Assembly: GCA_018335655.1 (NCBI GenBank)
Contig: JAGXRX010000028.1
Coordinates: 1 to 64,000 of the forward strand
Source of the DNA: Erysipelothrix sp.
Lineage (GTDB): Bacteria; Bacillota_I; Bacilli_A; Erysipelotrichales; Erysipelotrichaceae
Direction of reading: 5' to 3'
DNA length: 64,000 nt
The position numbers were made by a program, and so were the translations under genes. The notes beneath the pieces were generated by a model. That model saw only the letters and a list, made by a program, of their open reading frames with translations, did not search any database and was not told the DNA's origin. This document shows, piece after piece, positions 1 through 64,000 of this stretch (positions are counted from its first letter, which is position 1; each line of letters begins with the position of its first letter).

Positions 1-549
1 ATCAACATTATTGAATCATTAGTACTTGGTATCTTATTAGCTATCGTATTATTCTGGAAACGTATGCCTAATGTTGTTACAACAATCAATGCTGGTGCTG
101 CTGGATCCGTTCTTGCAATCATCAACACATCTGCTGCTGTAGGTTTCGGTGCTGTCGTTCGCGCGGTTCCTGGATTTACACAATTAACTGATGCTGTATT
201 AGGTATTGAAGGTAATCCACTTATTGCTGAAGCTGTTGCAGTTAACATCCTAGCGGGTGCTACTGGATCTGCATCAGGCGGTATGGGTATTGCTCTTGCT
301 GCTCTAGGAGAAAACTTCGTAGCTCTATCAGCTTCTTCAGGAATCCCTCTAGAAGCGTTCCACCGTATTGCTTCAATGTCATCAGGCGGTCTTGATACTT
401 TACCTCATAACGGTGCGGTATTAACTCTACTTGCTGTTACTGCAATGACTCATAAAGATTCATATCTTGATATCTTCATGGTTGCAACATTAATTCCAAT
501 CGTATCTGTTATCGTTGGTATCTTAATGGCAGGCGTAGGCATTCTTTAA
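1..549 (+). CDS. GntP family permease, C-terminal part (truncated by window start)
   Basis: Frame 1 is open from base 1 (INIIESLVLGILLAIVLFWKRMPNVV...) to the stop at 549; hydrophobic, with GGLDTLPHNGAVLTLLAVTAMTHK typical of GntP-type transporters. Confidence 0.8.
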   Translation: MNIIESLVLGILLAIVLFWKRMPNVVTTINAGAAGSVLAIINTSAAVGFGAVVRAVPGFTQLTDAVLGIEGNPLIAEAVAVNILAGATGSASGGMGIALAALGENFVALSASSGIPLEAFHRIASMSSGGLDTLPHNGAVLTLLAVTAMTHKDSYLDIFMVATLIPIVSVIVGILMAGVGIL

Positions 550-624
550 TCTTAAAAACATAGTGTAAACCAATGCTTTCCAGTTAACGCTGGGAAGCTT
601 TGGTGCTATTTATGGAGAAAAAAC

Positions 625-1458
625 ATGAAAATCGCAGTTATCGGATCAGGAGTAATGGGTTCAGGCATTGCACAAGTGCTTGCAAGCCAATACATTGTGG
701 TCATTAGAGATATTCAAAGTGAAGCTTTAGCGAAGGCTAAGAAAACTATTGAAAAAAACTTATCACGTAGTGTTGAAAAAACAAAAATCACTCAAGAAGT
801 CATGAATGATATCATGAGTCGTTTAGTTTTCTCTTCAGAGTTAAGTGACATCCAAGATTGTGACTTAGTCATTGAAGCAGCTACAGAAAATGCTAATGTC
901 AAAAAAGCAATCTTTAAAGAACTAGATCAAGTTGTAAAGCCAGAAGCTATCTTAGCTACGAATACTTCAAGTCTTTCTATTACTGAAGTGGCTATGGCTA
1001 CTAATCGTCCGCTTCAAGTTATTGGACTTCATTTCTTTAATCCAGTACCAATGATGGCACTTGTAGAAGTAATTTCAAGTCAACTTACTGATCCAAGTGT
1101 AGCAGAGAAGATGAAGGAATTAGTTCTTTCTATTGGCAAAACTCCAGTCATCGTCAATGAGGCTCCAGGATTTGTTGTCAATCGTATTCTTGTGCCTATG
1201 ATTAATGAAGCAATAGCTTGCCTACATGAAGGTGTAGCAAGTGCTGAAGACATCGATACCGCAATGAAACTTGGTGCTAATCATCCATTAGGACCTTTAG
1301 CATTAGGAGATCTTATTGGTCTTGATGTTTGTTTAGCCATTATGGAAACACTATTTGATGAACTTGGTGAAAAATACAAACCTCATCAACTACTTAAGAA
1401 AAAAGTTCGTGCACACCAACTCGGTCGTAAAACAGGACAAGGTTTCTTTACATACTAG
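625..1458 (+). CDS. hbd: 3-hydroxybutyryl-CoA dehydrogenase
   Basis: N-terminal Rossmann motif VIGSGVMGSGIAQ; NTSSLSITEVA; GLHFFNPVPMMALVEVI; NEAPGFVVNRIL. Confidence 0.9.
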   Translation: MKIAVIGSGVMGSGIAQVLASQYIVVIRDIQSEALAKAKKTIEKNLSRSVEKTKITQEVMNDIMSRLVFSSELSDIQDCDLVIEAATENANVKKAIFKELDQVVKPEAILATNTSSLSITEVAMATNRPLQVIGLHFFNPVPMMALVEVISSQLTDPSVAEKMKELVLSIGKTPVIVNEAPGFVVNRILVPMINEAIACLHEGVASAEDIDTAMKLGANHPLGPLALGDLIGLDVCLAIMETLFDELGEKYKPHQLLKKKVRAHQLGRKTGQGFFTY

Positions 1459-1464
1459 AAAATA

Positions 1465-1493
1465 TAAAAACTATCATTTTTGATAGTTTTTTT
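1465..1493 (+). terminator. Rho-independent terminator after hbd
   Basis: AAAAACTATCA-TTT-TTGATAGTTTTTTT hairpin plus T-run. Confidence 0.8.
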
Positions 1494-1501
1494 ACTTCTT
1501 C

Positions 1502-1529
1502 TTGACACGGTCTTCAATTCTGTTACGAT
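1502..1529 (+). promoter_or_regulatory. Sigma-A type promoter for the SDR gene
   Basis: TTGACA (1502-1507), 16-nt spacer, TACGAT (1524-1529). Confidence 0.6.
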
Positions 1530-1562
1530 TGAAAAGAAGTGTAAATCACATTGGAGGATCAT

Positions 1563-2321
1563 ATGACACAACACATCTGTATTGTTACAGGTGCTGCAAG
1601 TGGGATTGGCTTAGCTATCTCAGAAGCTTTTGTGGCCCAAGAATTCCAAGTATTAATGGTAGACGTACAAAAAGAAGACTTATTATTACATTCAAAACGA
1701 CTAGGATGTCCATCATTACAAGCGGACATCTCTTCAAGAGAAGACTGCAAATCAATTGTTAAGACAGCAGTTGATTTATTTGGTCATGTAGACATTTTAG
1801 TGAATGTTGCTGGCCTTCAACATGTCTCCTCCATCGAAACATTTGATGAAGATAAATGGGATTACATGCTTGATGTGATGTTAACAGCACCATTCTTACT
1901 TACTAAGTATGTATGGCCAAGTATGAAAGAAAGAGGATGGGGTAGAATTATTCATTTGAATTCAATTCATGGATTAGTCGCTTCAGAATTTAAATCAGCC
2001 TACATCAGTGCAAAACATGGACTAAGTGGTTTAACTAAAGTATCAGCTCTTGAAGGGGCACCATATGGCATTACTGTTAATTCAATATGTCCTGCGTATG
2101 TGAAAACACCTTTAGTGGATAAGCAGATTGCTGATCAAGCACGTATCCATGGAATTGATGAAGACGATGTTGTTACTAAAATTATGTTACAAAAATCAGC
2201 CATTAAAAAATTAATTAAGACAGAAGATATTGCATCGATGGTACTCTATTTATGCAGTCATTCAGCAGACATGATTACAGGATCTACGATGACTATTGAT
2301 GGTGGTTGGACTATCGCATAA
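1563..2321 (+). CDS. 3-hydroxybutyrate dehydrogenase-like SDR oxidoreductase
   Basis: VTGAASGIGLAISEAF, YISAKHGLSGL, GITVNSICPAYVKTPLV; GGAGG RBS places the start at ATG 1563 rather than the track start 1551. Confidence 0.8.
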   Translation: MTQHICIVTGAASGIGLAISEAFVAQEFQVLMVDVQKEDLLLHSKRLGCPSLQADISSREDCKSIVKTAVDLFGHVDILVNVAGLQHVSSIETFDEDKWDYMLDVMLTAPFLLTKYVWPSMKERGWGRIIHLNSIHGLVASEFKSAYISAKHGLSGLTKVSALEGAPYGITVNSICPAYVKTPLVDKQIADQARIHGIDEDDVVTKIMLQKSAIKKLIKTEDIASMVLYLCSHSADMITGSTMTIDGGWTIA

Positions 2322-2350
2322 TACTTAAGAATACCTTAATAAGAGTAAAT

Positions 2351-2377
2351 AACGTTCAAAATAATTTGAACGTTTTT
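2351..2377 (+). terminator. Rho-independent terminator
   Basis: AACGTTCAAA-ATAA-TTTGAACGTT followed by TTT. Confidence 0.75.
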
Positions 2378-2487
2378 AAATCCTAAAATTAGTTATATTT
2401 TTAACAAGTAAAACCAAAGTTTATTGAAATTCGAAAATTCCAAGTCTATAATTATGATAAAGAGTATAACTCAAGTGGGGTAAAATA

Positions 2488-3468
2488 ATGACCTGTAAAC
2501 ACTGTGGACAACCTATTGATTTAGATAAGGAACATCAATGCATTGTGAAAGAGAAATATAATCAAAAAACAATCTCTATCATCATGCCACCCGCACCACA
2601 TCGCTCTTCACCATCCCTAGATCAAAGTGTTTTATCTTTATCAGGAAATCATCCAGAACATATCACATTAGAACAAGTACTTGATTTTAAACAAGAAACT
2701 GAAGGCTTTATTAAAGAAGTTTTAAATGTTGTAAAGATTTGGAAGAAATTTGTTAAGAAGCCCACAAAACAAAACATTATTCTAATAATTTGTGGTGTTA
2801 TTGCTTTCATACTTTGGTTTTGGACAAAATATGCCCCAGGAGGATTTAATTACATGCCTCCAACAGGATTAAAAGCAGTATTTTCCTTTTTAACAGCGAG
2901 TTTCAATAATGTACCATCTCGTATCCTTCATTTCTCAGCTTTAGTTACACTTGTGAGTGCCTTTTTGCCTGCTATCTTAGGAGGGCAATATGAAAAAGTC
3001 ATTGCTAACGTGAATGGTGTTATCCAGCTGATTATTAAAGTTATCTCTTATAAGAAAAGCCAAGTCTTTTATACGCTCATTATTGCTGCTGGAGCAGGTT
3101 TATTCTTTTCTAACTATATGATGAGAAACAACTCTATTAACAAATACTTCGCTTGTTTTACTTTAGGAACTATGATTATGTTATCAACTTCAGGCCTTTT
3201 TAAGTCAACATTTGTAAGACTTATGAAAGGCCTTTTAAATGACATAACAAAACTATTAAAGATTAAGGATTTTTATACTAAGTATCAAATTGCAATTCAG
3301 TTAGGATTTGGTGGAGGATTAGTACTTTCCATTGTTAGTTCATTAATTCGAGATATAAGCAGTAGTGCTTTCACAGACAACCTTGGTTACTTTCTTGGAT
3401 TCATAGTCTTTGTCACTGGAATTACTTTAAGTTTTCAAAACCTTAAGTTAAAGAGAAAAGCAGTATGA
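2488..3468 (+). CDS. Zinc-ribbon-headed multi-pass membrane protein of the radical SAM cassette
   Basis: N-terminal MTCKHCGQPIDLDKEHQC (CxxC plus downstream Cys), then several hydrophobic segments; ATGA overlap with next gene. Confidence 0.65.
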   Translation: MTCKHCGQPIDLDKEHQCIVKEKYNQKTISIIMPPAPHRSSPSLDQSVLSLSGNHPEHITLEQVLDFKQETEGFIKEVLNVVKIWKKFVKKPTKQNIILIICGVIAFILWFWTKYAPGGFNYMPPTGLKAVFSFLTASFNNVPSRILHFSALVTLVSAFLPAILGGQYEKVIANVNGVIQLIIKVISYKKSQVFYTLIIAAGAGLFFSNYMMRNNSINKYFACFTLGTMIMLSTSGLFKSTFVRLMKGLLNDITKLLKIKDFYTKYQIAIQLGFGGGLVLSIVSSLIRDISSSAFTDNLGYFLGFIVFVTGITLSFQNLKLKRKAV

Positions 3469-4547
3469 TTCAACACCGCTTTGACTTTAAATATCGTTAT
3501 GTGACAACTTTTGATCCAAAGTCTGGAGAGTACTTTCGATCTAATGTGTTTGATAAAGATGGAAGTGATACTGGCAAAGAACCTTTTATGGGAGATTTTC
3601 CACACTTATTAGATATTGGCATTAAAGGCTTTTGTGAGCATGGCTTGTCAGGGAAATGTATGGAGGCAGGGACATATTGTTATCAATTAGGTGCAGAAGT
3701 TTCTTCAAAAGACATGTCATTAGAAGATTACACCCATATTATTAAACAATGTGAAAACAAGACTTTTCAAGTTGCATTAGGAGGACGAGGTGATCCAGAT
3801 TGTCATCCAGACTATGAAGCAATATTGAAAGTAACACGAAATCATAATATCGTTCCAAATATTACCACATCAGGATTTCTATTCACAAAAGAAAAAGCTC
3901 GCATTACAAAGCAATATTGTGGTGCAGCAGCAGTGAGTTGGTATAAAACTCCTTACACATATAAAGCTATTGATTATCTTCTTGAGGCTGGAGTTGTGAC
4001 TAACATCCACTTCATCCTTCATGAGAAAAGTATTGAAGAAGCGATTGATTTAATGCAACGAAATGCTTTTCCTCAAGGGATTAGAGCTGTTATCTTTTTG
4101 CTCTATAAACCTGTAGGTTACAATCGCACTGATTTAGTTCTAAAAAAAGATAATCCATATTTAAAGCAGTTCTTTGAACTCATGAATGCTGATAATCAAA
4201 CCTTTATGATGGGATTTGACTCATGTTTAGTGCCTGGTGTAGTCAATTACTGTAAAGATGTTGCACCACAATGTATAGAACCATGTGAAAGTGGTCGCTT
4301 CTCTGCATATATTAGTCCAGATAATAAAATGTATCCTTGTTCCTTTATTCAGTCACCACAATATGAATGTGACTTAAAACATTTAAGTATTCAACAAGTT
4401 TGGAATAGTTCTGTTTTTGAAACATTTAGAACACCTCAACGAATAGCCTGCCAAGCATGTTCAAAAAGAGAATTGTGCTTAGGAGGATGTCCTGAACTAA
4501 ACATAATCAACTTATGTCAAGATAAGAAAGAGGGGATCAGAGAATGA
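3465..4547 (+). CDS. Radical SAM/SPASM domain protein
   Basis: DIGIKGFCEHGLSGKCMEAGTYCYQLG cluster region, LGGRGDP, C-terminal SPASM-like Cys pattern GRFSAYISPDNKMYPCSF...C..CSKRELCLGGCP. Confidence 0.8.
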   Translation: MIQHRFDFKYRYVTTFDPKSGEYFRSNVFDKDGSDTGKEPFMGDFPHLLDIGIKGFCEHGLSGKCMEAGTYCYQLGAEVSSKDMSLEDYTHIIKQCENKTFQVALGGRGDPDCHPDYEAILKVTRNHNIVPNITTSGFLFTKEKARITKQYCGAAAVSWYKTPYTYKAIDYLLEAGVVTNIHFILHEKSIEEAIDLMQRNAFPQGIRAVIFLLYKPVGYNRTDLVLKKDNPYLKQFFELMNADNQTFMMGFDSCLVPGVVNYCKDVAPQCIEPCESGRFSAYISPDNKMYPCSFIQSPQYECDLKHLSIQQVWNSSVFETFRTPQRIACQACSKRELCLGGCPELNIINLCQDKKEGIRE

Positions 4548-6979
4548 AACAACGTCGAGGATTCGTCACTAACTCAAGTTCAACCAATGATATCTTTGTT
4601 GCGCTAGGAACAGCTGGTGCCGCTGCAGCACTAGGAACTGTGATTAACACTATTCAAGTGTCTAAGAATACTGAGATAGTTTCCTATGCCATCTTAGACA
4701 CACTTCATCAACCTGAAGAGCCACGACCTCCTGAGATTAGAGTCAATGATTCTGAATATGTCGCATGGTTTTACTCAGGAGTGAGAATCATTGATGTTCA
4801 ATATGCTTTTGATGAAGAAAGTCAAGAAACTCAAATTACTGTGTTAAGAGATGAGTATGATAGTAGTTATACTTCACAGATTAAATATAGTATCCCAGAA
4901 GCTTATATCGAAAAATGGCTCACCTTTGCAACATCAGGAGAGGATATTGCAACGATGAGTGGAGATTATAAGGTGTGTGGATTTATGTGTGAGTCTTGGG
5001 AAAATGATAAACCACGAAGTCAACGCCAAGGGATTGCTGGAAAAATGAGTTTTGATGTGAGTGTTGATGTAGCAGGGAAACCACTGTATAAAGGAAAACA
5101 AGTTAATATTAAAAATGAATCAGACTTATATGCTAGTGATGGGTATGCCCTTAATGATGCGAATATCACAACAACTATTCCAATAAGGTTGATTAATCCT
5201 GATAAGTATAAGTGGAAACTTAGTTATGAAGTTTCAAAGAGTGATTTAGAAAAATATGCTCATGTTGAACTTAGACATAATAAAGATGAATCAAAACCTA
5301 GTGTTTTAATCTATGATTTAATCATCAAACCTCATGGAAATCCGCTAGGAAGTAAGGAGAATCCTCTAAATAGTATAATTGCTAGACTTGATATTAAAGG
5401 TGAACCAAGTAGTAATCATATAAGTGACGTTTGGGATTATCTAGAACTAACGCTTATCGATGAAGGAATACTTTTCGAAGGCAAAATGGATGAAGAATCA
5501 CGCTTAGAAGTAGTATCTTACTGTGAAGAATCATCTGAAAGCACAGAACCTTCTAAAGAAATTCCAGCAACTCCATTCACACTAAAATGTGTTATTAAGG
5601 TTGAATCTGAAGATGAATCAAGTACCGCACAATTTGTGGACATGAGCGAAGCAGAAATTTCCTTTAAACCACTTATTGGATCTGATGATGCAACTGATAA
5701 TCTTGTGAAAGCTTATGAATATGAGATTAAGTTTGATGGGCATGCAGGAAATTATCGCTTTGAGCCTAAGATGCAACTTCCAACAAGTAAAACTCCTTAT
5801 GTGGTTAAACTACCAGTAGAATGTAACGTCAAAAACAAAACATATCATTTAGATTTACCAATTCAACTCATTGGAGAACCTTATGGTAGTAAACAGGCTT
5901 GGGAAGATGAGTATCGCAACTTACGTATCATTATTAGAAAATACATTCCAGCAGAACAATGGAGTGATATTTTAAGAAATATTGAAGATAATAAAAACCG
6001 CTTAAGTATAGAACAACTTCGTCTCATGCGACGTAGTATTTATGAGACCGCACGTGATCAAATCACTGCCCAGGCTCAAGGCTATCAATCGATTGCTAAT
6101 ATATGTGAGTGGACAGAATGGGGACTAGAAGGCGTTAAATGGTTAGGTGATCAAGCATTTTCATATCTTATGGCAGTATACACAGGACCAGTTGGAGAAG
6201 CATTTATTGTGCCATTTAAAGATGTTTTAACAATGGTTGTCGCAGATGAAGTTACTGGATATATTTGGGGTGGTGCAGGAGCATACAGTGAAGATCAAAT
6301 TGCAAGAGGATCTTTATCCGCTATTTTCACATCCTTTGAGAATGCAATTAACATCGGTGCTGATGATATGGTGGGTGCACAAAGTCTAAGTATCAAGCAA
6401 CTAGGTCGCTATCTTGCAGCATTCGCAACCATAAAGTGTTTAAATCATTATTTCAATGACGTTAAAGATGATGGAAGCCCAATAGGATTTTGGGATGCCA
6501 TTGTGGAAACATGTAAAGACCTCAGTATCAACTTCTTTAAAAATATCGTGGCTAAGAAGTTTGAAGCGATGATGAAATCAGATAAGGCTGGTGAATTATT
6601 TGAAAAGTATGTCTCTAAGCAATTTAAAGAACAATTATTAAAAGTGATACCAGATTGGGATAAGGTAGGAATATCTGATCCTCGTAGTCTAGAAATCTTG
6701 GGTAAATATCTTTCAGAGTTCGCAGGATTTGTGTCATGTTCTGCTTATGGTAAAACAGTGAGCGTTGCCTCAACCAACGAGATTATAAGTGATCATAATG
6801 AAACCATCATTTCGTTTAATTTAAGTAGTGATGCGAATAATCCATGGATTGTCAAAATCAGCTTAACTAAGATTAAAGATTCCCTTTCAGACTATATCTT
6901 TAATTCTATGTTCTCTAGTTTTCCATTCTCATCATCTCCAATTAGTCCAAGTGATGATCCTACCTTCTACAAAGCCTAA
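4544..6979 (+). CDS. Large uncharacterised protein with N-terminal RRGFVTNSSST motif; putative radical SAM substrate
   Basis: 811-aa ORF with 4-nt ATGA overlap to the radical SAM gene; MKQRRGFVTNSSSTNDIFVALGTAGAAAALGTVINTI N-terminus. Confidence 0.7.
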   Translation: MKQRRGFVTNSSSTNDIFVALGTAGAAAALGTVINTIQVSKNTEIVSYAILDTLHQPEEPRPPEIRVNDSEYVAWFYSGVRIIDVQYAFDEESQETQITVLRDEYDSSYTSQIKYSIPEAYIEKWLTFATSGEDIATMSGDYKVCGFMCESWENDKPRSQRQGIAGKMSFDVSVDVAGKPLYKGKQVNIKNESDLYASDGYALNDANITTTIPIRLINPDKYKWKLSYEVSKSDLEKYAHVELRHNKDESKPSVLIYDLIIKPHGNPLGSKENPLNSIIARLDIKGEPSSNHISDVWDYLELTLIDEGILFEGKMDEESRLEVVSYCEESSESTEPSKEIPATPFTLKCVIKVESEDESSTAQFVDMSEAEISFKPLIGSDDATDNLVKAYEYEIKFDGHAGNYRFEPKMQLPTSKTPYVVKLPVECNVKNKTYHLDLPIQLIGEPYGSKQAWEDEYRNLRIIIRKYIPAEQWSDILRNIEDNKNRLSIEQLRLMRRSIYETARDQITAQAQGYQSIANICEWTEWGLEGVKWLGDQAFSYLMAVYTGPVGEAFIVPFKDVLTMVVADEVTGYIWGGAGAYSEDQIARGSLSAIFTSFENAINIGADDMVGAQSLSIKQLGRYLAAFATIKCLNHYFNDVKDDGSPIGFWDAIVETCKDLSINFFKNIVAKKFEAMMKSDKAGELFEKYVSKQFKEQLLKVIPDWDKVGISDPRSLEILGKYLSEFAGFVSCSAYGKTVSVASTNEIISDHNETIISFNLSSDANNPWIVKISLTKIKDSLSDYIFNSMFSSFPFSSSPISPSDDPTFYKA

Positions 6980-6983
6980 TAAT

Positions 6984-7019
6984 AAAAAAAGATGATCAAG
7001 CATTGTTGATCATCTTTTT
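6984..7019 (+). terminator. Rho-independent terminator closing the radical SAM cassette
   Basis: AAAAAGATGATCAA-GCATTG-TTGATCATCTTTTT. Confidence 0.85.
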
Positions 7020-7027
7020 GATTTGAA

Positions 7028-7393
7028 TTAAAGCTTTATGTTAAACACAGATAGTAATTGAGTATAGAGTACATACGTCACAATGAGGATAAGACTAGAA
7101 CTAATAAGTGCTCCATAGAATGGGAAGTTCATTCTTAAGAAAATTGGAAATACGATAAAGAAGATAAGCGATGGAATAACCATCCAAAATATTATCTGTG
7201 AAAGATCAATCATGGATTGAACTGAACTACCATCATGATACATCCAAACTAAAGCTAAGATACTTGTGAGTGGTAAAGAAGCAATTAAGCCACCAATTGT
7301 CGTGTTTTTGCGACTAATATAGGCAATCACTGAAATAATGAATGCTGAGAATAATGTTTTAATTAAGAATTCAAGAGTAAACATAATGGTCAC
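7028..7393 (-). CDS. DUF3147-like small membrane protein
   Basis: 121 aa, four hydrophobic helices, TTIGGLIASLPLTSILALVWMY; overlaps the upstream PNP gene. Confidence 0.65.
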   Translation of the reverse strand: MTIMFTLEFLIKTLFSAFIISVIAYISRKNTTIGGLIASLPLTSILALVWMYHDGSSVQSMIDLSQIIFWMVIPSLIFFIVFPIFLRMNFPFYGALISSSLILIVTYVLYTQLLSVFNIKL

Positions 7394-8229
7394 TTAAGCT
7401 CCTTTGATAGGTTTTGAATTAATGCATCAAGCCAAAGCGATAAAGTTTCTGATGCTTGTTTTGCCATTGCAACCACGTGAGCATGATCATGTTTCTTGTC
7501 TTGGATACCAGTCGCCATATTTGTAACAACCGCGAAGGCAATTGTCTTAACTCCCATGTGATTTAAGGCTATGGTTTCAGGAACAGTACTCATACCAATC
7601 AAATCACATCCAAGTCGTCCATAAGCTCTTATTTCAGCCCGTGTTTCATAATAAGGACCTGCAAAGAAACCATAAACACCAGTCTTAAAAGATATATTTA
7701 AATCCTTAGCAATCTTTTGTGCCCTATTAATGAGACCTTGATCATAAGGCTCAGTCATATCAGGAAAACGTGGACCTAGATTAACGTCATTCTCTCCAAT
7801 TAGAGGATTATTGATCACAAGATTAATAAAATCCTCCACAACCACAATATCCCCAGGAGTATATGAAGTATTAATACCTCCACAAGCATTGGTAAGAATC
7901 ATTGTCTTCACACCAAGTGCCTTTAAAACATAATAAGGAAAAACAACTTCTTTCATGGTATATCCTTCATAGTAATGAAAACGACCTTGCATAAACACAA
8001 CACTCATTTCTTGAACTTTACCAAAAAGTAATGAACCAGCATGGCCAACTACTGTAGATAGTGGGAAATGAGGAATATCTTTATAATGAATTTCTTGGCG
8101 ATCTTTAACATTCTCACTTAAACCTCCAAGACCTGATCCTAAAACTAAGCCTAATGTAGGGGTATGATGAATGAGATTTTTAAGATAAATTACACTTTCA
8201 TTAATCTTGTCTGAATAGTTCATAAGCAC
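7390..8229 (-). CDS. punA: Purine-nucleoside phosphorylase
   Basis: GLVLGSGLGGLSE, VVGHAGSLLFG, LTNACGGINTSYTPGDIVVVEDFINL, GVYGFFAGPYYETRAEIRAYGRLGCDLIGMSTVPE. Confidence 0.92.
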   Translation of the reverse strand: MLMNYSDKINESVIYLKNLIHHTPTLGLVLGSGLGGLSENVKDRQEIHYKDIPHFPLSTVVGHAGSLLFGKVQEMSVVFMQGRFHYYEGYTMKEVVFPYYVLKALGVKTMILTNACGGINTSYTPGDIVVVEDFINLVINNPLIGENDVNLGPRFPDMTEPYDQGLINRAQKIAKDLNISFKTGVYGFFAGPYYETRAEIRAYGRLGCDLIGMSTVPETIALNHMGVKTIAFAVVTNMATGIQDKKHDHAHVVAMAKQASETLSLWLDALIQNLSKELK

Positions 8230-8346
8230 CTCTTCGTTGTTGTTAATATCATATCATGAGACATTATAAAACGAATACATAAACTAGTTTAGTAATCTTT
8301 TTTTGGTGTGGTATACTAAAATTAACATAAACAATGAGAGGGAATC

Positions 8347-10722
8347 ATGATGTTTAATATCAATGAAGTACTTTCACAGCTTACCCTTGAAGAAAAAGCT
8401 TCTCTATGTAGTGGACTAAATTTTTGGCATCTAAGAGGCATACCTCGACTGAATATCCCTTCAATCATGTTGACAGATGGACCTCATGGACTTCGTAAAC
8501 AAACAGCTTCACCTGATCATATTGGAATCTCAAGTTCACATCCTGCGACATGTTTTCCACCTGCAGTAACACTCGCAAGCACATGGAATCCTCAACGTGC
8601 CTATGAAATGGGGGTTGCGTTAGGTAAAGAATGCCGCACTCAAGGAGTGAGTGTCTTACTTGGACCTGGAATGAATATTAAAAGACATCCATTTTGTGGA
8701 CGCAATTTTGAGTATTTTAGTGAAGATCCACTCTTAAGCGGTATCTTTGCTAGTTCTTGGATTCAAGGCGTACAATCTCAAGGAATTGGGACTAGCCTTA
8801 AACACTTCGCACTCAATAATCAAGAAAGTATGCGCATGGTCGTTGATACCATTGTCGATGAGCGTACTATGCATGAAATCTATTTAAAAGGTTTTAAACA
8901 TACCATCCAAGAAAGCCAACCTTGGACTATTATGAGTGCATACAATAAAGTAAATGGTCATTATATGAGTGAACACCCAACACTGCTTAACCCACTTCTA
9001 AGAGATACCTGGGGATTTAAAGGTGCAGTCATTACCGACTGGGGAGCAAATCATCATCGTGAGGCAGGTTTAAAAGCTGGGCAAGACATTGAAATGCCAG
9101 GTGGATACCAACATCAAATCGATGTCATCCGTGATGCAGTTTTAAACAAGTCACTTTCTATGGATGTCTTAGACACTAGAGTAAGAACAATCCTAGAATT
9201 AATTCAAAAAGCTTCATACACTTTAGAAAACAACTATCCAGACTACAGTATTGAGAATCATCATCAATTAGCACGTGCGATTGGTGCAGAAGGAATAGTA
9301 TTACTTAAGAATGACGGTGAGACACTTCCAATCAAGAAGCAACAAAGAATTGCAGTGATTGGAGAACTAGCACAACGTCCACGATATCAAGGAAGTGGAA
9401 GTAGTCTTATTAATCCTCATCAGTTAAGCAGTCTTCTTGAAGCACTCAAGAATAGAAATATTGATTACAATTATGCTCGTGGTTATGATCTAGACTCCGA
9501 TGAAATTCAACCTTTACTTCTTAATGAAGCAAAAGATTTAGCAAGTGATTCAGATGTCGTAATATGCATGGTAGGATTACCAGATCGTTATGAAAGTGAA
9601 GGATTTGATCGACAACATCTTAATCTTCCACATAATCATATTGTGCTTATAAAAGCGCTTTGTTCAGTGCACTCAAAGGTCATTGTTTGTTTATCCAATG
9701 GAGCTCCTGTATTAATGCCATGGCGTCATGCTCCTTCTGCAATCCTGGAAGCATATCTTGGGGGGCAAGCGAGTGGGGAAGCACTTTTAGATGTTCTTAT
9801 AGGGGATGTTAATCCAAGTGGAAAACTTGCAGAAACCTTTCCGGAAGACATTGAAGATGTTTTATCTCATCATTATTTCCCAGGTGAACATAAGCAAGTT
9901 GAATATCGAGAAGGTCCTTATGTTGGATATCGTTGGTTTAATAGCGCTAATATCAGACCAGCCTATCCTTTTGGATATGGGTTAAGTTACAGTACGTTTA
10001 ACATTGATTCACTAAAACTAGACGTTAAAGATGACATCATTCAAATCCATGGAAAACTAACTAATAGCTCACACGTCGATGGCTATGAGACAATCCAAAT
10101 CTATGTGAGTAAACCAGATAGTGTCTTAATTAGACCAAAGTTATCACTTGTTGGATTTAAGAAGATATGGACACTAAAACAACACTCTCACCCATTTACA
10201 ATCGACATTGATATTATGCAACTAAAGATATTTCAAGGTGAAGATAAACTAGAAGCTGGAGAATACATATTCTCTGTTGGTACAAGCTGTGAAGATATCA
10301 TTCAATCCTTTACTGTTAATTTTTCTTCTCAAGATAAAATCACTAGTGATCAGGCATTAGCTTACTTTAATCCTAAAGAGGATTTTAAACCAAGTGATGA
10401 AGATTTTGCTTTGTTGCTCAATCGACCAATCCCACAACCTCAACCATTAAAACCTTATACGATTAATTCTACACTTGTGGATATTTCTGCTCATCCACTT
10501 GGAAGAATGATGTTATGGGGAGTACTTAAAATGTCAAAATCACTTAGTCAAGGTGTAGCTGATGAGTTTAATCAAGCCATGATTGAGCATATGATTAAAG
10601 AAATGCCATTAAGATCATTAGTGGACTTCTCAGGTGGAAAGTTAAGTATGAAGACAACATTGTCCTTGTTGAGACTTATGAATAAAGGATTAATTAAGAC
10701 AATCATAAAAGGAAAGGATTAA
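8347..10722 (+). CDS. Glycoside hydrolase family 3 beta-glucosidase-like protein
   Basis: TDGPHGLRKQ, KHFALNNQE, GAVITDWGA catalytic region, GGQASGEALLDVLIGDVNPSGKLAETFP, PFGYGLSYSTF. Confidence 0.9.
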   Translation: MMFNINEVLSQLTLEEKASLCSGLNFWHLRGIPRLNIPSIMLTDGPHGLRKQTASPDHIGISSSHPATCFPPAVTLASTWNPQRAYEMGVALGKECRTQGVSVLLGPGMNIKRHPFCGRNFEYFSEDPLLSGIFASSWIQGVQSQGIGTSLKHFALNNQESMRMVVDTIVDERTMHEIYLKGFKHTIQESQPWTIMSAYNKVNGHYMSEHPTLLNPLLRDTWGFKGAVITDWGANHHREAGLKAGQDIEMPGGYQHQIDVIRDAVLNKSLSMDVLDTRVRTILELIQKASYTLENNYPDYSIENHHQLARAIGAEGIVLLKNDGETLPIKKQQRIAVIGELAQRPRYQGSGSSLINPHQLSSLLEALKNRNIDYNYARGYDLDSDEIQPLLLNEAKDLASDSDVVICMVGLPDRYESEGFDRQHLNLPHNHIVLIKALCSVHSKVIVCLSNGAPVLMPWRHAPSAILEAYLGGQASGEALLDVLIGDVNPSGKLAETFPEDIEDVLSHHYFPGEHKQVEYREGPYVGYRWFNSANIRPAYPFGYGLSYSTFNIDSLKLDVKDDIIQIHGKLTNSSHVDGYETIQIYVSKPDSVLIRPKLSLVGFKKIWTLKQHSHPFTIDIDIMQLKIFQGEDKLEAGEYIFSVGTSCEDIIQSFTVNFSSQDKITSDQALAYFNPKEDFKPSDEDFALLLNRPIPQPQPLKPYTINSTLVDISAHPLGRMMLWGVLKMSKSLSQGVADEFNQAMIEHMIKEMPLRSLVDFSGGKLSMKTTLSLLRLMNKGLIKTIIKGKD

Positions 10723-10723
10723 T

Positions 10724-11611
10724 ATGTTTGAACATGCCACAATGAAGTTAATGAAAAAATCAATGGCTTCAATCGATAAACCTCGTCTAAGAAAACAAGG
10801 CCCTCCCGTGTATGAAGGAAAAATCATTGAAGTTGTCTTTGATGAAGAAAAAGAGACTAACTGTGATGTAGTCTATGCACTTAATCAAGAGGTAAATCCC
10901 GCAACATGTTTTATGATTCATGGAGGTGGCCTGTTTTATGGTGATAAAAGTCTAAATATTCATGCAAGTGTAGAAATGGCAAAAAGAGGCTTTAATGTTA
11001 TTAACTTGAATTATCCACTACTGCAAGATGCATCAGTATTTGAGCAAGTAAATACTATCCTTAAGGCATTCCATTTTTTTGAACAACAACATTCTAAGTA
11101 TGCTTTAAATATGAATGATGTGTATGTCATGGGGGATTCTGCAGGGGCATATCTAACACTTACGTCTTCGATTCTAACTAATCGTCAAGATTTGATAGCT
11201 AAGTATGGATTTACTCAATCAAATATAACAATCAAAGCTATTGGATGTATTTGCATCATGGTTTCACTAGCACGAAGTGATGCACTCATGTTTCTTCCTG
11301 TATTAGCATTTAGAGATGAAGATGATGAGTTTTTTCGTGAAATATTCTCTACACCACTCACACTTCTCAAAGATGCTCCACCATGCTTCATTATGGGAAG
11401 TGAAGAGGATTTATTAAAACACGACACAAATAGTCTTCTTGAAGCATGTCAATCCACCCATCATCTGCATGAAAGCTTAATTTTTCAAAAAGGTGAGAAT
11501 TATCCACTTCATCATGTCTTTCCTATCACTCATGTTCATTATGAAGAAAGTCAAAAAGTATTTAATGAATGTAGTTTATTCTTTAGGGCTTATCAAAATA
11601 GAATTCTATAG
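10724..11611 (+). CDS. Alpha/beta hydrolase
   Basis: FMIHGGGLFYGDK oxyanion-hole region and VMGDSAGAYL nucleophile elbow. Confidence 0.8.
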   Translation: MFEHATMKLMKKSMASIDKPRLRKQGPPVYEGKIIEVVFDEEKETNCDVVYALNQEVNPATCFMIHGGGLFYGDKSLNIHASVEMAKRGFNVINLNYPLLQDASVFEQVNTILKAFHFFEQQHSKYALNMNDVYVMGDSAGAYLTLTSSILTNRQDLIAKYGFTQSNITIKAIGCICIMVSLARSDALMFLPVLAFRDEDDEFFREIFSTPLTLLKDAPPCFIMGSEEDLLKHDTNSLLEACQSTHHLHESLIFQKGENYPLHHVFPITHVHYEESQKVFNECSLFFRAYQNRIL

Positions 11612-11614
11612 AAA

Positions 11615-11640
11615 AAGGGAATCACAAGATTCCCTTTTAG
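11615..11640. terminator. Bidirectional terminator between convergent genes
   Basis: AAAGGGAATC-ACAA-GATTCCCTTTT. Confidence 0.75.
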
Positions 11641-11642
11641 AT

Positions 11643-12572
11643 TTATAGAGTATTAGGATCAACCCCACATAGTTCACATGTTTTAAGAAACACTTGTGGG
11701 CTTATCTTTCGATCACGTGCATGTCTCGCAACTAATTCTAATGTTGTATAGTGATAGAATGCATTGCGTACATAGGCGAGTTCCGGTTTACTAATCAATG
11801 TATAAATAGCTTGCCCAGAGCGATGAGCATCTTTGAGTATAGGTTGAATGAATAGCTTACTGAAGAGGCGATAAAACCAACCATTGTTTTGACCAATATT
11901 TGTCTTAACATCTCCAGGATGCATTGCGTTCACTACAATATTTGAATTCTCTAATCGATCATTAAGTTCTAGCATACATAACAACTGGGCAGTCTTAGAT
12001 GCTCCATAAGATCGTAATCCTGTATACAAACGCTTCTTCCAATTCAAATCATTTAAATTTAAACCATTAAATCGATGACCTTCAGAGTTTATAAACAGTA
12101 CTTGGCTTTGAAGACTGTTTTTTAGTTGTGGAATCAATAACACTGTTAATAGAAACGAAGCACAATGATTTAATGCAAATACTACTTCAAGACCTTCTTG
12201 AGTTAGAACTCGCTTCGTTGAATGCATTCCAGCACTATGAATGAGTACATCAATGGATGAAGTTAACTCTGCAATCTTTTGAGCACTTGTTCTTACTTGA
12301 GAAAGTAAACTAAGATCAGCAATGACAACATCAACACTTTGTGCACCACGCTCTAGACATGATTTTGCAACTGTATTTGCTTTTGAAACACTCCGTGCCA
12401 CAAGAATAAGACGAGCTCCATGATCTGCACACTCATAAGCAGCTTGAAGTCCAACACCAGAAGTTGCACCAGTTAATACAACTACTTTTCCTTGTATGGA
12501 CACATCACTGATTAGTATTGGTTGTTTACCAGAATTCAAGAAGTTTAGTTCTTCAGGATATTTGATGTTCAT
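11643..12572 (-). CDS. SDR family oxidoreductase (retinol dehydrogenase-like)
   Basis: VVLTGATSGVGLQAAYECA, YGASKTAQLLCMLEL, NAMHPGDVKTNIG. Confidence 0.8.
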   Translation of the reverse strand: MNIKYPEELNFLNSGKQPILISDVSIQGKVVVLTGATSGVGLQAAYECADHGARLILVARSVSKANTVAKSCLERGAQSVDVVIADLSLLSQVRTSAQKIAELTSSIDVLIHSAGMHSTKRVLTQEGLEVVFALNHCASFLLTVLLIPQLKNSLQSQVLFINSEGHRFNGLNLNDLNWKKRLYTGLRSYGASKTAQLLCMLELNDRLENSNIVVNAMHPGDVKTNIGQNNGWFYRLFSKLFIQPILKDAHRSGQAIYTLISKPELAYVRNAFYHYTTLELVARHARDRKISPQVFLKTCELCGVDPNTL

Positions 12573-12576
12573 ATCC

Positions 12577-13023
12577 TTAACCGAAATATTTCTTCATAAT
12601 TTTGCGATACATTTTATTCCAATGTGGAACATAGTTAAATATATCTCCCCATAAATCATAATAGTCACGTTGGCGAATAATCAAACCTTCTTCATTGAGG
12701 GTTAGAAAAGTACTGCCATAAAGGGGAGTTGTTGGTGACTTCTTAAATGACATCGTCATAACCCACTCCATGCTTATCACATTACCTTTTTGGTTCACGT
12801 TGGATAGTTGCATATGTAGTGAGCGACAACGCTTAGTTAGTCGCATACACATTGCCTCAAAATCTGTGAATCCTTCTACTTTTTGAATGGAATCTTGAAA
12901 AACAATATCTTGGTGATAGTAAGGGAAAATATGAGACCAGTCAGGTGAACCCTCTGGATTATAAGTCTTTGACCAAAGTTCTAAAACAAGATCGATGTTA
13001 AGTGGTGTTACAGATTGATTCAT
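12577..13023 (-). CDS. SnoaL/NTF2-like fold protein
   Basis: 148 aa; WSHIFPYYHQDIVFQDSIQKVEGFTDFEAMCMRL and LTLNEEGLIIRQRDYYDLWGDIF pattern. Confidence 0.6.
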   Translation of the reverse strand: MNQSVTPLNIDLVLELWSKTYNPEGSPDWSHIFPYYHQDIVFQDSIQKVEGFTDFEAMCMRLTKRCRSLHMQLSNVNQKGNVISMEWVMTMSFKKSPTTPLYGSTFLTLNEEGLIIRQRDYYDLWGDIFNYVPHWNKMYRKIMKKYFG

Positions 13024-13028
13024 AGTGG

Positions 13029-14651
13029 TTATCCTTGTTGTTTTTTTAGTTTCTTTTCAACAGCATCTGCTGCTAGTTTACCCGTTAAGACTGCAACTGG
13101 TACTCCTGCAGGATTGAAAGTCCATTGACCTGCCTGACTTACATGTGGTATAGGAGTTTTCACAGACTGACTTACTTTTAAAAATTCGAAGTATACAGGG
13201 AAAGGCTTATTTGCAAAGGACCATCCTGTGACAGATCCTTCATGATTGTTTGTTCTTCCAACAATTGTCAGTGGAGTGGCAACAATCTCTTTGAATATAA
13301 TATTAGGAAGTTCACTAATCTCAACAGTGAAGTATTCAATGATAACACGTGTAATGAGCTTCTTAAATGCTTCATAGTGCCCTGAGTCTGCAATGTGTTT
13401 ACATAAGTGATAATCAAAGAGTGTTGAAATAATGAGTGCTGTTTCTCCTTCGGGAGAACATGCTGGATCACGAAGTGATGGAATTGAAACCTCAAAGGTA
13501 TTAAGCCATAAATAACGAGTTACCCACTCAAAGATTTTATCAATATCATCAATAAAGGAACCATCTGATTTTTTTATGTCATTTAGACTTATGACATTTA
13601 GTCCTTGAAGATCTTGAGTGTAAAAACTATGAGGTCCAAACGTTGATAAAAAACGTGATGGACTTGCCTTAACAAGAAGATAAAGAGATAGAATTGAATC
13701 TGCTCCTTTTTTATCTTGAATTAATGTTTTAGTTGCTTGAATCTTTTGCTTAACTTTAGATGGAAGCATTTGATCATCTTTAAGTAAACGATACAAAGAT
13801 GCTGTATCTCCAGCCCAAATACATTCCTTATAGCTAAATGATAAACCTTGTTTTGTGGTTACAAGATTTTGTGCTGAATCAAGGTGGTTTACTTCTTGCT
13901 CATTCACAATTTGTCCACCATTGTCTTTAATACTTTGAGTCAGTGCATTAACTAAGCTTTGAGTTGCCCCTTTTGGATAATGATATTGCATGTATAAAGT
14001 AAAATAGGATAATCCAAAGAAAGCAGGTGTTTTTTCAAAGAAGTGTTGCATAATCATCGATACTAAAGATTCGTTCTTTGTATATTTGCGTAAATGATCA
14101 TCCACAGGATCTAGCATTTTCATTGCTTTACTCATGTTAGGAATAAAGCGAACCATCCACGGGAGTAAGGTTTTACTTAAATACTCCATTGAATAAGGTT
14201 TTGGTAAAAACAAAGGATTTTCGATACCGTATAATACATCCATATATCCCATGACTTTAAATATGTCATCCATTATCTTTTGGATGTTATTTACTTCCTC
14301 AGGGAATAGTTTGTTAAGCATTGCTTGATACTCAAGTAAACTTTCTTTACTAACTAAATCAACAGATTCCTTTCCTAAAACAATCTTAATAGGGTTATCA
14401 AGAAACTCAAGTTCAAGATTGAGTTGTTTGAGCATAGGAAATATGATTCCTGAATCAATGATGCCACGTGCACCTTTATCAAGAACATGTCCATCGACCA
14501 CAAATGAGCCGATTAAACCACCAGACGAAGCGTCTTTTTCAATAACGACCACAGAATAATTTGCTTGAGCAAGATAAGCAGCCGCAGTAAGACCAGCCAT
14601 GCCTGCGCCAACGATGACGACATCCACATGTTTATTTACCATACATACCAT
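13029..14651 (-). CDS. CrtI/phytoene desaturase-like FAD-dependent oxidoreductase
   Basis: VDVVIVGAGMAGLTAAAYLAQANYSVVVIEKDASSGG dinucleotide-binding motif; C-terminal PAGVPVAVLTGKLAAD. Confidence 0.8.
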   Translation of the reverse strand: MVCMVNKHVDVVIVGAGMAGLTAAAYLAQANYSVVVIEKDASSGGLIGSFVVDGHVLDKGARGIIDSGIIFPMLKQLNLELEFLDNPIKIVLGKESVDLVSKESLLEYQAMLNKLFPEEVNNIQKIMDDIFKVMGYMDVLYGIENPLFLPKPYSMEYLSKTLLPWMVRFIPNMSKAMKMLDPVDDHLRKYTKNESLVSMIMQHFFEKTPAFFGLSYFTLYMQYHYPKGATQSLVNALTQSIKDNGGQIVNEQEVNHLDSAQNLVTTKQGLSFSYKECIWAGDTASLYRLLKDDQMLPSKVKQKIQATKTLIQDKKGADSILSLYLLVKASPSRFLSTFGPHSFYTQDLQGLNVISLNDIKKSDGSFIDDIDKIFEWVTRYLWLNTFEVSIPSLRDPACSPEGETALIISTLFDYHLCKHIADSGHYEAFKKLITRVIIEYFTVEISELPNIIFKEIVATPLTIVGRTNNHEGSVTGWSFANKPFPVYFEFLKVSQSVKTPIPHVSQAGQWTFNPAGVPVAVLTGKLAADAVEKKLKKQQG

Positions 14652-14907
14652 TCTTTCACGTTTATCTACATTTTAGCAAAACCTTAAACACAATGGAAAT
14701 TATAAACTCTTTTCAACTCAATTTTTTACCACAGAATTGGAAACAGTTATATCATTATTATCTTTCATACAGGCACTATTGAAATATATATCAAACTAAT
14801 CCTTAAGATTAGTCATATTAGTGCGATAATTCGTAAGATTGCAATCATCCAAGGGATAAGACATGTCTTCATAAGGTATAATAAAAGAAGATAAAGGATG
14901 GTAAATT

Positions 14908-15903
14908 ATGACACAAACATTTAAAGCACTCGTTGTTAACAAGCAAGAAGAACAGTTTTCGTTAGAGATTAAAGATTTAACACTTGATGATCTTCCTCAA
15001 GAAGAAGTCACCATTAAGGTTGTCTATTCAAGTGTCAATTATAAAGATGGTTTAGCAAGCATTCCTGAAGGAAATATTGTGAGATCATATCCATTTATTC
15101 CAGGCATTGACTGTTCAGGCATTGTTATCAAATCACGAAGTGATCGCTTCAAAGAAGGCGATGAAGTCATTGTGACAAGTTATGGTTTAGGAGTATCTCA
15201 TTTTGGAGGTTTTAGTGAATATGTTTCAGTTCCAGCAGCTTGGGTTGTTGCTCTTCCTAAAGGTTTAACTTTTAAAGAGGCAATGATTTATGGTACCGCT
15301 GGATTCACTGCAGCATTATCCATTATGAAACTTGAACATCATGGTTTAACACCAGAGCAAGGCTCAGTTGTTGTGTCAGGAGCAAGTGGAGGTGTTGGTA
15401 GTGTTGCGGTAGCTATGCTAGCAAAAAAAGGATATCACGTTGTTGCAAGCACAGGAAAAACTGAACAACATGAATACTTAAAGCAAATCGGTGCAGCAGA
15501 AGTCATATCTCGTGAAGATTTAAGTCCAGAGAAATTTTCTTCATTAGGAAAAGGTCGCTTTGCAGGAGCTGTTGATCCTGTAGGGGGTAATACACTTGCC
15601 TACATTTTAAGTACATTAAAGTATGGTGGTGCTGTCGCATCTAGTGGCCTAACAGGTGGAACTAAACTTAACACAACCGTATTTCCATTCATTCTAAGAG
15701 GAGTAAGTCTTCTTGGTGTTGATTCAGTGGAATGCCCAATGTCAATTAGACAACCACTATGGGAGAAGATGGCCAATGAGTTAAAGCCTGATGCACTCAG
15801 CGACTTCATTGGACATGAAATCACATTAGAAGGATTACCTGAAGTATTAGGTCAAATCTTAAAAGGACAAACTAAAGGTCGTATTATTGTAAAGATTGGA
15901 TAA
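14908..15903 (+). CDS. YhdH/YhfP (AcuI-like) quinone oxidoreductase, medium-chain dehydrogenase family
   Basis: VVYSSVNYKDGLA, FIPGIDCSGIV, VVSGASGGVGSVAVAMLAKKGYHVVASTGK. Confidence 0.9.
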   Translation: MTQTFKALVVNKQEEQFSLEIKDLTLDDLPQEEVTIKVVYSSVNYKDGLASIPEGNIVRSYPFIPGIDCSGIVIKSRSDRFKEGDEVIVTSYGLGVSHFGGFSEYVSVPAAWVVALPKGLTFKEAMIYGTAGFTAALSIMKLEHHGLTPEQGSVVVSGASGGVGSVAVAMLAKKGYHVVASTGKTEQHEYLKQIGAAEVISREDLSPEKFSSLGKGRFAGAVDPVGGNTLAYILSTLKYGGAVASSGLTGGTKLNTTVFPFILRGVSLLGVDSVECPMSIRQPLWEKMANELKPDALSDFIGHEITLEGLPEVLGQILKGQTKGRIIVKIG

Positions 15904-15907
15904 CACA

Positions 15908-15941
15908 AAAAAGTAGAATGAGTGATCATTCTACTTTTCTT
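15908..15941. terminator. Bidirectional terminator between convergent genes
   Basis: AAAAGTAGAATGA-GTGA-TCATTCTACTTTT. Confidence 0.8.
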
Positions 15942-16824
15942 TTTGAGCAATAAGCGCAGCTAATGCAATTGAATTTAGTTTGTTTTTATCACTATCTGCA
16001 CGTGACGTTACAACAATCGGAACATGAGCTCCCATCACTACTCCTGCCGTTTCACCTTGCGCAAGATAAGTGATTGTTTTATACATGACATTACCAGCTT
16101 CAATATTGGCGTGAAGAAGCACATTAATCAACCCTGCATTGGGGGATGTTATTCCTTTATGCTTCGCGGCTTCAATAGATACTGCATTATCAATCGCAAA
16201 AGGACCATCGACAATGCAATCTTTGATTAAACCTTCTTCATTCATTCTCTTAAGTTCAATCGCATGCAAGGTACACTCCATCTTTGGGTTGACCTTTTCG
16301 ACAGCACAGATAACACCAACACGAACTGGATCAAGTTCAATCGCTTTCGCAACTTCAACACAGTGGCGAATAATATGAGCTTTCTGCTCTAAGTTAGGTA
16401 AGATATTCATAGCTCCATCACTCATAACCATTAGACGATCAAGAGCAGGCACTTTAAAGATAGCTACATGGGCTAAAACAGGGGATGCTTTTAAGCCTGA
16501 TTCAGTTGAGACAACTTGTTTAAGAAGAACAGAAGTATCCACAAGTCCTTTCATGAGGATGTTGGCTTTTTTTGAATGGATGAGATGAATGCATTGTTTA
16601 ACAGCTTGTTCATTTTCAGGTTCATGAATAATTTCAAAATTAAGATCCCAACTGTGCTCTTTGAGAATAGATTCAATTTTTGTCTTATCGCCAACTAAAA
16701 TAGCATCTGCAATGTTTGCTTTTTTTGCTTGATAAACAGCACTTAAAACATCTTCATCATGGGCACAGGCAACCGCAATTTTATGTTGGTGAGAGGTAAG
16801 CTTAGCGCGTAATAATTCAATCAT
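15931..16824 (-). CDS. ptb: Phosphate butyryltransferase/phosphotransacetylase family
   Basis: ILMKGLVDTSVLLKQVVSTESGL, MVMSDGAMNILPNLEQKAHI, DGPFAIDNAVS, GAHVPIVVTSRADSDKNKLNSIALA. Confidence 0.88.
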   Translation of the reverse strand: MIELLRAKLTSHQHKIAVACAHDEDVLSAVYQAKKANIADAILVGDKTKIESILKEHSWDLNFEIIHEPENEQAVKQCIHLIHSKKANILMKGLVDTSVLLKQVVSTESGLKASPVLAHVAIFKVPALDRLMVMSDGAMNILPNLEQKAHIIRHCVEVAKAIELDPVRVGVICAVEKVNPKMECTLHAIELKRMNEEGLIKDCIVDGPFAIDNAVSIEAAKHKGITSPNAGLINVLLHANIEAGNVMYKTITYLAQGETAGVVMGAHVPIVVTSRADSDKNKLNSIALAALIAQKEK

Positions 16825-16989
16825 AGAGTAATCTCCTTAGAGATATTATACCAAGATTCATTGTAAATTGACTCATTGATTAATCAAATGAAATAATCAC
16901 TGATAAAACATTTAATCAGTGCAAAAAAGATTAAGAATGGTATAAATCGTGTGATATAATTGGGTTAAATTGTTTGAAAGGGACTTCGT

Positions 16990-19845
16990 GTGAGCATCAA
17001 AAAGTACATGCAAATTCTGATAATCACTTCCTTAATGGTTTTGATGCCATTTTCTTTTTTTACTAACTCAAAAATACATGCTGATAGTCATATTGTTTTA
17101 AGAAGTGCTTCTGAATTTGATTATCCTCCATTTTCAGTTGTCAAAGACGGTGTTGCGGATGGCTTTTCAGTTGAACTGTTAAAGGCAGTAGCAAATGAAA
17201 TGGGATTAGCTATTGAATTTAAAGTTGACCAATGGAATATCATTAAACAAGAACTAGAAGATGGAAAACTTGATGTTTTGCCACTTGTAGGGTATTCACA
17301 AGAACGTGATGAGGTTTTTGATTTTACGATACCATACATTGTCATGAGAGGTAATATCTTTGTTCGTGACGATTATAATGATATACGAAGTGAAGATGAT
17401 TTATTTGGTAAAGAAATTATTGTTATGCGAGATGATAACTCACAGGAATATGCTGAGTTACGAAACTTTACTGACAAGTTAATCCTTGTGAATACTTATG
17501 CAGAAGCATTTGAATTATTAAGTTCTGGAAAACATGATGCTGTACTTGCGCAAAGTCTTGTTGGAGAGAAACTCATTAATGATTTAAATATTAAGAACAT
17601 TAAGGCAGTAACTCGACTTGCAGACAATGGGATTGATAGAATTCGAGTGTCTTTAAGTGGTTTTGAACAGAAGTTTAGCTTTGCGGTACAAGAGGGTAAT
17701 AAAGAATTACTTGCCTTACTTAATGAAGGCTTAGCCATTGTTATTGAGAATGGAACATATGAGAGACTTTATGAAAAGTGGTTTACTTTTTTAATTGATT
17801 CTTCACCTGACTATACTCAAATAGTTAATATATTCTTTGCGATTATTTTAATTTTAATTATGCTTATGCTTTTAATTTCATATTTAGTAATTCGCAAAGA
17901 GGTTAAAAGACAAACCTTCAAACTTAAGAATAATCTAGATAGAAACACCATTATGTTTAATACAATAAATCAAGAGCTTGATTCTGTTTCTGATTGGTTA
18001 GATTATGTTTTAAATCAAATGATCAAAATGACAGGCTCAGAATTTGGTTATATCTATTTATACCAAGAAGAAAACGATGAGCTTATTCTTAATGCATGGT
18101 CTCATGAAGTTAAACATGCATGTCGTATTGATGATGAAAAATCACGATATTCATTAAATGAAACTGGTTTATGTGGTGAAGTGATTCGTCAAAGAAAACC
18201 GATTACCATTAATGATTTCGCTAAAGTGGATAATCAGTTAATTGATTATCCTCAAGAACATATTTCAATGAAGAAATGGATGGGGATTCCTGTATTTGAA
18301 GATAATAGAATTGTTGCGAGTGTTGGATTAGCTAATAAAGTTGAAGATTATGATGAGAATGATATATATCAAGTAACTTTACTCATGGATGGAGTATGGA
18401 ATCGTATAGAAAAAGCTCAAAACAGAGATGCTTTAGAGGTTGCTAAAAACAAGTATTTATCAACGATTGTATCAATTGGTGATGGTGTCATGGTTGTTGG
18501 TCTTGATGAAAAAATTGAAATGATCAACAAAGCATGTGCTGATATGACAGGTTGGCAAGAAGATGAAGCCATTGGAATACATTATAAAGATGTGTTTATG
18601 ATTACACATGAAAAAGCGAATCATAGTATTACAGATCCTGTACTTGAAGTCTTAAAGACCAAGGAAAGACGTGAACTTAGAAATCACACAAAATTGACTT
18701 CAAAGGATGGACGATTTTTCATTATTGAGAGTAGTGCAGCACCTGTACATAATTTAAGAAATGAGATGCTTGGGGTTGTCTTAGTCTTCAGAGACATGAC
18801 TATTAAACATAATCAAATTAAAGAGATTGAATACTTAAGCTACCATGATTCCTTAACAGGGCTTTACAATCGAAGATTCTTTGAAGAAGAATTCAATCGC
18901 CTTGATACTCCTCGAAATTACCCCCTTACCATTATCATGGCAGATCTTAATGGTTTGAAGATTACAAATGATGCATTTGGTCATCATGCTGGAGACGAGT
19001 TACTAAAAACAACCGCAACACTCTTTAAAACATATTTAAGATCAGAAGATATTGCAGCACGTTGGGGTGGAGATGAGTTTGCGATATTGATGCCAAAAAC
19101 ATCCTCTTCAGAAGCTGAACTCATTGTGCAAAGAATTACCCAAGGAATAGAACAGTTTAGTAAAGATGCTGGAGTATTGTCAATTGCATTTGGATGGGAA
19201 ACAAAGACTGACAAAACAATGGGATTAGATGAGTTGTTTAAAAATGCTGAAGAATATATGTATAAGCGAAAAGTGAATGAAAGTCAAGGTATACGAGGTT
19301 TAACGATTAAGACCATCATGAATACCTTGTTTGAAAAGAGCCCACGTGAAGAACAACATAGCCAACGTGTTAAGGACATGGCAATAAAGATTGCGAAAGC
19401 ATTGAATTTAAATCAACATGAAATTGATGATATCGCAACACTAGGACTACTTCATGACATCGGGAAGATCATTATTCCCACAGAGATTCTTGAGAAAAAA
19501 GGTCCACTTACTGATGTTGAGTTTGCAGAGATTAAGAAACATCCAAGTATTGGATATCGTATTCTTGTTTCTACTAAAGAATTTTCAAGCATTGCGGATG
19601 CAGTGTTGTCTCATCATGAACGATGGGATGGAAAAGGTTATCCTAATAAAATAAAAGGGGATAGTATTCCTCTTGCATCAAGAATCATTGCCATTGCAGA
19701 TGCCTATGATGCCATGACTAACTCTAGACCTTATCGTGAGATAGGAATCTCACATGATGAGGCCCGACTAGAAATAATTAAAAATGCAGGAACTCAGTTT
19801 GATCCTGATATTGTAGCGCTTGTTATTAAAAATAAGATTATATAA
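16990..19845 (+). CDS. Sensor protein: SBP_bac_3 - TM - GAF - PAS - GGDEF - HD-GYP
   Basis: GTG start; ABC-type amino-acid-binding domain with YPPFSVV...GFSVELLKAVANEMG; RSEDIAARWGGDEFAIL; HDIGKIIIP...SHHERWDGKGYPNKIKG. Confidence 0.92.
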   Translation: MSIKKYMQILIITSLMVLMPFSFFTNSKIHADSHIVLRSASEFDYPPFSVVKDGVADGFSVELLKAVANEMGLAIEFKVDQWNIIKQELEDGKLDVLPLVGYSQERDEVFDFTIPYIVMRGNIFVRDDYNDIRSEDDLFGKEIIVMRDDNSQEYAELRNFTDKLILVNTYAEAFELLSSGKHDAVLAQSLVGEKLINDLNIKNIKAVTRLADNGIDRIRVSLSGFEQKFSFAVQEGNKELLALLNEGLAIVIENGTYERLYEKWFTFLIDSSPDYTQIVNIFFAIILILIMLMLLISYLVIRKEVKRQTFKLKNNLDRNTIMFNTINQELDSVSDWLDYVLNQMIKMTGSEFGYIYLYQEENDELILNAWSHEVKHACRIDDEKSRYSLNETGLCGEVIRQRKPITINDFAKVDNQLIDYPQEHISMKKWMGIPVFEDNRIVASVGLANKVEDYDENDIYQVTLLMDGVWNRIEKAQNRDALEVAKNKYLSTIVSIGDGVMVVGLDEKIEMINKACADMTGWQEDEAIGIHYKDVFMITHEKANHSITDPVLEVLKTKERRELRNHTKLTSKDGRFFIIESSAAPVHNLRNEMLGVVLVFRDMTIKHNQIKEIEYLSYHDSLTGLYNRRFFEEEFNRLDTPRNYPLTIIMADLNGLKITNDAFGHHAGDELLKTTATLFKTYLRSEDIAARWGGDEFAILMPKTSSSEAELIVQRITQGIEQFSKDAGVLSIAFGWETKTDKTMGLDELFKNAEEYMYKRKVNESQGIRGLTIKTIMNTLFEKSPREEQHSQRVKDMAIKIAKALNLNQHEIDDIATLGLLHDIGKIIIPTEILEKKGPLTDVEFAEIKKHPSIGYRILVSTKEFSSIADAVLSHHERWDGKGYPNKIKGDSIPLASRIIAIADAYDAMTNSRPYREIGISHDEARLEIIKNAGTQFDPDIVALVIKNKII

Positions 19846-19875
19846 TGCTATATATGTAATTACCTGAATCAAATT

Positions 19876-19927
19876 TAATGAAGTTTTGCTAAGATAATGT
19901 AGCAAATATACTTCATTATATTTTTTT
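19876..19927 (+). terminator. Two-tier hairpin terminator
   Basis: TAATGAAGT-TTTGCTA-loop-TAGCAAA-TAT-ACTTCATTA followed by a T-run. Confidence 0.65.
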
Positions 19928-20042
19928 ATCTATTTCTCTTCTTCTTTTTAGATAAATTCATATAAATACTAATTTACTTTTACAATCAAAGTATGTAAAA
20001 TAATATTAAATAGACTACCTTACTCATAAAGGAGACAATGGT

Positions 20043-21146
20043 ATGAAGAAGATAACTTTAGGGAAGCTAACGAAAGTATTGCTACTGAGTTTCGCCATTA
20101 TTTTTACTGCTGTGATTAGTCCACACATCGTCAATAGTATTTCAGCAAATGGTTTTGATCCGTCAGTGATTATTGATATATTAATGGGTCGAGTAGAGAA
20201 TCAAGATGAAAAGATTAAGCAACTTGAAAGTGAAATCGATGTTTTAAAAGAAAAACTAGAGAATGATCAAGTTAAAGAAGAAGTGGTTAAGGAACCTAAA
20301 TTGGATGAAAAACCGGAAGTTCTACCAGAAGAACCAAAACCTGTAGAACCTAAGCCAGAAGAACCAAAACCAACTGAACCAAAACCTACTGAACCTAAAC
20401 CAGTTGCACCAAAACCAATTGTTAAACCAGTTAATCCAACACCAATCGTCATAAAACCTGAGATTACAGTTTATATGAAGGATACTTCATTCAAGTTACT
20501 ATGGACCAAAGAAGAAAGCACTGATTTTAAAGGTTACAAAGTCGTGTTTTCACCAAGTAATGATAAACCAACATATCCTAATGATGGTTACTTAACATGG
20601 ATTACTGATAAACATTCAAACTACGTCTATGTTGATAATTCGATTAAATATAATGGTGGTGAAATCAACGGTTATTTAAAACCAAATACTGAATACTTTG
20701 TTGCGATTACATACATCTATCAAGACAAATCAGTAACAAGTCCTACTGTTAAAGTTACAACACCTTCATCATTTAATACTGGTGATAGTTTACCATTACC
20801 TCCAAGTTCATTGTCTGTAAGTGTCAAAATGAATGAGGATTCATTTAAACTCATTTGGACAAAAGAACCAAGCAGTAAGCTAGTTGAGTATAAAGTTGTG
20901 ATTTCACAATTTAATGCTTCTCCATCTTTCCCAACGGATGGTTACCTTGTATGTATTGAAGAAAATCATTTACACTACACCTATGTAGATAATAAGATTC
21001 AATATACCGGGGGTGATTTCTATGGATACTTATTGGCAGATACAGAATATTTCATAGCGATTACTTATGTATATGACGACAAATCTGTTACAACCAAAGC
21101 TATTAAAGTTAAAACGCCAGTTAATCTGTATGTTCCTACTCGATAA
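20043..21146 (+). CDS. Secreted/surface protein: signal-like helix, coiled coil, Pro-rich linker, two tandem beta-sandwich (fibronectin-like) repeats
   Basis: N-terminal hydrophobic segment; EPKPVEPKPEEPKPTEPKP linker; two similar ~100-aa units, each with W-T-KE...YKVV...DGYL...YVDN.I.Y.GG...GYL...TEYF.AITY. Confidence 0.75.
   Translation: MKKITLGKLTKVLLLSFAIIFTAVISPHIVNSISANGFDPSVIIDILMGRVENQDEKIKQLESEIDVLKEKLENDQVKEEVVKEPKLDEKPEVLPEEPKPVEPKPEEPKPTEPKPTEPKPVAPKPIVKPVNPTPIVIKPEITVYMKDTSFKLLWTKEESTDFKGYKVVFSPSNDKPTYPNDGYLTWITDKHSNYVYVDNSIKYNGGEINGYLKPNTEYFVAITYIYQDKSVTSPTVKVTTPSSFNTGDSLPLPPSSLSVSVKMNEDSFKLIWTKEPSSKLVEYKVVISQFNASPSFPTDGYLVCIEENHLHYTYVDNKIQYTGGDFYGYLLADTEYFIAITYVYDDKSVTTKAIKVKTPVNLYVPTR
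20325..20420 (+). repeat. Pro/Glu/Lys-rich degenerate repeat (EPKPxEPKP)
   Basis: Repeated GAACCAAAACCT-like units encoding EPKP. Confidence 0.8.
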
Positions 21147-21166
21147 ATTTAATAACTAAAAATAAC

Positions 21167-21190
21167 AAAAGCCGTGAAAACGGCTTTTTT
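21167..21190 (+). terminator. Rho-independent terminator
   Basis: AAAAGCCGT-GAAA-ACGGCTTTTTT. Confidence 0.9.
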
Positions 21191-21297
21191 CGTGTTATGG
21201 TTTTTTTTTGTACTTAAGTGTAATAATGCACAATAGAGTGATAAAATTAAAAAAAGGAAAGATATCCAACAAGTAATTAAGCAAAGGAGTAAACGTT

Positions 21298-23037
21298 ACG
21301 AGACACCATTCAAATCCGAACATATCGGATCAAGTATTTTCACTTTTTCATCACCACCTCACTTACTTAGTGCTAGTTCAAAGTATGTTTTTTTCCTTTT
21401 TCTTCTTTATTTTTGTCCCTTTAACTACAAAAGCTTATGAAATCTCGTTGTCATTCTCAAAAATCAGCTATGTTTCACTTTCAAACTTTATAAGATTCAT
21501 TATCAATCCTGTGACTTTATTATTTCTAATCATTATTTTTCTCATATTAAGTGTATTTTTACTAGTACAAGACTTTTTTCTTAAAGAATTCTTTTTTGTA
21601 AAACACCATAGACTTCCTTTTAATAGATTCAAATTAGTGTTTGCAAGTCTATTACATTCATTTAAAACTATAAGACAGTTTAAGTTCAAACATCTTCTTT
21701 CAGTTTGGATAACTATGGTTTCATTCAACTTACCACTTCTGTTGTTTACAACGCGAGGAAATTTATTGATTCGCTATGTATCAACAGAAACTTCAACAAT
21801 CATTGTTTGGTCAGTGATTCTATCCTTATATTTTGCTTGTGTCATCATACTCTTTCGCCATAATTTCAAACTATTTAAGAAGCATCTTCTATGGAACATT
21901 GCTCAAGCATGGAGTTTATTTATAATATACATCCTTGGGGTTATAATAATATTATTACTAATTTCATTATTAATTCCACAAGACTATGCTATCTCTGCAT
22001 TTATAAACGTATTTGGTCAATTCAATAAGTTTGTGAGTTTACTACTTTTTGTAGTAAGTACATTCATGCACTATGCATTAAATACTGTGACTTCATCACT
22101 TTCAGCAAACATTGATCATCACGAGTTATTTGAGCAGCAATCATTTGATAGTAAGTCAATATTTCAAAGTCCACGAAGAAAACTTTTCTTAGGAATATTA
22201 ACATTGTTTCTAGTAGTAAATGTTTACTATACACTTGGAATAATTCGTCATGGATCAATACTTCAATCATCCTCTCTTAATCAAACTACAGTTACTTCGC
22301 ATCGTGGGTATTCTAGTGTTACTCCTGAAAATACAATTGTTGCGATAGAAAAAGCTATAGAGGTATTTGCTGATGTCGTTGAGTTTGATGTTAGAGTAAC
22401 TTCCGATAGCCAGTTTGTTCTACTTCACGATGATAATTTACTTAGAACAACTGGACTCAATATGTCTGTGATTAGATTAACCTTAGACTCTATTCAAGAA
22501 CTAGATGCAGGAAAGTGGTTTAGTTCTGATTTTGAAGGCACTAGAATACCTACTCTTCAAGAAGCACTTGAAACTACGAAGGGTCGCATTAATGTCAATT
22601 TAGATTTGAAACTAAATGAAAATCAGATTTACCTGTTACCAAGATTAGTTGAAATCATTGATGAGTATGAGATGCAATTTCAAATAGTGATAACATCAAC
22701 ATGTTTTCGATGTTTACATGTAATCAAAGAATTAAATCCTAACATTCAGACAGGATATATCACATATCGTATTACGCCTTCCTTACTTAATGATCTAAAC
22801 ATCGATGTATTGAGTGTTAAAGCTTCATTTGTTACGCAATCAATGGTTGATCAAATACATCAATCCGGAAAGCAAATATTTGTTTGGACAGTTAACACAC
22901 GCGCAGAAATTGAGCGTATGAGAAATCTAGGGGTCAACAACATCATTACTTCAAGACCAACCTATGTTAAAGAGGTTTTGTTTGAGTTATCTGCTGATCG
23001 TTTTATTTTGAACCTCATTCGAATCATTTTGAACTAG
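21298..23037 (+). CDS. Glycerophosphodiester phosphodiesterase with N-terminal membrane domain (start uncertain)
   Basis: TSHRGYSSVTPENTIVAIEKAIEVFADVVEFDVRVTSDSQFVLLHDDNLLRTTG GDPD signature; frame is open upstream of the track start 21370 to an AAAGGAG RBS at 21283-21289. Confidence 0.8.
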   Translation, partial: TRHHSNPNISDQVFSLFHHHLTYLVLVQSMFFSFFFFIFVPLTTKAYEISLSFSKISYVSLSNFIRFIINPVTLLFLIIIFLILSVFLLVQDFFLKEFFFVKHHRLPFNRFKLVFASLLHSFKTIRQFKFKHLLSVWITMVSFNLPLLLFTTRGNLLIRYVSTETSTIIVWSVILSLYFACVIILFRHNFKLFKKHLLWNIAQAWSLFIIYILGVIIILLLISLLIPQDYAISAFINVFGQFNKFVSLLLFVVSTFMHYALNTVTSSLSANIDHHELFEQQSFDSKSIFQSPRRKLFLGILTLFLVVNVYYTLGIIRHGSILQSSSLNQTTVTSHRGYSSVTPENTIVAIEKAIEVFADVVEFDVRVTSDSQFVLLHDDNLLRTTGLNMSVIRLTLDSIQELDAGKWFSSDFEGTRIPTLQEALETTKGRINVNLDLKLNENQIYLLPRLVEIIDEYEMQFQIVITSTCFRCLHVIKELNPNIQTGYITYRITPSLLNDLNIDVLSVKASFVTQSMVDQIHQSGKQIFVWTVNTRAEIERMRNLGVNNIITSRPTYVKEVLFELSADRFILNLIRIILN

Positions 23038-23150
23038 CATAATCATTGTACTTCAGAAGAAACATTGTGATTATTGTTCCACTACCTTATAATTAGACCA
23101 TGAAATAGGAGAGTTTAGGTTTTATTCACTAACCTACAACATATAAACAC

Positions 23151-23750
23151 ATGGAAGTAAAATCATTCGCATTAGGACCATATCAAACTAACTGTTATGT
23201 TCTCACACAAGGTAATCAAGTCATCATTATTGATCCATCTGCTAAAGGTGAAGTCATTGCTAAATCAATTGATACTGACAAAGAAGTTTTAGCTATCTTA
23301 TTAACCCATGGTCACTTTGATCATTTTGGTGGAGCTCAATATTTACTTGATCATTTTAAGTGTCCAATATATATCCATGAGGATGATGTTGAACTGCTTG
23401 AAGACCCACAAAAGAACTATAGTATGGAACTCAATCTAACACTCAAAAAAGATGTCTTAATACTTAATGAAGGTATGATGCAAATAGGTCCTTTCATGAT
23501 TTCAGTATTGCATACACCAGGACATAGTGAAGGTTCAGTAAGTTTTCATATTGAAGATGCATTATTTGCAGGTGATCTAATCTTTAAAATGAGTATTGGT
23601 CGTACTGATTTATATGGTGGTAATGAGCGTCAAATGATGAAATCACTAAAGATGATTAAGACATTTACTGATAATCTTACTATTTATCCAGGACATGGAC
23701 CTAAGACTACACTAGATTTCGAAAAGAAGTATAATCCATTTCTTAGATAA
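23151..23750 (+). CDS. MBL-fold metallo-hydrolase (glyoxalase II-like)
   Basis: LTHGHFDHFGGAQ (HxHxDH), HTPGHSEGSVSF, FAGDLIF, YPGHGPKT. Confidence 0.9.
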   Translation: MEVKSFALGPYQTNCYVLTQGNQVIIIDPSAKGEVIAKSIDTDKEVLAILLTHGHFDHFGGAQYLLDHFKCPIYIHEDDVELLEDPQKNYSMELNLTLKKDVLILNEGMMQIGPFMISVLHTPGHSEGSVSFHIEDALFAGDLIFKMSIGRTDLYGGNERQMMKSLKMIKTFTDNLTIYPGHGPKTTLDFEKKYNPFLR

Positions 23751-23810
23751 TAGAGAATTATAGTATCCTAATGCTTATTTGCAATAAGTCATTATGAAAG
23801 GAGTACTAGT

Positions 23811-24617
23811 GTGAAAACAATTACTATAGTGTTTAAAGAGTTGCTTCGTCGATATAAAGATCATCAACTTGAATTGACAGGTAGTTCACTTGCTTACTTC
23901 TTTCTACTTGCTCTTTTCCCGTTCTTAATATTTCTCAACGCACTGCTCAGTTTCTTTGGATTTGCCATTCAAGATATCTTAATCTCGATTGCACCTTTAT
24001 TGCCTAACTCAACTTTTGAAATTCTAGAATTATATTTAGAGTCGATTTCAGCTTATGATAATACAGTGTTATTATCATTTGGAATACTTGGTACAATATT
24101 TCCTGCCTCAATTGCGGTTACAGCATTAATGAAAGCAATCTTTAGAGCATATAATCAAAAGAATCATCGTAGTTGGTTAGCAACCCAAGGTCTATTTGTG
24201 TTATTTACATTGCTTATAGGTATATCTTTAATATTATCTTTACTACTTCCAATGCTTGGTCAAGGATTTCTTGATTTCATTGGTCAATACTTCATTGTCC
24301 CTAATACTCTAAGTGTTTTTTGGCATTTCTTTCGCTGGATCGTAGCTACCTTGTTTATGATGGGGACTTTAGCTGCAATCTACAAAGTTGTCCCATATAC
24401 CCCATACAAACAATCCATATGGCCTGGAACTATCTTTGCAGTTGTAAGTTGGTTTAGTATTTCAATACTTGTATCTTTCTACTTTAATCAATTTGCTAAC
24501 TTAAGCTTTGTCTATGGATCCATTGGAGCAGTGATTGCTTTAATGATTTGGTTGTACTTTACGGGGATTATCATTATCTTAGGTGCGGAACTTAATGATA
24601 TTATTGATCATTTATAG
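23811..24617 (+). CDS. YihY/BrkB-like membrane protein
   Basis: GTG start with RBS; LTGSSLAYFFLLALFPFLIFLNALL, YKVVPYTPYKQSIWPGTIFAVVSW, YGSIGAVIALMIWLYFTGIIIILGAELN. Confidence 0.85.
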   Translation: MKTITIVFKELLRRYKDHQLELTGSSLAYFFLLALFPFLIFLNALLSFFGFAIQDILISIAPLLPNSTFEILELYLESISAYDNTVLLSFGILGTIFPASIAVTALMKAIFRAYNQKNHRSWLATQGLFVLFTLLIGISLILSLLLPMLGQGFLDFIGQYFIVPNTLSVFWHFFRWIVATLFMMGTLAAIYKVVPYTPYKQSIWPGTIFAVVSWFSISILVSFYFNQFANLSFVYGSIGAVIALMIWLYFTGIIIILGAELNDIIDHL

Positions 24618-24746
24618 AATATTCTACTTAGTTTCACTAAATAGACTACAATGGTTTTATTAAAATAATAGTGAAGTTATATAATAAAAATAATCATTTA
24701 ATACCCAGTATTGATACATAACCCATGAAAGGTAAAAGATAATTTA

Positions 24747-25562
24747 ATGAATACGTTGTATATTTGGTTTGCTCAGTTAAACCCAGTTTTACAAGCATTT
24801 ATTGCGACAATGTTCACATGGTTTGTGACTGCAGTTGGAGCATCGATGGTTTTCTTCTTCAAATCAATTCATCGAAATGTTTTAAATGGAATGTTAGGTT
24901 TTGCGGCAGGAGTGATGATTGCAGCAAGTTTTTGGTCACTACTAAATCCTGCTATCAAAATGGCAGAAGAAGCAGGAGTAGCAGGTTGGATTCCTGCGGT
25001 TAGTGGATTTTTGTTAGGGGGCTTATTTCTATGGTCCGTTGATAAGCTTTTACCACATATGCATATTGGAGCAATGAAGAGTGAAGGACCTAAAACAAGT
25101 TTACAACGCTCAGTATTATTAGTACTTGCGATCACTTTACATAATATCCCAGAAGGACTTGCGGTAGGGGTCGCATTTGCGGCTGTTGCGTCAGGATTTC
25201 CAGGGGCAACATTACTTGGAGCAATTGCCTTAGCCATTGGGATTGGCTTACAAAACTTCCCAGAAGGTGCTGCAGTGTCTATTCCTTTGCGACGTGAAGG
25301 GATGGGACGATTTAAAGCCTTTCTTTATGGCCAATCATCTGCACTTGTAGAACCCGTTGCAGGTGTCATTGGTGCAATACTTGTCTTATCAATGCAGTCT
25401 ATACTACCTTATGCATTATCATTTGCAGCAGGAGCAATGATTTATGTTGTCGTTGAGGAAATCATTCCTGAGGCACAACAAGATCAAGAAACTGATGTTG
25501 CTACGATAGGAGTCATGATAGGGTTTGCGATTATGATGTTTCTAGATGTTGCTTTAGGATAA
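24747..25562 (+). CDS. ZIP family metal transporter
   Basis: ITLHNIPEGLAVGVAF and GLQNFPEGAAVSIPLRREG metal-binding TM motifs. Confidence 0.92.
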   Translation: MNTLYIWFAQLNPVLQAFIATMFTWFVTAVGASMVFFFKSIHRNVLNGMLGFAAGVMIAASFWSLLNPAIKMAEEAGVAGWIPAVSGFLLGGLFLWSVDKLLPHMHIGAMKSEGPKTSLQRSVLLVLAITLHNIPEGLAVGVAFAAVASGFPGATLLGAIALAIGIGLQNFPEGAAVSIPLRREGMGRFKAFLYGQSSALVEPVAGVIGAILVLSMQSILPYALSFAAGAMIYVVVEEIIPEAQQDQETDVATIGVMIGFAIMMFLDVALG

Positions 25563-25569
25563 AAGATGA

Positions 25570-25605
25570 GAAAAAAAGCATGAATCAATTGATTCATGCT
25601 TTCTT
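25570..25605. terminator. Bidirectional terminator
   Basis: AAAGCATGAATCAATTGATTCATGCTTT near-perfect palindrome. Confidence 0.8.
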
Positions 25606-26958
25606 TGTATTTTGTTTTGGTCTAACAAGTAATCCTGCCACAATACCAATAAGTGATATCACGAAGTAGACATTAAACTTAGGAGCGGTAAACCCACCAT
25701 AGATGACGAGTAGGGCACCTAGAGTTGCTAAGAGAGGAAACACAACCCCATTAATAAATGAGAGGTTGTCTTTTTTCTTTCTCACCATTACTCCGATATA
25801 AAGAGTAACATAGAAGACATACGTTAACACAATTGGTAATCCATCAATTTCAAGTCCATCAAACAACATAATTCCATATGTAACAACGCCACTTGTGCTC
25901 ATGAAATGAAGGATAAGCCAAACGAAACTGATCACAAATGTAAGTAAAGCTGAAGCTAAAGGAATATCAAATTTCTTATGAATAACACTTAATTTTTGAC
26001 TCATGAAGATTTCATCACGAACCGCAAGTGCATAAGGTAAGCGAATATAGCCTAAGATTAATCCATTAAATGTGCCCAATATTGAAATAACTACGGCTGT
26101 GAACACAAGTTTTGGTCCAATTGGTCCAAAGAAACGTGTTGCAACTTCACCCACTGCAGCATTTCCAAGTCCCATGACTTGATCAACACCAAGCAGTGAA
26201 GAAATACCAATAGTATATCCTAAATAGATAAGCATGATTAAGATTGGTGCTACTGCTAATGCGAGAGGAAGATTTCGTTTTGGATTCTTAATCTCATGCG
26301 CAATAGAAGGTGCTACTAACCAACCATCATAGGCAAAACCAATGGAGATTAATGCTACAAACAAGCCACTCATACTACCACCAGTAGAGGCAGCTCTTAA
26401 AGCTGTCACTGGATTTCCAAAGACTAGTCCTAGAAATGCTAACACTAGAAGTGCAGATACTTTAATGATTAATGCAAAAGATTGAAATCTACCAGCATAA
26501 ACTGTTGCAAAGCTATTAAATAGGAAGAACACAACCATTAAAAGAACAGTTAGTAACCACGAAAATGATGTGAACTCGCCACTAGAAAATGGACCAGGCG
26601 CTCCAAATAGAACTAGAATATAACTTGCAGCAACCCAAGCAATAATGGCGACAAGAGCAGGATAGTAAAACACAACTTGAAACCAACCTGCTAGGTAACC
26701 CATTGTTTTACCCCAAGCCATTTCACTATAAGTAATAATACCTCCTACAGTATCCTCTTTTTTAGCATACTGAGCTACTGTAAGACCACCAAATATAATC
26801 CCAATTGCCCCTAAAACCCATCCTAATGAACTTAATAATAAATTACCCCCAACGGCTGATAAGATGTCATCTGTCTTAAAAAATATCCCTGAACCAATAA
26901 CAATCCCTGCAATCATCGCAATGGTTGTTAAGAAACCAAACTTCCTTTTCTGTTGCAC
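25594..26958 (-). CDS. APC family amino acid permease
   Basis: GFLTTIAMIAGIVIGSGIFFKTDDIL; about 12 hydrophobic segments; FAYDGWLVAPSIAHEIKNPKRNLP. Confidence 0.9.
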   Translation of the reverse strand: MQQKRKFGFLTTIAMIAGIVIGSGIFFKTDDILSAVGGNLLLSSLGWVLGAIGIIFGGLTVAQYAKKEDTVGGIITYSEMAWGKTMGYLAGWFQVVFYYPALVAIIAWVAASYILVLFGAPGPFSSGEFTSFSWLLTVLLMVVFFLFNSFATVYAGRFQSFALIIKVSALLVLAFLGLVFGNPVTALRAASTGGSMSGLFVALISIGFAYDGWLVAPSIAHEIKNPKRNLPLALAVAPILIMLIYLGYTIGISSLLGVDQVMGLGNAAVGEVATRFFGPIGPKLVFTAVVISILGTFNGLILGYIRLPYALAVRDEIFMSQKLSVIHKKFDIPLASALLTFVISFVWLILHFMSTSGVVTYGIMLFDGLEIDGLPIVLTYVFYVTLYIGVMVRKKKDNLSFINGVVFPLLATLGALLVIYGGFTAPKFNVYFVISLIGIVAGLLVRPKQNTKKA

Positions 26959-27260
26959 AATAAACTTCTCCTTTTTTATTGATTATCAAAATACTAAATG
27001 AATAAGTGAGGTGTGTCAATCATTTTATTTCGACTATTATTTGTATCAATGAGCAATAGTTTACTAAAGCTAAATGCAAATCATTAAGAATTTTCTTTAT
27101 GGTTTATACAATAGTTTAATTATTTCCTTTTCTCATAATATTTACTTACAATATCCCTTCAAATTAGATTATTATAGTAGGGTGAAGTTTGATGATAAAC
27201 ATCCATTAAGAAACTAAAGATTGGTATGATTCTATAAAAAGATAATTAGGGAGAAAGAGT

Positions 27261-28250
27261 ATGAAAGTCATTGCGTATGCAGTAAGAGCTGATGAAATGA
27301 AAGCATTTCATCAGTATGCAAAGGAATTAGATATCCAAGTTACATTTGTAGCACAAAGACTAACCATTGAAAACGTTCATCTTGCCCAAGGCCATGATGG
27401 GGTATCTATCCTTGGTTATTGTGATGTAAATATAGATGTATTATCTAAACTAAAAGAAATGGGAATTCATTTCTTAGCAAGTCGAAGCACAGGATACGAC
27501 AATATAGATCTTAATGCTGCGAAGGAACTAGGAGTTAGCATTTCAAATGCTCGGTATTCACCCAATTCAGTTGCTGAATTCGCATTGATGTTGATACTTA
27601 TGGTCAATCGAAAAGTAGGTGAAGCATTCAAAAGAAATCATGTTAATAATTTCTCACTTAAGAATCTACAAGGATTTGAGTTAAGAAACCAAACTGTAGG
27701 TATCCTTGGTACTGGTCGTATAGGTGCAACATTAGCTAAGAACCTTACAGGATTTGGTTGTAAGATACTAGCCTACGATGAATGTGTGAATACCTCATTA
27801 GAGGATATTGTTGACTATGTTGATTTGGATACTTTACTTAATACATCAGATGTTATTAGTTTACATTTACCCCTCAATGATAAGAACTTCCATTTTATGA
27901 ATGAGTCAAGATTTAAAATAATGAAAAACAATGCAATCATTATAAACACAGCACGTGGAGAACTTATTGACACTAAAGATTTAATACAAGCCCTAAAGAA
28001 TAATGATATTGGTGGTGCTGGACTTGATGTCTTAGAAGGGGAGTTTGGAAAATTTCATCATGATTTACAATCCACACTATTTGATTGGGATGACTACACA
28101 ACCTTGAAGCAAATCGATAATGTTATCATAACTAATCACTTTGCCTTTTATACCGATCAAGCTGTGAGTGATATGGTAGAGTGTAGCTTAATCAGTTTAT
28201 CAAAGTTCAATCATGAGTTAGACAATCCTTGGATAATACAGTCTCGTTAA
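27261..28250 (+). CDS. D-isomer-specific 2-hydroxyacid dehydrogenase (D-lactate dehydrogenase-like)
   Basis: SRSTGYDNIDLNAAKELGVSISNARYSPNSVAEFAL, VGILGTGRIGATLAK, AIIINTARGELIDTKDLIQAL. Confidence 0.9.
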   Translation: MKVIAYAVRADEMKAFHQYAKELDIQVTFVAQRLTIENVHLAQGHDGVSILGYCDVNIDVLSKLKEMGIHFLASRSTGYDNIDLNAAKELGVSISNARYSPNSVAEFALMLILMVNRKVGEAFKRNHVNNFSLKNLQGFELRNQTVGILGTGRIGATLAKNLTGFGCKILAYDECVNTSLEDIVDYVDLDTLLNTSDVISLHLPLNDKNFHFMNESRFKIMKNNAIIINTARGELIDTKDLIQALKNNDIGGAGLDVLEGEFGKFHHDLQSTLFDWDDYTTLKQIDNVIITNHFAFYTDQAVSDMVECSLISLSKFNHELDNPWIIQSR

Positions 28251-28267
28251 GTGATAAATAATAAGAA

Positions 28268-28313
28268 AAAAAAGAACCTAACTATCTTTTTCAAGATTTA
28301 GGTTCTTTTGTAT
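28268..28313. terminator. Bidirectional terminator
   Basis: AAAAGAACCTAA ... TTTAGGTTCTTTT. Confidence 0.75.
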
Positions 28314-28318
28314 TATTC

Positions 28319-29590
28319 CTATTTTCCTATTCTATATAGACGTCCTTGATCAGTAATCGCATATAACTCACCATTAAGTCCCATGGCTACATCTCTAAAG
28401 CGCTGTCCTTCATCACTCAGTAATCGCTCTTCCCCAATGACACGATTATCTTCAATGATTAAACGTGCAATGTGTTGCCCTCTTAACATGGCGACAAATA
28501 GATTGTTCTCCCACTCAGGAATAACATTAGAAGAATAGAACGTCATTCCACTTGGGGCAACTGCAGGATCCCAATAGTAAACAGGTTGTTCCATACCTTC
28601 TTTTTGAGTAATACCATCACCAATTGGAGCTCCAGTATATTCCTCTCCATAACTAATAATTGGCCAACCATAGTTTTTAGATGATTCAATAAGATTGATT
28701 TCATCCCCACCTTGAGGACCCATTTCACTTGCCCACAAACTTCCAGTTAAAGGATCAATCGCAAGACCTTGAACATTTCTTAGACCATAGGCATAAATTG
28801 GTAAGTGACTATTAGCTTGATTAATGAATGGATTATCCTGTGCAGGAGTTCCATCAACATTGATTCGTAGTATCTTACCATGTCCATTATTCAGAGATTG
28901 AGAATTCATGCGTGTTTGTAAACTTTGACGATCTCCTGTTGAAATAAATAAGGTGCCTTCTTTATCAAATACGATGCGACTTCCATAGTGTCCAACACCA
29001 TTAAAGTATGGAGTAGCTTGATAAATAACTTGAAAATCACTTAAAGAACTTTGATCACTTGATAGTTTGGCTTTACCCACACCGGTGAGTGAGCCTTGAG
29101 AAGATCGAAGTGAGAGGGTAAAGTAAAGCATACGATCTTGCGTGAACTGGGGACTCACACTGACATCTAGAAGTCCACCTTGTCCATTTGAGTTAATGGC
29201 AGGAAAACCTTTAATGGCTGGTCCAATAGTTCCATCACTTTTAACAATCCTTAAACTTCCAGACTTTTCAGTGACCACTAAATCACCATTAGGTAAGACA
29301 TCAATACCCCATGGTTCTTTAAGCAGAGTAGTTAGCACTGATTTTGTGAAGGGGGACGTAGTCTTTACTCCTGACACTCGTGTTTGTCCTTCAAAGGCTG
29401 GTAAATAACTAGTATTTGGTTGATTGGTTTCTACCGGATCAACAAACACAATTTCAGGTTTTTTAGATTCTTCATCAATAGGCTCTTCGATATCATCATC
29501 AATATTATCATCGATTGGTTCTTGAATAGTGGGAGCGCATGCAAATAAAAACAATGATAGTGCAAGCATCAATATTAGTGATTTAATCAT
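28319..29590 (-). CDS. PQQ-dependent sugar dehydrogenase-like lipoprotein (glucose/sorbosone dehydrogenase fold)
   Basis: Lipobox MIKSLILMLALSLFLFACAP; EPWGIDVLPNGDLVVTEKSG, YAYGLRNVQGLAIDP, WASEMGPQGGDEIN; start set at the lipoprotein Met with RBS, 29 codons inside the track ORF. Confidence 0.85.
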   Translation of the reverse strand: MIKSLILMLALSLFLFACAPTIQEPIDDNIDDDIEEPIDEESKKPEIVFVDPVETNQPNTSYLPAFEGQTRVSGVKTTSPFTKSVLTTLLKEPWGIDVLPNGDLVVTEKSGSLRIVKSDGTIGPAIKGFPAINSNGQGGLLDVSVSPQFTQDRMLYFTLSLRSSQGSLTGVGKAKLSSDQSSLSDFQVIYQATPYFNGVGHYGSRIVFDKEGTLFISTGDRQSLQTRMNSQSLNNGHGKILRINVDGTPAQDNPFINQANSHLPIYAYGLRNVQGLAIDPLTGSLWASEMGPQGGDEINLIESSKNYGWPIISYGEEYTGAPIGDGITQKEGMEQPVYYWDPAVAPSGMTFYSSNVIPEWENNLFVAMLRGQHIARLIIEDNRVIGEERLLSDEGQRFRDVAMGLNGELYAITDQGRLYRIGK

Positions 29591-29706
29591 AGTTCCAATA
29601 CTCCTTTCATTCTTATTTAATAATCTTTTACTTAACACAAGTATATATACTCCAAAGCAAATTATCCACCATGACACATTCTGTGATCAATAAGCATAGT
29701 GACCAA

Positions 29707-29745
29707 AAGAAAACACCTGCTCATAGATTACGAACAGGTGTTTCT
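29707..29745. terminator. Terminator hairpin
   Basis: AAACACCTGCTC ... GAACAGGTGTTT. Confidence 0.65.
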
Positions 29746-29817
29746 TACTTTGTTTAAATTGTGTTGCCTAAGCTAATTCAAGATTAGACTGTGTTAAACA
29801 CAATCAATGCTTGAAGA

Positions 29818-29973
29818 CTATTTGTTTAAAACAATCATCGCTCCAGCAGCAATCGCTAAGATAGATAGAATCATTCCAATTTCAGGGATAGGAATATCCA
29901 TTACTTGTACTAATCCTGTAACAATTAACCAAATTCCTAATAGTAAGAAACCTAAGTTTTTAGTGATTTTCAT
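29818..29973 (-). CDS. Small two-helix membrane protein (51 aa; not in supplied ORF track)
   Basis: Reverse-strand translation MKITKNLGFLLLGIWLIVTGLVQVMDIPIPEIGMILSILAIAAGAMIVLNK*. Confidence 0.65.
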   Translation of the reverse strand: MKITKNLGFLLLGIWLIVTGLVQVMDIPIPEIGMILSILAIAAGAMIVLNK

Positions 29974-29994
29974 ATTTTCTCTTTTCTCAGTTCT

Positions 29995-30144
29995 TTAAAG
30001 AACTTTTCTTCCTTGAATCAATCTAAGTAAGATGATAACGATAGCAATGACGAGCAATATATGGATAAACCCACCCATAGTTGCAGAGGATACTACTCCG
30101 AAAATCCATAGTACGAGTAGAATGAGTGCAATTGTATATAACAT
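29995..30144 (-). CDS. Lmo0937-like small membrane protein (49 aa; not in supplied ORF track)
   Basis: Reverse-strand translation MLYTIALILLVLWIFGVVSSATMGGFIHILLVIAIVIILLRLIQGRKVL*. Confidence 0.7.
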   Translation of the reverse strand: MLYTIALILLVLWIFGVVSSATMGGFIHILLVIAIVIILLRLIQGRKVL

Positions 30145-30683
30145 TATTTTAAATCCCCTTTATTTTCATCATTATTGATATTTGTATTTGATTTGTATGG
30201 ATCAGTATTACTGGTATTATCAGTATTATTGACATGATCAGTGTTGTTACCATGATCATTATTGTTAGTATGTTGATTACTTGTGTTTCTATTATAGTCA
30301 GTATTTGTATTATTAATATGTTCTGTTGTATTTCTTTGAACAAGTGTTTCTTGTGGCATTAACTTTGTGACTGCAATTGCTAATAACGCAATTACCACCA
30401 TCGCAATTAATGTTCCTGGTTCAAACACAGAAGTTGTTTCTAAACCATTGTTTGTAGCTGGTGTAAAGATGTTAGCAAATACCCCAACAATAGGTTCAGT
30501 GATATCATAAAGCATTTTAATAAGCGCATTTGCAGGATTTGCTCCTGCTATTTTAAATACGAATCTAAACCCTAACATTGTTTCAAGTAGACCAAATGCC
30601 ACAATTAGTATTCTGCGAATCAAAGATTGTTGGGATTGAGTACTTGTGTTAATATTTTCGGATTTTTTGTTATAGTTATTCAT
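30144..30683 (-). CDS. Membrane protein with Asn-rich low-complexity C-terminal tail (YggT-like core)
   Basis: Hydrophobic core LIRRILIVAFGLLETMLGFRFVFKIAGANPANALIKMLYDITEPIVGVFANIF; tail rich in NNTD units. Confidence 0.65.
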   Translation of the reverse strand: MNNYNKKSENINTSTQSQQSLIRRILIVAFGLLETMLGFRFVFKIAGANPANALIKMLYDITEPIVGVFANIFTPATNNGLETTSVFEPGTLIAMVVIALLAIAVTKLMPQETLVQRNTTEHINNTNTDYNRNTSNQHTNNNDHGNNTDHVNNTDNTSNTDPYKSNTNINNDENKGDLK

Positions 30684-30730
30684 GTTGTCCTCCTTATGAG
30701 TACCTTTTAAACTTGATTTTCAAGTTTAAG

Positions 30731-30967
30731 TTAAATAGCGTTGGATGTATCTTTAAGTAGGGACTTTGTTTCTTTTTTGATTGAATCAATAGTGTTTTCA
30801 AAGAACTGGTCACCTTTTCTAGCAGTATTCTTGATGATCTTATGACCTTCGTCAAGTAACTGTTTAGGTGTTTTGTCTGAATCTTTTAGAATATAGTATG
30901 CGAGTGTGATGGTACCTAACGTTGTTAGAGAACCTAAGGCGAAATATAATTTTGAACTGGTTTTCAT
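30731..30967 (-). CDS. YtxH-like small stress/envelope protein
   Basis: MKTSSKLYFALGSLTTLGTITLAYYILKDSD... amphipathic tail; RBS-linked Met is internal to the track ORF start (31012). Confidence 0.6.
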   Translation of the reverse strand: MKTSSKLYFALGSLTTLGTITLAYYILKDSDKTPKQLLDEGHKIIKNTARKGDQFFENTIDSIKKETKSLLKDTSNAI

Positions 30968-31064
30968 TTTGAGAACCTTCTTTCTTTGTATCCAATACAC
31001 AAAGTAATACATACGTGAAAGTGCAGATTCGTTATTGTTAATGTTTTACAAGATTGAGTGAGAT

Positions 31065-31304
31065 TTAATTCTTATGATTCTTGATCAATGTTAGAATTGT
31101 TTTAATCTCAGTCTCGTTCATATGTTCAATGCATTCAAGGAGTTCTGCGACTCTTTCAAACTCGGTAATAGAGAATAGAACAGCATCTGGTTGGTTGTTC
31201 TTGAAGACGAATAATTTCCCAATCTCTTCAGCTCTGTCACGTTGTGTCTTATAGTTTTTAATAATGTCTGAATTTGACACAATTGCCTTTTTTGGGATCT
31301 TCAT
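31065..31304 (-). CDS. Phd/YefM-type antitoxin-like protein
   Basis: VSNSDIIKNYKTQRDRAEEIGKLFVFKNNQPDAVLFSITEFERVAEL resembles the Phd/YefM N-terminal fold. Confidence 0.6.
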   Translation of the reverse strand: MKIPKKAIVSNSDIIKNYKTQRDRAEEIGKLFVFKNNQPDAVLFSITEFERVAELLECIEHMNETEIKTILTLIKNHKN

Positions 31305-31677
31305 TTTGTTTCCTCGATTTCTTTGTTAACCTCACTATACGCTTATTATAATCATTTGTCAAATTATTATACTAATTTAATGTACAATAAATATTCTAAT
31401 AATTATTATAATTATCTTTAAAATCAATCTCAAGCAATGAACTATTTAACAATCAACCTCATAAAAGTTACTTCGGTACGTAGAATAATGTAAAACTAAA
31501 CTGTTAATATTTCTCATAATGGGATTATATTATGAAATGATTTAAGATGCATTCTTAATTACTCACTATCCAAAGCAACATTTCTTCTTAACACTATTTG
31601 TTATAGTGTTATTTTTATTAGTAATCATGTAATATTAAACTAACGAACATCAGTCATACATTAATCACGGAGGCCAC

Positions 31678-34068
31678 ATGATGCACGATTTTGAGAAAAT
31701 GGGAGTGTTCTACTTAGGGAAAGAATATGATATTGATTCAAAAAAGCAAAGTGAAGATTTGGTTTTATATAAGTCAAAGGATCTAACGACTCATGCAATG
31801 ATTATTGGGATGACAGGAAGTGGTAAAACAGGTTTAGGGGTAGGCATGATTGAAGAAGCTGCTCTTGATAATATTCCAGTCATAGCCATTGATCCTAAAG
31901 GAGACTTAGGAAATCTAGCCTTAACATTTCCTCAGCTTCGCAAGGAAGACTTTCTTCCTTGGGTCAATGTGAGTGAAGCAACTAATAAAGGTTTAACTGC
32001 TGATGACTTTGCGCAAGCACAAGCTGATTTATGGACAAAAGGTTTGGCAAGTTGGGGACAAGATGGTCAGCGCATTCAAAAGTTCAAAGATTCAGCGGAT
32101 GTCTTAGTTTATACACCAGGAAGTTCTTCAGGTATTGGTGTATCTGTACTTAAATCATTCAACGCTCCATCACAAGCTATCATAAATGACTTTGATGCAT
32201 ATCGTGATCGCTTAGATGTTACAACAACCTCACTGCTTGCTTTAATTGGAATAAGCGGAAATACATTTACAAGTCGTGAACATATTTTGCTTTCTCATAT
32301 TATTGATCATGCATGGAAGCAAGGTAATAACATTAATCTTACTGAGATTATTATGGCTATTCAAAATCCACCTATGAAACAAGTCGGTGTCCTTGATATT
32401 GAAAGCTTTTTCCCAAGTAAAGATCGCACAAGCTTAGCCATGATGCTTAATAATGTATTAGCATCTCCAAGTTTTAAAGCATGGCTTGAAGGGGTTCCCC
32501 TTGATGTAAATCGCTTTTTATATAATGAACAAGGTAAACCATGTGTTTCTGTATTCTCAATATCTCATTTATCAGATGATGAGCGTATGTTCTTTGTGAC
32601 CATGTTACTTAATGACATTATTTCTTGGATGAGAAGTCAACCAGGTACTGGAAGTCTTAGAGCGATACTTTACATGGATGAGTTGTTTGGTTTCTTACCA
32701 CCTGTAGCAAATCCACCTTCAAAGATGCCACTACTTACACTCCTTAAACAAGCACGCGCATATGGTTTAGGTCTTGTTCTATCCACTCAAAACCCAGTTG
32801 ACCTAGACTACAAAGCATTATCTAATGCAGGAACTTGGTTTATTGGACGCTTGCAAACAGAACGTGATAAAGAGCGATTATTAGCAGGACTAGAAGGATT
32901 AGCTTCAGACAAACCTTTTGATCGCAAAAAGACTGAACAAATAATATCTGGTTTAAGTCAAAGACAGTTCTATCTACATAGCGTACATGAGTCAAATCCA
33001 GTGATTTTCTCAACCCGATGGGTATTATCTTATCTTGCAGGTCCAATGACACGTGATCAGATTGCGTCATTACCTCAATCAGGAAGCTTTAAGTCAAGTT
33101 CACAATCAACTTCTAGACCAACTCACACATCATTTAGTTCATCAGTTCAATCCAATCAATCTCAACCATTATTATCGCCTCAAATCCCTCAAGTGTACTT
33201 ACCTGTGAATTCTTATGGTAATTCTAAAACACTTTACCAACCTGCGCTCATTGGAGTGAGTGATGTATTCTATCAAAGTGCTAAACATAAGGTGTCTTTA
33301 TCACAAAACTATGTCTTCTTAGCACCAATTGATGATGGTGTAGTAAGTGTCGATTGGAGTGAAGCACAGCGTCTTGATCTTTCACTTAAAGATGTAAGTC
33401 AACAAGCTCCTGATAATGCTGAGTTTGCACCATATCCTCAACCTGCTGCGAATGTGAAAAACTATGATCTTTGGACAAAGTCTTTAAATCAATTTGTTCG
33501 AACTAATGTAGGACTAAAACTAGTGTATAGTCCTAAACTTAAATTATTATCTCAAGTAAATGAAGATGAAAGAGACTTTAAGATTCGCTTGCAACATGCA
33601 GCGCATGAAGCACGAGATGAAGCCATTGAAGTTTTAAAGAAGAAATATGCAACTCGAATAAGCACACTTGAAGATCGTTTAAGAAGAGCTCAACAAGCTG
33701 TTGAAAAACAAAGTGCATTATCCAATCAGAAGAAGATGGATGCCTTTGTATCAGCAGGGACTGCTATCTTTGCAGCATTGTATGGACGTAAAACTGTCAG
33801 TGCAACTTCAGTATCACGAGTGGGTTCAGCAGTGAAGAGCACATCAAAAGCATTAAAGAGTGGGCAAGGCATTGGCCAAGCACAAGAAACTCTTCAATCT
33901 GTTCAAGAACAACTTAATACACTAAGTTTAGATTTAGAAAACCAAGTGATGAAGATTTCTGAAGACTTTGATGTAAGTTTTGAACAACTTGAAGAAGTTG
34001 AAATTAGAGCAACAAGTAACAACATTACTATTCCTCTAGTTGCATTAGCATGGGTACCTAAAGAGTAA
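31678..34068 (+). CDS. HerA-like ATP-binding protein (DUF853-type)
   Basis: MIIGMTGSGKTGLGVGMIEEAALDNIPVIAIDPKGDLGNL Walker A/B region, RAILYMDELFGFLPPVANPPSK, LVLSTQNPVDLDYKALSNAGTWFIGRLQTERDKERLL. Confidence 0.88.
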   Translation: MMHDFEKMGVFYLGKEYDIDSKKQSEDLVLYKSKDLTTHAMIIGMTGSGKTGLGVGMIEEAALDNIPVIAIDPKGDLGNLALTFPQLRKEDFLPWVNVSEATNKGLTADDFAQAQADLWTKGLASWGQDGQRIQKFKDSADVLVYTPGSSSGIGVSVLKSFNAPSQAIINDFDAYRDRLDVTTTSLLALIGISGNTFTSREHILLSHIIDHAWKQGNNINLTEIIMAIQNPPMKQVGVLDIESFFPSKDRTSLAMMLNNVLASPSFKAWLEGVPLDVNRFLYNEQGKPCVSVFSISHLSDDERMFFVTMLLNDIISWMRSQPGTGSLRAILYMDELFGFLPPVANPPSKMPLLTLLKQARAYGLGLVLSTQNPVDLDYKALSNAGTWFIGRLQTERDKERLLAGLEGLASDKPFDRKKTEQIISGLSQRQFYLHSVHESNPVIFSTRWVLSYLAGPMTRDQIASLPQSGSFKSSSQSTSRPTHTSFSSSVQSNQSQPLLSPQIPQVYLPVNSYGNSKTLYQPALIGVSDVFYQSAKHKVSLSQNYVFLAPIDDGVVSVDWSEAQRLDLSLKDVSQQAPDNAEFAPYPQPAANVKNYDLWTKSLNQFVRTNVGLKLVYSPKLKLLSQVNEDERDFKIRLQHAAHEARDEAIEVLKKKYATRISTLEDRLRRAQQAVEKQSALSNQKKMDAFVSAGTAIFAALYGRKTVSATSVSRVGSAVKSTSKALKSGQGIGQAQETLQSVQEQLNTLSLDLENQVMKISEDFDVSFEQLEEVEIRATSNNITIPLVALAWVPKE

Positions 34069-34090
34069 TTATTATATATAGTAGGATAAC

Positions 34091-34122
34091 AAAGCCCTGG
34101 TTCTAGATGAACCAGGGCTTAT
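34091..34122. terminator. Terminator hairpin
   Basis: AAGCCCTGGTTC-TAGAT-GAACCAGGGCTT. Confidence 0.8.
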
Positions 34123-34199
34123 TAATTGAAACAATTCATTATTGTTCTTTGTGAAGGATATTGAAATTCCTGAAATAGTAAACTATTTATAACTTGTAA

Positions 34200-35012
34200 T
34201 TATTTCAACTTCATTTCATCTAATAATCTTATATCTTCAGGACTTAACTCAAAGTCAACTTGAGCATTCTCAACCATACGAAAGTGCTTAGTAGTCTTTG
34301 GTAATGGCAGTGTTCCTTTATCAAGACAATAGCGAATGCAGAGTTGTGCAATCGTTACTCCCTTATCAAGTGCTATCTTTTTCAATTGAGGATTATCAAG
34401 AATACGTCCTGTTGCTAGTGGGGAATAAGCCTCGACAAGAATATTATGTTCCTGACAGAATTTAACAATTTCTTCTTGAGTGTCACTCACATAGAATCGT
34501 ATTTGATTAACATGTGGAACAAATCCAGTTGCATCAATTATGGCTTTAAGATCTTTAACTGAAAAGTTACTAACTCCTATTGAGCGAATTCGTCCTTGTT
34601 TGTATAAATCAATCATTGCTTTAAAGGATTCAATGTTTCCTTGTGTACAGTCTTTGCCAATCTCATTCCAAGGCCATGGAGCATGGATTAAATAAAGATC
34701 AAGTACTTCAAGTTGAAGATCCTTCATGGATTGTTCAAAGGAGTCTAGAGTTTCTTGATAACCTTTGATGTGAGAAGGAAGCTTTGTTGTAATAAAGACT
34801 TCATCACGATTGAGTCCACTATCTTTTAGTGCGAGACCTACACCTTTCTCGTTTTGATATCCTTGTGCTGAATCAATATGACGATATCCAGCACTAAAAG
34901 CATCAAGTGTTACTTGATAAACGTCTTCATTAGATATTTGCCAAGTTCCAAGTCCAATCTTTGGAATCTTGACTTGGTTGGATAATACATAGTGTTCATG
35001 AAATGGATTCAT
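34200..35012 (-). CDS. Aldo/keto reductase
   Basis: IPKIGLGTWQISN, GYRHIDSAQGYQNEKGVGLAL, LDLYLIHAPWPW, IRSIGVSNFSVKDLKAI. Confidence 0.93.
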   Translation of the reverse strand: MNPFHEHYVLSNQVKIPKIGLGTWQISNEDVYQVTLDAFSAGYRHIDSAQGYQNEKGVGLALKDSGLNRDEVFITTKLPSHIKGYQETLDSFEQSMKDLQLEVLDLYLIHAPWPWNEIGKDCTQGNIESFKAMIDLYKQGRIRSIGVSNFSVKDLKAIIDATGFVPHVNQIRFYVSDTQEEIVKFCQEHNILVEAYSPLATGRILDNPQLKKIALDKGVTIAQLCIRYCLDKGTLPLPKTTKHFRMVENAQVDFELSPEDIRLLDEMKLK

Positions 35013-35081
35013 TTTTTTACCTACCTTTTTCTTTTAGTATACATTAATTATGTTAATCTATAACTTTTATTATTGAATAAT

Positions 35082-35534
35082 CTAAGGTCCTATGCTTTCT
35101 TGTTCCCATAATGGAAACTCACCATCGACTTTTTCAATGAGCACACCCATGTATAGTGGGTCTTGATTTCCATCATTATCAGATATCATTACTTCCACAA
35201 TAATCGTGTTTATTGAAGCAGCACTTAAGTCATCGGTTGTGATTGTTATAGAAACGACAGTGTGTCCTTCTTCTTCATAGTATTCAATAATTGGTTCTAT
35301 TACATTATCATTTAAAGATTCTAAATCACTATTTGTCCAGAATAGTTTTCCTTGAATATAGATCTGAGGTAAGACTAATCCCTCAGGGAATGGATTAACT
35401 GGGCATACTTCACAGACTTCGCAAACTTCACATGTAGGACATTCTTCAACATCTTCACATGGTTCATCTACAATTGGTGCACATGAACTTAATACTAATC
35501 CAAACAAGACGCCATATAAAAGTTTCCAGTTCTT
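35082..35534 (-). CDS. Cys-rich lipoprotein of unknown function
   Basis: MKNWKLLYGVLFGLVLSSCAP lipobox; CEDVEECPTCEVCEVCEVCP; start set at lipoprotein Met. Confidence 0.65.
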   Translation of the reverse strand, partial: KNWKLLYGVLFGLVLSSCAPIVDEPCEDVEECPTCEVCEVCEVCPVNPFPEGLVLPQIYIQGKLFWTNSDLESLNDNVIEPIIEYYEEEGHTVVSITITTDDLSAASINTIIVEVMISDNDGNQDPLYMGVLIEKVDGEFPLWEQESIGP

Positions 35535-36020
35535 CATTTCTACATTCTCCTTTGTGTAGGTTTTTAAAAGATGCAATGGAATATCAATTCGAAATGTCTA
35601 AAACATATCTACTTCAATAATTAACGACAGTATTTGCTTAAATGGATTATATAGTATCATTTTATAATAATGTAGATGAACACTTCAATAAATAGTATTT
35701 TCATGGTTACAAAATATTACTTAGGCTTCAAAGTTTTTTGTAAGTCATTCCTAATTCATGTAGTTAATAGTCTTGTAGAACCTTAATTACTTTAGACTCA
35801 CCATCAATATTATATCTGGTATTGATATACGATTCTCTTGGTCTATTCTTGTTTTCAAGGACCCACACAAAGATGTGCTCATAATGGATTAATCTCTTAA
35901 GACATTCATTCATCTGTTTGTACCAATTTCTCAATATTAGCTTGGCCATTTATGTTGTATCACTTTAGTTAAGTTTATTAACTACTTGTGCTATAATCTA
36001 AAAAAGTTGAGGTTAAATCT

Positions 36021-36365
36021 ATGATGAAAACTGTAAAAATTGTTAGTTTTTTAGGAATAATTGCGATGACAGGTGCTCTGTTATATGGATTTGGTGTTGG
36101 TGACTTTGCAGCTGATGGTGCACTTATTTTGGAAAACCCATGGGGAATTGTATCACTTGTCGATCTCTACACAGGATTTGTTTTATTTTCTCTATGGATT
36201 ATCTTTAGAGAAAGTAGCCTACTACTTACAATTCTATGGGTAGCTGCTATGATGATTCTTGGCTTTTTTGCAGGTGCTGTGTATGTGTTTGTTGTTGCTG
36301 TGCAATCAAAAGGTGATTGGGCAACTTTCTTTATGGGAAGTAGAAAATCTTTATTAAAACAATGA
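36021..36365 (+). CDS. DUF1475-like membrane protein
   Basis: ENPWGIVSLVDLYTGFVLFSLWIIFRE and hydrophobic profile; ATGA overlap with next gene. Confidence 0.6.
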   Translation: MMKTVKIVSFLGIIAMTGALLYGFGVGDFAADGALILENPWGIVSLVDLYTGFVLFSLWIIFRESSLLLTILWVAAMMILGFFAGAVYVFVVAVQSKGDWATFFMGSRKSLLKQ

Positions 36366-37036
36366 AAGTATCAAAAAACAAAGAATTACTTGAAGAACTT
36401 ACTAGTGTAATGAGTGGAAAAACATTAGACGCAATACTTCCACCATTACTTTTTGTCTTGCTTAATAATTTACTATCCTTAAACTATGCCATTATTGGAG
36501 CGTTAGGGGTAGCTACTATATTAGGGATATATCGCATATCGAAGAAGCAAAAAATCTTTTATGCAATCACAGGATGGTTTGGGGTAGCAATGGCTGGAGG
36601 ATTTGCCTTTTTAGCGAATAATGCTACGAACTTTTTTCTACCTGGAATTATCTCCAATGTTGTATTTATCACTGCTATCTTTATTTCAATAGTCATAGGT
36701 CGACCAATGGCCGCTTTAGCATCACATCTTACAAGAGGGTGGTCACTGCAATGGTTTTGGCGAGATGATATTAAACCAGCCTATCGTGAAGTGACATGGA
36801 TGTGGTTACTGTTAATACTAATGAGAACATTACTGCAGATCTATTTATATACTCAAGAAAGTGTTGTTGAGTTATTCTGGGTGAATATTTTATTAGGGCT
36901 ACCATTTACAATTTTCATTTTATTGTTTAGTTATATCTATGGATTATGGCGTCTAAAGCAGTTAAAAGGACCTGGGATTGAGGAATATATGACTCAAAAA
37001 CAACCTCCATATAAAGGTCAAACAAGAGGATTCTAA
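36362..37036 (+). CDS. DUF3159-like multi-pass membrane protein
   Basis: IIGRPMAALASHLTRGWSLQWFWRDDIKPAYREVTWMW; hydrophobic. Confidence 0.55.
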   Translation: MKVSKNKELLEELTSVMSGKTLDAILPPLLFVLLNNLLSLNYAIIGALGVATILGIYRISKKQKIFYAITGWFGVAMAGGFAFLANNATNFFLPGIISNVVFITAIFISIVIGRPMAALASHLTRGWSLQWFWRDDIKPAYREVTWMWLLLILMRTLLQIYLYTQESVVELFWVNILLGLPFTIFILLFSYIYGLWRLKQLKGPGIEEYMTQKQPPYKGQTRGF

Positions 37037-37040
37037 ACAA

Positions 37041-37068
37041 AGAAAATCTACTTATTACGTAGATTTTT
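37041..37068 (+). terminator. Rho-independent terminator
   Basis: AAAATCTAC-TTATTAC-GTAGATTTTTTT. Confidence 0.75.
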
Positions 37069-37125
37069 TTATATGATATTTCTGAATGCCAATCTAAATT
37101 ATCTCAGTTACGTCACATTAATATA

Positions 37126-37779
37126 TTACAAGTTTAAAAAAATTATTCTTTTACCTTCTACCTTTATGATTTCATCATCAATCATCGATTTCATTTCCCT
37201 TGCAAGTGCACTTCTATCAACGTTAAGGTAGTTTGCCAATTCTTGTCTTGAGAAAGGAATCAAAGCAATATTGCTTTCTACTTTTGGGCAATAATTCAAA
37301 TACTCTAAAAGTTTGTCACGAATGGATCGTTTTGATAAAGTATCCACTTTTTTATGAAGTTCAATAAGTTTTTTAGCAAGGACTTGTAAGAGGTTCTCAT
37401 TAATTTTTTGATGATAGCTGCAAAACATCTGACAACCTGTAATGAATTGACTGATATCAAAAAAAGCAATGACAGTTTGTGTTTTAGCAATCACATTAAC
37501 ACGACTTGGTTCATGCTGAGCAAGTGCAATTGCTTCCCCAAAGGAATCTGCTTCTTTAAGATGCAGGATTATATTCTCGTTTCCATAGAAATCTGTTTTA
37601 GATATTAATGCTTCTCCAGTTATAATTACACCAATCTCTTTAATATAACTGTCTTCTGCAAAAATGATGTCTCGTGAGTAATAAGTTTTAACAACAGGTT
37701 TCTTACATGCTATGAAGTGATCAAGCTCTTGGGGTGATAATCCAGCAAAAAGCGAGCATTTTCTTAAGATGTGGATCAT
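37126..37779 (-). CDS. Crp/Fnr family transcriptional regulator
   Basis: cNMP-binding-like N-terminus (CSLFAGLSPQELDHFIACKKPVVKTYYSRDIIFAE), C-terminal HTH FSRQELANYLNVDRSALAREMKSMIDDEII. Confidence 0.88.
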   Translation of the reverse strand: MIHILRKCSLFAGLSPQELDHFIACKKPVVKTYYSRDIIFAEDSYIKEIGVIITGEALISKTDFYGNENIILHLKEADSFGEAIALAQHEPSRVNVIAKTQTVIAFFDISQFITGCQMFCSYHQKINENLLQVLAKKLIELHKKVDTLSKRSIRDKLLEYLNYCPKVESNIALIPFSRQELANYLNVDRSALAREMKSMIDDEIIKVEGKRIIFLNL

Positions 37780-37792
37780 AAATAATCTCCTT

Positions 37793-37810
37793 ATGTTGCA
37801 ATTGCAACAT
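37793..37810. promoter_or_regulatory. Perfect 18-bp palindrome; candidate Crp/Fnr-family operator in a divergent promoter region
   Basis: ATGTTGCAATTGCAACAT between the divergent regulator and the DUF438 gene. Confidence 0.65.
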
Positions 37811-37879
37811 CAATTTCAAGTTAAGTATATTAAACTATGATTAGTAAAACAAGCGTAAACGCACAAAAGGAGTCATAAC

Positions 37880-39085
37880 ATGAGTGAACTCATTAATAAT
37901 CATAGTAAAGAAAGACAAGAAGCATTAAAAGTATTAATTAAGAAACTTCATGAAGGAGTTGACTCAGAAATCGTAAAAGCTGAGTTTCAAAAGGATTTTG
38001 GAACCGTCACCACGAAAGAAATTGTTGAAATAGAACATGCTTTAGTTGAAGATGGATTGTCTGTCAAAGAGATTGAAAAATTGTGTGATATTCATGCAAG
38101 CGTTATGGGTGTGAATGTAAATACGCTTCACTTAGGAGACAATAAACTATTATCTGGACATCCATTAAGAGTATTAGAAGAAGAAAACGATCACATAGAA
38201 AAACTTATTAGTGAAGAAATTGAACCTTATATCAATGCGTTTAATGCCCATAATGTTATGATGCTCCGTATTGGGTTTGATCGTCTTGCCGAAATTGATA
38301 AGCACTATAAACGAAAAGAACATTTGTTTTTTCCTTTCCTAGAAAAGAAGGGTATTACAACACCTCCTCAAGTCATGTGGGGTGTTGATGATTCCATTCG
38401 AGCACTCATTAAGCAAACTTTAAGTCTCTTAAATGAGAAAGATATCAATCTAGAAACAATACAAGAGAGTATTGTGCATACATTGAAACAAGTAAGAGAG
38501 ATGATTTTTAAAGAAAATCAAATCTTGATTCCTTTATTAAAAGAACAGCTCAATTTATTAAACTTTATTGACATTGCACAGTCCAGTGACGAAATAGGAT
38601 ATTTCCTTGAAACTCCACAACAGCATTTCTTAGTAGTAAAAGAAGAAGAGGAAAAGCATGTAGTGTTGGAAAATAATCATGTCCGATTTAAAACTGGAAG
38701 TTTAGATATCCATGTTTTGGAAGCAATGATTAATACACTTCCACTTGATATGACATTTGTTGATGACACAGGACATGTAAGATACTTCTCAAATGGTAAA
38801 GAGCGTGTATTTGAGCGTCCAGTCACCATTCTTGGTCGTCATGTTCATAATTGCCACCCTCCAAAAAGTGTAGATATCGTTGAAACCATCATTGATCGAT
38901 TTAAAAAAGGTGTGAAAGATGAAGAAGCATTTTGGATTAAACTTAAAGATAAGTTTGTCCACATCCGATATTTTGCAGTAAGAGATCAACAAGGTAAGTA
39001 CTTAGGGACCTTAGAGATGACCCAGGATATAGGACCAATTAAAGCTTTAGAAAGCGAAAAGCGATTACTTGAAGACTATCGTTAA
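37880..39085 (+). CDS. DUF438 domain protein with hemerythrin-like and PAS regions
   Basis: KERQEALKVLIKKLHEGVDSEIVKAEFQKDFG; HPLRVLEEENDHIEKLI...HYKRKEHLFFPFLEKKGI; PAS-like LPLDMTFVDDTGHVRYFSNGKERVFERP...GRHVHNCHPPKSVDIVETII. Confidence 0.9.
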   Translation: MSELINNHSKERQEALKVLIKKLHEGVDSEIVKAEFQKDFGTVTTKEIVEIEHALVEDGLSVKEIEKLCDIHASVMGVNVNTLHLGDNKLLSGHPLRVLEEENDHIEKLISEEIEPYINAFNAHNVMMLRIGFDRLAEIDKHYKRKEHLFFPFLEKKGITTPPQVMWGVDDSIRALIKQTLSLLNEKDINLETIQESIVHTLKQVREMIFKENQILIPLLKEQLNLLNFIDIAQSSDEIGYFLETPQQHFLVVKEEEEKHVVLENNHVRFKTGSLDIHVLEAMINTLPLDMTFVDDTGHVRYFSNGKERVFERPVTILGRHVHNCHPPKSVDIVETIIDRFKKGVKDEEAFWIKLKDKFVHIRYFAVRDQQGKYLGTLEMTQDIGPIKALESEKRLLEDYR

Positions 39086-39521
39086 GAAATCCATTTGGAT
39101 GGTGATAGGAACGATTAGTGGAATACTTGGTTTTATTGGAATCATCTTACCTGGGTTACCGACCACACCTTTCTTACTTATTACATTAATTGCTTACAGT
39201 AAAGGCTCAAAACGGTTTTACACATGGTTTACTCAAACTAGTTTCTATACAAAGTACTTGCAATCAATTCATGAGCGAAATAGCATGACAAGAAAGCATA
39301 AAAGAGTTCTCATGTTATGGTCAGATCTAGTTGTACTTATTAGTTTCATTATGGTTGATCATGCAATGCTTCGAGGGATGCTGATAGGTTTAGTCATTGT
39401 TAAGTATTGGTATTTTCACTACTTTGTAACCATAATCGATAACTCTCAATGTATTAGGCAAGAAATGTCTATAAATAAAAACAATCATGTTTATAAACAA
39501 AGAATTGAGGGATCACAATGA
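39069..39521 (+). CDS. DUF454/YbaN-like inner membrane protein
   Basis: GTISGILGFIGIILPGLPTTPFLLITLIAYSKGSKRFYTWF. Confidence 0.88.
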   Translation: MKTIVKKSIWMVIGTISGILGFIGIILPGLPTTPFLLITLIAYSKGSKRFYTWFTQTSFYTKYLQSIHERNSMTRKHKRVLMLWSDLVVLISFIMVDHAMLRGMLIGLVIVKYWYFHYFVTIIDNSQCIRQEMSINKNNHVYKQRIEGSQ

Positions 39522-39748
39522 TTTACATTGATGTTCAACAAAGTGTTTATGATATTATAAATGCGTATCCGGGGTTTAAAGCAGTAATGATAGAAGCAGG
39601 ATTTACAAAACTTGTTGATTCTAACATGCTTAATACCATGGGAAAAATCATGACGTTAGAAAAAGGATTGATGTTAAGAGGAATTGATATTGTAGATTTA
39701 GAACGTATTTCAAATACATTCAATTTCACATTATACAAGAATATATAA
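39518..39748 (+). CDS. DUF1858-like protein
   Basis: IDVQQSVYDIINAYPGFKAVMIEAGFTKLVDSNMLNTMGKIMTLEKGLMLRGID. Confidence 0.75.
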   Translation: MIYIDVQQSVYDIINAYPGFKAVMIEAGFTKLVDSNMLNTMGKIMTLEKGLMLRGIDIVDLERISNTFNFTLYKNI

Positions 39749-39779
39749 ACCCAAATTGAAACAATAAAAAGGAGAATTT

Positions 39780-40013
39780 ATGACACAACCATGTGGATGT
39801 GATAATACTATGAATGTAGTGGATAAAATCAGAAGAAAAGGGGTGTCTTTTTTAGAATTGCCTAAGGCTTTTGAAATTGAATGCTCATGTAGTCATGTTT
39901 TTATGATGACAACCCATGAAGCACAATGTGAAGCATGTAATATGGTTTATGGTGTAACACCTTGTAGTTCTGATTCAATCGAGAATGTAGTTGCAGTTGG
40001 CATTGATTATTAA
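39780..40013 (+). CDS. Small Cys-rich protein of unknown function
   Basis: 77 aa with CGC, CSC, CEAC motifs; RBS aaaaggaga upstream; follows the DUF1858 gene. Confidence 0.65.
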   Translation: MTQPCGCDNTMNVVDKIRRKGVSFLELPKAFEIECSCSHVFMMTTHEAQCEACNMVYGVTPCSSDSIENVVAVGIDY

Positions 40014-40147
40014 TATTTTCGAAACTCTATTTTCAAAATCTACTTCTATAGTAGATTTTATTTTTGATTGAAGTAGTCATTATCCAATTTGGTGCTGTAA
40101 CCATTCTATGTTATGATGACAACATTAATATCTTGAAAGGATTAAAT

Positions 40148-40732
40148 ATGAAAAAAATCATTCTATTGTTTATTAGTACTCTATTAATATTTACATTAGT
40201 AGCTTGTAGCTCAAAAGAAACACCAAAAGAGGTTGTTGAGAAGGGGATATCTGCAATTAAGAACCTCGACTTGATTCAAATACAAAAGTATTTTAATGCT
40301 GATGAAATATCAGATGAAAATGATGTTTTTGGACAAGATTTTGATGTTGAAAATGCTGAGATTTTTGCTTTAATGACAAAAAACCTTACTTATGAAATTA
40401 TCAACGTCAATACCAATGATAAAGTAGCAACTGTTGAAACAAAAATCACAAACATTAATATGGCAGTTATCATGAAAGATTTCATTACTCAAGCACTGAT
40501 TTTAGCTTTTGAGCAAATTGGTGAAACTGAAGTTGATGAAGAAGAAATGCAAAAACAAATGGAAGATTTACTCATAGAATTATTGTCCAAAGAAGACAAT
40601 GAAATGATCACAACTGAAGTTGACATTGAATTAAATGAAGTGGACGGAGAGTGGAAGATTGATTTAAATGATGAACTTATTAATGCACTGTTTGGAGGTT
40701 TAACCAGTGTTGTTGATGAGATACAAGATTAG
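40148..40732 (+). CDS. Lipoprotein of unknown function (DUF4878/DUF5105-like)
   Basis: MKKIILLFISTLLIFTLVACSSKETPKEVVEKGISAIKNLD lipobox; RBS-linked internal start. Confidence 0.7.
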   Translation: MKKIILLFISTLLIFTLVACSSKETPKEVVEKGISAIKNLDLIQIQKYFNADEISDENDVFGQDFDVENAEIFALMTKNLTYEIINVNTNDKVATVETKITNINMAVIMKDFITQALILAFEQIGETEVDEEEMQKQMEDLLIELLSKEDNEMITTEVDIELNEVDGEWKIDLNDELINALFGGLTSVVDEIQD

Positions 40733-40799
40733 TTTTCTATTTAGTACGCGTGTGAATGTATGCACTGACTTATTAGAGAATAAGTCTTAATACAACCTA

Positions 40800-40834
40800 A
40801 AATGAGGATTACGATGCAAGTAATCCTTTTTTTG
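40800..40834 (+). terminator. Rho-independent terminator
   Basis: AGGATTAC-GATGCAA-GTAATCCTTTTTTT. Confidence 0.7.
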
Positions 40835-40976
40835 TCTTGTGATGGATTCGTTTGAGGGTAGTAACACAAGTAAAATGAACCCTTTCTTGGTTATCAAGTT
40901 TTGGGTTCATTTTTTCTTGTTTTAATATTTGCCATAAAATCTTGTTTGCACCGCAAACATCAATCTAAAGTAGGTA

Positions 40977-41207
40977 TTAATCTTTTACGTTTGATTTCAA
41001 GACTTCAAATCCAACTTTATTAATCGCTGTGTGAACAGCTTCAATTGATAAAACTTGATCATTGAAGGACAATTTCACTTTGCTAGCATTGAACAAAACT
41101 GAAATACTTTCTTTATCAACACCTTGTAATGATTTAAGGGCACCTTCAATCTTCATTGAACATGAAGGACATACTAAGGTTTCAAGTTGTAGTACTGCTT
41201 TTTTCAT
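40977..41207 (-). CDS. Heavy-metal-associated (HMA) domain protein, metallochaperone-like
   Basis: LETLVCPSCSMKIEGALKSLQGV; overlaps P-type ATPase gene by 4 nt. Confidence 0.85.
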   Translation of the reverse strand: MKKAVLQLETLVCPSCSMKIEGALKSLQGVDKESISVLFNASKVKLSFNDQVLSIEAVHTAINKVGFEVLKSNVKD

Positions 41208-43093
41208 TGTTTTTCTCCTTTTTTGTATTGTAGTAATCTCATCCCATTCACGATTACAATCAGAATACTAAGTTCATGGACAAGCATTCCAATCGACATG
41301 TTCATCCATTCACTTAAGAAAACGTTAGCTATGAGGAATACAACGACTCCAATCGCAATAATAATATTTTGTCTCATGTTGTTCATCATTGCTTTACTTA
41401 ATCCAATTGCATGCACTAAGTGTTTAAAGTCTGATTTCATTAAGACTACATCGGATGTTTCAATAGCAACATCTGTTCCACTTCCCATCGCAATACCAAT
41501 GTCCGCTAAAGCAATTGAAGGACTATCATTGATCCCATCTCCCACAAATGCTACGGTCTTACCTTCATTTTGATATTGCTTAATAAGCATTGCTTTATCT
41601 TGGGGAAGTAAATGTGCATGAGCTTGAGTTAATTCAAGTTGAGCTGCGACATGTTTTACACTTAACTCATGATCACCAGAGAGAAGTATAAGTTCTTTCA
41701 CACCTAATAACTTAAGTTTTTTAAGATCTTCATAAGCGGATTGTCGAACTGGATCTTCAATCCCAAATAATGCTAGTAGTTGTTGATCTTTGGCTACCAA
41801 GACGATTGATGCACCTTGAGTTAGAAGTGCTTCAATGTGTTGATTCTGATGAGTTGATATCATCACTTCAAATCGCTTCATAAGAGATTGATTACCAATA
41901 AGGAGTGTGCCTTTGCTTGTTGTAGCTTGCAGCCCTTCACCCTGAAATACATGTGTGTTTAAAACTGAAGTAAGAAGTGAGTTATCTAAATACGTGACAA
42001 TGGCTTGAGCCAAAGGATGATTAGATTCTCTCTCAATTGACATGATCATGGATTTGAGATCGTGGTGTTCATCAATATAATAGTAAGATTCAATCACTTG
42101 AGGATGACCAAGTGTGAGAGTTCCTGTCTTATCAAACACGATTGTATTCACTTTACTTAATGATTGAATGACTTCACTTCCTTTAAATAGTACCCCGTAT
42201 TTTGCTCCATTACCAATACCTGCCACTGCAGAAACAGGAACTCCAATAACGAGTGCCCCAGGACAGCCTAAGACTAGAATAATGATGGCTGTTTCTATAT
42301 CTTGGGTAAATAACCAAACAAGTATTGCTAAAACTAATACAAAGGGAGTGTACACTCTTGAGAAGCGATCTATAAAGCGTTGTGTCGTTGTTTTAGAATC
42401 CTGTGCTTCTTCCACCAGTTCAATGATTTTACCAAAAGTTGTCTCATCACCAACACGTTGTGCTTCAATGGTGATTGTCCCATTCTCAAGAATTGTTCCC
42501 GCATAAACCCAATCATTAAATTGCTTGGATAATGGGATGGATTCACCAGTAATGGAAGCTTCGTTAACTACTCCTTCACCGCTCAAAACTTGTCCATCTA
42601 CAGGGATACTAGAACCTGTTCTCACTAAACAATGATTACCTATTTCAATTTCATCGATGTTTACTTCTTCTAAAGTCTGGTCATCATTGATTCTTAATGC
42701 CGTTGAAGGAGCTAAATCAAGTAAGCTTCTTATAGCTTTTCGTGTGTAGTTGAGGGTCTTAGCTTCTAGGTATGAACCAAATAGAAACAAGAAAGTAACA
42801 ATCGCAGATTCTTGATATTCTTGAATAAGAAAGGCAGCAATAACCGCAATGCTTACTAAAACATCGATACTGACTACTTTAACCTTTAATGATTGTATCG
42901 CTTGTATCGCAATAGGAATCACTCCTATGATTGATGCAATGATTAAAGACCATGTAAAGAGGGTAGTGTTTTTAAAAATGAATAAAGAAACATAAGCCAT
43001 AGCGATAAGCAATCCGCTAAATAAAGTGATTATGTTCTTTTTTTTTGATATGTGAAATTGAAACTTACTCACTTTGACTACCATAAGCTTCAT
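41204..43093 (-). CDS. Heavy-metal translocating P1B-type ATPase
   Basis: FDKTGTLTLGHP, SNHPLAQAIV, VAFVGDGINDSPSIALADIGIAMGSGTDVAIETSDVVLM; TM motif GCPGALVIGVP. Confidence 0.92.
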   Translation of the reverse strand: MKLMVVKVSKFQFHISKKKNIITLFSGLLIAMAYVSLFIFKNTTLFTWSLIIASIIGVIPIAIQAIQSLKVKVVSIDVLVSIAVIAAFLIQEYQESAIVTFLFLFGSYLEAKTLNYTRKAIRSLLDLAPSTALRINDDQTLEEVNIDEIEIGNHCLVRTGSSIPVDGQVLSGEGVVNEASITGESIPLSKQFNDWVYAGTILENGTITIEAQRVGDETTFGKIIELVEEAQDSKTTTQRFIDRFSRVYTPFVLVLAILVWLFTQDIETAIIILVLGCPGALVIGVPVSAVAGIGNGAKYGVLFKGSEVIQSLSKVNTIVFDKTGTLTLGHPQVIESYYYIDEHHDLKSMIMSIERESNHPLAQAIVTYLDNSLLTSVLNTHVFQGEGLQATTSKGTLLIGNQSLMKRFEVMISTHQNQHIEALLTQGASIVLVAKDQQLLALFGIEDPVRQSAYEDLKKLKLLGVKELILLSGDHELSVKHVAAQLELTQAHAHLLPQDKAMLIKQYQNEGKTVAFVGDGINDSPSIALADIGIAMGSGTDVAIETSDVVLMKSDFKHLVHAIGLSKAMMNNMRQNIIIAIGVVVFLIANVFLSEWMNMSIGMLVHELSILIVIVNGMRLLQYKKGEKQ

Positions 43094-43367
43094 CGAGTTG
43101 ACTTAACATGACATACACCGCTTCGTACGTTTCACAAACATCATCGGGGATTTGATAGTTATTACTTACTAGTTTTAAAGAAGTAAAAATATCAATTAAG
43201 TTGACGTCTTTGTTCAAGGAGTAATGGTGATCAAGTTCATCAAATAGGGCTTTTACTTTATAAAACTCAGGATGGTGTTCACCATGAACACGTGCAACTA
43301 CGGGTACAATCTGTCTTAATCGCTTTATATTGGAATTAAAAACATCAAGGAAATGTTGATTTATCAT
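43065..43367 (-). CDS. Short hemerythrin/RIC-like protein
   Basis: RLRQIVPVVARVHGEHHPEFYKVKALFDELDHHYS resembles part of iron-sulfur repair (ScdA/RIC) di-iron domains; overlaps ATPase start. Confidence 0.6.
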   Translation of the reverse strand: MINQHFLDVFNSNIKRLRQIVPVVARVHGEHHPEFYKVKALFDELDHHYSLNKDVNLIDIFTSLKLVSNNYQIPDDVCETYEAVYVMLSQLDEAYGSQSE

Positions 43368-43432
43368 ATCTAACCTCCAACCTATCATAGGTTTCTTATG
43401 AGTTTAGTATAAGTTGATTACTCAATCATTTC

Positions 43433-43448
43433 CTTGATGTAAATCAAG
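43433..43448. promoter_or_regulatory. Candidate FNR box upstream of the hemerythrin-like/P1B ATPase/HMA operon
   Basis: CTTGATGTAAATCAAG matches TTGAT-N4-ATCAA exactly. Confidence 0.7.
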
Positions 43449-43454
43449 TTTTAA

Positions 43455-44153
43455 TTATTGTGTTGATAATGCTTCGACATTAAGAATTTCAATATGTCGA
43501 TTTGAATGCTGTTTGATAAGGAAGGCATCTTCAAATTCAAACAATGTTCGGCTTAGTGTTTCAGGGGTTGTTCCTAGGTATGAAGCAAGGTCTTTTTTAC
43601 TCATTTTTAATTGCACATGATGATTATCATCCATCGATTCAATTAAGAATAGACTAATTCTTCTATCCACGCTTTCATTTACAAGTCTAGCATTATTTTT
43701 CTCAACTTCTTCAAGACGTTGTGCAAAGGTTGATAACATCTTTAAAGCTATTAGCGGGTATTGATTCATGAGTTCTTGAAGGTCTTCTCGTTTTATTTTA
43801 CATATAACAGTATCTTTCATTGCTGTTGCATAGTCTTCATGTTTAGTTTCTTTAAACAAAGCCATCTCGCCTGTGAAATCTCCAGGATTAAGTATGCGAA
43901 TCAAATGTTGTTTTCCATTTTCCGAAAGACGATCCACGCGTATACAACCTGAATTCACAATGATGAGACCATCACTGAACTCATTGGCTTCATAAATGCT
44001 TTCTCCTTTTTTATATGTCATGGAACGAACTTTATGATGTACTATGTGTTGTATTTTTGCATCTAAATGACTAAAAATTGGAACACGAGAAACACAGTTT
44101 TCTTTACTTTCACTTACACATGCACAATGAATACAGTTTTGCAGCTCTTCCAT
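43455..44153 (-). CDS. Crp/Fnr family regulator with N-terminal Cys cluster
   Basis: MEELQNCIHCACVSESKENCVSRVPIFSHLD N-terminus, cNMP-like domain, HTH MSKKDLASYLGTTPETLSRTLFEFE; Met chosen by RBS. Confidence 0.88.
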   Translation of the reverse strand: MEELQNCIHCACVSESKENCVSRVPIFSHLDAKIQHIVHHKVRSMTYKKGESIYEANEFSDGLIIVNSGCIRVDRLSENGKQHLIRILNPGDFTGEMALFKETKHEDYATAMKDTVICKIKREDLQELMNQYPLIALKMLSTFAQRLEEVEKNNARLVNESVDRRISLFLIESMDDNHHVQLKMSKKDLASYLGTTPETLSRTLFEFEDAFLIKQHSNRHIEILNVEALSTQ

Positions 44154-44490
44154 ATATACTCCTTTGAAGTAATCATAACTTCTTAACTTAAGATAAACCA
44201 ACACCAAATTAATGTACAATGATGATTTTCAAATCATTACTAAGTTTTTAAACATTATATTACTCATTATATGATGAATTAGACTAAAGGACTAGAAAAT
44301 CGTTCAATATGGCCTTATACATCTTAGTTATTCTGTAGTATCAGTATTGTATGACTGGAATAATCTACAACATGCCATTTTCATTTAATAAAAGACATGT
44401 TAAGCACCTATTACACTTTCTAGATTCAATCATTTCCTATGATTTGTATCATTTTACAATCTTTTTGAAAATTATGTAAAATCATATCGG

Positions 44491-44519
44491 TTGACCTTTC
44501 ATAAGTCAAAGCATACGAT
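44491..44519 (+). promoter_or_regulatory. Promoter of the lplA-pdh region
   Basis: TTGACC, 17-nt spacer, TACGAT. Confidence 0.6.
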
Positions 44520-44541
44520 AAATAAGAAGGAGAAACATGGA

Positions 44542-45528
44542 ATGCGCTATTTGATTAACAAATCGACAAATCCCTACTTCAACCTAGCTTTTGACGAGTA
44601 TGCTTTCAAGCATATTAATATAGATGAAGATTTCTTCTACTTATGGCGAAATGAACCTTCTGTTATTGTTGGTAAAAATCAAAATACCTTTGAAGAGATC
44701 AATCAAGCCTTTATAGATAATCATAATATTAAAGTTGCTCGACGTGTTTCAGGAGGTGGAACGGTTTATCATGATTTAGGAAATTTGAACTTTACTTTCA
44801 TTATCAATGTCGATAATCCAGGGGAAGTTAATTATAAGAAATTCGTTCAACCAGTGATTGACGCACTGAAAAAACTTGGTGTACAAGCAGAAACATCAAG
44901 TAGAAATGATATATTAATTAATGGCTTTAAGATTTCTGGAAATGCTCAACGTATGGCCAATAAGAAGTTAATGTATCATGGAACACTTTTATATGATGTG
45001 AAACTTGAGGATTTGAGACAAGCATTACATGTCAATCCTAATAAATATAATTCTATTGCTGTGAAATCGGTTCGCTCAAATGTTACGAATATTAAGGAAC
45101 ATTTACATGAAAGCGCTAATATTTCCGACTTTTACAACTCACTCCATTTTTTTCTGTCCAATAAAGGATTAGATAAAGAAATTGTTTTGAATGAGGCGGA
45201 ATTATCAATGATTGAGTTTGAAGCAATCAATCGATTTGCAACGTGGGATTGGATATATGGAGAGTCTCCTCTGTTTAGTGTTGTGAATAAAAAAAGCGTC
45301 AAAAGTGGAATTCTTGAGATTAAAGCAGATGTTGAGCATGGACATATTCAGACGATTAGTTTTATAAAAGATTACACAGGTTTGAAAGATGTGAGTGATA
45401 TTGAAGAGAGATTAAAGAATATCCGCTTTGTTCGATCAGACATTGATCATATATTAAATGATTATGATTTACATGAATACTTTGGTGAAATCACAAAAGA
45501 TGAACTACTATCATTAATGTTTGATTAG
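44542..45528 (+). CDS. lplA: Lipoate-protein ligase A
   Basis: NPYFNLAFDEYAF, VIVGKNQNTFEEIN, RRVSGGGTVYHDLGNLNFTFI, KISGNAQRM; start moved to ATG 44542 (RBS AAGGAG; track start lies in the promoter). Confidence 0.92.
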   Translation: MRYLINKSTNPYFNLAFDEYAFKHINIDEDFFYLWRNEPSVIVGKNQNTFEEINQAFIDNHNIKVARRVSGGGTVYHDLGNLNFTFIINVDNPGEVNYKKFVQPVIDALKKLGVQAETSSRNDILINGFKISGNAQRMANKKLMYHGTLLYDVKLEDLRQALHVNPNKYNSIAVKSVRSNVTNIKEHLHESANISDFYNSLHFFLSNKGLDKEIVLNEAELSMIEFEAINRFATWDWIYGESPLFSVVNKKSVKSGILEIKADVEHGHIQTISFIKDYTGLKDVSDIEERLKNIRFVRSDIDHILNDYDLHEYFGEITKDELLSLMFD

Positions 45529-45583
45529 ACCAAGTGTTCGAAGTGATATTGATGGATTCAAAAAATAAAAATGAAAGGATTAG

Positions 45584-46699
<1,116 letters not shown>

Positions 46700-46702
46700 C
46701 TC

Positions 46703-47689
46703 ATGGCACAATTAACAATGATACAAGCAATTACCAATGCACTCGATAATGCTCTTGAAAAACACGATAACACGCTAATTTTTGGTCAAGATGTTGGCTT
46801 AAATGGTGGTGTATTTAGAGCGACTCAAGGTTTACAAGCTAAATATGGTGAAGAACGTGTTTTTGATACACCTTTAGCAGAATCTGGGATTGGTGGATTA
46901 GCAGTTGGTTTAGCCTTTGATAACTATAGACCAATTCCTGAGATTCAGTTCTTTGGATTTATGTATGAAACAATGGATGCCATTGCAGGTCAAATGGCAC
47001 GTACACGATTTAGAACTGGTGGTACTCGTAATATGCCAATCACACTACGTTCACCATTTGGTGGTGGTGTGCATGCCCCAGAATCTCATTCAGATAGTCT
47101 TGAAGGATTAATGGCACAAGTACCAGGACTAAAAGTAGTTATTCCAAGCAATCCATACGATGCGAAAGGATTATTATTAGCATCGATTGAAGATAATGAT
47201 CCTGTAATCTTCCTTGAACATATGAGATTATATCGCTCATTTAAAGAAGAAGTACCAGAAGAATACTACACAGTACCTCTTGGGAAAGCTAAGGTTGTTT
47301 TAGAAGGAACAGATTTAACAATTGTAACGTATGGTTACATGGTTCATGAATCTCTTAAAGCTGCGACATTACTTCAAGAAGAAGGGATATCCGTTGAAGT
47401 CATTGACTTAAGAACGATATCACCGATTGATGTTGAAACGATCTTAGTTTCAGTAGAAAAGACAGGTCGCTTAGTGGTCGTACAAGAAGCACAACGCCAA
47501 GCGGGTGTTGCTTCAGTAATCATGGCTGAAATGGCAGAGCGTAAACGTGGAATTTTAGCATTAAAAGCACCAATAGGTCGTGTAAGTTCACCAGATAGTA
47601 TTTATCCATTTATGTTAGCTGAAAATGAATGGATGCCAGATGCACAAAGGATCATTGAAAAAGTAAAAGAAGTAATCAACTTTGATTAA
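46703..47689 (+). CDS. pdhB: Pyruvate dehydrogenase E1 beta subunit
   Basis: [72 protein letters not shown]. Confidence 0.94.
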
Positions 47690-47702
47690 GGAGGCAAATT
47701 AA

Positions 47703-49358
47703 ATGGCTTATGAATTTAAAATGCCTGCAATTGGAGAGGGGATTTCAGAAGGTAAAATAGTTAAATGGGAAGTAGCAGTCGGTGATTCTGTCCAAGAAGA
47801 TACACCGTTAGTTGAAATCCAAAACGATAAACTTACACAAGAAGTTCCATCACCGATAAAAGGGACAATTCGCAAAATATTCTTCGATGCTGGAACTACG
47901 GTTCAGGTTGGGGATGTTTTGGCAGAAATTGAATCTCCCAATGATAATAATCTAAAAGCTCCTAATAAGGAAAAACCAAAAATGAGAGAAGGTGAGGCAA
48001 TGAAAGATTTAAAACCCGAAAGTTCTACGTATATTGTTCGCTTACCAAAAGTTGGTGAGGGCATTGCGGAAGGAAAACTAGTGGCTTGGCTTGTAGCTGT
48101 TGGTGATAAAGTCACAGTCGATCAAGCAATTGTTGAGGTACAGAATGATAAATTACTACAAGAAGTACCTTCGCCTGTGAGTGGTGTCATTTCAAAGATA
48201 GTTGTAGAGGTAGGAGGTACTGCTCAAGTGGATGAAGCAATTGCTGAAATCCAAATTGATAATCAAATACCTTCAAGTGAAGAAGTGAAAACACCAACCA
48301 CAGATAAAGTGACTCAAGTAGAGCCAAGTAAAGAACCAGAAGTTCAACCAAGTAAAGAACCACAAGTTCAACCATCCAATGAGAAATCAACTCAATCCGT
48401 TGTTGCTAAGAGAGTATTGGCCATACCATCAGTTCGCCAATATGCACGTGATAAAGGTGTTGATATTATGAGTGTTACTGGAAGTGGAAAACATGGTCAT
48501 ATTACACGTGATGACATTGATGCGTTCTCAACTGCGCCTGTTAAGGAAGTCAGTGAAGTTAATGAACAAGTAACACAAGCCACATCTGAACCGAAGAAGA
48601 CAGAAACAGTTAAACCAGTCGTACAAGAGGTTTATTCGATTTCTGAAACTGACAACACAATTCGCGAGAAAATGTCTGTCACACGACGTGCGATATCAAA
48701 AGCAATGATTAGTTCGCAAAGTCATACCGCAACCGTTGCTATTTTTGATGAGGTTGAAGTATCCAAATTAATACTACATCGTAATCGTTTTAAAGAGATT
48801 GCTGCAAATCAAGACATCAAACTGACTTACTTAGCATATATGGCAAAAGCTGTCATTGCAGTACTTCGCAAATATCCAATTCTTAACGCAAGCATTGATG
48901 AAGCGAATGAAGAAATTGTGTATAAGAAATACTTCAATTTGGGAATTGCTGTTGATACTAAGCGTGGACTCTATGTACCAAACATTAAGAATGCTGATAG
49001 AAAAGGAATCTTCACGATTGCTAAAGAAATCAGTGAATTAAGTGGTAAATCAGAAGAAGGCACACTAGAATCAAATGAAATGAAAGATGGTTCTACAACC
49101 ATTACAAGTATTGGTTCTCTTGGAGGAAAGTGGTTCACACCGATTATTAACTACCCAGAAGTAGTAATATTTGGTATGGGTACAATTGAAAAGAAACCAG
49201 TTGTTTTAGAAGATAACACATTAGGAATAGGAGATATGCTGCATTTATCCATGAGTTTTGATCATAGAATTATTGATGGAGCTTTAGCTCAAAAAGCAAT
49301 GAATGAATTAAAACGACTCATGGAAGATCCAGAGCTCCTCTTAATGGAAGGGAACTAA
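47703..49358 (+). CDS. pdhC: Dihydrolipoamide acetyltransferase E2 with two lipoyl domains
   Basis: Two lipoyl units ([15 protein letters not shown] and [15 protein letters not shown]), E3-binding domain [32 protein letters not shown], catalytic [10 protein letters not shown]. Confidence 0.94.
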
Positions 49359-49362
49359 TGAT

Positions 49363-50766
49363 ATGGTAGTTGGAGATTTTGCACTAGACATAAATCTAGT
49401 CGTTATTGGTTCAGGTCCAGGTGGGTATGTTGCTGCAATTCGTGCAGCACAGCTTGGCAAGAAAGTAACAATCATAGAAAAAGATGCCATTGGTGGGGCG
49501 TGTCTTAATGTTGGGTGTATTCCATCCAAAGCATTAATTAATGCTGCTCACCATTATGTTGATATTAAAGCAGAAAAATATGGAGTTATAGCAAAAGACG
49601 TAATTTTCGACTTGGCTAGAACTCAAAAATGGAAAGATGAACAAGTCATCAGTAAACTAACAAAAGGTGTTGAATCACTCTTAAAGAAGAACAAAATTGA
49701 TATTGTTAGAGGATCAGCTTTTTTCAATGATCCAAATCACTTACGAGTGATGATTGGTGATCAAGCTCAATCCTATCAGTTTCAAGAAGCAATCATTGCA
49801 ACTGGAAGTCGTCCACTAGAAATAAGTGGATTCCCATTCAAAGGGCGTGTTCTTGATTCAACAGGTGCTTTAAGTTTAAAACAAGTACCAAAGAGTTTTG
49901 TTGTGATTGGTGGTGGTTATATTGGTTGTCAGATGGCGAGTGTATATGCCAACTTAGGGTCTAAAGTAACGATTATTGAAGCAGCAGATAATTTATTAAT
50001 GGGCTTTGATAGTGATATGGTGGACTTAGTTAAGAAGCAGTTTTCTTTGAAAAATGTGGATGTTATTACAGGTGCAAAAGCCAAACATGCAAAAGAAACG
50101 AAAAATAGTGTACAAGTAACGTATACATCCAATGATAAAGAAGAAGTTGTCGAAGCTGATTATGTCATGGTTAGTATTGGTCGTGTACCAAACACCGATG
50201 ATTTAGGATTACAGATGGCTGGGGTTGAAGTTGATGATCGTGGATTTGTTAAAGTTGATGATCAAGGACGTACAACCCAATCTCATATCTTTGCGATTGG
50301 TGATATTACTCCAGGTCCTGCATTAGCTCACAAAGCAAGTTATGAAGCAAAGATAGCTGCCGCAGCATTAGCAGGGCAAAATGTTAAAATAGACTATATT
50401 GCGATGCCAGCTGTTTGTTCTGCAGATCCTGAAATAGCGACTGTTGGCTACTCTAAAAAGCAAGCAGAAGATGAAGGCATTGAAGTTAAATCATCATTAT
50501 TTCCATTTGAAGCAAGTGGTACAGCTTTATCAGTCAGTGACACGGATGGATTTGTTCGCCTCATTACTGAAAAGAACACAGGGCTGATTTTGGGAGGACA
50601 AGTTGCAGGTGTTGGAGCAGGTGCGATTATTGCAGAATTAGCTCTAGCAATTGAAGCAAGAATGAATGTAGAAGATATCTCACTAACAATTCATGCTCAT
50701 CCTACGATGTCTGAAGCACTCTTAGATGTCGCTGAACTAGCTCTTGGATTACCAATTCATATCTAG
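49363..50766 (+). CDS. lpdA: Dihydrolipoamide dehydrogenase E3
   Basis: VIGSGPGGYVAAIRAAQLG, GGACLNVGCIPSKALI redox disulfide, HAHPTMSEALLD. Confidence 0.95.
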   Translation: MVVGDFALDINLVVIGSGPGGYVAAIRAAQLGKKVTIIEKDAIGGACLNVGCIPSKALINAAHHYVDIKAEKYGVIAKDVIFDLARTQKWKDEQVISKLTKGVESLLKKNKIDIVRGSAFFNDPNHLRVMIGDQAQSYQFQEAIIATGSRPLEISGFPFKGRVLDSTGALSLKQVPKSFVVIGGGYIGCQMASVYANLGSKVTIIEAADNLLMGFDSDMVDLVKKQFSLKNVDVITGAKAKHAKETKNSVQVTYTSNDKEEVVEADYVMVSIGRVPNTDDLGLQMAGVEVDDRGFVKVDDQGRTTQSHIFAIGDITPGPALAHKASYEAKIAAAALAGQNVKIDYIAMPAVCSADPEIATVGYSKKQAEDEGIEVKSSLFPFEASGTALSVSDTDGFVRLITEKNTGLILGGQVAGVGAGAIIAELALAIEARMNVEDISLTIHAHPTMSEALLDVAELALGLPIHI

Positions 50767-50836
50767 TTTAAGTATATACACCGCTCTATCTGAGTTTTCG
50801 CTTTTGCTTGATTAAATCAAGTTGTTAAATAAGATA

Positions 50837-50880
50837 ACAAAAGAGGTTTCATTATAATCTAAAATGAAACCTCTTTTATT
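50837..50880. terminator. Terminator downstream of pdh operon
   Basis: AAAAGAGGTTTCATT ... AAATGAAACCTCTTTT. Confidence 0.85.
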
Positions 50881-50909
50881 TTATGCATTGTCTAATCGAA
50901 TGATTATAT

Positions 50910-52784
50910 CTAATTGAACCTTAAATAAACTTCTCGAATATGTTCAATCTCTTCAAGAAACACTTCAACAATATAAGGGTCAAGTTGAGTATTAGATATT
51001 TCTTTAATGATTTGAATACATTTCTCAAATGTAAAGGCTCGCTTATAACTGCGTTGTGATGCAAGAGCATCAAAGACATCCGCAACAGAAACTATACGCG
51101 CTACCAAAGGAATATCATGTTCCTTTAAACCATAGGGATAACCGTTCCCATCCCAACGTTCATGATGATAGCGGGTGATATCTTCTGCAACCTGGTATAG
51201 ACTAGAATCAAAAGCATATAAAGCTTCTCTTAAATTTTTAAACACATCACCACCAATTTGAGGATGCTTCTTCATAATGTTCCATTCGTCATCTGATAAT
51301 TTATCTTCTTTTTTAAGTATCGCATCCGGTATTCCTACTTTACCAATATCATGTACAGCAGCATATCGCTCAACTTCTAATATCGTTTTTTCACTTATTT
51401 GATAGTCTGGATGATTCTTAGTTTTGATTCCACGCGCAATAATCGAAGAGTATTTCACCATACGAACAATGTGATCTCCTGTGTCATTATCTTTACTTTC
51501 AACGATTTCTGAAAATGCTGACGTCATTTTTGTCAAAATAACATTGGTGAAATAAGCACGGTGCAGAAGAGTTTTAACCTCATTCGCTACACGTTGCCCA
51601 ATTTCAATCTCAGTATCACTGAAGAAATCTTTCTTGTATGAACTAAAGAAGATAAATCCAAAAACTATTTGATTCATAATAATAGGGATAGTGAGGTTAG
51701 ATCTTATTTGCTCTTTATTAAGCATAGTAAGTGCATCACTATTTGGTCGCTTAACTAATGCACTTTCAATATCATTATTGATGACAGATTGTTGGTGAAC
51801 CAATATCTCTGAAAGTGATGACTTTTCAAATGGTTGTACAAAACCAGGACCTAATATCGTCTCTTTGCCGTTTAACACACCATATTCTGCGACAAATGTT
51901 TTGGTTTGATAATCTACATAAGCTAGACCAACACGATCAATACCTAGTCGTGTTTTTAAGAATTCAAACAGGACATTTATCGTATCTTCTACCACATAAA
52001 CATCCAATAACTTGTTTTGCAGCTCAACAATAAACCTCTTCTCGTCGATGATTGAAACAATTTCATTCTTAATTGTTTCTGCTTCACTATAATAGGTGTT
52101 TATATTAGGAATAACATCTCCTAATATATCAGAACTACTCATTACTTTAAGGCTTTTAATAATGTTAGGAAGTAAGTGATTAACGAGATGGAATACTCCA
52201 AATAATAGAATAATAATGATACCAATCAAAATAACAACCGTGACATTTAGTAAAGTGGTCATATCTTGAATAATTCGTTTATTTAATAAATCGACATTAG
52301 AATCAATGTTATTAAGACTTGACTGAATGTCACTTACAACTAATTGTAAGTTATCAAAGGTTATAGAATCACTAGCTAAAGTCATCTTTAGTTCTTCACT
52401 AAGATCAATCATCTTATCGATATCAACTAACATTGTATTAATTAGAGTTGAGTGTCGATTAATGCTTGTCTGATTGATTTCAATGAGTGTCAATTCTAAT
52501 GTGTTTAGAGTTTCAAAGAGCTTTAAGTTAAAAGCATTGAGATATACCACTTGTTCATTTAAGAAATTAATAAAAAAAGCTTCGTCTGTTTGAGAGGCAA
52601 TGTATAATGCATTAACTGAAACGTTAATCGCATTGGACTGCTCAGACATGTTATTCACTAAGCTTCTGCTTGTTTCAGTGTAAGTATTGATGTTAGGAAC
52701 CAAATCAAAGTTTATAAAAAGTGCAGAAATAACAAAAAAAACAGCAATTACTAGACCGATTTTTGCGATAGAATTAAGTTTCAT
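50910..52784 (-). CDS. Membrane sensor protein with GAF and HD-GYP domains
   Basis: N-terminal TM/four-helix sensor; HDIGKVGIPDAIL...RYHHERWDGNGYPYGLKEHDIPLVARIVSVADVFDALAS. Confidence 0.9.
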   Translation of the reverse strand: MKLNSIAKIGLVIAVFFVISALFINFDLVPNINTYTETSRSLVNNMSEQSNAINVSVNALYIASQTDEAFFINFLNEQVVYLNAFNLKLFETLNTLELTLIEINQTSINRHSTLINTMLVDIDKMIDLSEELKMTLASDSITFDNLQLVVSDIQSSLNNIDSNVDLLNKRIIQDMTTLLNVTVVILIGIIIILLFGVFHLVNHLLPNIIKSLKVMSSSDILGDVIPNINTYYSEAETIKNEIVSIIDEKRFIVELQNKLLDVYVVEDTINVLFEFLKTRLGIDRVGLAYVDYQTKTFVAEYGVLNGKETILGPGFVQPFEKSSLSEILVHQQSVINNDIESALVKRPNSDALTMLNKEQIRSNLTIPIIMNQIVFGFIFFSSYKKDFFSDTEIEIGQRVANEVKTLLHRAYFTNVILTKMTSAFSEIVESKDNDTGDHIVRMVKYSSIIARGIKTKNHPDYQISEKTILEVERYAAVHDIGKVGIPDAILKKEDKLSDDEWNIMKKHPQIGGDVFKNLREALYAFDSSLYQVAEDITRYHHERWDGNGYPYGLKEHDIPLVARIVSVADVFDALASQRSYKRAFTFEKCIQIIKEISNTQLDPYIVEVFLEEIEHIREVYLRFN

Positions 52785-52917
52785 AGTATCTTACCTTGAC
52801 TATTATTTTGATATATTGTTGATGTATACTTTCGCATTGTATCATACAAAAATATAAGTCATTAAACACTTTGCCTCAATATTAATGTACTTCACTTCAT
52901 TTTTTAAGGGGGAGTAT

Positions 52918-53112
52918 TCATGATTTGATATTCTTATACAAGTGAACAAGGCCAAGAGAATTAGATGCTTCATTTACAATTAGCTTAGATTCTTCAATTG
53001 TAAATACCTCCATATAACAAAGTTTTGAGATGAGTGGATTAATGACATCAGCAACAAAAACCATTCAAGCAACTAGAGGATTCTTTTGCTCTTTCAAGCA
53101 TAAGGATATCAT
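52918..53112 (-). pseudogene. TGA-interrupted 65-codon reading frame (possible decayed gene)
   Basis: Minus-strand reading MISLCLKEQKNPLVA*MVFVADVINPLISKLCYMEVFTIEESKLIVNEASNSLGLVHLYKNIKS* with a single internal TGA. Confidence 0.3.
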
Positions 53113-53167
53113 TATACCCCATCAATGATTTAAGCAATAGAGAAGAGCATCTATGAATCTATTGGAC

Positions 53168-54358
53168 TTAAGGTATCACTTCTTTTATCTTGTCTATCGC
53201 AAAATCAATTTCTTCCTTTGTAATGACAAGTGGAGGAGCAAAACGTATAGTATTTCCTTTTGTATCTTTACAAAGAATACCTTTTTTTGCTAATTGCTCG
53301 CAGATTGGACGCGCTGCTTGATTAAGCTCTAATCCTAAAAACAATCCACGACCACGAATCTCTTTAATCATTGGACTTTTAATCTTCTCTAATTCATTCT
53401 TAAAATACTCACCCAAAACATAGGAGTTCTCAACAAGTCCTTCTTCAATCAAAACATCAATGGCTGCAATACCACATGCTGCACCTAAAGGGTTACCACC
53501 AAAGGTGGAACCATGAGAACCTGGATTAAAGACGTCTAAGATTTCTTTGTTTGCTGCTACAGCAGAAATAGGATAAACACCACCACCTAAAGCCTTACCT
53601 AAAATATAAATATCAGGAACCACATCTTCCCAATCACATGCAAAGTTTTTACCAGTTCTTCCAAGGCCTGTTTGTATCTCATCAGCGATGAATAGCACCT
53701 TATTATCTTGACAACATTCATAAGCCATCTTAAGGAAACCAGCAGGGGGAATATTTATCCCTGCTTCACCTTGAATGGGCTCAATTAAAAGTGCAGCAGT
53801 GTTTTCATTGATAGCTTCTTTAAGTGCATCGATATCACCAAAAGGAATGGCTTTAAAACCAGGAGTATAGGGTCCAAAACCACGTCGTGCATTTTCATCA
53901 TTTGAGAAAGAAATGATTGTGGTGGTTCGCCCATGAAAATTATTATGGCAAACAATAATCTCTGAAGTATTTTCAGGAATCTTTTTAATGTCAGTTGCCC
54001 AACGTCGTGCAGCTTTAATCGCTGTTTCAACTGCTTCTGCTCCAGTGTTCATGGGTAAGATTAAATCTTTTTTTGTGAACTCAGAAAGTTTCTTATAGAA
54101 AAGTGGTAATACATTATTTTCAAAAGCACGAGAAGTTAATGTTAATTTATCAGCCTGATCTTTAAGTGCTTGAATGATTTTTGGATGTCTATGACCATGA
54201 TTCATGGCCGAATAAGCAGCTAGCATATCTAAATAACGATTGTTTTCTACATCTTCAACCCAGACTCCTTGAGCTTGTGCGATGACAACAGGTAAAGGAT
54301 TATAGTTCTTTGCTCCATGTTGAAGGTTGATTTCGAGTAACTGTTTTGAATTTAACAT
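53168..54358 (-). CDS. rocD: Ornithine-oxo-acid transaminase
   Basis: [96 protein letters not shown]. Confidence 0.94.
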
Positions 54359-54430
54359 AGTGTGATACCTTTCTATGTATGGTTAAATTATAACCTATTT
54401 GTTAATCAAAGAGTAACCACTCCAGTCACT

Positions 54431-54463
54431 AAAAAACTCTCTATTTTTTAAGAGAGTTTTCTA
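54431..54463. terminator. Terminator hairpin
   Basis: AAAACTCTCT-ATTTTTTA-AGAGAGTTTT. Confidence 0.75.
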
Positions 54464-54500
54464 TTTATTTCATTTAGCTATAATAATGAAAATTACTAAT

Positions 54501-56114
54501 CTATCTAATTCCAACTTTTATTAAACTAATATCACCACTATTCAACACTACTTTAATATTCGTTTTGTTAGGCTTGATTATACTTGTTAAGGCATTTATG
54601 ACTTTTTGATTGTCATTATCCAAATCTAGTTCAACATCTTCTTCATCCCAAGTAATGGTAAGTTTTGATGGTTTATGTACGATTAACTCAATGACTAAAC
54701 TAAGAGATTGTTCTTCAATGATATTAAACCAATATCCTAAAGTTTCTGTTGGTTTCATGCGAACACACAACCAATCATCTTCAGCCCAACTCTCCCCAGC
54801 ACCATGTTGGAAGTTAGGGCGAGTACGTGAACTATTTAAGAAAGTAATACCTCGTGAATCACTGATCCGATATCCAACATTAACATTGTCAACGACATGC
54901 GTTTTTGCCTTCTTATCCCAAGTATAGAATATTGCTGGCACATCAACTGGTGGACGACGAAACAGATAGTTCACAACATCATCAATGAGATCACAATGCT
55001 CAAGTTTTATGTTGTGAAGATACTCATTAAATATCTCATTCGCCTCAACACTACTTAAAGGTGTTTCATGTTCCATATATTCAACTAAGCGATTCCAATC
55101 TTTTGGTCTTTTGATTGAGGCCATAGAGTTGGTCGTATCCATTTTTTTATATGTCCAAAAGTTCCATGATATGGATAAATCTTCATACATAGCGAAAGCC
55201 CCTGAATACCACTCTTTATTGTTTTCGCCACCTTCACCCATGATAATAGGTACATCCCATTTTTCTCTTAAGTCAAGAAATGGTTGGATACTCTCAATGT
55301 CAGGACTATTCCAGTACTTATGAAATTGATACAACACATTATCATCAAGCTTGTGTGTGAAGATTGACCAATCCGTTGACCAATGAGCACCTTCAAGTGT
55401 AATCATGTGGTATGGATCAATCTTGCGAATCTCATTGATAAGTCTTTCATAAAAAGGATATATTCTATCTGTATATGTACCATGAAACTCAGGAACAGGT
55501 TCGTTTAACAAGTCATAACAAGCCACGATGGTTGAATCTTTATAGCGTTTTGCTAAGGCTTTCCAAATGAAAACTGTTAGATCTTGATAATCTGAATTAA
55601 AAAATAGTTCAGGAATATCATTAGGACTATCATCGATATTTGCTCCTGTTTGACCACCAGGGGCACTATGTAAGTCTAAGATGACATATAGTGATCTTTT
55701 CTCACACAAGTGAATTATCTTATCAATCATTTTCCAATGATGTTCATGCATTACATAATCTTCACTAATTAGAAATCGCCAATGTAAAGGAATTCTAATA
55801 GAATTAAACCCATCATTTGCAATCTTATTGATGTCTAACTCAGTAATGAAATGAGTATAGTATGATTCCCAAAACCTTAAAGCATCTTCATGTCCAATGA
55901 GTGATTCAATGACTTTTTCAATTTTCGAAGGACGATCACCTTGTTTTGGAAATTTCCACATATAGCCTTCAGGTAAAAGCCATCCCCCTAATCCAACACC
56001 TCTAAGAATAATGGGGTTCCCATTAATATCGATAACATCTTTGCCTTTTGTGTGTAAAAAATCAGTTTGCTTCATTGTTTTAATGCTCCTTCTGAAATTC
56101 CTTTTAGAATCCAT
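54501..56114 (-). CDS. Glycoside hydrolase family 5-type (endoglucanase/exo-glucanase-like) protein
   Basis: ILRGVGLGGWLLPEGYMW, GFNSIRIPLHWRF, LYVILDLHSAPGGQTG, CYDLLNEPVPE, PIIMGEGGEN. Confidence 0.88.
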   Translation of the reverse strand: MDSKRNFRRSIKTMKQTDFLHTKGKDVIDINGNPIILRGVGLGGWLLPEGYMWKFPKQGDRPSKIEKVIESLIGHEDALRFWESYYTHFITELDINKIANDGFNSIRIPLHWRFLISEDYVMHEHHWKMIDKIIHLCEKRSLYVILDLHSAPGGQTGANIDDSPNDIPELFFNSDYQDLTVFIWKALAKRYKDSTIVACYDLLNEPVPEFHGTYTDRIYPFYERLINEIRKIDPYHMITLEGAHWSTDWSIFTHKLDDNVLYQFHKYWNSPDIESIQPFLDLREKWDVPIIMGEGGENNKEWYSGAFAMYEDLSISWNFWTYKKMDTTNSMASIKRPKDWNRLVEYMEHETPLSSVEANEIFNEYLHNIKLEHCDLIDDVVNYLFRRPPVDVPAIFYTWDKKAKTHVVDNVNVGYRISDSRGITFLNSSRTRPNFQHGAGESWAEDDWLCVRMKPTETLGYWFNIIEEQSLSLVIELIVHKPSKLTITWDEEDVELDLDNDNQKVINALTSIIKPNKTNIKVVLNSGDISLIKVGIR

Positions 56115-56902
56115 TTCTGTAGAATAATATAGAATACGATAACAGGTAACATAGCCATTATAAGCACTGATAAAATAGATGGCCAGTCATTATTTCCATA
56201 TTGACCAAACAAAATATTTGTTGATAACAAAATAGTATAGTTCTTACTGTTTGGTAACATTAATAATGGCAGTAAGAAATCATTCCACATCCATAAGGCA
56301 TTAGTAATGATGATTGTAATTGTGATTGGTTTAAGTTGAGGGAATATGATTGAAAAGAAAAGTCTTAAGTCACTACAACCATCAATTCTTGCTGCTTCAT
56401 CAAGTTCTACAGGAATTGATCGAGTAAATCCAGTATACAAGAAAATCGCCATCGGGACACCTAATCCAATGTAAATGATTCCTAATCCTATTAAGCTTCC
56501 TTGTATTTTGGTCACATTAGCAATCCTAACAAGTGAGATCATAATGGAATGAAAGGGGATAAGCATGGAAAAAACAAATAAGCCATAATAGAAGTTACTG
56601 AGCTTTGATTTAACTCTAGCAAGCTTATACGCTGCGATGGATGAAAACAATACTATTCCAGTACACCCAATGACTACAACTAATAGAGTATTAAAGAAAC
56701 TACGTGTGAATTTAATCTTCTCAAATGCAACAACATAGTTTGACCACTTAAAGTTCTGAGGAATTGCTAGAATATTGGTTAATATCTCACCTTGTGTCTT
56801 ACCTGAGTTAATAATCGCTAAGATTATAGGGGATAAACTAAACAAAGAATAAGTCACTAATATAAACAAAACTAGAATACTTATCCAAGCTTTCATCTTC
56901 AT
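56072..56902 (-). CDS. Carbohydrate ABC transporter permease (MalG/UgpE-type)
   Basis: VPVELDEAARIDGCSDLRLFFSIIFPQLKP EAA loop; multi-TM. Confidence 0.92.
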   Translation of the reverse strand: MKMKAWISILVLFILVTYSLFSLSPIILAIINSGKTQGEILTNILAIPQNFKWSNYVVAFEKIKFTRSFFNTLLVVVIGCTGIVLFSSIAAYKLARVKSKLSNFYYGLFVFSMLIPFHSIMISLVRIANVTKIQGSLIGLGIIYIGLGVPMAIFLYTGFTRSIPVELDEAARIDGCSDLRLFFSIIFPQLKPITITIIITNALWMWNDFLLPLLMLPNSKNYTILLSTNILFGQYGNNDWPSILSVLIMAMLPVIVFYIILQKWILKGISEGALKQ

Positions 56903-56903
56903 C

Positions 56904-57770
56904 TTAGTTTACCTCCTTTCGTCTCATAATAATAAGTTGTATTAACGTCACAACAAACACGATTAAAAAGAGAACCATTGATTTTGCACTTGCATACCCA
57001 AAGCGATTATTGAAACTGTAGGCTTCTTCAAAGATATTTAGTGCAATAACCTGTGTACTTCTTCCAGGGCCACCCCCTGTTAAGGAATACACCACATCAA
57101 ACACCTTAAATGAGTTATTTAGTGTTACGAATATCCCGATTGTAATCGCAGGCATTATAGCAGGGAGTGTAATGTTTCGAAACACTTGAAATGTATTCGC
57201 GCCATCAATCATTGCTGCTTCTTTTAGATTCTTCGCAACGCCTTGAAGTGCAGCTACATAAATGATCATTAGATATCCAACTCCACCCCATAGTGAAACA
57301 ATGATAATCGCAATGAAGCTATACTTTGGATCGCCAATCCACGAAACATTTAATGCTTCACTATTTAAGATATTTGCGATATAAGGTAAAGCACGCGTGA
57401 ATATAAACATCCACATAAACCCACCAATAATCATACTTAACATATTTGGCATAAAGACTAGAGTTCTAAATAGGGTTTTTGTCTTTGTGCGTGTTTCAAT
57501 GAGTAATGCAAGGATTAATGCGATGATATTTTGTAGGATCACCATTATTCCTACGAAGCGCAGAGTAAACAAGATGGAGTTAATGAAATTCTTGTCTTTG
57601 ATTAACATTTCATAGTTTCTTAGTCCAATAAATTCATAATTTGGATTAAGACCATTGAAATTTGTAAAACTGTACCAAATACCACCAAATGCCGGAGCTA
57701 ATGTAAAGACTGCATAAAATAGTAATGCCGGCAAGATGAATAGTGTTATGCTTTTATTTTTCTCTTTCAT
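56904..57770 (-). CDS. Carbohydrate ABC transporter permease (MalF/UgpA-type)
   Basis: LKEAAMIDGANTFQVFRNITLPAIMPA EAA loop; VVYSLTGGGPGRSTQVI. Confidence 0.93.
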   Translation of the reverse strand: MKEKNKSITLFILPALLFYAVFTLAPAFGGIWYSFTNFNGLNPNYEFIGLRNYEMLIKDKNFINSILFTLRFVGIMVILQNIIALILALLIETRTKTKTLFRTLVFMPNMLSMIIGGFMWMFIFTRALPYIANILNSEALNVSWIGDPKYSFIAIIIVSLWGGVGYLMIIYVAALQGVAKNLKEAAMIDGANTFQVFRNITLPAIMPAITIGIFVTLNNSFKVFDVVYSLTGGGPGRSTQVIALNIFEEAYSFNNRFGYASAKSMVLFLIVFVVTLIQLIIMRRKEVN

Positions 57771-57832
57771 AACGCACCTATTTCTTAAAGTATTACAGGC
57801 CTATATGTATAGGCCTGTATATTGATTATCAA

Positions 57833-59077
57833 TTATTCTAGTGAATTAGCCCAAACTTCATCGATTGTAGCAATGAATTCTGCTTTTGTTACTGTCTTAG
57901 CATAGTAGCTTTGAAGTAGTTTTGCTTGCTCTCCAGTAACTGCTCCAGGTAATGATAAGTCTCTGTAGCCTCTTCCAAGAGCGACATATGACATGGCTTC
58001 ATCAGCCCAAGGGAATACTTCATAGTCATGGAACTTAGCAACTGGATTGAATTTTAATTCTTCAAATAAAGCTGATGATGCTTCTTTATCAAGAATGAAG
58101 TTTAATAATTCTAATGCAACATCTTTATTCTTACTAGTAGGGGATAATGCTAATGACGTAGAAACAGATAAGTTAATGAGTGATCCATTAACATTTTCAC
58201 TGACTGGTAATGGTGCAGTTCCAATATTAATATTTGGATTAATGTCTAAGATTGCTTGTGCTTGCCATGTACCTTGTACCCACATTGCAGCTTTTCCTGC
58301 TGCAAAGTCAGCTGAAGCGGCAGCATTTCCAACTTCAAATGGTTTTTCAGTCCCATTATTCATAATGATGTCAATGATATCGAAAATCTTAGCAATTTCT
58401 GTATAAGATGCTGTTCCAGCATTCATTCTATCCACAAAGTCTGGTTTCTCACTTGTGACTACACCACCAATAGCTAATGCTGTCATTAATTGAGGAATCC
58501 ATGATTCTTGAAATGCTAATAGGAAAGGTGTTTCTCCATTATCTTTAAGCACTTTTACAACATTATTCATTTCAGTAATCGTTTGAGGTGCTGTTAAACT
58601 ATATTTTTCGAAGATATCTTTATTATATAAATATCCCCAAGCTAAGCTTTCTAAAGGAAGTGCAACGACTTTGCCATCATAAGTAACAATGTCTTTAACA
58701 TTCTCAAGGAGTTCACTTGCGAAAGGTTGATTGGATAAATCACTTAGGTATCCAGCTTCATAATAACTTGGAATATCTGCAATCGCATGAAGTGTGAATA
58801 AATCAGGCGCATCATTGGTAGATAGTCTTGCTTTTAAAATTTGATCAGCTTGATCAGAAATTGGCATTTCCAAATCGATCGTTACATCGATATTCTTTTC
58901 TGCCAACATCTTAACTTTGAACTGTTCAAAATAGTCTTCAAACTGTTCTTGAAATCTTGGGAAAGTCATGAAGACTTTAAGAGTAACTTTACGCGGGGCA
59001 TCATCTTGTGGCGCAGCACATGCGCTTAAACTTGCTACCAGCATAAAGCTAACGAGTAATAAAAGGATCTTTTTCAT
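57833..59077 (-). CDS. Extracellular solute-binding lipoprotein (sugar ABC transporter)
   Basis: MKKILLLLVSFMLVASLSACAAP lipobox; FAAGKAAMWVQGTWQAQAI. Confidence 0.92.
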   Translation of the reverse strand: MKKILLLLVSFMLVASLSACAAPQDDAPRKVTLKVFMTFPRFQEQFEDYFEQFKVKMLAEKNIDVTIDLEMPISDQADQILKARLSTNDAPDLFTLHAIADIPSYYEAGYLSDLSNQPFASELLENVKDIVTYDGKVVALPLESLAWGYLYNKDIFEKYSLTAPQTITEMNNVVKVLKDNGETPFLLAFQESWIPQLMTALAIGGVVTSEKPDFVDRMNAGTASYTEIAKIFDIIDIIMNNGTEKPFEVGNAAASADFAAGKAAMWVQGTWQAQAILDINPNINIGTAPLPVSENVNGSLINLSVSTSLALSPTSKNKDVALELLNFILDKEASSALFEELKFNPVAKFHDYEVFPWADEAMSYVALGRGYRDLSLPGAVTGEQAKLLQSYYAKTVTKAEFIATIDEVWANSLE

Positions 59078-59112
59078 AGTTTACCTCCACTTTTATGTTA
59101 ACTATACTGGAA

Positions 59113-59118
59113 TTATAA
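59113..59118 (-). promoter_or_regulatory. -10 element (TATAAT on minus strand) of the ABC/GH5 operon
   Basis: ATTATA on + strand; no good -35 at 17 nt. Confidence 0.5.
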
Positions 59119-59119
59119 T

Positions 59120-59133
59120 GTAAGCGCTTAACC
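59120..59133. promoter_or_regulatory. cre-like site overlapping the ABC/GH5 operon promoter
   Basis: TGTAAGCGCTTAAC, close to the CcpA cre consensus with the AAGCGCTT core. Confidence 0.55.
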
Positions 59134-59139
59134 TCTACA

Positions 59140-59170
59140 TTGGACAAAGTTTGCATGATTTATTGGACAA
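59140..59170. promoter_or_regulatory. Direct repeat ATTGGACAA x2, candidate AraC-type response-regulator site
   Basis: ATTGGACAA at 59140-59148 and 59162-59170, 22 bp apart. Confidence 0.5.
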
Positions 59171-59179
59171 TGTTGATAT

Positions 59180-60220
59180 TTAGTGATTACTCTTATATTC
59201 GCCTGGTGTACATTGAAAGTGTTTCTTGAATTGTTTATAAAAATAGGAAATGTCTTCAAATCCTGTTATGAATGCAATTTCACGATAGTTGAGTTGTGAT
59301 GTACTAATCAAATCAGCCGCATGATCCATCTTTTTCTTAAGAATATATTGGGTAACACTTTGTTGGTATTTTTTACTAAACAAGCGACTGACGTGTTCTT
59401 TGCTTACATAAAATGTTTCAGCCACATCATCGAGTGAAATAGGGTACATATAGTGTTGATCAATGAATTGCTTAATATCAATAATGTCTAAAGACGTTCT
59501 ATCTTTTGGAATCGTGATATCATTTATCACTCTATCAAAGATTGGGTTAATCTGTTGAATCATTTCTTCTAGTGACTGAAAAACAAGATTTGGTGTATTA
59601 AGGGAGTAGTCAATGTTTTGTTGGTGTAGGTATTGTTGAAGTTGATCGAGCAAGTTATCTTTCAATTTCTTGATGAGTTCGGTACTGCTTAATTGTTTTT
59701 TAAATGTACTCACTTCACTCAAGACTTCATTCATCTTATTACTATTTTTTTTGATAATCGCAAGCTGTAGTCTTTTGATGATACTTAAGTAATCTAAGTG
59801 ATCATGCTCATCTGTGAAAATACGATTAGAAGTCAATACTTTCTCATTCACTAAACTCAACTCATTAATGCATCGCTCAATGGCTGCATTAACATCTTCT
59901 TCTTTAATAGGCTTTAGTAAGTATTCAATGGCTTTACTATGAATCGCTTGTCGTAAGTAATCGTAATCATCAAACCCACTCATCACAATCGTCTTGATAT
60001 GAGGATACTTACTTAGTTTCTTTAGTACTTGCAAACCATCAAGTCCTGGCATCTTCATATCGGTGATTACAATATCAGGTTTTAAGTTTTCAATTAGTTT
60101 TAATCCATCCAACCCGTTATCAGCTTCACCAACTAACTCAAGATTGAACTTCTCAAAATGAATTAGTTTTTTAACAACTTCTCTTGACCACATTTCGTCG
60201 TCAATAATAACTAATCTCAT
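59180..60220 (-). CDS. Response regulator with C-terminal AraC HTH (YesN-like)
   Basis: VIIDDEMWSREVVKKLI, DIVITDMKMPGLDGLQVLK, YYVSKEHVSRLFSKKY-like AraC HTH, REIAFITGFEDISYFYKQFKKHFQCTPGEYK. Confidence 0.93.
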   Translation of the reverse strand: MRLVIIDDEMWSREVVKKLIHFEKFNLELVGEADNGLDGLKLIENLKPDIVITDMKMPGLDGLQVLKKLSKYPHIKTIVMSGFDDYDYLRQAIHSKAIEYLLKPIKEEDVNAAIERCINELSLVNEKVLTSNRIFTDEHDHLDYLSIIKRLQLAIIKKNSNKMNEVLSEVSTFKKQLSSTELIKKLKDNLLDQLQQYLHQQNIDYSLNTPNLVFQSLEEMIQQINPIFDRVINDITIPKDRTSLDIIDIKQFIDQHYMYPISLDDVAETFYVSKEHVSRLFSKKYQQSVTQYILKKKMDHAADLISTSQLNYREIAFITGFEDISYFYKQFKKHFQCTPGEYKSNH

Positions 60221-61926
60221 TTGTTTACCTCCTGAGTTTTATAGATTGTAAGTGATATGCATGTATATTCATTAAGTACAGTGTCAATTTCAAACTTATA
60301 GTTATTCGCATAAAGAAGTCTTAGGCGAGCATTAACATTTTTAAGTCCAATACCAAAGTTTTGACTAGGAACTAACGGGTTATGGTTTTTGATTTGCTCC
60401 AAAAGAAGATCTTTTTGCTGTAGACTCATACCTTCACCATTATCCCACACTGTAATTTCAAAATGGTCTGTGTGTTCCAATACTTTCACAACAAGTCTAC
60501 CTCCAGTAACTCGCTTTGAAAGACCATGTTCAAAGGCGTTTTCGACAAGAGGTTGAAGTGTAAATTTAGGTATTAATAAATTAGATAAATCATCATCCAT
60601 AAGAACTTCCACATTAATTCTGTCTTGAAATCTAAGTTTTTGAATGAATAAATAGTTCTCGGTATGTTTAATTTCATCGTGGATAGAGACTAAATCACTT
60701 CCACCAGAAACGCTATAGCGAAACATTTCTGCCATTGTATTCGCAATCCCATGAACTTCAGGAACATCTTGACTTAAGGCAATACCACCCATCATTTGAA
60801 GTGTGTTGTATAAGAAGTGAGGATTAATCTGTGCTTGAAGAGCTTTTAATTGAGCATTCTTTAATTCAATTTCGCTCTTATATTCTTGATCAATGAGGTT
60901 TCTAACTCTCGTCATAAGTACGTTGTAGCCTGTCTCAAGAAGACCAATCTCATTATTTTCATCAATGGTTCTGAGTTTAAACTCATCAATCTCTACACTT
61001 TTCATGGTGTTTGCTAAAGAAATGATTGGTTTGGTGAGTCGAGCAGAGAAAACATAAGAAAGATAAATTGCTAACATCACAAATGCTATAGATAATATCA
61101 AACCAATGAAGAACAATCGATTAATGACACTATCAATAATGCTTAGAGGAACAACTTTAATAATCTTTAGTAAACCACTTCTGATTGATGTTGAGAAGAC
61201 TAAGTTATCTTCAAGTGTTTGATAACTGTCATCATAAGCAATTGTTGAATAAGATTTAAGTTCGTTTTCAATATTTCCTTTTTTAATCAATACTTCATCA
61301 TCTTGGCCCAATACAAAGACACTACTATTTTCATCTATTTGCAAGATGTTGAATAATTGAGAGGAAACGGAATCCTTAAGTCTTATTGATATGTAACCAA
61401 TCGTATGACGATCTTCGAATCGATTGATCTTTCGATGAATAATCACTCTATTATTGTGACTCTCAACATACATTGTTGCATCATCTCTAGAGAGAATATC
61501 ACTCTGTGAACTGATTGGTGTTACAATCGAATTCTTAATTGAAAAATCTCTTTCACTTTCTGTGCTAGAAATTGATAAATCATCGATAAACAGAGAATTT
61601 GAAAAGTAGAATACATTCAGTAAGTCTCTCATGTAGTTGTATGATCTAAACTGAGTTTCTAATGAATCACTCGATGTTAATGCGAGGTTTTCATTAAGAT
61701 CTGGATAAATTTGAATATTATTAAACAGCAAATCAGCTCTCAGATAAATATCATCAATGAGTTGATTTGCCCATTTTATCTGGCTTTGATTTGAATCAAT
61801 GATTTCATTTCTTAATGCGTTTTGTAATGCGGTCGTAGAAAAAGCGATAACAATGAGAGTAGGAACAATCGTAAAAATACTTGTAAATATTGCGAATTTT
61901 ACCCTAATGCTTAGATTTTTTTTCAT
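60217..61926 (-). CDS. Sensor histidine kinase (YesM-like)
   Basis: HAMP-like segment; LKALQAQINPHFLYNTLQMM, LQPLVENAFEHGLSK, GIGLKNVNARLRLLY. Confidence 0.93.
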   Translation of the reverse strand: MKKNLSIRVKFAIFTSIFTIVPTLIVIAFSTTALQNALRNEIIDSNQSQIKWANQLIDDIYLRADLLFNNIQIYPDLNENLALTSSDSLETQFRSYNYMRDLLNVFYFSNSLFIDDLSISSTESERDFSIKNSIVTPISSQSDILSRDDATMYVESHNNRVIIHRKINRFEDRHTIGYISIRLKDSVSSQLFNILQIDENSSVFVLGQDDEVLIKKGNIENELKSYSTIAYDDSYQTLEDNLVFSTSIRSGLLKIIKVVPLSIIDSVINRLFFIGLILSIAFVMLAIYLSYVFSARLTKPIISLANTMKSVEIDEFKLRTIDENNEIGLLETGYNVLMTRVRNLIDQEYKSEIELKNAQLKALQAQINPHFLYNTLQMMGGIALSQDVPEVHGIANTMAEMFRYSVSGGSDLVSIHDEIKHTENYLFIQKLRFQDRINVEVLMDDDLSNLLIPKFTLQPLVENAFEHGLSKRVTGGRLVVKVLEHTDHFEITVWDNGEGMSLQQKDLLLEQIKNHNPLVPSQNFGIGLKNVNARLRLLYANNYKFEIDTVLNEYTCISLTIYKTQEVNK

Positions 61927-62135
61927 TTGAAAAAATTATATCATAATCATCTTATGTATAAATGAACGATTTTTGTTCAACTTCAAAACTTATAAACTCA
62001 TTTTGTATGCCTTATTGAAACTCTCAAATATTATATACATCATACTTACTCCTATTTATCAGATACTTAATTTAACAGAGATAATCATACTTTACTGACA
62101 AGATGAAAAGGAATATGATGGTCATAGGAGGAAGT

Positions 62136-63419
62136 ATGAGAAAAAAAACAAAACGTATTAAGCGAAGTGTTGCTTGGATGATAGCACTATCGCTCTTAGT
62201 CATAACAACTAGTGTTGGAGGTTTCTTCTTTATCATGTCTGAATTAGAAAGAAATAATAACAACAATAACAATAACAACAATAACCAAGCAGAAATAGAA
62301 AAAGAAAAAGCACGAGAAGTGAAGCGAGTAGAACTCATTAATGAAGCCAATATATTGGTATCAGGTTATTACTATCAAGAAGCGATTGATCTACTAAAAA
62401 GTAATTCAGATATTTACAATGACAAAATGAAAAATGAAGTAAAGAAGATTGAAGACTTTGTTGCTGAGTTAAAACTATATACAGGACGTACTGAACAAGT
62501 CTTCTTTCACAGTTTGATTGTATATCCTGAATTAGCATTTGGACCTAACAGTTCTCAAGCTCAAGGATATAACTATTGGATGACGACTGAATTGGAGTTT
62601 CAACGCATGCTACCGTTATTAATGGAAAGAGGGTATGTGTTAGTTAGAATTAGTGATTTATATGAAGTGGATGCACAAGGTAATGTTTCCGGGAAAGAGC
62701 TTTATCTTCCAGATGGGAAGCGACCACTTTTAATGTCTGTTGATAATGTCGGATATCCTGAAGTAAGAAAAAAAGAAGGCTTTGCTTCACGATTAATTAT
62801 TGATGCTAATAATGAAGTAACAGCAGTAATACGCAATCCACAGGGAGTTGAAATAGAATCAAGAACCGCAGAAGTCTTTCCTATAGTAGACGATTTTGTA
62901 AAAGAACACCCAGAGTTCTCATATCGTGGAGCAAAAGGAATGTTAGGGATTACAGGTAGCTGGGGTGTTATGGGATATGATCCAAAAATTGCATCCGAAG
63001 CTGCAACTGCGAAAGAAATAGCAGATCGCTTAAAAGAGTTAGGTTGGGAATTTGTTTCTCATAGCTACACTCATGCGGATGGCAAGTATTTTAGTGAAGA
63101 TTCAACACTTGAAGGAGTGAAAGAGGACACGGAACTATTCAAGAAATGGATTGTTCCAATTATAGGGGATTCTAATGTGTTTATTGCTCCATTTGGGATA
63201 ACTTTAAAAGGGGAGCTGTATCAGTATTTTATTGATGAAGGATATACATTCTATCTTAATGTTGACCGTCGCTCACAGCCAAAGATTATTGGTAAAAGTG
63301 TATTGATGCCTCGAATCAATTTAGATGGATTTGTAATGAACAAAGACAAAGCGTATATTACAGAGCATTTCTTTGATGTTGATAAAGTCTACGATTCACG
63401 TAGACCCGTATTTCAATAA
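62136..63419 (+). CDS. Polysaccharide deacetylase-like membrane-anchored protein
   Basis: TM anchor SVAWMIALSLLVITTSVGGFFFIM; RPLLMSVDNVGYPEV; WEFVSHSYTHADGKYFSE; RBS AGGAGG before ATG 62136. Confidence 0.7.
   Translation: MRKKTKRIKRSVAWMIALSLLVITTSVGGFFFIMSELERNNNNNNNNNNNQAEIEKEKAREVKRVELINEANILVSGYYYQEAIDLLKSNSDIYNDKMKNEVKKIEDFVAELKLYTGRTEQVFFHSLIVYPELAFGPNSSQAQGYNYWMTTELEFQRMLPLLMERGYVLVRISDLYEVDAQGNVSGKELYLPDGKRPLLMSVDNVGYPEVRKKEGFASRLIIDANNEVTAVIRNPQGVEIESRTAEVFPIVDDFVKEHPEFSYRGAKGMLGITGSWGVMGYDPKIASEAATAKEIADRLKELGWEFVSHSYTHADGKYFSEDSTLEGVKEDTELFKKWIVPIIGDSNVFIAPFGITLKGELYQYFIDEGYTFYLNVDRRSQPKIIGKSVLMPRINLDGFVMNKDKAYITEHFFDVDKVYDSRRPVFQ
62253..62285 (+). repeat. AAT/AAC codon repeat encoding poly-Asn (11 N)
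   Basis: aataataacaacaataacaataacaacaataac. Confidence 0.95.
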
Positions 63420-63780
63420 TTCAATAATGGACATTCATAAAATTATATTCATGAAGTGTAACTATTCTACACATTCTTGCATCTGAATTTACTAACATTA
63501 AAATAATCAAAGATGTCGAAAAAGATTACTTAAATGCACTTTATCATAAATTATAAGTTAAGATAACTTTTACTTATTATAGATATCACTTGTGATTTGA
63601 AGCAGGCATTCAGATCTATTAACTTGTGTGAATTTTTGTCAATCACTAAATACATTAAGTAATTTTTAATTGACGAGCGAACTATAGATTATTAAATCTT
63701 ATCTTTAGATTTTTTTAAACAACATAAAATGCTTTATAACGGATAAGACCAATTAGTTTAAACGATGTAAAGTTGTAATG

Positions 63781-63816
63781 TTGCAATCACACTGATAAAA
63801 TATTATAATATCAGTG
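63781..63816 (+). promoter_or_regulatory. Promoter embedded in an inverted repeat upstream of the AbiEi-like gene
   Basis: TTGCAA (63781-63786), 17 nt, TATAAT (63804-63809); CACTGATA-N11-TATCAGTG at 63790-63816. Confidence 0.7.
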
Positions 63817-63838
63817 TATATGGAACAGGGAGGTTCAA

Positions 63839-64000
63839 ATGGATTATCGAGAAAAAATAATTAATTACCTCAAAGTCAGTAATGGAATCATTACAACACA
63901 AAACTGTAAAGAAGAAGGTATCCCCAGAATCTATCTTACAAGACTGATGAGAGAAAAAGTTATAACAAAGATTGATCGTGGAGTTTATAGTTCGAGTGTA
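63839..64000 (+). CDS. AbiEi-family (type IV) antitoxin, N-terminal winged-HTH part (truncated by window end; not in ORF track)
   Basis: MDYREKIINYLKVSNGIITTQNCKEEGIPRIYLTRLMREKVITKIDRGVYSSSV; GGGAGG RBS upstream. Confidence 0.7.
   Translation, partial: MDYREKIINYLKVSNGIITTQNCKEEGIPRIYLTRLMREKVITKIDRGVYSSSV

Follow-up and report, generated by a model that had tools for sequence, protein, structure and literature searches.

The window analyzed here, a 64,000-nucleotide stretch of Erysipelothrix DNA, carries three plus-strand reading frames that are real genes and form one operon: gene 1 (2488–3468, 326 aa), gene 2 (3465–4547, 360 aa), and gene 3 (4544–6979, 811 aa). Consecutive genes overlap by ATGA at 3465–3468 and 4544–4547, just as an earlier note on this DNA had reported. 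A sigma-70-like promoter was assigned at 2424–2452 on the plus strand by consensus match alone (TTGAAA-17-TATAAT, 11 of 12 matches). The earlier note also placed terminator hairpins on both sides of the block. This description holds for the downstream side, where a hairpin with a 14-pair stem 3' of gene 3 (6986–7019) is terminator-like in both directions, and in part for the upstream side: a hairpin does separate the operon from the gene before it (2351–2377), but its A+T-rich stem has three G-C pairs, and a terminator scan scores it on the minus strand only (2351–2374). Purifying selection is strong on each of the three genes, with dN/dS values of 0.078, 0.088, and 0.069 for genes 1, 2, and 3 against a 93–95% identical copy in one relative.

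The radical SAM/SPASM protein and its membrane neighbor

Gene 2 had been taken for a radical SAM/SPASM enzyme, and profile comparisons agree: its match to Pfam SPASM (PF13186; 1.6e-6) is above the cut-off, and that to Pfam Radical_SAM (1.1e-6) falls 0.1 bit under it. The AF2 model is of high confidence (pLDDT 93.8) and has the radical SAM core fold, matching SAM-bound SuiB and anSME. The nearest solved structures are SuiB, PqqE, CteB, anSME, and SkfB, with TM scores up to 0.68 (SuiB), and the predicted fold is closest to the SPASM enzymes that modify peptides and proteins. Searches of solved structures with single protein sequences gave no match, and weak matches were obtained with a profile alone. 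None of the named NCBIfam radical SAM equivalogs is reached (best score 42.6 bits; cut-off 265), the sole NCBIfam model passed being the generic SPASM domain model. Judged by sequence, gene 2 lies outside every known maturase family, and it is not a recognizable maturase for some unrelated substrate, a finding that would have counted against the system proposed in the earlier note.

The putative radical SAM cluster cysteines, Cys57, Cys65, and Cys72 (3633–3680), have an unusual CX7CX6C spacing in place of the canonical CX3CX2C. This spacing is found in the window protein and in 91 of 102 homologues and varies in the remainder, with CX3CX2C in an Agrobacterium member and CX7CX2C in the member from phage RB16. 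Because accepted members of the radical SAM superfamily are known to have cluster spacings other than CX3CX2C, we count CX7CX6C as a variant rather than as grounds for exclusion, and we assume that an enzyme with this spacing would be catalytically competent. The SPASM domain (4284–4517) has all seven cysteines: Cys274, Cys292, the CX2CX5CX3C segment (Cys329, Cys332, Cys338, and Cys342), and Cys351. Cys274, Cys292, and Cys342 are invariant among homologues, and the other four are at least 90% conserved.

Gene 1 encodes a polytopic membrane protein that matches no Pfam or NCBIfam family in profile searches. In 20 aligned homologues, the gene is always directly upstream of the radical SAM gene. 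The approximately 20 loci with this arrangement fall into a single clade of the enzyme family (98% SH-aLRT), outside of which gene 1 is absent. The three-gene form, with gene 1 and a hydrophobic stretch behind the tag described below, is one clade inside a wider family. The earlier description of gene 1 as a zinc-ribbon membrane protein is correct as to the membrane and not as to the zinc ribbon; zinc-ribbon-like cysteines at the start of the protein occur in the window's genus only and in 0 of 18 other aligned homologues, and we rejected the zinc ribbon as a defining feature. Its proposed role as a membrane partner likewise fits the linkage in these approximately 20 loci but not the family at large. 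Gene 1 is a clade-specific accessory, and its role is probably to handle the tagged protein, to anchor it, or to export it.

An N-terminal tag and its linkage to the enzyme

The key feature of the operon, overlooked in the earlier note, lies in how gene 3 begins: MKQRRGFVTNSSST. The first residues form a tag, MKQRRGFVTNSSSTNDI (4544–4594), that recurs among partner proteins with the consensus MKIRTDFVTNSSSSSF, in short form MKxRxxFVTNSSS; N-S-S is invariant in 131 distinct tags. A hydrophobic, signal- or anchor-like stretch directly behind the tag (4589–4645) was delineated by hydropathy and by comparison of the three-gene set with other tagged proteins. The body of gene 3 has no match in Pfam, NCBIfam, or PHROG, and its AF2 model is of low confidence (pLDDT 37). 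At the invariant tag positions, serine is encoded by codons of both families, TCN and AGY, and an SD-like site lies just upstream in 136 of 144 tags, compared with 19% of random ATGs; the tag is therefore selected as protein and represents the true N terminus. A role as an RNA-level signal was rejected on the basis of this serine codon diversity. A search of the open-access literature with the tag letters returned nothing relevant.

Homologues of gene 2 from more than 100 genomes, phages, and plasmids adjoin proteins with unrelated bodies that have the N-terminal tag alone in common. The 811-aa protein was thus rightly seen as a partner of the enzyme, but the constant part is the tag and not the 811-aa body. 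The tagged bodies fall into 47 clusters, with Pfam matches only to LRR_5, BRCT, PQQ-propeller, and similar domains. Among the 90 enzyme loci that are flanked by 1 kb or more in both directions, a tag gene lies within 4 kb of the enzyme in 85 and within 200 bp in 73, and none of 8 loci that entered the set through weak similarity to different radical SAM proteins has a tag. The full set of three genes is also co-located in distant genomes, in keeping with a dedicated system of enzyme, substrate, and membrane partner as the earlier note had interpreted it. The three-gene block belongs to a large and apparently undescribed family.

Co-occurrence extends beyond adjacency. Samples of Bacilli and Clostridia, 587 genomes in total, contain 10 with enzyme and tag together, 1 with a tag only, none with the enzyme only, and 576 with neither (Fisher 9e-21, a value that ignores kinship of the genomes). 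Each of the 20 genomes or records with the enzyme that were examined for tags has one to five. The T4-like phages RB16, RB43, and Lw1 each carry a divergent enzyme copy and exactly two tagged proteins approximately 20 kb away, and an enzyme with 2–5 tags in trans was seen in these three phages as well as in CPRSA and Vibrio phage D479. T4 itself lacks tagged proteins. A search of named phages for tagless relatives of one phage partner found no relatives of any sort. In the reverse test on viral records, which were collected by DNA pattern (a short tag alignment as IMG/VR query gave one locus), the enzyme was found in 14 of 20 records with a true tag and in 0 of 5 with spurious DNA matches; of the 6 tagged records from which it is missing, 3 exceed 30 kb.

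Possible functions of the tag

The best explanation, which we consider probable, is a protein-tagging system, in which partner proteins would be modified at their N-terminal tag by the radical SAM enzyme. Gene 2 would be an oxygen-sensitive enzyme that recognizes M-K-[IVFY]-R-x-[DG]-[FYH]-V-T-N-S-S-S and alters it by radical chemistry, in all likelihood at the invariant V-T-N-S-S core; the outcome could be an internal crosslink or an oxidized residue. Bodies behind the tag are interchangeable, which would make the tag a portable modification site. In the window, we infer that gene 2 chemically modifies gene 3, in which the signal- or anchor-like stretch follows the tag. Two genomes count against this explanation: in one (G319), the tag peptide adjoins a different radical SAM/SPASM protein, and another (G168) has weaker tag-like matches but not the enzyme. 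The six tagged viral records that lack the enzyme and the unusual CX7CX6C spacing also speak against it.

RiPP precursors as a rule carry recognition leaders, and the K-x-R positions of the tag resemble recognition residues. It is conceivable, although unlikely, that the tag is itself an unmodified docking or leader element and that the enzyme acts on some site of the body instead, or binds the tag as a regulatory partner. The 47 clusters of bodies share no conserved site, however, and invariance is instead found in the N-S-S of the tag. We consider it distinctly improbable that the tagged protein is a classical RiPP precursor, from which a modified N-terminal peptide would be cleaved and leave the cell as a small product, with gene 1 as the exporter. 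RiPP precursors are the commonest targets of SPASM maturases, and the three-gene form does pair a membrane protein with a hydrophobic stretch behind the tag, but the partners are mostly of 110–900 aa with conserved bodies (dN/dS 0.069 for gene 3) that include LRR and BRCT folds, no peptidase shows consistent linkage, and outside one clade gene 1 is missing. The least probable reading, to which we give very little credence, makes the tag a targeting or translation element at the N terminus that has no chemical relation to the enzyme, and ascribes the association to operon hitchhiking in mobile DNA. The location of the tag at the extreme N terminus and the patchy distribution of the genes on phages and plasmids would suit it, yet presence and absence track each other in phages even with enzyme and tags approximately 20 kb apart, the Bacilli and Clostridia samples hold no enzyme-bearing genome without a tag, and codon use excludes an RNA-level signal.

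Relation to known systems

The proposed tag-modifying enzyme resembles the RiPP SPASM maturases (SuiB of streptide, CteB and SkfB of sacti- and ranthipeptides, PqqE, and the cyclophane-forming enzymes) in its fold, its seven-cysteine SPASM domain, its operon with the substrate gene, and the common substrate motif. It differs in that its substrates would for the most part be proteins of full size, their unrelated bodies numbering in the dozens, rather than short precursors with leader and core, in that the motif is at the extreme N terminus and lacks Cys and Trp, and in that most members have CX7CX6C, not CX3CX2C, and no NCBIfam maturase model is passed. The tag consensus lacks the Cys of sactipeptide and ranthipeptide substrate motifs, and membrane gene 1, a possible candidate for the linked transporter of a RiPP pathway, is confined to one clade.

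anSME, a seven-cysteine SPASM enzyme that modifies a short protein motif and can oxidize serine, offers another parallel, and its structure (4k38) matches the gene 2 model. The substrates of anSME, however, form one homologous family with a C/S-x-P/A-x-R motif, whereas the motif here is different and N-terminal; none of 50 tagged proteins has a sulfatase domain. Prokaryotic viperins (pVip) share a distant similarity of the radical SAM core, but the match is low-scoring and confined to that core, and the family here is set apart by its SPASM domain and its protein partner; viperin identity was rejected.

On alphaproteobacterial plasmids, enzyme and tag are paired with an Avs2-like SMEK-NACHT NTPase (SMEK_N 3.2e-42, a weak NACHT match, PADLOC Avs2 1.5e-21). 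A STAND/Avs-like NTPase is expected of anti-phage defense and would make this variant a putative defense system; the window cassette has no such gene. The pairing recalls the vWA/NACHT conflict systems, in which radical SAM-SPASM genes are predicted to modify small gene products (eLife 2020, PMC7159879). In the portion of that article available to us, the motif types are FxSxx, RxD, acidic, and FtsH-associated and lie in a C-terminal peptide, in contrast to the N-terminal tag here.

We lean, by a small margin of confidence, toward a general tagging system of anaerobic bacteria, plasmids, and large phages, in which one enzyme family would modify, in one and the same way, a portable N-terminal tag that dozens of unrelated proteins have in common, among them proteins of phages and the partners of a defense NTPase of the Avs type, and the modified tag could serve as a common handle for localization, stability, or recognition. 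Radical SAM chemistry is familiar from short precursor peptides or from individual families of proteins, and a portable modification site served by one enzyme family would, if correct, be a new logic for it. Such a system would also provide a genetically encoded protein-modification tag of approximately 16 residues and testable roles for many proteins of phages and gut bacteria that at present are labeled hypothetical. The E. coli phages RB16, RB43, and Lw1 make it directly testable.

A portable tag and its linkage to the enzyme

The first relatives of gene 2, the radical SAM/SPASM enzyme at 3465–4547 (48–49% identity), adjoin proteins of 471 and 120 amino acids whose likeness to gene 3, the 811-residue partner encoded at 4544–6979, is confined to the first residues. 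The 471- and 120-residue proteins start with MKIKVDHVTNSSSE and MKVRTDFVTNSSSS and gene 3 with MKQRRGFVTNSSST, a tag with the consensus MKxRxxFVTNSSS. The pattern, an enzyme beside proteins alike only in the tag, is repeated across the loci compared, 80 of them in GTDB genomes and 17 in IMG/VR. Across 131 distinct tags, residues N10, S11, and S12 never vary, K2, V8, and T9 hardly ever do, and the residue at position 7 is in every case aromatic (F, Y, or H). The use of both TCN and AGY codons for the serines indicates that the tag is selected at the protein level, and the Shine-Dalgarno-like sites upstream of 136/144 tags, compared with 19% of random ATGs, indicate that it is a true N terminus. 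The bodies that follow form 47 clusters by sequence; a few are BspA-type leucine-rich repeat, BRCT, or PQQ-propeller proteins, and the majority are without a family. One tag gene (L071, ~7092–7140) is interrupted by a stop codon in place of the first serine of N-S-S-S (N-stop-S-S); it is a pseudogene or reflects a sequencing error in a metagenome-assembled genome.

Linkage was measured in the 90 enzyme loci flanked on both sides by 1 kb or more. A tag gene lies within 4 kb of the enzyme in 85 and within 200 bp in 73, and in 36 loci the nearest one overlaps the enzyme gene or sits right at its edge; a tag gene is missing from all eight loci whose radical SAM protein is of another kind. When full-length tag matches were counted in 296 Bacilli and 291 Clostridia, 10 genomes had enzyme and tag, 1 the tag only, none the enzyme only, and 576 neither (Fisher 9e-21, uncorrected for kinship, though the genomes cover many genera). 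The sole tag-only genome, G319, encodes a 51-residue tag peptide (L113, G319:C156, 3382–3552) near an unrelated radical SAM/SPASM gene (2188–3138), perhaps reflecting an independent adoption of this tag. Each of the 20 genomes or records with the enzyme that were tested contains one to five tags. In the reverse direction, 20 of 25 viral records had true tags, and 14 of these 20 records also had the enzyme, which was found in none of the 5 records with false tag matches; two viral records carry nine tag genes apiece.

The enzyme and its operon

Pfam's SPASM model matches gene 2 above its cut-off and Radical_SAM falls 0.1 bit below; none of the named NCBIfam radical SAM families comes near its cut-off (best, 42.6 versus 265 bits). 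The full seven-cysteine SPASM pattern is present. The putative radical SAM cluster motif, C57-X7-C65-X6-C72, has an unusual spacing that is common to 91 of 102 homologues, the rest having shorter or different spacings; an Agrobacterium homologue has the standard CX3CX2C. A confident AlphaFold2 model (mean pLDDT 93.8) is closest to SuiB, PqqE, CteB, anSME, and SkfB, all of which modify peptides or proteins. In L132 (IMGVR_UViG_3300032038_000305), an intein-like insert of ~412 residues (CLSENEIVL ... GIISHNC) splits the radical SAM gene in frame at the conserved ALGGRGDPD motif, and in phages, homing-endonuclease-like genes are fused to or adjoin the enzyme gene (L106, 1458–3317; L150, 3106–3834).

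The lengths of the three reading frames and both ATGA overlaps claimed in the earlier note agree with the sequence. A bidirectional terminator-like hairpin lies 3′ of gene 3; the hairpin upstream of the operon is weak. A promoter-like site precedes gene 1. Compared with the copy in a same-genus genome (93–95% protein identity), dN/dS is 0.078, 0.088, and 0.069 for genes 1, 2, and 3, so all three are selected as proteins.

Membrane, phage, and plasmid variants

Homologues of gene 1 (membrane protein, 2488–3468) lie directly 5′ of the enzyme gene in ~20 loci, which form a single clade of the enzyme tree (98% SH-aLRT; gene 1 in 17/17 rows within and 0/46 outside). The tagged partners in this clade are long (median 503 residues), and 17/19 have a strongly hydrophobic stretch right behind the tag, versus 3/121 elsewhere; gene 1 thus accompanies membrane-directed partners. 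Read by eye, some of these stretches resemble lipoprotein signal peptides, such as LAGILASC in L018 and a similar one in L085.

At 90.4 kb, the T4-like phage RB16 encodes an enzyme of only 26% identity. Its tagged proteins number exactly two, encoded at 67.1 and 71.0 kb, and the annotated start of each matches the tag start. Tagged proteins number two in RB43, two in Lw1, three in CPRSA, and five in Vibrio phage D479; T4 has zero. A bridging phage-like contig, L112, carries an RB16-like enzyme with two linked tag genes.

On Agrobacterium, Rhodobacter, and Rhizobium plasmids, a conserved operon encodes a SMEK-domain NTPase, a small protein, a tagged protein of ~131 residues, and the enzyme (SMEK-NACHT, Avs2-like; L111, L151, and L152). 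Because the NTPase matches PADLOC Avs2 models (1.5e-21), this variant is a candidate defense system.

Proposed modification and precedent

SPASM enzymes can form cyclophane and ether crosslinks. We predict that the enzyme would most likely make a radical-based change within the tag. Given the invariant V-T-N-S-S and the aromatic position 7, both an internal crosslink and a serine oxidation, as in anSME, would fit. The simplest idea is that the modified tag would act as a single handle common to all tagged proteins, by which they are located, stabilized, or recognized.

Among the searches made of Pfam, NCBIfam, PHROGs, and PADLOC, no model was found for the tag or gene 1, and the enzyme family was matched by generic domains only. 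The literature search covered open-access papers, among which the tag letters occurred only in irrelevant ones. Within this coverage, the enzyme-tag family is apparently undescribed. That SPASM enzymes modify proteins and peptides is already known; what is new here is a portable N-terminal tag on unrelated proteins. Radical SAM-SPASM peptide modules were previously predicted in NTPase conflict systems, with motifs other than the present tag in the portions of that paper covered here (PMC7159879).

Elsewhere in the window, a 951-residue protein (16990–19845) appears by eye to combine solute-binding, GAF/PAS, GGDEF, and HD-GYP domains in a single chain.

Follow-up and report, generated by a model that had tools for sequence, protein, structure and literature searches.

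Radical-SAM/SPASM enzymes encoded next to the genes of their substrates are found in the triceptide systems (XncB, OscB and MscB), in which three-residue cyclophanes are formed from an aromatic residue or His and a Ser, Thr or Asn two places further on, and in which the substrates are short precursor peptides. MscB crosslinks Phe to Ser between residues i and i+2, a known SPASM reaction, and Tyr and His can stand in for Phe in its enzyme class (PMC11002830). The RiPP and PQQ maturases SuiB, SkfB, CteB and PqqE also act on peptides, sactionine- and ranthionine-type chemistries need Cys, and the SPASM enzyme anSME modifies Ser or Cys of a protein at a motif internal to sulfatases. A precedent of another kind is PEP-CTERM/exosortase-type sorting, in which a short terminal tag is carried by many unrelated proteins and served by one dedicated enzyme; there the tag is C-terminal, the enzyme is protease-like and the outcome is membrane targeting.

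The locus described here resembles these systems in (i) a radical-SAM/SPASM gene adjacent to the gene of its putative substrate, (ii) the fold and SPASM domain of the encoded enzyme, (iii) an aromatic residue or His followed two places on by Ser or Thr and (iv) a short terminal tag shared by many unrelated proteins. It differs from them in that the tag is N-terminal, sits on whole proteins (any crosslink within it being hypothetical), has a core devoid of Cys, lies outside sulfatases and is paired with a radical-SAM enzyme. No description of such a system was found in the open-licence papers searched. In its chemistry it belongs to a known kind (radical-SAM/SPASM); in its architecture, an N-terminal tag that is portable among many whole proteins is new to our knowledge.

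The Erysipelothrix locus

The window (the whole analysed stretch of 64,000 nucleotides of contig JAGXRX010000028.1 from Erysipelothrix sp.) carries three genes on its forward strand that are chained by 4-base ATGA overlaps. These encode a 326-aa membrane protein that begins with a zinc-ribbon-like CxxC segment (2488..3468), a 360-aa radical-SAM/SPASM enzyme directly downstream (3465..4547), which is proposed to act on the tag, and an 811-aa tagged protein (4544..6979, with its ATG at 4544) starting MKQRRGFVTNSSSTNDIFVALGTAGAAAALGTVI. Positions 4544-4588 had been singled out earlier as a possible modification or recognition motif, and they encode exactly MKQRRGFVTNSSSTN, the N-terminus of the 811-aa ORF. 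The noted tag is thus real, and positions 4544-4591 (MKQRRGFVTNSSST) represent a divergent copy of a motif with a fixed N-terminal position: the 16-residue form of the window, MKQRRGFVTNSSSTND (4544..4591, forward strand), follows the consensus MKIRxDFVTNSSSSSF and diverges at residues 15-16. A hydrophobic segment (residues 16-34; 4589..4645) abuts it. This stretch, which the earlier note had described together with the tag, is shared by most members of the window protein's family and is not a component of the tag elsewhere.

No Pfam or NCBIfam family above cut-off was found for the 811-aa protein. Its body family comprises about 20 members from Bacillota and Chloroflexota, its structure model has a mean pLDDT of 37, too low for use, and the family profile gave only weak matches, mostly to helical-repeat structures, when compared with the PDB. 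The 326-aa membrane protein matched no Pfam family; its homologues immediately precede the enzyme in 21 loci, namely those bearing the body family of the window. Membrane protein, enzyme and window-type tagged body constitute a conserved three-gene unit of Bacillota and Chloroflexota, and the 811-aa protein probably acts together with its upstream membrane protein.

The enzyme belongs to the phage family phrog_7293 (PHROG 7293), of unknown function. It matches the SPASM family PF13186 (28.7 bits, with a cut-off of 21.5), lies just below the Radical_SAM cut-off and reached no NCBIfam equivalog cut-off. The folds closest to its structure model (pLDDT 93.9), which was made with two plasmid rows left out, are those of SuiB (Z 26.4 over 317 residues), SkfB, PqqE, anSME (Z about 21), CteB and ChlB, all of which modify proteins or peptides. 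The three Cys residues of the radical-SAM cluster, C57-X7-C65-X6-C72 (3633..3680), are present in 25 of 25 rows of the enzyme alignment, and the family-wide invariant Cys residues are these three ligands plus C254, C274, C292 and C342. The spacing is non-canonical: CX7CX6C occurs in most enzymes of the window clade (78 sequences), whereas sister clades have the canonical CX3CX2C or a longer first loop. Unlike in the RiPP and PQQ maturases, the segment ahead of the barrel (about 45 residues) is short for a full leader-binding domain.

Sequence of the tag and diversity of the tagged proteins

In total, 281 distinct tagged proteins were collected with a score of 11 out of 16 positions, no residue other than M1 being forced, and these gave the consensus MKIRx[D/G]FV[T/S]NSSSSSF. 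N10 is present in 280 of them, and neither S11 nor S12 is replaced in any of the 281. Only F, Y or H occurs at residue 7, as expected for the aromatic residue or His of a triceptide maturase substrate, and residue 9 is S or T in 277 (the remainder being A, N and one G), in agreement with the i+2 beta-carbon expected of a triceptide. Phe stands exactly at residue 7 in 191/200 tags of viral loci, and Asp is found at residue 6 in 94 of the 102 tags of cellular origin. Both classes of Ser codon are used at each Ser position of the tag (at S11, 156 TCN and 125 AGY), and therefore Ser itself appears to be under selection. A conserved Cys of the kind that serves as donor in sactipeptides and ranthipeptides is absent from the tag among the 281 proteins, Cys being rare at residues 13-15. 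The tagged whole proteins are of about 65-880 aa, mostly 80-880 aa, and are thus not the short precursor peptides of triceptide maturases.

A match to at least 12 of the 16 tag positions was found at 331 start codons of the collected sequences, whereas the tag in reversed form or in 20 permuted forms matched at 0-2; the loci had partly been selected for the tag, and so more weight is given to unbiased tests. The initial loose pattern matched mostly sequences other than N-terminal tags, and a scan of viral contigs with a single protein gave no matches. The G-F-V-S-N-S-S-S pattern written with AGY codons found 45 stretches in viral contigs and its reversed form none, the motif scans of viral contigs yielded 57 stretches beyond those chosen by the enzyme, and the 35-base pattern read backwards, as a control, had zero matches in 196 + 295 + 20 whole genomes. 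GFVSNSSSSSF-like starts, which the earlier note had mentioned for Firmicutes and phage proteins, do occur in both.

With the tag removed, the 281 proteins fall into 82 unrelated clusters, 54 of them singletons, and in an alignment of 86 body representatives only the tag columns are conserved. Few of these representatives are recognisable (BRCT, BspA-type LRR and weak zinc ribbons), 31 of the 86 match phrog_7397, a family of unknown function, and none matched the sulfatase families that are the partners of anSME. Viral contigs picked by the enzyme alone carry beside it one to four tagged, otherwise dissimilar proteins, and on plasmids of Agrobacterium and Rhodobacter the enzyme's relatives have as their neighbour a protein of some 131 aa that begins MK[LI]KMDFVSNSSSTSF. 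BspA-type leucine-rich repeat bodies are tagged in loci L118, L121, L128 and L151, and L096 and L125 have LRR proteins without the tag in the neighbourhood. In large phages and one Clostridiales genome (L046, L059, L036, L060 and L169), tagged and mostly unrelated small proteins form arrays of as many as about 10 members.

Pairing and co-variation of tag and enzyme

A profile search with the enzyme in 84,980 species genomes revealed 230 relatives, of which the best 80 (from Bacillota, Chloroflexota, Actinomycetota and single proteobacterial and Bacteroidales genomes) were kept. An intact tag was found in the same stretch, generally in the next gene, for 76 of these best 80. In the other four, the tag is interrupted by a stop codon (L157), the contig ends about 40 bases past the enzyme (L104 and L159) or a tag is missing (L112); most of the 80 genomes are metagenome-assembled and such single exceptions should not be over-read. 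The interruption in L157 (9097-9150) is an in-frame TAA at S11, perhaps reflecting a pseudogene or an assembly error. The nearest tag lies on the strand of the enzyme in 121 of 124 cases.

The association was also recovered from the side of the tag. The order to which Acetatifactor muris belongs was represented by 196 genomes, and independent searches of these with the tag pattern and the enzyme profile gave the identical five, neither being found in the others. Calculated by hand, such a coincidence has a probability of 1 in C(196,5), about 4e-10; leaving out the centre genome, which had been chosen for its enzyme, raises this to about 2e-8. For tags found blindly in other genomes, the enzyme is adjacent in L183 and L186, and no enzyme was found near the 51-aa tagged protein of L182. 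A second tag locus (L188) lies about 18 kb from the enzyme of its genome. Among the 46 viral records matched by the motif, many of which are fragments, the enzyme is present in 27; several of the others lack a tag in frame, and the remainder are mostly short fragments.

The types of tag and enzyme vary together. In a quick tree of the enzymes, (i) G6/S9 tags correspond to one clade (21 rows, support 100), (ii) alphaproteobacterial D6/S9 tags to a separate clade (support 98) and (iii) T9 tags to clades that include the enzyme of the window. Five body clusters span more than one enzyme type, and in each of them, albeit with few switched cases, residue 9 follows the enzyme (S9 with the phage and alphaproteobacterial types, T9 with the window type and its neighbours); residue 6 mostly switches with the enzyme clade too inside shared body families. 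Since the body remains constant and the tag changes with the enzyme, this pattern is predicted by a direct reading of the tag by the enzyme and not by co-inheritance alone. The neighbouring radical-SAM/SPASM enzyme is the partner of the tag, in a near-obligate pairing. The enrichment near radical-SAM genes that had been suggested earlier thus holds in both directions, and variants of the tag track the enzyme clade.

Proposed role, alternatives and biological context

We consider it likely that the tag acts as both the recognition and the modification site of this dedicated enzyme. The enzyme would bind, in trans, the first approximately 16 residues of any protein bearing the tag and would modify residues within the core F/Y/H7-V8-S/T9-N10-S11-S12, and many unrelated proteins would thereby receive one identical change. 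As to its nature, one guess, to which we give a fairly low probability, is a triceptide-like three-residue crosslink from the ring of residue 7 to residue 9; it fits the residues chosen at these two positions, and the Phe-Ser crosslink of MscB provides a precedent. Oxidation of Ser or another change at N10-S11-S12 is an alternative guess that fits the sequences, and this might be the site instead of residues 7 and 9 because these are the most invariant residues. The earlier proposal of Ser/Thr side-chain chemistry next to a radical-SAM enzyme is borne out as regards the link between tag and enzyme; such chemistry is possible, with residues 7 and 9 an equally plausible site.

Known RiPP enzymes recognise an N-terminal leader and modify residues downstream, and the fold relatives of the enzyme include RiPP enzymes, so the tag could be a leader-like docking sequence only, with the enzyme altering the body of each protein. 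This seems unlikely given the 82 unrelated body clusters without a conserved column outside the tag in 86 representatives, and core residues that are constrained beyond the usual needs of docking alone. Somewhat less likely still is a signal for localisation, export or virion packaging, the enzyme being merely co-inherited or having another target. The fixed N-terminal position, the basic start, the hydrophobic stretch after the tag in the window family and the arrays of tagged proteins in large phages are in line with such a signal, but the tag also occurs in non-viral genomes, where each enzyme has a single tagged gene, its type tracks the enzyme clade inside body families, and in most phage bodies it is not followed by a long hydrophobic stretch. 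A class III signal of the type IV prepilin kind (MKxRxGF resembling MKxxxGF) has a very low probability: the window copy does have the basic start and GF, but Asp occupies residue 6 in most cellular tags and residue 7 is followed by VTNSSS and not by a hydrophobic TLIE-type stretch, so that both the Gly before Phe and the hydrophobic stretch with Glu5 are wanting and this reading is contradicted. Ser runs are common, but an origin of the tag by chance or low complexity is refuted by the near-zero reversed and permuted controls, the association and the co-variation, and its probability is negligible.

If recognition and modification by the dedicated enzyme are confirmed, the tag would be one that can be transferred between proteins and is served by a radical enzyme of its own, with a distribution that covers at least five bacterial phyla as well as many large phages, and at least 82 uncharacterised protein clusters would gain a common feature. 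Radical-SAM maturation would be widened beyond short peptides to include a tag that whole proteins carry, and the system might provide a genetically encoded modification site. We give an even chance to the broader idea of a general, portable modification code, by which the same change would give unrelated proteins a property in common during phage infection and in the conflict systems of bacteria.

The tag system is testable in a standard laboratory with the Escherichia coli phages RB16 and RB43. These and Klebsiella phage KP15 each encode two proteins starting MKIRSGFVSNSSSSSF (in RB16, RB16p106 of 155 aa and RB16p111 of 170 aa, with the enzyme RB16p156), and in all three the enzyme is encoded about 20 kb from the tagged proteins. 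Among 50,697 phage records, the enzyme was found in 172 and the two tagged bodies in 174 and 175, with a near-identical host spread; these records are mostly of one viral lineage and thus reflect retention and not independent events.

In alphaproteobacteria and A. muris, a four-gene cassette was observed that consists of genes for an Avs2-like NACHT NTPase, a small protein, the tagged protein and the radical-SAM enzyme (L003:4550-9002 and L181:6988-11832, also L002, L026, L027 and L029). The NTPases of L003 and L181 match the PADLOC Avs2 model over part of its length (1.5e-21 and 9.3e-16, respectively), which places them among Avs2-related NACHT/STAND proteins. This setting suggests a role in conflict or defence there, and the cassettes are candidates for an undescribed defence system. 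The N-terminal domain of the NTPase is swapped between alphaproteobacteria and A. muris, one having a SMEK domain and the other a trypsin-like one, and the tagged body of the cassettes is related to tagged phage proteins.
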